A stretch of 21,550 nt of DNA from a virus. This document shows, piece by piece, positions 1 to 21,550 of the stretch (positions are counted from its first letter, which is position 1; each line of letters begins with the position of its first letter). Both the position numbers and the translations under genes were made by a program. The notes below the pieces were generated by a model. The model made no database searches, was not told where the DNA came from, and saw only the letters and a program-made list of their open reading frames with translations. Where the stretch lies: IMG/VR virus record IMGVR_UViG_3300048038_000034, positions 1 through 21,550 of that record. One strand, written 5' to 3'.

Positions 1-8
1 CTGCCAAC

Positions 9-34
9 GCCAGGGGCGCCGGGGCGCCCCTGGC
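9..34. repeat. GC-rich perfect inverted repeat, possible terminator hairpin
   Basis: GCCAGGGGCGCC at 9-20 is the exact reverse complement of GGCGCCCCTGGC at 23-34, with only GG between, so a 4-nt loop would form after opening the last pair. A C-rich then short T stretch follows, not a clear U-tract. It may end a transcript of a gene left of the window. The octamer GGGGCGCC occurs at 13, 21 and again at 81. Confidence 0.4.
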
Positions 35-369
35 CCCCTTTGGCTGCAAATACCACTTCCCCCTGATCTTGCATCGTCGCGGGGCGCCGCGCCACCCACC
101 CAGCCGCACCGCGCCATGTGCCGCACCTTTACCGACCTCTTAGCCAGGCAGAAAGCTTCCCGAAGATCACCACGCGTGAAAACCACAAAAAATACTCATA
201 AAAGAACCCACCAACAGAGAGCCTCAATGGCAATCAGAAGCTATCAAGCAGGAACACAGAACAACTCTAATTTTATATATGGTATATTTTTACATACATA
301 ATACTACTTTACTAACCCCACCCTATTTGCTATCCTTTTCCCAGACCTGATAAACAGGTGGATAACAGG
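35..369. other. Non-coding leader of the packaging operon
   Basis: No convincing gene. The first 80 bases are GC-rich; from about 180 to 350 the sequence becomes AT-rich (for example TATATAT at 274-280 and CATAAT at 297-302), as expected for a promoter region ahead of the terminase genes. I could not place a -35/-10 pair with good spacing. A 61-codon ORF at 116-301 has no ribosome binding site and an unconvincing composition, and is not called. Confidence 0.4.
356..361 (+). promoter_or_regulatory. Ribosome binding site deciding the terS start
   Basis: AGGTGG lies 8 nt before ATG 370. The in-frame GTG at 358 falls inside this Shine-Dalgarno sequence and has none of its own, so ATG 370 is preferred. 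Confidence 0.6.
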
Positions 370-804
370 ATGGCCGTCGACGACAAAGGGCAGTTTCAGA
401 AAGGTGAATCGGGAAACCCCAAAGGGCGCCCCAAGCTGGGCGAAGCCATCACCGACCTGTTCCGCGAATACCTTGAGGGAAAGGACGACGGCAACGCAGT
501 CAGCCGCAAGCGCCTCCTCGTCGAAGAACTGTACAAACGAGCCATGGGGAAATCGGGCACCGACAAGGACGGAAATCCGATCTACGTGTCGGGGTCCGAC
601 GAACTCCTGAAGTACATCGTGAACCGCCTGGACGGCATGCCGCGCCAGGCACTGGACCTTGAAGCCTTCGTTTCAGGCGACGAAGCCCTGACCGTTTTTG
701 TCGAGCGCTCCCCGGAAGCACGTCACTATCTACGTGCTGGAGGGGAGCGCGAGATCCCCAAGGACGACGAGGATGCAGCTCTCCCTGCACCCGAGACAGG
801 CTGA
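370..804 (+). CDS. Terminase small subunit-like protein (DUF5681-type)
   Basis: Protein of 144 aa, probably the DNA-recognition subunit of the packaging terminase. Visible evidence is the N-terminal signature FQKGESGNPKGRPK (about residues 8-21), which matches the GNPKGRP motif of DUF5681 proteins commonly found directly before phage large terminase genes. The rest is helical and charged; no helix-turn-helix is obvious by eye. Its 3' end overlaps the large subunit gene by 32 nt, so the two are translationally coupled. An in-frame GTG at 358 would add four residues. The role is inferred from motif and position. Confidence 0.75.
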   Translation: MAVDDKGQFQKGESGNPKGRPKLGEAITDLFREYLEGKDDGNAVSRKRLLVEELYKRAMGKSGTDKDGNPIYVSGSDELLKYIVNRLDGMPRQALDLEAFVSGDEALTVFVERSPEARHYLRAGGEREIPKDDEDAALPAPETG

Positions 805-2206
805 GGTACTCCTTTCCCCGGCTACGGAAATCCTCTTCGGCGGGGCCGCCGGCCCAGGCAAGAGCCACCTTCTGCGGGTAGCTGCCATCATCTGGTGCAA
901 CGACATCCCCGGCCTCCAGGTCTACCTCATCCGGAGAACCTACCCCGAACTCATGTCGAACCACATGGAAGGCCCCAAGTCCCTGCGGGCCCTCCTTGCC
1001 CCCTGGGTAGAACTAAAGAAGGTGAAGATCGCCGACAACGACATCCGGTTCCTCCACAACGGCTCGGCAATCCATTTACGTCATTGCCAATACGAACAGG
1101 ACATGTACAGCTTCCAGGGCTCGGAGATCCATTGCCTCATGATCGACGAACTGACCTCGTTCACCAGCACGATCTACGAGTTCCTGAGATCACGCGTGAG
1201 GATGACCGGCATGACCGTACCCGAACGGTGGAAAGGACGATTCCCCCGCATCGTCTGCGGCTCGAACCCGGGGAACATCGGCCACAACTGGGTGAAGGCC
1301 GCCTTCATCGACCCCGGGACGAACATCCACAAGACGAGCGAGGCGGAAGGCGGCATGCTCCGCCAGTTCATCCCCGCCGTGATGGAGGACAACCCCGACC
1401 TGATCAGGGACGATCCGGGCTACCGCGGACGCCTCCACGGCCTGAACGACAAGGCCCTCGTGAGGGCCATGGAGTTCGGAGACTGGGACATGGTGGCGGG
1501 AGGAGCCATCTCCGACCTCTGGGACCGCAAGCGCCACGTTATACCCCCCTTCCCCATACCCCGGGACTGGTACGTGGACCGGAGCTTCGACTGGGGAAGT
1601 TCCCGGCCCTTCTCCCTTGGGTGGTGGGCTGAGTCCGACGGAAGCCCAGCGACGCTACCCGGAAACCACCAGAAGACCTGGCCCAAGGGGACCCTCTTCA
1701 GGATCGCGGAGTGGTACGGCTGGACCGGCAAACCCGACGAAGGCTGCAGGCTGGAGGATACGGAGATAGGCAAAGGCATGAAGGAGCGCGAAGCCTCGAT
1801 CCGGGAGAACCTGAAGGTCAGGCGGATACATCCCGGACCCGCGGACGGCATGATCTTCGAGACCCAGCCCGGGAAACCCTCGATCGCCCAGGGCATCGAG
1901 CAAGGCTACGGGAAACAGGACCTCTTCTACCCCGCGGACAAGAGGCCCGGATCACGAATAAAGCGGCTCGCCATATTCCGGAGACTCCTTTCGGCGAGCG
2001 GGGAGGAACCCATGGAGTTGCCGGGGATCTTCTTCTTCGACACCTGCGTCCACGGGGCGATCCGAACCATCCCCACCCTGCCCCGGGACATCCGCAACGC
2101 CGAGGACATCGATACCAGGGCCGAGGACCATGCCTGGGACGACATAGGCTACCGTATAACCACGGCAAGGCGACTCACGAGCTCGATCCGAGTGGAGGCC
2201 GCATGA
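773..2206 (+). CDS. terL: Phage terminase large subunit (ATPase-nuclease)
   Basis: Motor and nuclease that cuts concatemeric DNA and drives it into the procapsid through the portal. The start is ATG 773, with AGGACGACGAGG just upstream; an upstream in-frame TTG at 698 lies deep inside terS. The protein is 477 aa. Residues 23-31 (GGAAGPGKS) form the Walker A motif, K30 being the lysine, and LMIDE with D125-E126 the Walker B motif. The C-terminal half carries the RNase H-like nuclease signature: FDWGSS with its acidic residue after DRS, HPGPAD further on, and EDHAWDD near the end. The stop overlaps the portal start as ATGA at 2203-2206. Length and motif order are normal for TerL. Confidence 0.95.
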   Translation: MQLSLHPRQAEVLLSPATEILFGGAAGPGKSHLLRVAAIIWCNDIPGLQVYLIRRTYPELMSNHMEGPKSLRALLAPWVELKKVKIADNDIRFLHNGSAIHLRHCQYEQDMYSFQGSEIHCLMIDELTSFTSTIYEFLRSRVRMTGMTVPERWKGRFPRIVCGSNPGNIGHNWVKAAFIDPGTNIHKTSEAEGGMLRQFIPAVMEDNPDLIRDDPGYRGRLHGLNDKALVRAMEFGDWDMVAGGAISDLWDRKRHVIPPFPIPRDWYVDRSFDWGSSRPFSLGWWAESDGSPATLPGNHQKTWPKGTLFRIAEWYGWTGKPDEGCRLEDTEIGKGMKEREASIRENLKVRRIHPGPADGMIFETQPGKPSIAQGIEQGYGKQDLFYPADKRPGSRIKRLAIFRRLLSASGEEPMELPGIFFFDTCVHGAIRTIPTLPRDIRNAEDIDTRAEDHAWDDIGYRITTARRLTSSIRVEAA

Positions 2207-3660
2207 ACCCGGAAGAGAACGGGATAACCGCGGTCCACCCCGAATACCGTAAGTACCATCCCCTGTGGAAACGCTGCAGGGACGTCCTTGAAGGATCGGA
2301 CGCCGTGAAAGCCGCCAGGGAACTCTACCTCCCCCGCCTCCCCGGCCAGGGCCTCGAAGGCTACGAGCATTACCTGGCTCGATCGATCTTCTTCAACATC
2401 ACGGGCAAGACCCTCGAGCTCTACGTGAGCATGATCTACTCCAAGGCCGTGACGATCCATGGGCCGGAGGAAAGCTCGCCACTCATCACGGACTGCGACC
2501 TTCAGGGAACCTCGCTTTCGGAATTCATGGAGGACGTGACCACGGACGTGATCGGTGTGGGAAGATGTGGCGTCCTCGTAGACTACTCAGGCCTCATCCA
2601 GAGCGGGATGAGCATCGCCGACGCCGAGCGTGAGGAAGCGCGCCCCTACCTCGTGCGCTATCCGCCAGAGAGCATCACAAACTGGCATTCAGGACGGCAC
2701 GGGGGAAGAACGATTCTGGACAGGGTCGTCCTCAAGGAAAAAACAGGAGAAGAGAGCGACGAGGAACTCCAATACCGGGAACTCGTCATCACGGAAGGAT
2801 CCTACAACGTCAGGATCTGGAGGAAGCTCAACCTCGTGAAGAAGGAGACCTGGGTAATCACCAAGGACCTCACCCCCTTGCGGAATGGGGAACCCATCGC
2901 GGAACTGCCCTTCTTCTTCGTCGACCCCGAATGCGGAAGCCCCCGGTGCCGCAAGCCACCCCTCCTCGACCTCGTGGACATCAACTTGAGCCACTACCGA
3001 ACCATGGCAGACCTCGAGCACGGACGCTTCCATTCAGGCCTGCCGACACCCATCTTCGCGGGCTTCAACTTCCAGGAGGACGAGGCAGTCAAGCTCGGCT
3101 CCACCGAAGGCATCAGCTCGAACCTCCCCGAGGCCAAGGCCTACTACCTTGAATTCTCCGGCAAGGGACTCGAGGCCCTCGAAAAGGCGGCCGAGCAGAA
3201 GGAGGCCTGGATGGTCCAGCTCGGCGCGGGGCTCCTCGACTCAAGCCAATCCAATCGAGAGGCCGCGGAGACCTTGGCCATCCGCCGATCCGGCGCCAAC
3301 GCCACCGTGGGCAGGATGGCCATGTCGGTATCCGAGAGCATGACCAAGGCCCTCGCCTTCCTCTGCTCCTGGGCCGGACTGGGTTCAAAGGACGTCAGGG
3401 TCCAACTGACGACCGAATACCTCCCCTACCTCCTGGACCCCCAAGAGATCAGCGTCCTCCACGAAGCCGTGAAGTCCGGCGACTACCGGCGGGTGGACTG
3501 GCTCTCCAGGTTAAAAGCCGCGGGAATCCTTGGCCAGGACCTTGCGCCTGAGCGCATCGATCGGGAGTTGAAAGAGAAGTCAAAGTCCGAGGAGAAGCCA
3601 AAAGTCGGATTCACTGCGGAACCTGCAAACGCTGGAACAGGGACGGCACAGGCGGCTTGA
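2203..3660 (+). CDS. Portal protein (DUF4055 family)
   Basis: Dodecameric ring at the capsid vertex through which DNA passes. The 485-aa product starts at ATG 2203, within the ATGA overlap with terL; the frame stays open back to 1711, but that part is a shadow of terL. The N-terminus (ITAVHPEY, then DAVKAARELYLPRL and IFFNITGKTLE) matches the DUF4055 family, annotated as phage portal-like. The C-terminal part has a long helical region (EALEKAAEQKEAWM, LLDSSQSNREAAETLA) expected for wing/stem helices, then a Lys/Glu-rich tail. Its position after terL agrees. The next phage gene should be a minor head or scaffold gene, but foreign-looking sequence starts directly after the stop. Confidence 0.88.
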   Translation: MNPEENGITAVHPEYRKYHPLWKRCRDVLEGSDAVKAARELYLPRLPGQGLEGYEHYLARSIFFNITGKTLELYVSMIYSKAVTIHGPEESSPLITDCDLQGTSLSEFMEDVTTDVIGVGRCGVLVDYSGLIQSGMSIADAEREEARPYLVRYPPESITNWHSGRHGGRTILDRVVLKEKTGEESDEELQYRELVITEGSYNVRIWRKLNLVKKETWVITKDLTPLRNGEPIAELPFFFVDPECGSPRCRKPPLLDLVDINLSHYRTMADLEHGRFHSGLPTPIFAGFNFQEDEAVKLGSTEGISSNLPEAKAYYLEFSGKGLEALEKAAEQKEAWMVQLGAGLLDSSQSNREAAETLAIRRSGANATVGRMAMSVSESMTKALAFLCSWAGLGSKDVRVQLTTEYLPYLLDPQEISVLHEAVKSGDYRRVDWLSRLKAAGILGQDLAPERIDRELKEKSKSEEKPKVGFTAEPANAGTGTAQAA

Positions 3661-3772
3661 GAAAACCTAAAATCTAACATCGATCTTTTTAAATATTACA
3701 ATGCTTCTCAGTTTAGCGTGTTAATTTTTTTGCTTCATTTTCATTTCAAGAGTCAATTTTAATTCCATTGAA
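3661..3772. other. Left junction of the cargo region
   Basis: Composition changes abruptly within about 10 bases of the portal stop, from GC-rich to strongly AT-rich. TTAATTC (3759-3765) and GAATTAA (3770-3776) form a 7-bp hairpin overlapping the stop codon of the minus-strand gene. It has no U-tract in that direction, so it is at best a weak terminator. I found no integrase, tRNA or clear direct repeat here. Confidence 0.45.
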
Positions 3773-5995
3773 TTAATCTATTATTGCATATTCTTTCAGA
3801 ATATCAACAGCTCCAGGACTAGTATATTGAGCATTTTTAACCATTTCTATAATTAGATCAATATTTGTAACTATCATTTTATGCTTTATAACATAATCAA
3901 CAAATTCTGTGAGATCTGATTTGTATAAAGAATAGAAAAGTAATGGCTCTTTCCACCAATCACTTTCTAAGTATTTTACAATATTATGTATTTCTATATT
4001 TTTATATAAATACATTCCTGCTAAATGTTCTTGAAAAGAAAGATGACCAAAAGAATATGTATTATTAGATTCTTTATTAAGAACACCATTATTTATAATA
4101 AGATCATCTATTAAATCACTAAATTCAATTTGATATCCAAAGTTTCCTAGTGATTTTTCAAATACTTCTTTTATTTCTACCATTTTCATTATTCTTCGTC
4201 TTTCAGGGAAACTATGTAAAGTAAAAGCTAGATTCATCAAAAATCGCTTTTTTGCATCAACATTATCAATTAATGTTCTTTTAATTCCTCTTGAATGGTC
4301 CCATTTCCATAATAACAAATCCAATCGATGTTCATATATTTCTACACGATTTGTTGGTCGAAAACCATTTTCAATTAATACAGCAATGATTGTAGCCAAT
4401 AATGGAACTCGTGAATTTTCATCTATATCTGGATATTCGGTACATAATTCTATTGCCTTTTTATAATATTCTTTAGAATTATTAAACCATTTTTGAAAAA
4501 ATTCATTTCGACTTTCTTTACTAAATGCTGGAAGTTTTATAACAGGAAATAATTTTCTTAATGGTGTTGTATATGCACAACGTGAAGTAACAATTATATT
4601 TTTATATTTTGAATAATTCTTAATAATTATTTCTGAAATATCTTCTGAGGCTTCATCAAGTCCATCGAGTAACAATATTGTTTCTTCACTTTTCCAAGAT
4701 TCAGGATATTTAAACCAAGTATTAGCACTTATAATTTTACATAGGTCATTCTCTTCATTGTTTTTTTGTAGAGCGAAACAAGGAATATAAAGAGTTTTCA
4801 TTGACTTTTCCAATAGCCTAATTGCTAACATTTTTAGTAATGTAGTTTTCCCATGTCCTGCATCAGCTTCAATAATAAGTGTTTTCGATATATTTAGCAA
4901 TTCTTGAGGTTCATTAAGTGTTATTCTCAACTCTTTAATGTTATTCTGAATTTCTTCTTTAATAAACATATTTTTATTATCATTTCTATAATGAGAAAGT
5001 ATTTTTCGAATTACAAAAAAATTATCAAGCAATTCTTTAATAAATTGAACATTACCACTAATTTCTTTAGGACATACTTTTATTTTTTCTAATACTTCTG
5101 ATTTAAGTGTTGTTAATCTATTTTTATATTCAATATCAATTATTACTTCAACCCTAGCTTCCTCATCTGGTACAGTTTCAGCAACATCAATTTCATTTAT
5201 AATAGCTATTGAAAATTCAATTGAATAGTTTTCAAAAAATGCACATAAAGCTTCATTATTTGAATCCTTCCTTAATATCTCTATTTGTTTCGATCTATTT
5301 TCACTATTTTTAATTGCTTTCCTAGTTATAGCATTTTTAGATATATTCGTGACATCTATTTGTCCGTTAAGAAATAACCAAACATATTCAGCACTTGGAG
5401 AGATATCTGTATCAACAAAAAATTGGCTTATATACTTGTCTACAGAAATATCAAAGGCTCGTCCTTCATAATGTTTTGATAATTTTTCAATTATTGCTTG
5501 TATTTCATCTGATTTAATTGACAAATATTTATATTTGACTTCTGGTATATGCTCACTAATAAGTTCACATAATTCTTCTCCTGCAATTAACTTTATATTT
5601 TGTCTTGAAAGCCTTTCAAGGTTATCTGATACCTGCCTACGATTGGACGCAGAAAATGCAGAAGAAGATATACACCAGACTTCATTAGGAAAGACTTTCG
5701 TACCATCAAAGAGAGTTACTCCTTCAGTTTTAGCTAGTTCACAAGGATTTACAACTAAAGAAATGAATCGTGATCCATAAGAAAGAGAAACTGCTTTTAC
5801 TTGTATACATAATATATGTTGCCTATGCAGATTATCAGTGCCAACTGATATAATATCCCTTCCAGCTTCTACTGAAGAATGTGTATATTCTACTTTTCCT
5901 GGGTGCAATATTCTAACTAACGGTATTATTACTTCCAAAGTTAATGTTTCTTCAGGTAACTTTGATATCTCCTCATGCAATTTTGAAGTACTCAT
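3773..5995 (-). CDS. NACHT NTPase with N-terminal Mrr-like nuclease domain (NLR-like antiphage protein)
   Basis: Protein of 740 aa, probably cytosolic. Residues about 15-110 look like a PD-(D/E)XK domain of the Mrr type: E43-A-G-R-D47 followed by LCIQVK with Q65 and K67. The middle is a NACHT domain: Walker A AGHGKTT with K383, and Walker B LLLDGLDE with D444, D447 and E448. A helical region follows with SFGHLSFQEHLAG around H651, typical of the C-terminal side of NACHT modules. Known bacterial NACHT/STAND proteins sense a phage component and activate an effector domain, here presumably DNA cleavage. ATG 5995 has GGAG (6001-6004) 5 nt upstream. The gene is far more AT-rich than its neighbours and opposes the phage operon, so it was probably acquired separately. 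A short C-terminal sensor region compared with Avs proteins argues for the bNACHT-like class. Confidence 0.85.
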   Translation of the reverse strand: MSTSKLHEEISKLPEETLTLEVIIPLVRILHPGKVEYTHSSVEAGRDIISVGTDNLHRQHILCIQVKAVSLSYGSRFISLVVNPCELAKTEGVTLFDGTKVFPNEVWCISSSAFSASNRRQVSDNLERLSRQNIKLIAGEELCELISEHIPEVKYKYLSIKSDEIQAIIEKLSKHYEGRAFDISVDKYISQFFVDTDISPSAEYVWLFLNGQIDVTNISKNAITRKAIKNSENRSKQIEILRKDSNNEALCAFFENYSIEFSIAIINEIDVAETVPDEEARVEVIIDIEYKNRLTTLKSEVLEKIKVCPKEISGNVQFIKELLDNFFVIRKILSHYRNDNKNMFIKEEIQNNIKELRITLNEPQELLNISKTLIIEADAGHGKTTLLKMLAIRLLEKSMKTLYIPCFALQKNNEENDLCKIISANTWFKYPESWKSEETILLLDGLDEASEDISEIIIKNYSKYKNIIVTSRCAYTTPLRKLFPVIKLPAFSKESRNEFFQKWFNNSKEYYKKAIELCTEYPDIDENSRVPLLATIIAVLIENGFRPTNRVEIYEHRLDLLLWKWDHSRGIKRTLIDNVDAKKRFLMNLAFTLHSFPERRRIMKMVEIKEVFEKSLGNFGYQIEFSDLIDDLIINNGVLNKESNNTYSFGHLSFQEHLAGMYLYKNIEIHNIVKYLESDWWKEPLLFYSLYKSDLTEFVDYVIKHKMIVTNIDLIIEMVKNAQYTSPGAVDILKEYAIID

Positions 5996-6511
5996 CAGCT
6001 CTCCATAATATGATAATTATTCAATAAGATAGCCCACCTGACACGAAATATTTGTAATAATATGAACTACTTTATAATTGTTGTACTCTGCAAATAGAAC
6101 ATACGCAATCATTATTTTATTCCATTAACATAGATACCGTACTTTTACTATAATCTCAAGCTTGAAATATATGAAAACCATATATTACAAATACTTAAAG
6201 TATCCTTAAAGGCTTAAAAAAGTAGATTCGGGTTGAAAGAATACACTTTTACACCCTAGAAGGGACAAATACTCGTTTAATGCAGTATTCAATAAAAACA
6301 GAAAAACTAACGCTAGGAAGGTGGTAGGATTACGGTATATGATCTGAATATATTTAAGCCTGTATTACAAAATGTGATATAAGTTATTTTATACCTTGTT
6401 CTTAGAAAAATTGGTAGCCGTACTTGGCGTAAGTAGAAATTCATAAATGGCACCAAGATAAACAAGGAGATCCCACAGAATGCCATAAAGACTCTCCAGG
6501 GAAGACGTGGG
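5996..6511. other. AT-rich non-coding region upstream of the NACHT gene
   Basis: No supported ORF on either strand. It should hold the minus-strand promoter of the NACHT gene; several TATAAT-like hexamers exist but none has a convincing -35 partner. AATATATG (6166-6173) and CATATATT (6179-6186) form a perfect 8-bp inverted repeat around AAAAC, a possible operator. Base composition shifts towards GC from about 6480. Confidence 0.4.
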
Positions 6512-6539
6512 TTGGCAGGGAGCAAGAAAACTTTATAAA
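6512..6539 (+). promoter_or_regulatory. Sigma70-like promoter for the structured RNA
   Basis: TTGGCA (6512-6517, 5/6 match to TTGACA) and TATAAA (6534-6539, 5/6 match to TATAAT) are separated by 16 nt. The predicted start is near 6546, just before the first hairpins of the GC-rich structured block, and no ORF with a ribosome binding site follows. Confidence 0.6.
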
Positions 6540-6545
6540 GAGAAC

Positions 6546-7121
6546 AATCGGATTGACCAAGAGACTTGGCTTGAAACCTCGGCAGGAGTTCCGGCGAAGC
6601 CGGATCTCCTGCCGCCGATTTCCCTGAAGAAACTGAACTGGCTGAAGACTTGATAGGCAGGCCCCGGGTCGCCCGGAGGCTTCGTCCGGAGGACGATCCG
6701 GAGGGCGTCCCGGGGAGGACTTTAGCTGGAACCAGCCGCCTTCCCGCTTCCGGACTGGGCGAAGCCCTATCCGAAGCGGGAAGGCGGTTGGCAGGAAGGC
6801 AGGCGAGCCACAAGCCAGCAGGCTGTGGGCCGACGACAGGAGGCCTTCTGCTTGCTGGCGGCGAGCCTGCCGTGGAATTGCCTCAAGGGAGGCGATCAAG
6901 TGTATCGGGCGGCCGACGACGGGATGGATTGCCGTGGAGTCGGCCGCCCGCGGATTTACGGAAGGAACACTGATACCAGCGGGAGGACAACGCGAGGAGC
7001 CGTAGGGCTACAGGCTAAGACTGTGTACGCGAAATTTGCGCCAGCAAATTTGGGGGACCCCGAACGAAGTAAGCGCGTACACCTTTCTTAGCTGTAGCCC
7101 GGACACTCTCCGCGAAGCTGG
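6546..7121 (+). ncRNA. Candidate large structured non-coding RNA (about 580 nt)
   Basis: A chain of long, nearly perfect stems fills the block. 6557-6561/6565-6569. 6580-6588/6606-6614, continued inside by 6591-6595/6599-6603. 6662-6668/6709-6715 enclosing 6682-6687/6691-6696. 6736-6750/6773-6787, extended outward by 6732-6735/6788-6791 and inward by 6757-6760/6764-6767. 6798-6804/6865-6871 enclosing 6814-6820/6853-6859. 6877-6884/6889-6896. 6906-6917/6939-6950. 7005-7013/7092-7100, continued by 7015-7020/7086-7091, 7023-7031/7074-7082 and 7032-7039/7044-7051. 6976-6980 (CCAGC) can pair with 7117-7121 (GCTGG) to close the last domain. G-T pairs at 6735/6788 and 6879/6894 are wobble pairs only in a + strand RNA. 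Size and ornateness recall phage-borne giant RNAs (GOLLD, ROOL), but I recognise no family; RNase P, tmRNA and group II domain V signatures are absent. The 3' end is uncertain, with no U-tract. Confidence 0.65.
6828..6938 (+). repeat. Imperfect internal duplication within the structured RNA
   Basis: GGCCGACGAC occurs at 6828-6837 and 6911-6920, and TGCCGTGGA at 6868-6876 and 6930-6938, in the same order. This suggests two related domains, the second shorter. Each copy takes part in a different stem. Confidence 0.5.
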
Positions 7122-7181
7122 AAAAGATCGACCGTGATGGAAACTCCTCCACGTCTGCAAGGAATCCTCACATGATAGCTC

Positions 7182-7210
7182 TTGATAACTATACAATTGT
7201 ATAGTAATAC
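7182..7210 (+). promoter_or_regulatory. Possible promoter of the DUF72-ImuB-DnaE operon
   Basis: TTGATA (7182-7187) and TAATAC (7205-7210) are 17 nt apart. The -35 is good, the -10 poor (3/6). It would start transcription near 7217, at the second in-frame ATG of the DUF72 gene. TATAGT at 7200-7205 is a better -10 but lacks a spaced -35. Either way the promoter would lie under the palindrome. Confidence 0.35.
7188..7205. promoter_or_regulatory. 18-bp perfect palindrome, putative LexA/SOS operator
   Basis: ACTATACAATTGTATAGT is its own reverse complement over all 18 bases and ends 5 nt before ATG 7211. A dimeric repressor is the natural reader. Because the operon encodes an ImuB-DnaE mutasome, typically under LexA control, a LexA-type box is the best guess. 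The sequence is not the E. coli or Bacillus consensus, so the identity of the repressor is inferred. Confidence 0.65.
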
Positions 7211-8026
7211 ATGATTATGATCATCTCCGAACCCTTACCGGATATCAGAATAGGGACATCCGGCTACGACTATCCTGAATGGGAGGGGGTTTTCTACCCA
7301 AGGGGAATCGGCCGAAAAGAGTACCTTGGATTGTACAGCCAGTCCTTCGGTTCGCTCGAGCTCAACTTTAGCTACTACGGTATGCCAAAGGCTGAAAACA
7401 TCAGTAAGCTCCTTGCGCAAACGAGAAAGCCTATCGACTTTTCGATTAAGGCGAACCAGTCACTCACCCACAAGGTAGACCCCGCGACGTGGCAAGACAG
7501 TGTAGCCGAGTTCTCGAAGGGAATCGCGCCCCTCCAGGAAGCCGGGCGCCTGTGCGCCGTCCTACTCGAGTTTCCGTACTCCTTCCACTACCAAGACGAC
7601 GAACGGCGGTATCTCGACAAGATATTGAAGGCCTTGTCCTCGTTCCCGCTCGTGGTGGAGTTCCGCGGCGCCGACTGGTTCAACGCTCGGGTGATTGACG
7701 GCCTCAAGGAGCGAAGGGTCGGGCTCTGTTCAGTAGATATCCCGCGACTCGAAGGACTGCCTCCGGTATCTGATCTCGTCACCTCGGATATAGCCTACGT
7801 CCGATTCCATGGCCGCAATGACAAGGCATGGTGGAATGGCGACTCAGGCACCCGGTACGAGTACCTCTACTCGAAGGACGAGTTCTCCGCGTGGGTGCCC
7901 AGGCTTGAGGCCATGAGCACGCTGGCAAAGAAGGTGCGGGTTTACTTCAACAACCATCGACGCGGCGATGCGCCCGTGAATGCGCAAGAACTCGTGGCTC
8001 TCGCAACCGCCGCGAAACTCATTTAG
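7211..8026 (+). CDS. DUF72 (YecE-like) TIM-barrel protein
   Basis: 271-aa protein. Family signatures are clear: IGTSGYDYPEWEGVFYP near the N-terminus, LELNFSYYGMP, VVEFRGADWF in the middle, YVRFHGRN, and VYFNNHRRGDAPVNAQEL at the C-terminus. DUF72 proteins form a TIM barrel of unsettled function. The start is ATG 7211 or the in-frame ATG 7217; neither has a Shine-Dalgarno sequence because the palindrome occupies the upstream region. It is first in an operon with an ImuB-like protein (9-nt gap) and a DnaE-type polymerase, the place where ImuA would sit in a standard imuA-imuB-dnaE2 cassette. A role in damage tolerance is inferred from this linkage only. Confidence 0.88.
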   Translation: MIMIISEPLPDIRIGTSGYDYPEWEGVFYPRGIGRKEYLGLYSQSFGSLELNFSYYGMPKAENISKLLAQTRKPIDFSIKANQSLTHKVDPATWQDSVAEFSKGIAPLQEAGRLCAVLLEFPYSFHYQDDERRYLDKILKALSSFPLVVEFRGADWFNARVIDGLKERRVGLCSVDIPRLEGLPPVSDLVTSDIAYVRFHGRNDKAWWNGDSGTRYEYLYSKDEFSAWVPRLEAMSTLAKKVRVYFNNHRRGDAPVNAQELVALATAAKLI

Positions 8027-8035
8027 GGCGAGGCG

Positions 8036-9202
8036 ATGTCATCAGGCACAATCCTGCATGTCAACGCCGTCGGCATCATGGCGGCGCTCGAGGAGGGGCT
8101 CGACCAATCGCTTCGCGGTAGGCCCTTCGTCGTGGCGAACCTGGACGCGCCGCGCTCAGTCGTCCTCGACATCTCGCCTCAGGCGCATCGTGAAGGGCTT
8201 CGGAGAGGCATGGTCCTCTCGCTTGCGCGGAACCTGTGCAAGGACCTTGAGGTCAAGGCTCCTCGGCCAGGACTCTACGGCACTGCTGAGGAGAGGCTCT
8301 GGCGTATTGGCCTCGAGTACACGCCTCTCGTGGAACGAGCGGGGCGGGGCCATCTTTTCATCGACCTTCGCGGCACTACCCGCCTTTTCGGCGCGCCTGA
8401 GGACGCCGCCCAGAAACTCAGGAAAGCCATCAAGGAAGAGACCGGCCTATCCCCAAGCATTGCGCTTTCGACGAACAAGACCGTGAGCAAGGTCGCGACG
8501 CGGGTGTTCCGCCCCGCTGGATTCGTGGCCCTCTCGCCGAATGAAGAGAGCGGGCTCATACGCATGCAGCCCGTAGGACTCCTTCCCGGCGTAGGCCCCG
8601 CACTGTTGGGACGCTTCGGCCTCCTGGACATCGACGAAATAGGCGACTTGGCGGACCTCTCGGAATGCGAAGCGCGAGCCATTGGACCGCGAGGTCCCGA
8701 ACTCGTGACAAGGGCTCAGGGGGTAGATACATCGCCCGTAGACCCGGAACCTCCCGAGCGGCGGGCCGTGTCCGGTGAAGTCGTATTTGAGCCCGATATA
8801 ATCGAATCAGAAGTCCTGAGGCTGAGGCTTGAAAGCCTCGTCACGGAGCTCGGCTTCGCACTGCGCAAGGAGGGCCGAGGGGCCAAGCGGGCAGCCGTCG
8901 AGCTTGGGTACACCGACGGTGTACGAAGCTTCGGGATGGCAAGGATCGCGCGGGTCGTCGCGAGAGATGATGAGCTTGCCTCTATTGCCAAGATAGCGCT
9001 TGAAGCCGCTCATAAGCGCCGTGTAAGGATCCGGCTACTGAAGGTTCGGCTCTCGGAGATCGAGTCTGCGGGGCCAGAACTTGACCTTTTTGAACCAGAA
9101 GATGCGAAGCTATCGAAGCTCCAGACCGCCCTGGATAAAATTCACTGCCGCTTCGGATTCGCCGCTCTAGAATCGTGTGCGGCCCTCACGGTGAAGGCAT
9201 AG
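8036..9202 (+). CDS. imuB: ImuB-like, catalytically inactive Y-family polymerase homologue
   Basis: 388 aa with a Y-family layout: an N-terminal palm (ILHVNAVGIMAALE), LFIDLRGTTRLFG (residues 107-119), a helix-hairpin-helix thumb (LLPGVGPALLGRFGLLDIDEIGDL), a little-finger region, and a C-terminal tail. The three catalytic carboxylates of DinB are missing: the first Asp is N10, and the Asp-Glu pair of SLDE aligns with G105-H106. This is the pattern of ImuB, a non-catalytic adaptor bringing an error-prone DnaE to the sliding clamp. ELDLF at 348-352 fits the QLxLF clamp-binding motif. AGGGCGAGG just upstream is a good ribosome binding site. The C-terminal ALDKIHCRFG resembles DinB, so descent from a DinB-like enzyme is possible. 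Shorter than typical ImuB. Confidence 0.83.
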   Translation: MSSGTILHVNAVGIMAALEEGLDQSLRGRPFVVANLDAPRSVVLDISPQAHREGLRRGMVLSLARNLCKDLEVKAPRPGLYGTAEERLWRIGLEYTPLVERAGRGHLFIDLRGTTRLFGAPEDAAQKLRKAIKEETGLSPSIALSTNKTVSKVATRVFRPAGFVALSPNEESGLIRMQPVGLLPGVGPALLGRFGLLDIDEIGDLADLSECEARAIGPRGPELVTRAQGVDTSPVDPEPPERRAVSGEVVFEPDIIESEVLRLRLESLVTELGFALRKEGRGAKRAAVELGYTDGVRSFGMARIARVVARDDELASIAKIALEAAHKRRVRIRLLKVRLSEIESAGPELDLFEPEDAKLSKLQTALDKIHCRFGFAALESCAALTVKA

Positions 9203-9208
9203 ACCGGC

Positions 9209-12136
9209 ATGTTGGCGCCCCTCTTGGTCTCATCAACGTATTCCTTCCACTACGGCGTCATCCCCCCGATTGAACTCGTCAGGAGAGTAAAAGAATCGGG
9301 GTATAGCGCCATTGCCTTGACGGATCGAAACGGTGTTTACGGACTCCCCACGTTCATCGAGGCGTGTGAAAGTCTGGGATTGAAGCCGCTCCTTGGAACG
9401 GAGTTCATCTACGATGGCGGGCGGGCCATCCTTATCGCGGAGACTGATAGAGGATTCTCAAGAGTGACACGCCTTCTCACAGAACGTGCGGCGGGGCCCT
9501 TCGATGCACGTGCCGCAATCCTGGCCGACCCAAGGGGCCTTGCGATCATCTCCGATGACTTCGAGCTTCTTGAAGTGGGAAAGGGATGCGTCGGACTCTA
9601 TGGCCTCGCCTCACCCTCCAACAAACCGTCATGGCGACGACTCAAGGCCTCTGGCGCTCCCTGCATCGCAACCGGAGAGGTTCGTTTCCTGGACTCGCCG
9701 GACAGGGATCTTCAACGACTTCTTGTAGCCATTGGAGCTAAGAAGACGGTCTCGGAAGTCAGCGATGAAGAACTCGCCCGTGAAGATTCTTTGCTTATAG
9801 GGCCAGACACCTTGCGAACGGTCTACGCCGACCTACTCGAGGCGCTCGATGCGAACGAGGCCCTCGTTGAGCGTGTTACGAAGACAAGCCTCTTCGGTGG
9901 CTTCGTCTTTCCGAGCTACACGACCTCGAAAGCTCAGGGAAGTGCGTCAACATTCCTCCGCTCCCTCGTTTATGAAGGCGCCATGGTGCGTTATGGAAGC
10001 ATCGGCGAGACGATCAGTAAACGTATCGAGTACGAACTCGGGATCATTGAGGCGAAAGGCTTCTCGGACTACTTCCTTGTCGTGAGGGAGATCGCACGGA
10101 AGGTGTCGAGAACATGCGGACGAGGCAGCGCGGCCGCGAGCATCGTATCGTATTGCCTCGGGATAACGGACGTGGACCCCATCCGACACAATCTTTACTT
10201 CGAGCGCTTCCTCAATCCTGGACGTAAAGACCCTCCGGACATTGACGTGGACTTTGCGTGGGACGAACGCGACGAGTTGCTCGCCAAGGTACTAGCCCAG
10301 TACGGCGAGGCGCACGCTGCCCGAGTGGCCAATCACGTCTGCTTCCAGTCGCGGTCGGCACTACGGGAAGCGGCCCATGCCTACGGCATGCCCGACGGCG
10401 AGATAGGAGCCTTCGAGCGCTCGATGACGATCGACGCTGAGAAGGCAATGAGCGAGGCCGATGAAACCTGGAAAGAGATCGCGAGCCTTGCGTATAGAAT
10501 TGTGGGCTTTCCCCGTCATCTTGGCGTTCATTCCGGGGGAATCATCATCGTGCCCGATGAGCTGTCCAGCCATGTGCCGCTCGAAAGGACCGGAACTGGT
10601 ATCAGGGTCACGGCCTGGGACAAGGAAGGCGTGGAGGACGCGGGGCTCGTCAAGATCGACCTCCTCGGCAATCGCTCCTTGGCGGTCGTCCGCGACGCCC
10701 TTGCGAACCTCCGCGAGAATGGAATCGAGATAGACGAGGCCACTTGGAAGCCCATAGACGATTCAGCGACCGTTGAAATGATATCGCAGGGCGACACTAT
10801 GGGGGTCTTCTATGTCGAGTCCCCAGCGATGCGTCTCCTTCAGAAGAAGACGAAAGCCGGCGACTTCGAACATCTCGTAATCCACTCGTCGATTATTCGG
10901 CCTGCGGCAAACAAGTACATCAACGAGTATGTCGATAGACTACGAGGCAAGAAGTATCCTCCGCTTCATCCGCTCCTCTCGGGGCTCTTCGATGAAAGCT
11001 ACGGGATCATGTGCTACCAGGAGGATGTCTGCAAGGCCGCCGTGGCGCTTGCGGACTTCACCCCAGCCGAAGCTGACGGCATAAGAAAGATCCTTTCAAA
11101 GAAGGATGTGAAAATCAGGCTGGAAACCTATCGCGAGAAGTTTTTCGCGGGAGCGAGGACAAAGGGCGTCAATGAGAAGACGATAGCCGATGTGTGGGCC
11201 ATGATCGAGTCGTTCTCCGGCTACAGCTTCGTAAAGGCTCACTCGGCGAGCTACGCGATGCTCTCTTTCAAGTCGGCCTTCCTTAGGAGGCATCACCCGG
11301 CTGAGTTCATGTCCGCCGTCATGTCGAACCATGGTGGCTTCTACTCCACGCTAGCATACGCGAGCGAATCGCGTAGAATGGGACTCACGCTGCTCTCTCC
11401 CGACGTGAATACCAGCGAGTTGCGCTGTCGAGGGAAAGGAAGAACCATACGGTTCGGGCTTGAGATGATCGGCTCTCTCAACGCATCGACCACCAAGAGG
11501 ATCATCGAAGAGCGCAAGCAGGGCGGCAGGTACGTAGATATTGAAGACTTCGCTCGACGGGTTCGGCCTGATAGGGATGACTCTGAAGCCCTTGTCGGAG
11601 CTGGTGCCGTAGACTCCATCTCAGGGAACCTACCCAGGTCCGTCAAGCTCATGCGGCTTTTATCGATCCTCGCGGTCAGTGAACAAAATAGCGATCAACA
11701 AGGCGAACTCTTACAGTCCGATCCTCCGACTTTATCGGCACGGAAGCACAAGCGCGAATCAGGGAGGAAGAATCTTGATTCCGAGATGCGGTACTTGGGC
11801 ACGACGTTGGAAGCCCATCCTCTTGAACTCTGGCCAAGCCTGCTGTCCTCAAGTATGCGGACACTCGGCAAAGATATACCTACCCATGTCGGACAGCGGG
11901 TCGAACTCGTCGGATGGCCGATTACGGCGAAATCCGTTCTGACATCAGAGGATGAGGCGATGGAGTTCATCTCCTTTGAAGATGAGACCGCGCTCTATGA
12001 GACGACACTCTTCCCCGAGAAGTATGAGTTATATCGGCACCTGTTATTCGAACAGCGTCCATTGCTTGTTAGGGGGCTAGTTGAAGATGATAGAGGAGCG
12101 ATCACCGTAACCATTTCGAGCATTCAGAGAGCTTAA
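9209..12136 (+). CDS. dnaE2: Error-prone DnaE-type DNA polymerase III alpha subunit
   Basis: 975 aa, shorter than replicative DnaE and close to the DnaE2/ImuC class. Order: PHP domain (about 1-200), palm and fingers, helix-hairpin-helix region, and a C-terminal OB-like fold (RVELVGWPITAK, then FEDETALYETTLFP). Catalytic acids are intact: PDIDVDF gives D346 and D348, and LVKIDLLG gives D484. GRGSAAASIVSYCLGITDVDP and FVKAHSASYA are family motifs. The N-terminal PHP metal-binding HxH is absent (SSTYSFHYG stands in its place), so PHP exonuclease activity is unlikely. It starts 6 nt after the imuB stop and acts with ImuB in translesion synthesis. DnaE1 is excluded by length and partner genes. Confidence 0.88.
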   Translation: MLAPLLVSSTYSFHYGVIPPIELVRRVKESGYSAIALTDRNGVYGLPTFIEACESLGLKPLLGTEFIYDGGRAILIAETDRGFSRVTRLLTERAAGPFDARAAILADPRGLAIISDDFELLEVGKGCVGLYGLASPSNKPSWRRLKASGAPCIATGEVRFLDSPDRDLQRLLVAIGAKKTVSEVSDEELAREDSLLIGPDTLRTVYADLLEALDANEALVERVTKTSLFGGFVFPSYTTSKAQGSASTFLRSLVYEGAMVRYGSIGETISKRIEYELGIIEAKGFSDYFLVVREIARKVSRTCGRGSAAASIVSYCLGITDVDPIRHNLYFERFLNPGRKDPPDIDVDFAWDERDELLAKVLAQYGEAHAARVANHVCFQSRSALREAAHAYGMPDGEIGAFERSMTIDAEKAMSEADETWKEIASLAYRIVGFPRHLGVHSGGIIIVPDELSSHVPLERTGTGIRVTAWDKEGVEDAGLVKIDLLGNRSLAVVRDALANLRENGIEIDEATWKPIDDSATVEMISQGDTMGVFYVESPAMRLLQKKTKAGDFEHLVIHSSIIRPAANKYINEYVDRLRGKKYPPLHPLLSGLFDESYGIMCYQEDVCKAAVALADFTPAEADGIRKILSKKDVKIRLETYREKFFAGARTKGVNEKTIADVWAMIESFSGYSFVKAHSASYAMLSFKSAFLRRHHPAEFMSAVMSNHGGFYSTLAYASESRRMGLTLLSPDVNTSELRCRGKGRTIRFGLEMIGSLNASTTKRIIEERKQGGRYVDIEDFARRVRPDRDDSEALVGAGAVDSISGNLPRSVKLMRLLSILAVSEQNSDQQGELLQSDPPTLSARKHKRESGRKNLDSEMRYLGTTLEAHPLELWPSLLSSSMRTLGKDIPTHVGQRVELVGWPITAKSVLTSEDEAMEFISFEDETALYETTLFPEKYELYRHLLFEQRPLLVRGLVEDDRGAITVTISSIQRA

Positions 12137-12138
12137 AC

Positions 12139-12399
12139 TCAGCAGTGATGGCTGTCCTGAAACGTGGATAGATCGTCGAGCGAGTATTCAGACCTTTCAC
12201 CCACTTTACAAAAGTAACTGTCTACTTTATCATACACTGATCGAGCCAACCACTCGATCGCTCCGCACAGGACGGAATATTCCTGCCCGCCCGTTCCGGT
12301 AGGTACCGCGCATTTCCTTCCGGAATGATAGACCTTCTTAAAAACCTTGCGCACGGCCGACGGGGCGGATATCACCCCCGACGATACAAGTTGTTCCAT
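12139..12399 (-). CDS. Small hypothetical protein, doubtful
   Basis: 86-codon minus-strand ORF starting at ATG 12399 and ending 2 nt after the dnaE stop, tail to tail. The product is a plausible soluble protein (EYSVLCGAIEWLARSVYDK, then a Cys/His-rich end SHHC) with reasonable codon choice. I recognise no family. Against it: no ribosome binding site, an ORF that runs on as an antisense shadow of the scaffold gene, and overlap with the promoter-like sequence at 12205-12233. It could also be the remnant of a larger gene. Confidence 0.28.
   Translation of the reverse strand: MEQLVSSGVISAPSAVRKVFKKVYHSGRKCAVPTGTGGQEYSVLCGAIEWLARSVYDKVDSYFCKVGERSEYSLDDLSTFQDSHHC
12205..12233 (+). promoter_or_regulatory. 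Sigma70-like promoter ahead of the head operon
   Basis: TTTACA (12205-12210, 5/6) and TATCAT (12228-12233, 5/6) with a 17-nt spacer. Predicted start near 12240, about 158 nt before the scaffold ATG. It would restart head-gene transcription downstream of the cargo. Confidence 0.5.
12239..12259. repeat. Inverted repeat in the leader of the head operon
   Basis: GATCGAG (12239-12245) and CTCGATC (12253-12259) around a 7-nt loop CCAACCA. It begins at the predicted transcription start, so it could be a 5' leader hairpin or an operator. No U-tract follows. Confidence 0.35.
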
Positions 12400-13135
12400 G
12401 ACGAGTTTAAAAGACATCATCACGCATCTGAAGTTCGAGCTCGAGAAAGGCGAGAACGGAGACCGGGAACTCATAACCACCCTGGTGGACAGGATCGAGC
12501 CCATCGCCTCCCGGGACTGGGCCAGGATCAAGAGGCTCGAGCGGAGGACCGAAGCCTTCTCGGGCAAGTCCCCTGAGGAGCTCGAGAAGATAATAAGCGA
12601 GACCGATTCGCTGAAAGCCGAACTCGAAACCGCGAAAAACCTTCTCGCCGACAAGGAAAAGCTCCTCGAAGCTGCCACACGACAAAACACCGAAAAGGAA
12701 ACCCTTCTCACCAGAAGCCTCAATGAGGAGAAAGCCGCGGTGACGAGGCTCCTCCTCGACTCCGGCCTCACAGCCGAACTCTCCAAGGCCAACGTGAAGC
12801 CATCGCTGATCGGAGCAGCAAAGGCCCTCATCCGGGAGAAAGGAATCCTTTCGGTCGAGGGTGAGGGCGAGATCCGGACGGCGGTGGCCAGGATCAGAAA
12901 GGACGGCATCGAGCAGAAACAGAACCTTCCGGACTGGGTGAAGGACTTTCTGACATCGGAGGAAGGGAAGGAGTTCATCGCCGCAAAGGAGAACGCCGGG
13001 GGAGGAGCAGGAGAACACCGGGCGCCAGCTCCTGGAGATGTGACGACCGGCATGGTGCCTGAGCAATTCTGGGGCTTACCCGCAAAGGAACGCGCAGCAT
13101 TTATCGCGCATGGAGGCACGCTCAATCACGATTGA
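12398..13135 (+). CDS. Scaffold-like head assembly protein
   Basis: 245-aa, highly charged, mostly helical protein. Residues about 50-115 are coiled-coil-like (EELEKIISETDSLKAELE, then KNLLADKEKLLEAATRQN). The C-terminus has a Gly/Ala-rich linker and a short conserved-looking end (EQFWGLPAKERAAFI). Composition and position directly before the major capsid gene fit an internal scaffolding protein that guides procapsid assembly and is then lost. ATG 12398 is chosen because upstream TTG 12347 lacks a ribosome binding site; ATG 12398 itself has only a weak one. Assignment rests on context and composition. Confidence 0.65.
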   Translation: MTSLKDIITHLKFELEKGENGDRELITTLVDRIEPIASRDWARIKRLERRTEAFSGKSPEELEKIISETDSLKAELETAKNLLADKEKLLEAATRQNTEKETLLTRSLNEEKAAVTRLLLDSGLTAELSKANVKPSLIGAAKALIREKGILSVEGEGEIRTAVARIRKDGIEQKQNLPDWVKDFLTSEEGKEFIAAKENAGGGAGEHRAPAPGDVTTGMVPEQFWGLPAKERAAFIAHGGTLNHD

Positions 13136-13152
13136 GCTGCTTAAACAAAAAG

Positions 13153-14295
13153 ATGTCCAACCTATTTACGGCGCTTGCGCCGATTCTGTTTTCCGCGGCC
13201 CAGGAAGTGTCGGCGGAGGACACGGGGGCCATGCAGTCGGTGACGATGAACTTCGACGACAAGCAGGTGGCCAAGGACGATGTGGTGGCAGTCCCGATCG
13301 CCTCGGGGGGAACGCCTGAGGACTTCATCCCCGGGAACGTGACGCCTCAGGGAGATTCGGACTCGGCCTCGACGGTGAACGTGAAGATCACGGCCTCGAA
13401 GAAGCGGAGCTGGCACCTTACGGGGGAGCAGCGCCGAAGCCTTGAGAACTCGGGCACGGACAAGGAGTGGCTGAGGCTCAAGCTCATGCAGGAGATGCGC
13501 TCCCTGCGCAACGGCGCGGAGGCTGACTGCGTGACCGCGGTCGTCCATGGGGCTTCGCGGGCCGTGGGCACGGCGGGCTCGACGCCCTTCGGCTCCTCCC
13601 TGGACGAACTCATCGCGGTCAGGCGGGTGCTGAAGGACAACGGCTGTGCGATGGCGGATCCCCAGTTCGTCTGCGACTCCGCCGCCGAGACGAACCTCCT
13701 CAAGCTCTCAGCGATCCAGCAAGCCTACGCGGCGGGAAGCGACGAGGAACGAAGGAGCGGCGTGATCAAGCGGCAGTTCGGCTTTCAGATCCGCACCAGC
13801 GCCCAGATCGCCCAACATGTGAAGGGAACCGGGGCGAGCTACCTCACCAACGCGGCAACCGCGATGGCCAAGGGGGACGTCAGCACCACCCTCTCGGGCG
13901 CCTCGGGCACGGGGACCATCAAGGAAGGGGACATCCTGGCATTTGGGATCGACCCCAACCGCTACATCAACCACACCGAGATAGCCACCATGCAGCAGCT
14001 CCTCACGATCGGTCGGCCCGGGGTGCGGCAGAACATCCCGACCTCGACCGCGATCACGATCGGGGACAGCTACACCCCCTGCCTGGCCTTCGAGCGGGGC
14101 GCCGTGGTGGGCATTATGCGGCCGCCCGTCATGCCCGACAACCCGACCATGATCCAGGCGATCATCTCGGACCTGCGCGGACTCTCCTATCTGCTCCTTG
14201 AGATCGCCCAATATGGACAGATCACCTGGGAACTCCACCTCGCCTGGGGATTCAAGGTGGTGACCCACGAACACGTGGCCCTGCTCCTGGGCTAG
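13153..14295 (+). CDS. Major capsid protein, P22 coat protein-like
   Basis: 380-aa shell protein with the HK97 fold expected for the P22-coat family. The N-terminus SNLFTALAPILFSAAQEVS, the middle KKRSWHLTGEQRRSLENSG, then EMRSLRNGAEADC, SAQIAQHVKGTGASYL, LTIGRPGVRQ, GDSYTPCLAFERGAVV and the C-terminal YGQITWELHLAWGFKVV are the recurring motifs of this family. ATG 13153 aligns with the usual start; an upstream TTG at 13132 would add seven residues and overlaps the previous stop. The ribosome binding site is weak. No propeptide or protease gene is seen, consistent with P22-like assembly using a scaffold without cleavage. Confidence 0.88.
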   Translation: MSNLFTALAPILFSAAQEVSAEDTGAMQSVTMNFDDKQVAKDDVVAVPIASGGTPEDFIPGNVTPQGDSDSASTVNVKITASKKRSWHLTGEQRRSLENSGTDKEWLRLKLMQEMRSLRNGAEADCVTAVVHGASRAVGTAGSTPFGSSLDELIAVRRVLKDNGCAMADPQFVCDSAAETNLLKLSAIQQAYAAGSDEERRSGVIKRQFGFQIRTSAQIAQHVKGTGASYLTNAATAMAKGDVSTTLSGASGTGTIKEGDILAFGIDPNRYINHTEIATMQQLLTIGRPGVRQNIPTSTAITIGDSYTPCLAFERGAVVGIMRPPVMPDNPTMIQAIISDLRGLSYLLLEIAQYGQITWELHLAWGFKVVTHEHVALLLG

Positions 14296-14304
14296 GAGAC
14301 GGCC

Positions 14305-14853
14305 ATGAGCCTCGACGAGGACCGGGCGGGGATCCTCGACCGCCTGAACCCCGAGAGCCAGCGCGCCCTCCTGGGCCAGGAACTCAGGCGGCTGGGGACG
14401 GAGCTTGAGCGGATAGCCGCAAGCCTCCTCGAGCTCCAGCAGGCCTTGGCGTCGGGACAGGAATTCTTCTGCAGAACCATCTCCCTTGATCCAACAGCCG
14501 TGGGAACGAGGGCGCATCTGTTGACCGAAAGCGATGTCAGGCCAGGCAGGAAGGTCTACCCCATCGGCATGCTCCTCGCCCTTGAAGGCGCACTAGGACC
14601 TTCGGGCGGGACGGCGACGGAACTCTCAATCGTCGACTCAGGGACCGACCTTGTCTACCGCTTCTGCACGATCGAGGCGACGGCCCTCGTCGTAGGGAAT
14701 CTCGTAACCGAACTCTCCGACGGCGTGAGCCTCGACGACGAGTTCGCCCTCTTTCTGGGCTCGAGGACGGGCAAGGGGATCGACATCTTCGCCGATGGGA
14801 ACTTCGCCTCGGGAAGCCCGATCAGGGTGACCCTCTACGGATACATCGCATGA
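14305..14853 (+). CDS. Hypothetical virion protein downstream of the capsid gene
   Basis: 182 aa, no family recognised. The first 50 residues are a helical, coiled-coil-like stretch (AGILDRLNPE, LLGQELRRLGTELERIAASL); the rest is beta-rich and ends in PIRVTLYGYIA, like the last strand of a jelly-roll or barrel. GGAG at 14294-14297 is its ribosome binding site. A stalk plus a beta head directly after the capsid gene suggests a capsid decoration or head fibre protein, which is inference. The stop overlaps the next start as ATGA. Confidence 0.6.
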   Translation: MSLDEDRAGILDRLNPESQRALLGQELRRLGTELERIAASLLELQQALASGQEFFCRTISLDPTAVGTRAHLLTESDVRPGRKVYPIGMLLALEGALGPSGGTATELSIVDSGTDLVYRFCTIEATALVVGNLVTELSDGVSLDDEFALFLGSRTGKGIDIFADGNFASGSPIRVTLYGYIA

Positions 14854-15335
14854 CCATAGAGGATTGGACGGGACGAGCCGACGCGGACAGCTATGCAGAC
14901 TCAGGCTGGGCTGATGGCTACCAGGAAAAGCGGGGGCGAAGCGAGTGGGCGGAAGCAACAACCCTAGAGAAGGAATCAGCCCTGGTGCGAGCCTGCGACT
15001 ACCTCGAGCGGGGCTACGGCCGGCTCTGGCCGGGGGAGAAAGTCTCCATTGAGCAACGGCTCTCCTTTCCCCGCTGCGGCCTCGATGAGACTTGCGCCCC
15101 GGTCCCGCTCTGGCTCAAGGAAGCCCAGTGCGAAGGAGCCTGGATCGAGTTGCTGGAGCCGGGCTCGCTCACCGGAGACGGCGCCGAGGGACACCACCTC
15201 GCGCGGGAACGTGAGGGAGAGGTTGAACGGGAGTTCCGCCCGGGCGCAATGGGAATCCGGAGCTGGCCCGAAATCCACGGGATCCTGGCACTGCACATTC
15301 TGAATCCTTCCAACATCAAGGTTTTACGGGCATGA
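14850..15335 (+). CDS. Head-tail connector protein (DnaT-like/adaptor family)
   Basis: 161 aa. The N-terminus EDWTGRADADSYADSGWADGY, then ATTLEKESALVRACDYLE and QRLSFPRCG, follows the pattern of the small phage proteins annotated as putative DnaT-like, which sit in the neck region and resemble head-completion adaptors. Position after the head genes and before two more neck proteins supports an adaptor docking under the portal. The stop overlaps the next gene by ATGA. Confidence 0.7.
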   Translation: MTIEDWTGRADADSYADSGWADGYQEKRGRSEWAEATTLEKESALVRACDYLERGYGRLWPGEKVSIEQRLSFPRCGLDETCAPVPLWLKEAQCEGAWIELLEPGSLTGDGAEGHHLAREREGEVEREFRPGAMGIRSWPEIHGILALHILNPSNIKVLRA

Positions 15336-15628
15336 AAAAACTGACGACGATCGAGGTGCGGGAATTCACCACATCCCTCGACGCGGGAGGAACGGTGGTG
15401 GCGGCTTACGGAGTTCCTTATAAACTTCGCGGAAGGCTCGTCTGCCAAAGACAGCGAACAACCAGCGTCCCGGTGCTCAAACGATACCTGTTCATCACGG
15501 CGAAGGACGCAAAGCTCAATTCCGGGGACAGGATGACCTTGGACGAAGAAACCTACACTGCGGTCGAGGTGCTCCACTTCACGAAGCACACGGAGGCCCG
15601 GTTCATCCAGGAACGAGAAGACCCATGA
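15332..15628 (+). CDS. Probable head closure (stopper) protein
   Basis: 98 aa, beta-rich, with no strong signature. EVREFTTSLDAGGTVVAAYG, then FITAKDAKLNSGDRMTLD and TYTAVEVLHFTKH, fit a small barrel such as the head-tail stopper fold. Order (adaptor, stopper, terminator) and ATGA coupling on both sides support the call; sequence alone does not prove it. Confidence 0.5.
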   Translation: MKKLTTIEVREFTTSLDAGGTVVAAYGVPYKLRGRLVCQRQRTTSVPVLKRYLFITAKDAKLNSGDRMTLDEETYTAVEVLHFTKHTEARFIQEREDP

Positions 15629-15996
15629 CGGAACAGGAACGGCTCCGGGCCGCGCTGATCGCCGACACGCTGCTTCTCTCCCTCTTCGGCGGCGAGGACA
15701 GAATCGCTCGCGCCGCGACCAAGGGCATGCACGAGCTTGAAGCGCCCTGCCTCGAGCTCGAAGTACTGCCCACGGGAATCGCCCTCTCGAATGATGAGGG
15801 AATCCTCGCCGACAGCTACGAAGCCTCTGTCGCGATCAGGGCGAACGGAAGCCCCGACTCCCTGGCCGCGGTCGTCCAGTACGCCATGGAGGCTGAAGGC
15901 TACGAGCTTGTCGGCTCGAAGAGGATGGAGCTGAAAGACCAGTACCCGACCGGGATCACGCAGCGTTACCGCTCGGAGCGGCGGAGGTCGGCATGA
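15625..15996 (+). CDS. Probable tail terminator/neck protein
   Basis: 123 aa mixed alpha/beta protein: an N-terminal helix (QERLRAALIADTLLLSLFGG), then strands LELEVLPTGIA and YEASVAIRAN, and a C-terminal GITQRYRSERR. Size, order and layout resemble tail completion proteins that cap the tail tube and join it to the neck. Coupled by ATGA to both neighbours. Role inferred from context. Confidence 0.5.
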   Translation: MTEQERLRAALIADTLLLSLFGGEDRIARAATKGMHELEAPCLELEVLPTGIALSNDEGILADSYEASVAIRANGSPDSLAAVVQYAMEAEGYELVGSKRMELKDQYPTGITQRYRSERRRSA

Positions 15997-16160
15997 GCGA
16001 ATCCGATTTAGATAGCGTGGACGGCGAACTTGATATGGGCAATGCGGTTGAGAATCACGAAGCTACGCAACAGAAAGAGCCGGCCCGCATGAGCCTCATC
16101 GAGGAGAAGCGCGAACGTGAACGGCTATCCCGGCTCATGGCTTTCGGCGAGGAGCTGTGA
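15993..16160 (+). CDS. 55-aa acidic protein between neck and distal tail genes
   Basis: Short ORF kept because it is stitched into the operon on both sides: its ATG overlaps the previous stop (ATGA) and its stop overlaps the next GTG start (GTGA). The product is very acidic at first (SESDLDSVDGELDMG) and ends in a charged helix (SLIEEKREREREx-type, then LSRLMAFGEEL). No family recognised. It occupies the place of tail tube, chaperone and tape measure genes in siphophages, so it may be a tail assembly chaperone-like protein or the scar of a deletion. Confidence 0.65.
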   Translation: MSESDLDSVDGELDMGNAVENHEATQQKEPARMSLIEEKRERERLSRLMAFGEEL

Positions 16161-17044
16161 CACGGATCAGCTATATAAGCCCCTCGGGGAGAAGCCTCAC
16201 ACTCGGGGAAGGACGAATACTGATTCTTGGGGCCGAGGGACTGGAGGCGCCCCAGATCACGGCGATCGTGGCCGGAAGCCCTGCCTTGGGCGGCTACGGA
16301 GACCTGTCGGCACAGGTGGGGACGCGGAAGGTGAGCATCCAGGCGGCGATCGATTTGTCGGGCCTGGACGCAAACGCCGCACGGGAACTGCTCTCATCGG
16401 TAGGCTTAAGCCTCGTGCCGGAGGAAGGCCTGGGTACCTTGCGCATCGAGCGATCGGGAAGGACGCGACTCGTCGAGGCGCTGCCCAATGGTGCTCCCCA
16501 TTTCGGAAAGCGCCGGTGGGACAGCCCCTTTCGGAGCCTGGAACTCGGCTTCTCGTGCGCCTCGCCCTGGTTCAGGGAATCGACGACGCGGAAGGCAGAA
16601 GTCCGGTACTACGCCACTCGGCTGTCCTTTCCCGAGGCGGGAATCGCGTTCCCGGAAGAAGGACTTGCCTTCTCCACCCTGGAATGCGAGGGGACGCGGT
16701 CGGTCACGATCGAGAACTCGGGGGACGTCCCCGCCCCCGTGCGCATTCGATTCACAGGGCCCACAGTGAACCCCTTCGTGGCAAATAGGACAACCGGGGA
16801 GGAGATCCGGATCCTGGACGCACTCGCCCAGGACGAGTGGATGGACATCGACACGACACCGGGGAAGCGGAAGGTGACGATCACCCGTGGTGGCGTGGAG
16901 GGGAACGGAATGCAGTACCTGGACCTGAGCTCCACGTTCTGGAAGCTCAGGCCGGGAACGAACCTTGTGGAACTGGGGGATGAATCGCCAGGCGAGGGAT
17001 CGGAAGCCTCCCTCGAATTCGAGTTTCTGTACGCGAGCGCCTAG
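16157..17044 (+). CDS. Distal tail protein-like (Sipho_tail family)
   Basis: 295 aa starting at GTG 16157, inside a GTGA overlap. The N-terminal half has the ring-domain pattern of Dit proteins (ISYISPSGRSLTLGEG, then GGYGDLSAQVGTRKVSIQAAI and WDSPFRSLELGFSCASPWF). The C-terminal half is a beta-sandwich-like domain with VTIENSGDVPAPVRIRFTG and a terminal strand EFEFLYAS. Such proteins form the hexameric platform at the tip of a non-contractile tail. The next genes (receptor binding, Gp37-like hub) suit this. Confidence 0.72.
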   Translation: MTRISYISPSGRSLTLGEGRILILGAEGLEAPQITAIVAGSPALGGYGDLSAQVGTRKVSIQAAIDLSGLDANAARELLSSVGLSLVPEEGLGTLRIERSGRTRLVEALPNGAPHFGKRRWDSPFRSLELGFSCASPWFRESTTRKAEVRYYATRLSFPEAGIAFPEEGLAFSTLECEGTRSVTIENSGDVPAPVRIRFTGPTVNPFVANRTTGEEIRILDALAQDEWMDIDTTPGKRKVTITRGGVEGNGMQYLDLSSTFWKLRPGTNLVELGDESPGEGSEASLEFEFLYASA

Positions 17045-17053
17045 AGGACGAAG

Positions 17054-18550
17054 ATGGCTGAGGAATCGGGACTGTTCACGAGTATAGGAGAGGACCGGAA
17101 GTACACGGCGGCCTTCATGAACGAACGGCTGCACGAAGCCCTACAGCGGAGCGACGGGGTAATCAGGGAAAAGGACGGGGAACTGAAAGTGGATCCGACC
17201 GCGGGACTCTCCGTGACCGTGGCCACGGGCGTGGCGATCAAGGCTGGATTCTTCTATAGAAACGGTACGACGATTACGATCGAGATCCCTGAACCCGAAT
17301 TGGGATACTCCCGAATCGACTACATCACGGTCCGAATCGACCGCTACCGGCGGACCATGAAGGTGGAGCGGGTGGCCGGAACGGCGAGCACGGACACTCC
17401 CCTGCCCCCTTCCCTAAGTTCCGAGGACGACATCGCCCTGGCCCTTGTGCTCGCCAACCGGCATCCCGGGCCGACGGTGTTGACCGTGACGGACGCCAGG
17501 GAGTTCAGGCCCAAGTTCCTGACCGATCAGGACAGCATCGACGAACTGCCCGACGGGGATGACTACGGCCGGATCCAGAAAGCCAGGGCCACGGCCATCA
17601 ACCAGGGGATCTTCGGGACGACGCTTAAACCCTTCATCTTCGTGAAGAAGCTCTGGAGCGGCTCCTCCTCTTACCTGAAAGCCGCCGCCCGGGTGGAGGG
17701 TAAAAACCTCCTCATGGCCTTATCTACGTATACAAACAAAATATTCTACTCCAACGACGAGGGCACGGACTGGACCGAACGGACGGGACTGAACTCGGCC
17801 GACACCCCCGTGTCCATAATCGCCTTTCCGGTGACCGTGCCTTACGGGGGAGTAGCATTCATCGTTGGGGCTATAGCGAGGATCTTCAGGAGCGTGGACT
17901 ACGGGGCCACCTGGACTCAAGCGCTCTATGACGAAAGCTCCGAGTACTTCGACTCCTTCTGCGTGGTGAACGAAAATAACGTCCTCGCCTCAGGACGGAA
18001 CTCGCGCAAGATATTCCGCTCGACCGACCGGGGAATCACCTGGAGCCTCCTTGCGACGCTGCCCATCGCCGACGATGGCCTCGCCTCGATGGAATACCTA
18101 GGAGGAAGCGTCATCATCGGTGGAGGCTTCGGCTACTCGAAGATATGGAGAAGCACGGACCTAGGCGCCACCTGGACCTGCGTCCACACGAACGGAGAGA
18201 GCGGCACAAGCTGCGTCAGGATGGTCGAAGGCCTCGGGGACGGAGTCGTCCTCGCGGGATACGAGGAATCCAACATCGTCATGCGGAGTACCGACTACGG
18301 GATCACGTGGACCGCTGCCGCGACGCTCTCAGGTGTCATGCCCTGCAAATACGCCCTCGTAGACGGAGACACTTGCTACCTCGGGGCGAACTCCATCTAC
18401 CGGAGCCTGGACAAGGGCCTCACCTGGCATCTGGCCCAAACCATGCTCACGAACGCGGCGATCCTCTCCCTATCCAAGGGCCCCAAGGGCAACTATGTGG
18501 CCCTGTCCGAGTATGGACACGTCTACTGGGCCTGCCCCTTGCAGGTCTAA
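17054..18550 (+). CDS. Tail receptor-binding protein with six BNR/Asp-box repeats
   Basis: 498 aa. Residues 1 to about 165 match the baseplate-anchoring module of many phage receptor-binding proteins (MAEESGLFTSIGEDRKYTA, GVAIKAGFFYRNGT, YSRIDYITVRID, ALALVLANRH). The rest is a beta-propeller: the S-x-D-x-G-x-T-W box occurs six times with its Ser at residues 233, 280, 323, 367, 412 and 451, spaced 39-47 residues; the first copy is degenerate (SNDEGTDW). Such propellers resemble sialidase and YCF48-type folds and usually bind surface glycans; no sialidase catalytic set can be assigned by eye. Good ribosome binding site GAGGACGAAG. Probably the host-range determinant. Confidence 0.83.
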   Translation: MAEESGLFTSIGEDRKYTAAFMNERLHEALQRSDGVIREKDGELKVDPTAGLSVTVATGVAIKAGFFYRNGTTITIEIPEPELGYSRIDYITVRIDRYRRTMKVERVAGTASTDTPLPPSLSSEDDIALALVLANRHPGPTVLTVTDAREFRPKFLTDQDSIDELPDGDDYGRIQKARATAINQGIFGTTLKPFIFVKKLWSGSSSYLKAAARVEGKNLLMALSTYTNKIFYSNDEGTDWTERTGLNSADTPVSIIAFPVTVPYGGVAFIVGAIARIFRSVDYGATWTQALYDESSEYFDSFCVVNENNVLASGRNSRKIFRSTDRGITWSLLATLPIADDGLASMEYLGGSVIIGGGFGYSKIWRSTDLGATWTCVHTNGESGTSCVRMVEGLGDGVVLAGYEESNIVMRSTDYGITWTAAATLSGVMPCKYALVDGDTCYLGANSIYRSLDKGLTWHLAQTMLTNAAILSLSKGPKGNYVALSEYGHVYWACPLQV

Positions 18551-18553
18551 GCC

Positions 18554-19666
18554 ATGAAGAAAGCCCCGAGCCTGCTCTTCCTCGACCAAGACCTCGATCC
18601 AATCGTCGATTGCGACTACTGGACCGAGTTCTACTGCACGCGGAGGCTGCAGAACCCCGGAGACTTCGCCCTATCGATGCCGCTCTCGAGAGCAAGGCAC
18701 TTCTACCCACAGCCGGGAGGCTTCATCTACACATCGGGGCTTTCCGGCTACACGGGGCTGATCGCCGAGGTGACCTGCGCGGAAGACCTCATTGGACAGG
18801 GGACCATGACAATCCGCGGACATGAAGCCAAGGCACTCCTGGCTTCAAGGGTGGTGGTCCCTTCCCCTCCCGGCCAGAAGCTGACCCTCTCCGGCCCTGC
18901 CGAACAGGTGATGATCGAACTCATCCGGCGCTGCTGTGGAGATATAGCTTTCCCCGAACGACGCTTCGCGAAGCTTGAGCTTCCTTTGGGCGGAAGCGCG
19001 GGTAAGAACGTATACCTGTCCTGCTTCTACTCGAACCTCCTCGATGAACTCTGCAAGTTAGGAAAAGAGAGCGACTCGGGCTTCAGCCTGGACTTCGATG
19101 CAGCCAAGCGACTCCTCGTCTTCTGGTACATCGGCGGAACCGACCGAAGCCAGGGACAGAACATATCAGGGCGGGCCCTCTTCTCAGGCCGCTTCGACAC
19201 GGCCCTCGAGACGCGAAGCACACGGACCTCACGAGGAACAGCTACACTTGCATACATGCTCGGCGCCGCAGGCGAGAGCGGCAGACTCGTGCTTCCGGTC
19301 TGGCAAGGAGACCTCCCCCTTCCTGCAGAAAGGATAGAAAAGGCCTTCGACGCGCGGGCGGTAAGCGATCCAGAGATCCTCCAGGCCCTGGGTATCCAGA
19401 AGTTGGGCGCCTTGGCGCCTTCGTTCCCCATAGAGATCGACTACCCTCCCAACGCTCCCCTCGTCGAAGGGAGGGATTTCTTTCTGGGGGACCTATGCAG
19501 CGTGGAGGCCCAAGGAACCTGGCTGGACGCGCGTATCGAGGGGATCGAGGAGCACTGGGACAAGGCCGGCTACGGCATGCGGATATGGTTCGGAAATCCT
19601 CTTCCCCTGGCCTTAAAGAGCCAGCGGGACGAGACCACGGCGATGTGGAATGCACTGCAGGCGTAA
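18554..19666 (+). CDS. Gp37-like tail hub protein (ReqiPepy6 Gp37 family)
   Basis: 370 aa. The N-terminus LLFLDQDLDPIVDCDYWTEF, then GFIYTSGLSGYTGLIAEV and TMTIRGHEAKALLASRVV, and the C-terminal RDFFLGDLCSVEAQG with ARIEGIEEHWDKAGYGM, follow the Siphovirus_ReqiPepy6_Gp37-like family: tail proteins related to baseplate hubs that start by recording a path and end in a small barrel. Only 3 nt follow the previous stop. It may form the hub that connects the distal tail protein to the receptor-binding protein. Confidence 0.75.
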   Translation: MKKAPSLLFLDQDLDPIVDCDYWTEFYCTRRLQNPGDFALSMPLSRARHFYPQPGGFIYTSGLSGYTGLIAEVTCAEDLIGQGTMTIRGHEAKALLASRVVVPSPPGQKLTLSGPAEQVMIELIRRCCGDIAFPERRFAKLELPLGGSAGKNVYLSCFYSNLLDELCKLGKESDSGFSLDFDAAKRLLVFWYIGGTDRSQGQNISGRALFSGRFDTALETRSTRTSRGTATLAYMLGAAGESGRLVLPVWQGDLPLPAERIEKAFDARAVSDPEILQALGIQKLGALAPSFPIEIDYPPNAPLVEGRDFFLGDLCSVEAQGTWLDARIEGIEEHWDKAGYGMRIWFGNPLPLALKSQRDETTAMWNALQA

Positions 19667-19681
19667 TGCCGGAGGTAGGCG

Positions 19682-20026
19682 ATGAATGAGCTATCCAGCG
19701 CGGTAGTGAACGCGTTGGCGGGAGTGGCTGCGACGGCGGTGGGGACCTGTCTGTTCCTGAACCTGAAGTGGCTCGTGAACTCGAAGCGGCAAATGGAGAC
19801 CGTGATCCACGAACTTGAGGGATTGAAGAAGCACGTTTCCATCCTCTTCAGGCTCCAAGGACCACAGCTCATGAGCCTCAAGGCGACGCTCGAGGCACAG
19901 CGGGACGGAGAGTGCAACGGCAACGTGGAGGAGGCGCTTCTGGCGATGGAGGAAGCCAAGCGGATCCATGACAACCACCTCCTGGAGATGCTGAGCCACG
20001 TGGGTGACGGGGAGAAGTCGGGATGA
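19682..20026 (+). CDS. Small membrane protein with coiled coil, lysis-associated
   Basis: 114 aa. Residues about 7-31 form one hydrophobic helix (VVNALAGVAATAVGTCLFL), followed by a helix with heptad-like spacing (QMETVIHELEGLKKHV) and a charged C-terminus. A strong ribosome binding site GGAGG precedes ATG. One N-terminal transmembrane helix plus a soluble coiled coil at the start of a lysis cassette recalls XhlA-type holin partners or antiholins. The stop overlaps the next gene as ATGA. Confidence 0.6.
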   Translation: MNELSSAVVNALAGVAATAVGTCLFLNLKWLVNSKRQMETVIHELEGLKKHVSILFRLQGPQLMSLKATLEAQRDGECNGNVEEALLAMEEAKRIHDNHLLEMLSHVGDGEKSG

Positions 20027-20460
20027 TCCAGGGAATACAGAGCCTCTTTGCTGAGCTGGGCGAGGCGGCGTGCTTCGCGCTCTGCATCGTCGAGCTGGGA
20101 AAGCCGGGCTGCGACGAGGGTGAAGCGCTGCGGTTCATCCTGCGGGGTATAGCGTCCAAATACATAAAATACGACTGGGGGAACCGGGCGAATCCAGAAA
20201 ACTGCTTTGTCCAGGACAGGGACTCCTTCATGGGCTTGGTGCGGAATGAGAAAGGCTGGAAGAGCAGCATTGAGGGAAAGGAGTACTCCGCCAAACCCGG
20301 AGACTTGGTGGTGGAACACTGGCTGTGGGTGGAGAAGGTGAAGAACGGCTCGGTTGCCCACGAGCACTTCAGGCTGAATGGGTGGGATCCGATAGCCAAC
20401 TCACCGACCGTAATGAACGGGAAAATCGACGGTTATCGGGTGTTTAGGAAAGTGGCATGA
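20023..20460 (+). CDS. DUF261 protein, putative papain-fold endolysin
   Basis: 145 aa. ELGEAACFALCIVELGK near the N-terminus offers the cysteine, and VAHEHFRLNGWDPIANSPTV near the C-terminus the histidine and a following Asp, in the order of C39/papain-fold peptidases. The ending GKIDGYRVFRKVA also fits DUF261, a family of unknown function best known from Borrelia and Treponema. It lies between two small membrane proteins, where a phage endolysin is expected. No signal peptide is seen, so export would need a holin. Catalytic activity is inferred. Confidence 0.6.
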   Translation: MIQGIQSLFAELGEAACFALCIVELGKPGCDEGEALRFILRGIASKYIKYDWGNRANPENCFVQDRDSFMGLVRNEKGWKSSIEGKEYSAKPGDLVVEHWLWVEKVKNGSVAHEHFRLNGWDPIANSPTVMNGKIDGYRVFRKVA

Positions 20461-20705
20461 AGACACCGGGGATACTCCAGGAACAGGACGGCTCCTTCTC
20501 GATGCGGAGGACCTTGGCGTTGCTCTACACAGTCTGCTCGATTGTCTGCCTTATTGTCGCCGCGGTGAACGGACTTATGGCGGGCGTTTGGGCAGGGGCC
20601 GCGGCCCTAGCCGGGGTCCTGGTGCTCTTGGGCTATACAACGGTGGAGGAGATCAAGAAGGCGTTTCTTGCGGCGAAGGGGGGCGCATGTGGAGAAAAGA
20701 ACTAG
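20457..20705 (+). CDS. Holin candidate with two transmembrane helices
   Basis: 82 aa. After TPGILQEQDGSFSMRRT there are two hydrophobic segments, about residues 18-38 (LALLYTVCSIVCLIVAAVN) and 41-62 (MAGVWAGAAALAGVLVLLGY), then a charged amphipathic tail (TTVEEIKKAFLAAKG). Size and topology are those of a class II holin. ATGA-coupled to the putative endolysin gene. Confidence 0.65.
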   Translation: MKTPGILQEQDGSFSMRRTLALLYTVCSIVCLIVAAVNGLMAGVWAGAAALAGVLVLLGYTTVEEIKKAFLAAKGGACGEKN

Positions 20706-21169
20706 GATTCGCCTTGTGTTTGGCCTGTGCCTTCTGTCTTTCATTGCCGGCGCAACAGGAGGACTCTGGCTGGCAGGGGCTCTCGGACGAGGAGCTTCTC
20801 GAAATGGCCTCCCAGAAGATACAGGAACTGCTACGGCTGAACGAAGGCTTGAAGACGGCGTCGGCAAAGGCGCTCGAGGAGTCGACGAGGCTTCAGGCGG
20901 CCTTGAGCGAATCGATACAGGAACGCGAGAAGCTCTTGAACGAGATCGAGGCCTTGCGGGGGACGCTCGATCGGTTGAGGAAGGACTTCGTGGAATTGGA
21001 GCAGGCGAGGATCAATCTGGAAGAATCCTTGAGGAGCTCGGAGGAATCGTGGAGGAACTACAGAAGAGAGGCGGAGGGAAGGATTAGGGGACTTTCGATC
21101 TTGAGCGTGGTGCTGGGCGGGGCGGTGGTGGGGATGAGTATTGGATGGGGAATCGGGGGGTTAAGATAA
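20687..21169 (+). CDS. Exported coiled-coil protein, spanin candidate
   Basis: 160 aa. Starts at ATG 20687 with AAGGGGGG just upstream, overlapping the holin gene by 19 nt. The N-terminus is a secretion signal (WRKELGFALCLACAFCLSLPA; cleavage likely after LPA; Cys14 could be a non-canonical lipid site). A long coiled coil follows (LEESTRLQAALSES, then REKLLNEIEALRGTLDRL), and the C-terminus is a Gly-rich transmembrane helix (LSVVLGGAVVGMSIGWGIG). Signal, periplasmic coil and C-terminal membrane anchor is the layout of a u-spanin, which fuses inner and outer membrane in the last lysis step. GC-rich third positions mark this as the primary frame. Confidence 0.68.
   Translation: MWRKELGFALCLACAFCLSLPAQQEDSGWQGLSDEELLEMASQKIQELLRLNEGLKTASAKALEESTRLQAALSESIQEREKLLNEIEALRGTLDRLRKDFVELEQARINLEESLRSSEESWRNYRREAEGRIRGLSILSVVLGGAVVGMSIGWGIGGLR
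20689..21087 (+). CDS. Second ORF nested in the spanin candidate, possible i-spanin
   Basis: 132 codons from GTG 20689, only 2 nt after the ATG of the enclosing gene and using the same ribosome binding site. The product has basic residues, then a hydrophobic helix (LVFGLCLLSFIAGATGGLWL), then a long amphipathic region (LERIDTGTREALERDRGLA, ILEELGGIVEELQKRG), the layout of Rz-type i-spanins. Codon third positions are less GC-biased than in the enclosing frame, so it may be a shadow. Lambda Rz/Rz1 is the precedent for nested lysis genes. Confidence 0.33.
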   Translation: MEKRTRIRLVFGLCLLSFIAGATGGLWLAGALGRGASRNGLPEDTGTATAERRLEDGVGKGARGVDEASGGLERIDTGTREALERDRGLAGDARSVEEGLRGIGAGEDQSGRILEELGGIVEELQKRGGGKD

Positions 21170-21403
21170 TTCGGTAAGAGCAAAGTAGTTAAGGTGCTAG
21201 GCCCACAAGTATTTACAGAGCAATCGTCAATGGTTTTGCTCTATCAATTTGTGCCCCTTGCTTGGCTGGTATACAATTCGCACCGGGCCACTGCTTAATA
21301 GGCACTAGGTCAGCGGGGCAAAGTATTTGCAGGCAGAAAAGAATTGCCCAATTATTGATTAATTGGGGCAATCTACTCCTTTGTAAACTTTAATTAGTGA
21401 TCA
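21170..21403. other. Non-coding region after the lysis cassette
   Basis: No gene seen; composition is more AT-rich than the phage module. AAGTATTTACAG (21207-21218) recurs as AAGTATTTGCAG (21321-21332), each preceded by a CTAGG at variable distance. GAGCAA (21218-21223) can pair with TTGCTC (21236-21241). Bases 21343-21372 form an approximately 12-bp hairpin with one bulged G around TTGAT, possibly ending the late transcript, though no U-tract follows. Confidence 0.4.
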
Positions 21404-21550
21404 ATGTTTATGAATCTGACAGCTATGGAAGTGAAGCTCGAAAAAAAAGAAAAGGAATTACCGAAAATAGAAGCCATATGGACGAAACCTGGCAGGTACG
21501 TCTTCAGATACCTCAAAGGCTGTTTGAATTCTATTAATGAGTTCTTGTGA
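21404..21550 (+). CDS. Possible 48-aa protein at the window edge
   Basis: ATG 21404 to TGA 21548-21550, complete within the window. The product is Lys/Glu-rich at first (MEVKLEKKEKELPKIEAI) and ends in an aromatic/hydrophobic helix (GRYVFRYLKGCLNSINEFL). No Shine-Dalgarno sequence and no recognised family. Low confidence. Confidence 0.28.
   Translation: MFMNLTAMEVKLEKKEKELPKIEAIWTKPGRYVFRYLKGCLNSINEFL

Follow-up and report, generated by a model that had tools for sequence, protein, structure and literature searches.

A phage fragment with cargo between portal and scaffold genes

The virus record IMGVR_UViG_3300048038_000034 is a phage fragment of 21,550 nt, the whole of which was analyzed and is referred to here as the window. 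It contains genes for the terminase large subunit (698-2206), a DUF4055 portal protein (about 2203-3660), a scaffold protein (12347-13135) and the major head protein (13132-14295), after which tail and virion genes follow. The cargo in the interval from portal to scaffold amounts to about 8.7 kb and comprises a NACHT ATPase gene on the minus strand (3773-5995), identified by its Pfam NACHT match; an ORF-free block dense in hairpins, with its core at 6546-7121; and a DUF72-ImuB-DnaE2 operon on the plus strand (7211-12136). In the related phage L101, the portal and coat genes are separated by only about 1.2 kb, and the cargo is thus an insertion relative to that phage. The nearest relatives of the DUF72 cassette are chromosomal copies in Spirochaetota MAGs, with DUF72 identities of up to 71%. 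Because Spirochaetota chromosomes hold these nearest relatives, we infer that a spirochaete host is likely and that the tailed phage carrying the block probably infects spirochaetes. Searches of viral contigs with the DUF72, DnaE2, terminase, coat, portal and NACHT proteins returned L092 (5125-8225) as the only close phage; its terminase is 71% identical and its DNA 70% identical over terminase and portal. The L092 contig stops within the portal gene, short of the cargo site.

The NACHT/STAND ATPase gene has a GC content of 24 to 34% within a phage of roughly 60% GC and is likely a recent acquisition. It fell into no PADLOC family, and a single weak relative was found in 247 Spirochaetota genomes.

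The DUF72 operon begins with a promoter at 7182-7219 on the plus strand, reading TTGATA-ACTATACAATTGTATAG-TAATAC-ATGATT-ATG, in which ACTATACAATTGTATAG is a 17-bp palindromic operator that fills the entire spacer between the −35 and −10 elements (7182-7207). The start codon follows 6 bases past the −10 element, and this arrangement places the start of DUF72 at the ATG at 7217 rather than at 7211. The same layout of −35 element, 17-bp palindrome, −10 element and start was present at 16 other DUF72 loci, L005, L007, L025, L044 and L073 among them, and aligned well in most. Judged from the sequence, 7182-7219 would be a repressor-controlled promoter giving rise to a leaderless mRNA for a mutasome operon.

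Since the operon is served by a conserved promoter of its own, we treat the hairpin block as a separate unit. Its position directly upstream of the operon and on the same strand would also suit a long 5′ leader or attenuator of DUF72-ImuB-DnaE2, a reading that we consider very improbable: the −35/operator/−10 arrangement is common to other loci, and the chromosomal copies that we read have no such block upstream. What precedes DUF72 in these copies is unrelated sequence, namely, coding regions and, in L007, an IS200-like Y1 transposase gene.

The mutasome cassette of the phage is complete, comprising DUF72, ImuB and DnaE2. These three genes are also found together in many chromosomes of Spirochaetota and Desulfobacterota and in the prophage contigs L003 and L004, where an ORF for an XRE/LexA-like regulator lies divergently upstream. 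The transposase gene adjoining the cassette in L007 (7307-7837) is of the RAYT type (Pfam PF01797). Reading by eye revealed a similar ORF in L073 (about 7381-7880) and, in L021 (about 10840-11200), palindromes accompanied by a transposase-like frame.

Folding and coding potential of the block

The plus strand of 6546-7121 folded with a minimum free energy of −321.6 kcal/mol, corresponding to a z-score of −11.2 against dinucleotide shuffles, none of which (0 of 100) folded as well. By comparison, 42 control windows of 576 nt from the same phage gave a mean z-score of −0.4 (standard deviation, 1.2; minimum, −3.7). Local windows of 150 nt across 6675-7124 ranged from −3.5 to −7.7, and no other part of the window had as high a density of exact stems as the block, which also ranked near the top among 174 fetched loci. 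In the predicted fold, seven GC-rich hairpins or arms, no two alike, stand in a row joined by purine-rich linkers, and the predicted pair probability of most arms is 0.85 to 1.0, with many values near 1. The first-pass annotation had reported dense stems at this place, and both the comparison with control windows and the high-probability arms agree with it.

At the 5′ side, a 14-bp hairpin at 6581-6613 (pair probability, 0.99) may be enclosed in a domain spanning 6489-6634, whose outer helix, 6489-6503/6620-6634, has a probability of about 0.7. It is followed by a two-tier hairpin at 6662-6715 (0.99 to 1.00) and by the longest hairpin, at 6732-6791 (0.98), which comprises 26 pairs, 19-nt arms that are 95% complementary and a C(GAA)G triloop. 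Further downstream lie a long two-part arm at 6798-6871 (0.98 to 1.00), a stem at 6877-6896 and a hairpin at 6906-6950 (0.96) with a perfect 12-bp stem, its arms being 100% complementary. The series ends with a long 3′ arm at 6991-7114 that contains an inner three-way junction (0.87 to 0.99); the region around it, 6975-7124, has a local z-score of −7.7. Three short loops form triloops of the sequence C(GAA)G or C(GGA)G.

The ends of the structure are less sharply defined than this core. An additional helix, 6321-6345/7125-7152, closed the whole region from 6321 to 7152 in the predicted folds, and if real, it would make the RNA about 0.83 kb long. We consider this outer helix doubtful: in the tightest test, 7 of 500 shuffles did as well, and with wider flanks the helix did not reach significance. 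A start at exactly 6546, as originally annotated, was therefore not established: the dense core does lie there, but pairing extends to 6489 and possibly over the entire 6321-7152 interval.

Coding signal was absent from the block in all six frames, with codon log-likelihoods of −0.18 to −0.27 per codon versus +0.13 to +0.31 for phage genes, and no ORF in the block had a Pfam match, in keeping with the earlier statement that it contains no credible ORF. That the block is an atypical protein gene or the remnant of one, on either strand, is barely credible: ORFs of up to 166 aa do overlap the block, but besides scoring negatively throughout and belonging to no Pfam family, they have a GC3 of 0.49 to 0.64, compared with 0.66 to 0.87 in phage genes. 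Folding far beyond that of shuffled sequence thus occurs at this site together with an absence of coding signal, as expected of a large structured noncoding RNA.

Strand, promoter-like sites and the search for relatives of the block

The minus strand of the block also folded strongly, at −291.3 kcal/mol and a z-score of −9.3, and the predicted structure contains 10 G-U pairs on the plus strand versus 6 on the minus strand. The claim that G-T pairs fix the strand was accordingly not borne out. Unpaired positions on the plus strand were purine rich (77 A versus 38 T and 57 G versus 24 C), giving an unpaired purine fraction of 0.70, compared with a mean of 0.57 (standard deviation, 0.11) in control windows. 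Taken by itself, this bias would seem to settle the strand, but since other plus-strand windows share it in part, it is only a modest argument. Taken together, the lower energy, the larger number of G-U pairs and the purine-rich unpaired positions favor the plus strand in these predictions, although they do not fix it.

The block had been proposed to have its own promoter. The promoter-like sequence in question, TTGGCA-16-TATAAA at 6512-6539 on the plus strand, is present, but it fails the −10 rule of our scan, and a sequence farther upstream on the same strand, TTAACA-18-TATAAT at 6125-6154, matches better (11 of 12 consensus positions). The scan detected 3 sites in the region versus 2.2 expected in shuffles, so that neither can be said to stand above chance. 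No intrinsic terminator was found in the scan of the block region.

Strong folding on both strands is also what a cluster of palindromes acting at the level of double- or single-stranded DNA would give, either as REP/BIME-like elements or as a recombination or replication site. This is the main rival to a structured RNA. REP/BIME elements are likewise close-packed GC-rich hairpins, triloops of the C(GAA)G and C(GGA)G type are very stable in DNA, and the Y1 transposase beside the same cassette in L007 belongs to the class that mobilizes REP elements. In contrast to such elements, the hairpins of the block are all different. No palindrome was repeated within the block beyond pairs of chance size, none recurred in the window, and none recurred in the searched Spirochaetota genomes, which may not include the phage's true host. 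There were no attC core sites (RYYYAAC or GTTRRRY) on either strand of 6401-7200, and no transposase was found among the identified genes of the window. Because a repeated unit and attC core sites are both missing, we regard the palindrome cluster as the less likely reading, and the block does not appear to be a scatter of genomic repeats.

The neighboring ATPase gene offers another explanation, in which a structured RNA from either strand serves as a sensor, trigger or inhibitor of the NACHT protein in a two-part phage defense module. The block and the NACHT gene are neighbors within the same cargo region, and the 550-base AT-rich spacer between them contains promoter-like matches in both directions. 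However, the NACHT gene is AT rich and the block is GC rich, a contrast that suggests separate origins, and PADLOC names no such system. We therefore consider a link to the NACHT protein distinctly improbable.

Relatives of the block were sought in phages and plasmids, in several hundred genomes of Spirochaetota and in related phage contigs. Using blastn, we obtained only chance matches in phages and plasmids, in 27 Spirochaetota and other records behind the fetched loci, and in 393 sampled Spirochaetota genomes; in 23 genomes of the closest family, the single match was to the DUF72 operator and none was to the block. Neither did nhmmer reveal a homologue. Three single-sequence covariance models, each run on the fetched loci and on 228 to 393 genomes, produced a few weak matches, all in or at ORFs, and no homologue. 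Without a positive control, an empty result of this kind carries little weight.

Several matches were inspected and rejected. Blastn matches in seven Spirochaetota genomes (E values of 0.0005 to 0.007) were taken as chance; in the six that we inspected, they were 23 to 58 bp long, with surroundings that appeared mostly coding by eye. The covariance matches in L184 and L186, with E values per genome of 0.01 and 0.001 over about 230 to 260 genomes, lie inside or almost inside ORFs and were likewise attributed to chance. A 16-mer pattern scan yielded five contigs with no similarity beyond the 16-mer, and a scan for a 33-base hairpin pattern yielded zero matches. Hairpin-rich spots in L007, L011, L021 and L164 were rejected as relatives after reading, as they proved to be coding sequence, tRNA regions, palindromes by a transposase-like frame, and tandem repeats.

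A candidate large RNA compared with known classes

The block folds strongly, its stems are diverse and it carries no coding signal, all of which favors reading it as an independent large structured noncoding RNA of an undescribed family. We give this reading an even chance, its uncertainty arising from the missing homologues, the near-symmetric folding of the two strands, the lack of a promoter above chance and the lack of a terminator. A large structured RNA, the core of the original annotation, is hence still the best reading, whereas a dedicated promoter, a precise start at 6546 and the strand were not established. At present, the block is best described as an orphan with a strong predicted folding signal and no relative found in the genomes and contigs searched.

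Were the reading correct, the block would be transcribed independently, most probably from the plus strand, into one RNA of about 0.6 to 0.85 kb, carried as accessory cargo in the portal-scaffold interval of a tailed Spirochaetota phage. The folded molecule would act in trans, its six or seven rigid GC-rich arms and the purine-rich linkers between them forming a scaffold, and it might assemble with its own copies or with protein. A self-assembling particle, proposed solely by analogy with those of ROOL and GOLLD, is the trans-acting mechanism that we consider most likely from this analysis, although in itself it is rather improbable.

Few classes of very large structured RNA are known in bacteria and phages, and their functions are poorly understood. 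Rfam scans of the block with E values up to 10 matched no family, including the group I and group II intron models, and weak matches far under the gathering scores (P35, BM-sr0117 and others) were set aside as chance. OLE resembles the block in being about 600 nt long and ornately structured; it differs in that the block does not match the OLE model and is set in phage cargo.

ROOL and GOLLD had been named as the nearest classes by size and setting, with no match recognized, and that description agrees with our results. GOLLD (RF02032) is, like the block, phage borne, very large and rich in stems, although the likeness in size holds only with the doubtful outer helix included; in neither the Rfam scans nor a direct search did the block match RF02032, which models the conserved 3′ region. 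ROOL (RF03087) shares with the block its size (the model has 574 positions), a phage or prophage setting, many stems and the absence of an ORF. Here, too, the block gave no match, either in the Rfam scans or in a direct search, whose controls stayed silent as well. GOLLD and ROOL are often found close to tRNA islands in phages (PMC12286853), whereas no tRNA was found in the window, a 21.5-kb fragment. Both RNAs form RNA-only cages, that of ROOL being a homo-octamer (PMC12286853).

We tentatively suggest, as a possibility that we rate below even, that the block represents a hitherto undescribed family of large, ornate RNAs in spirochaete phages, of which it would be the first known member, lying beside NACHT and DnaE2/ImuB genes and possibly forming an RNA-only particle with no sequence relationship to ROOL or GOLLD. 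If so, the neighboring NACHT ATPase and mutasome would provide testable guesses at its function, and another sequence-unrelated class in addition to ROOL and GOLLD would suggest that phages have repeatedly acquired such RNAs.
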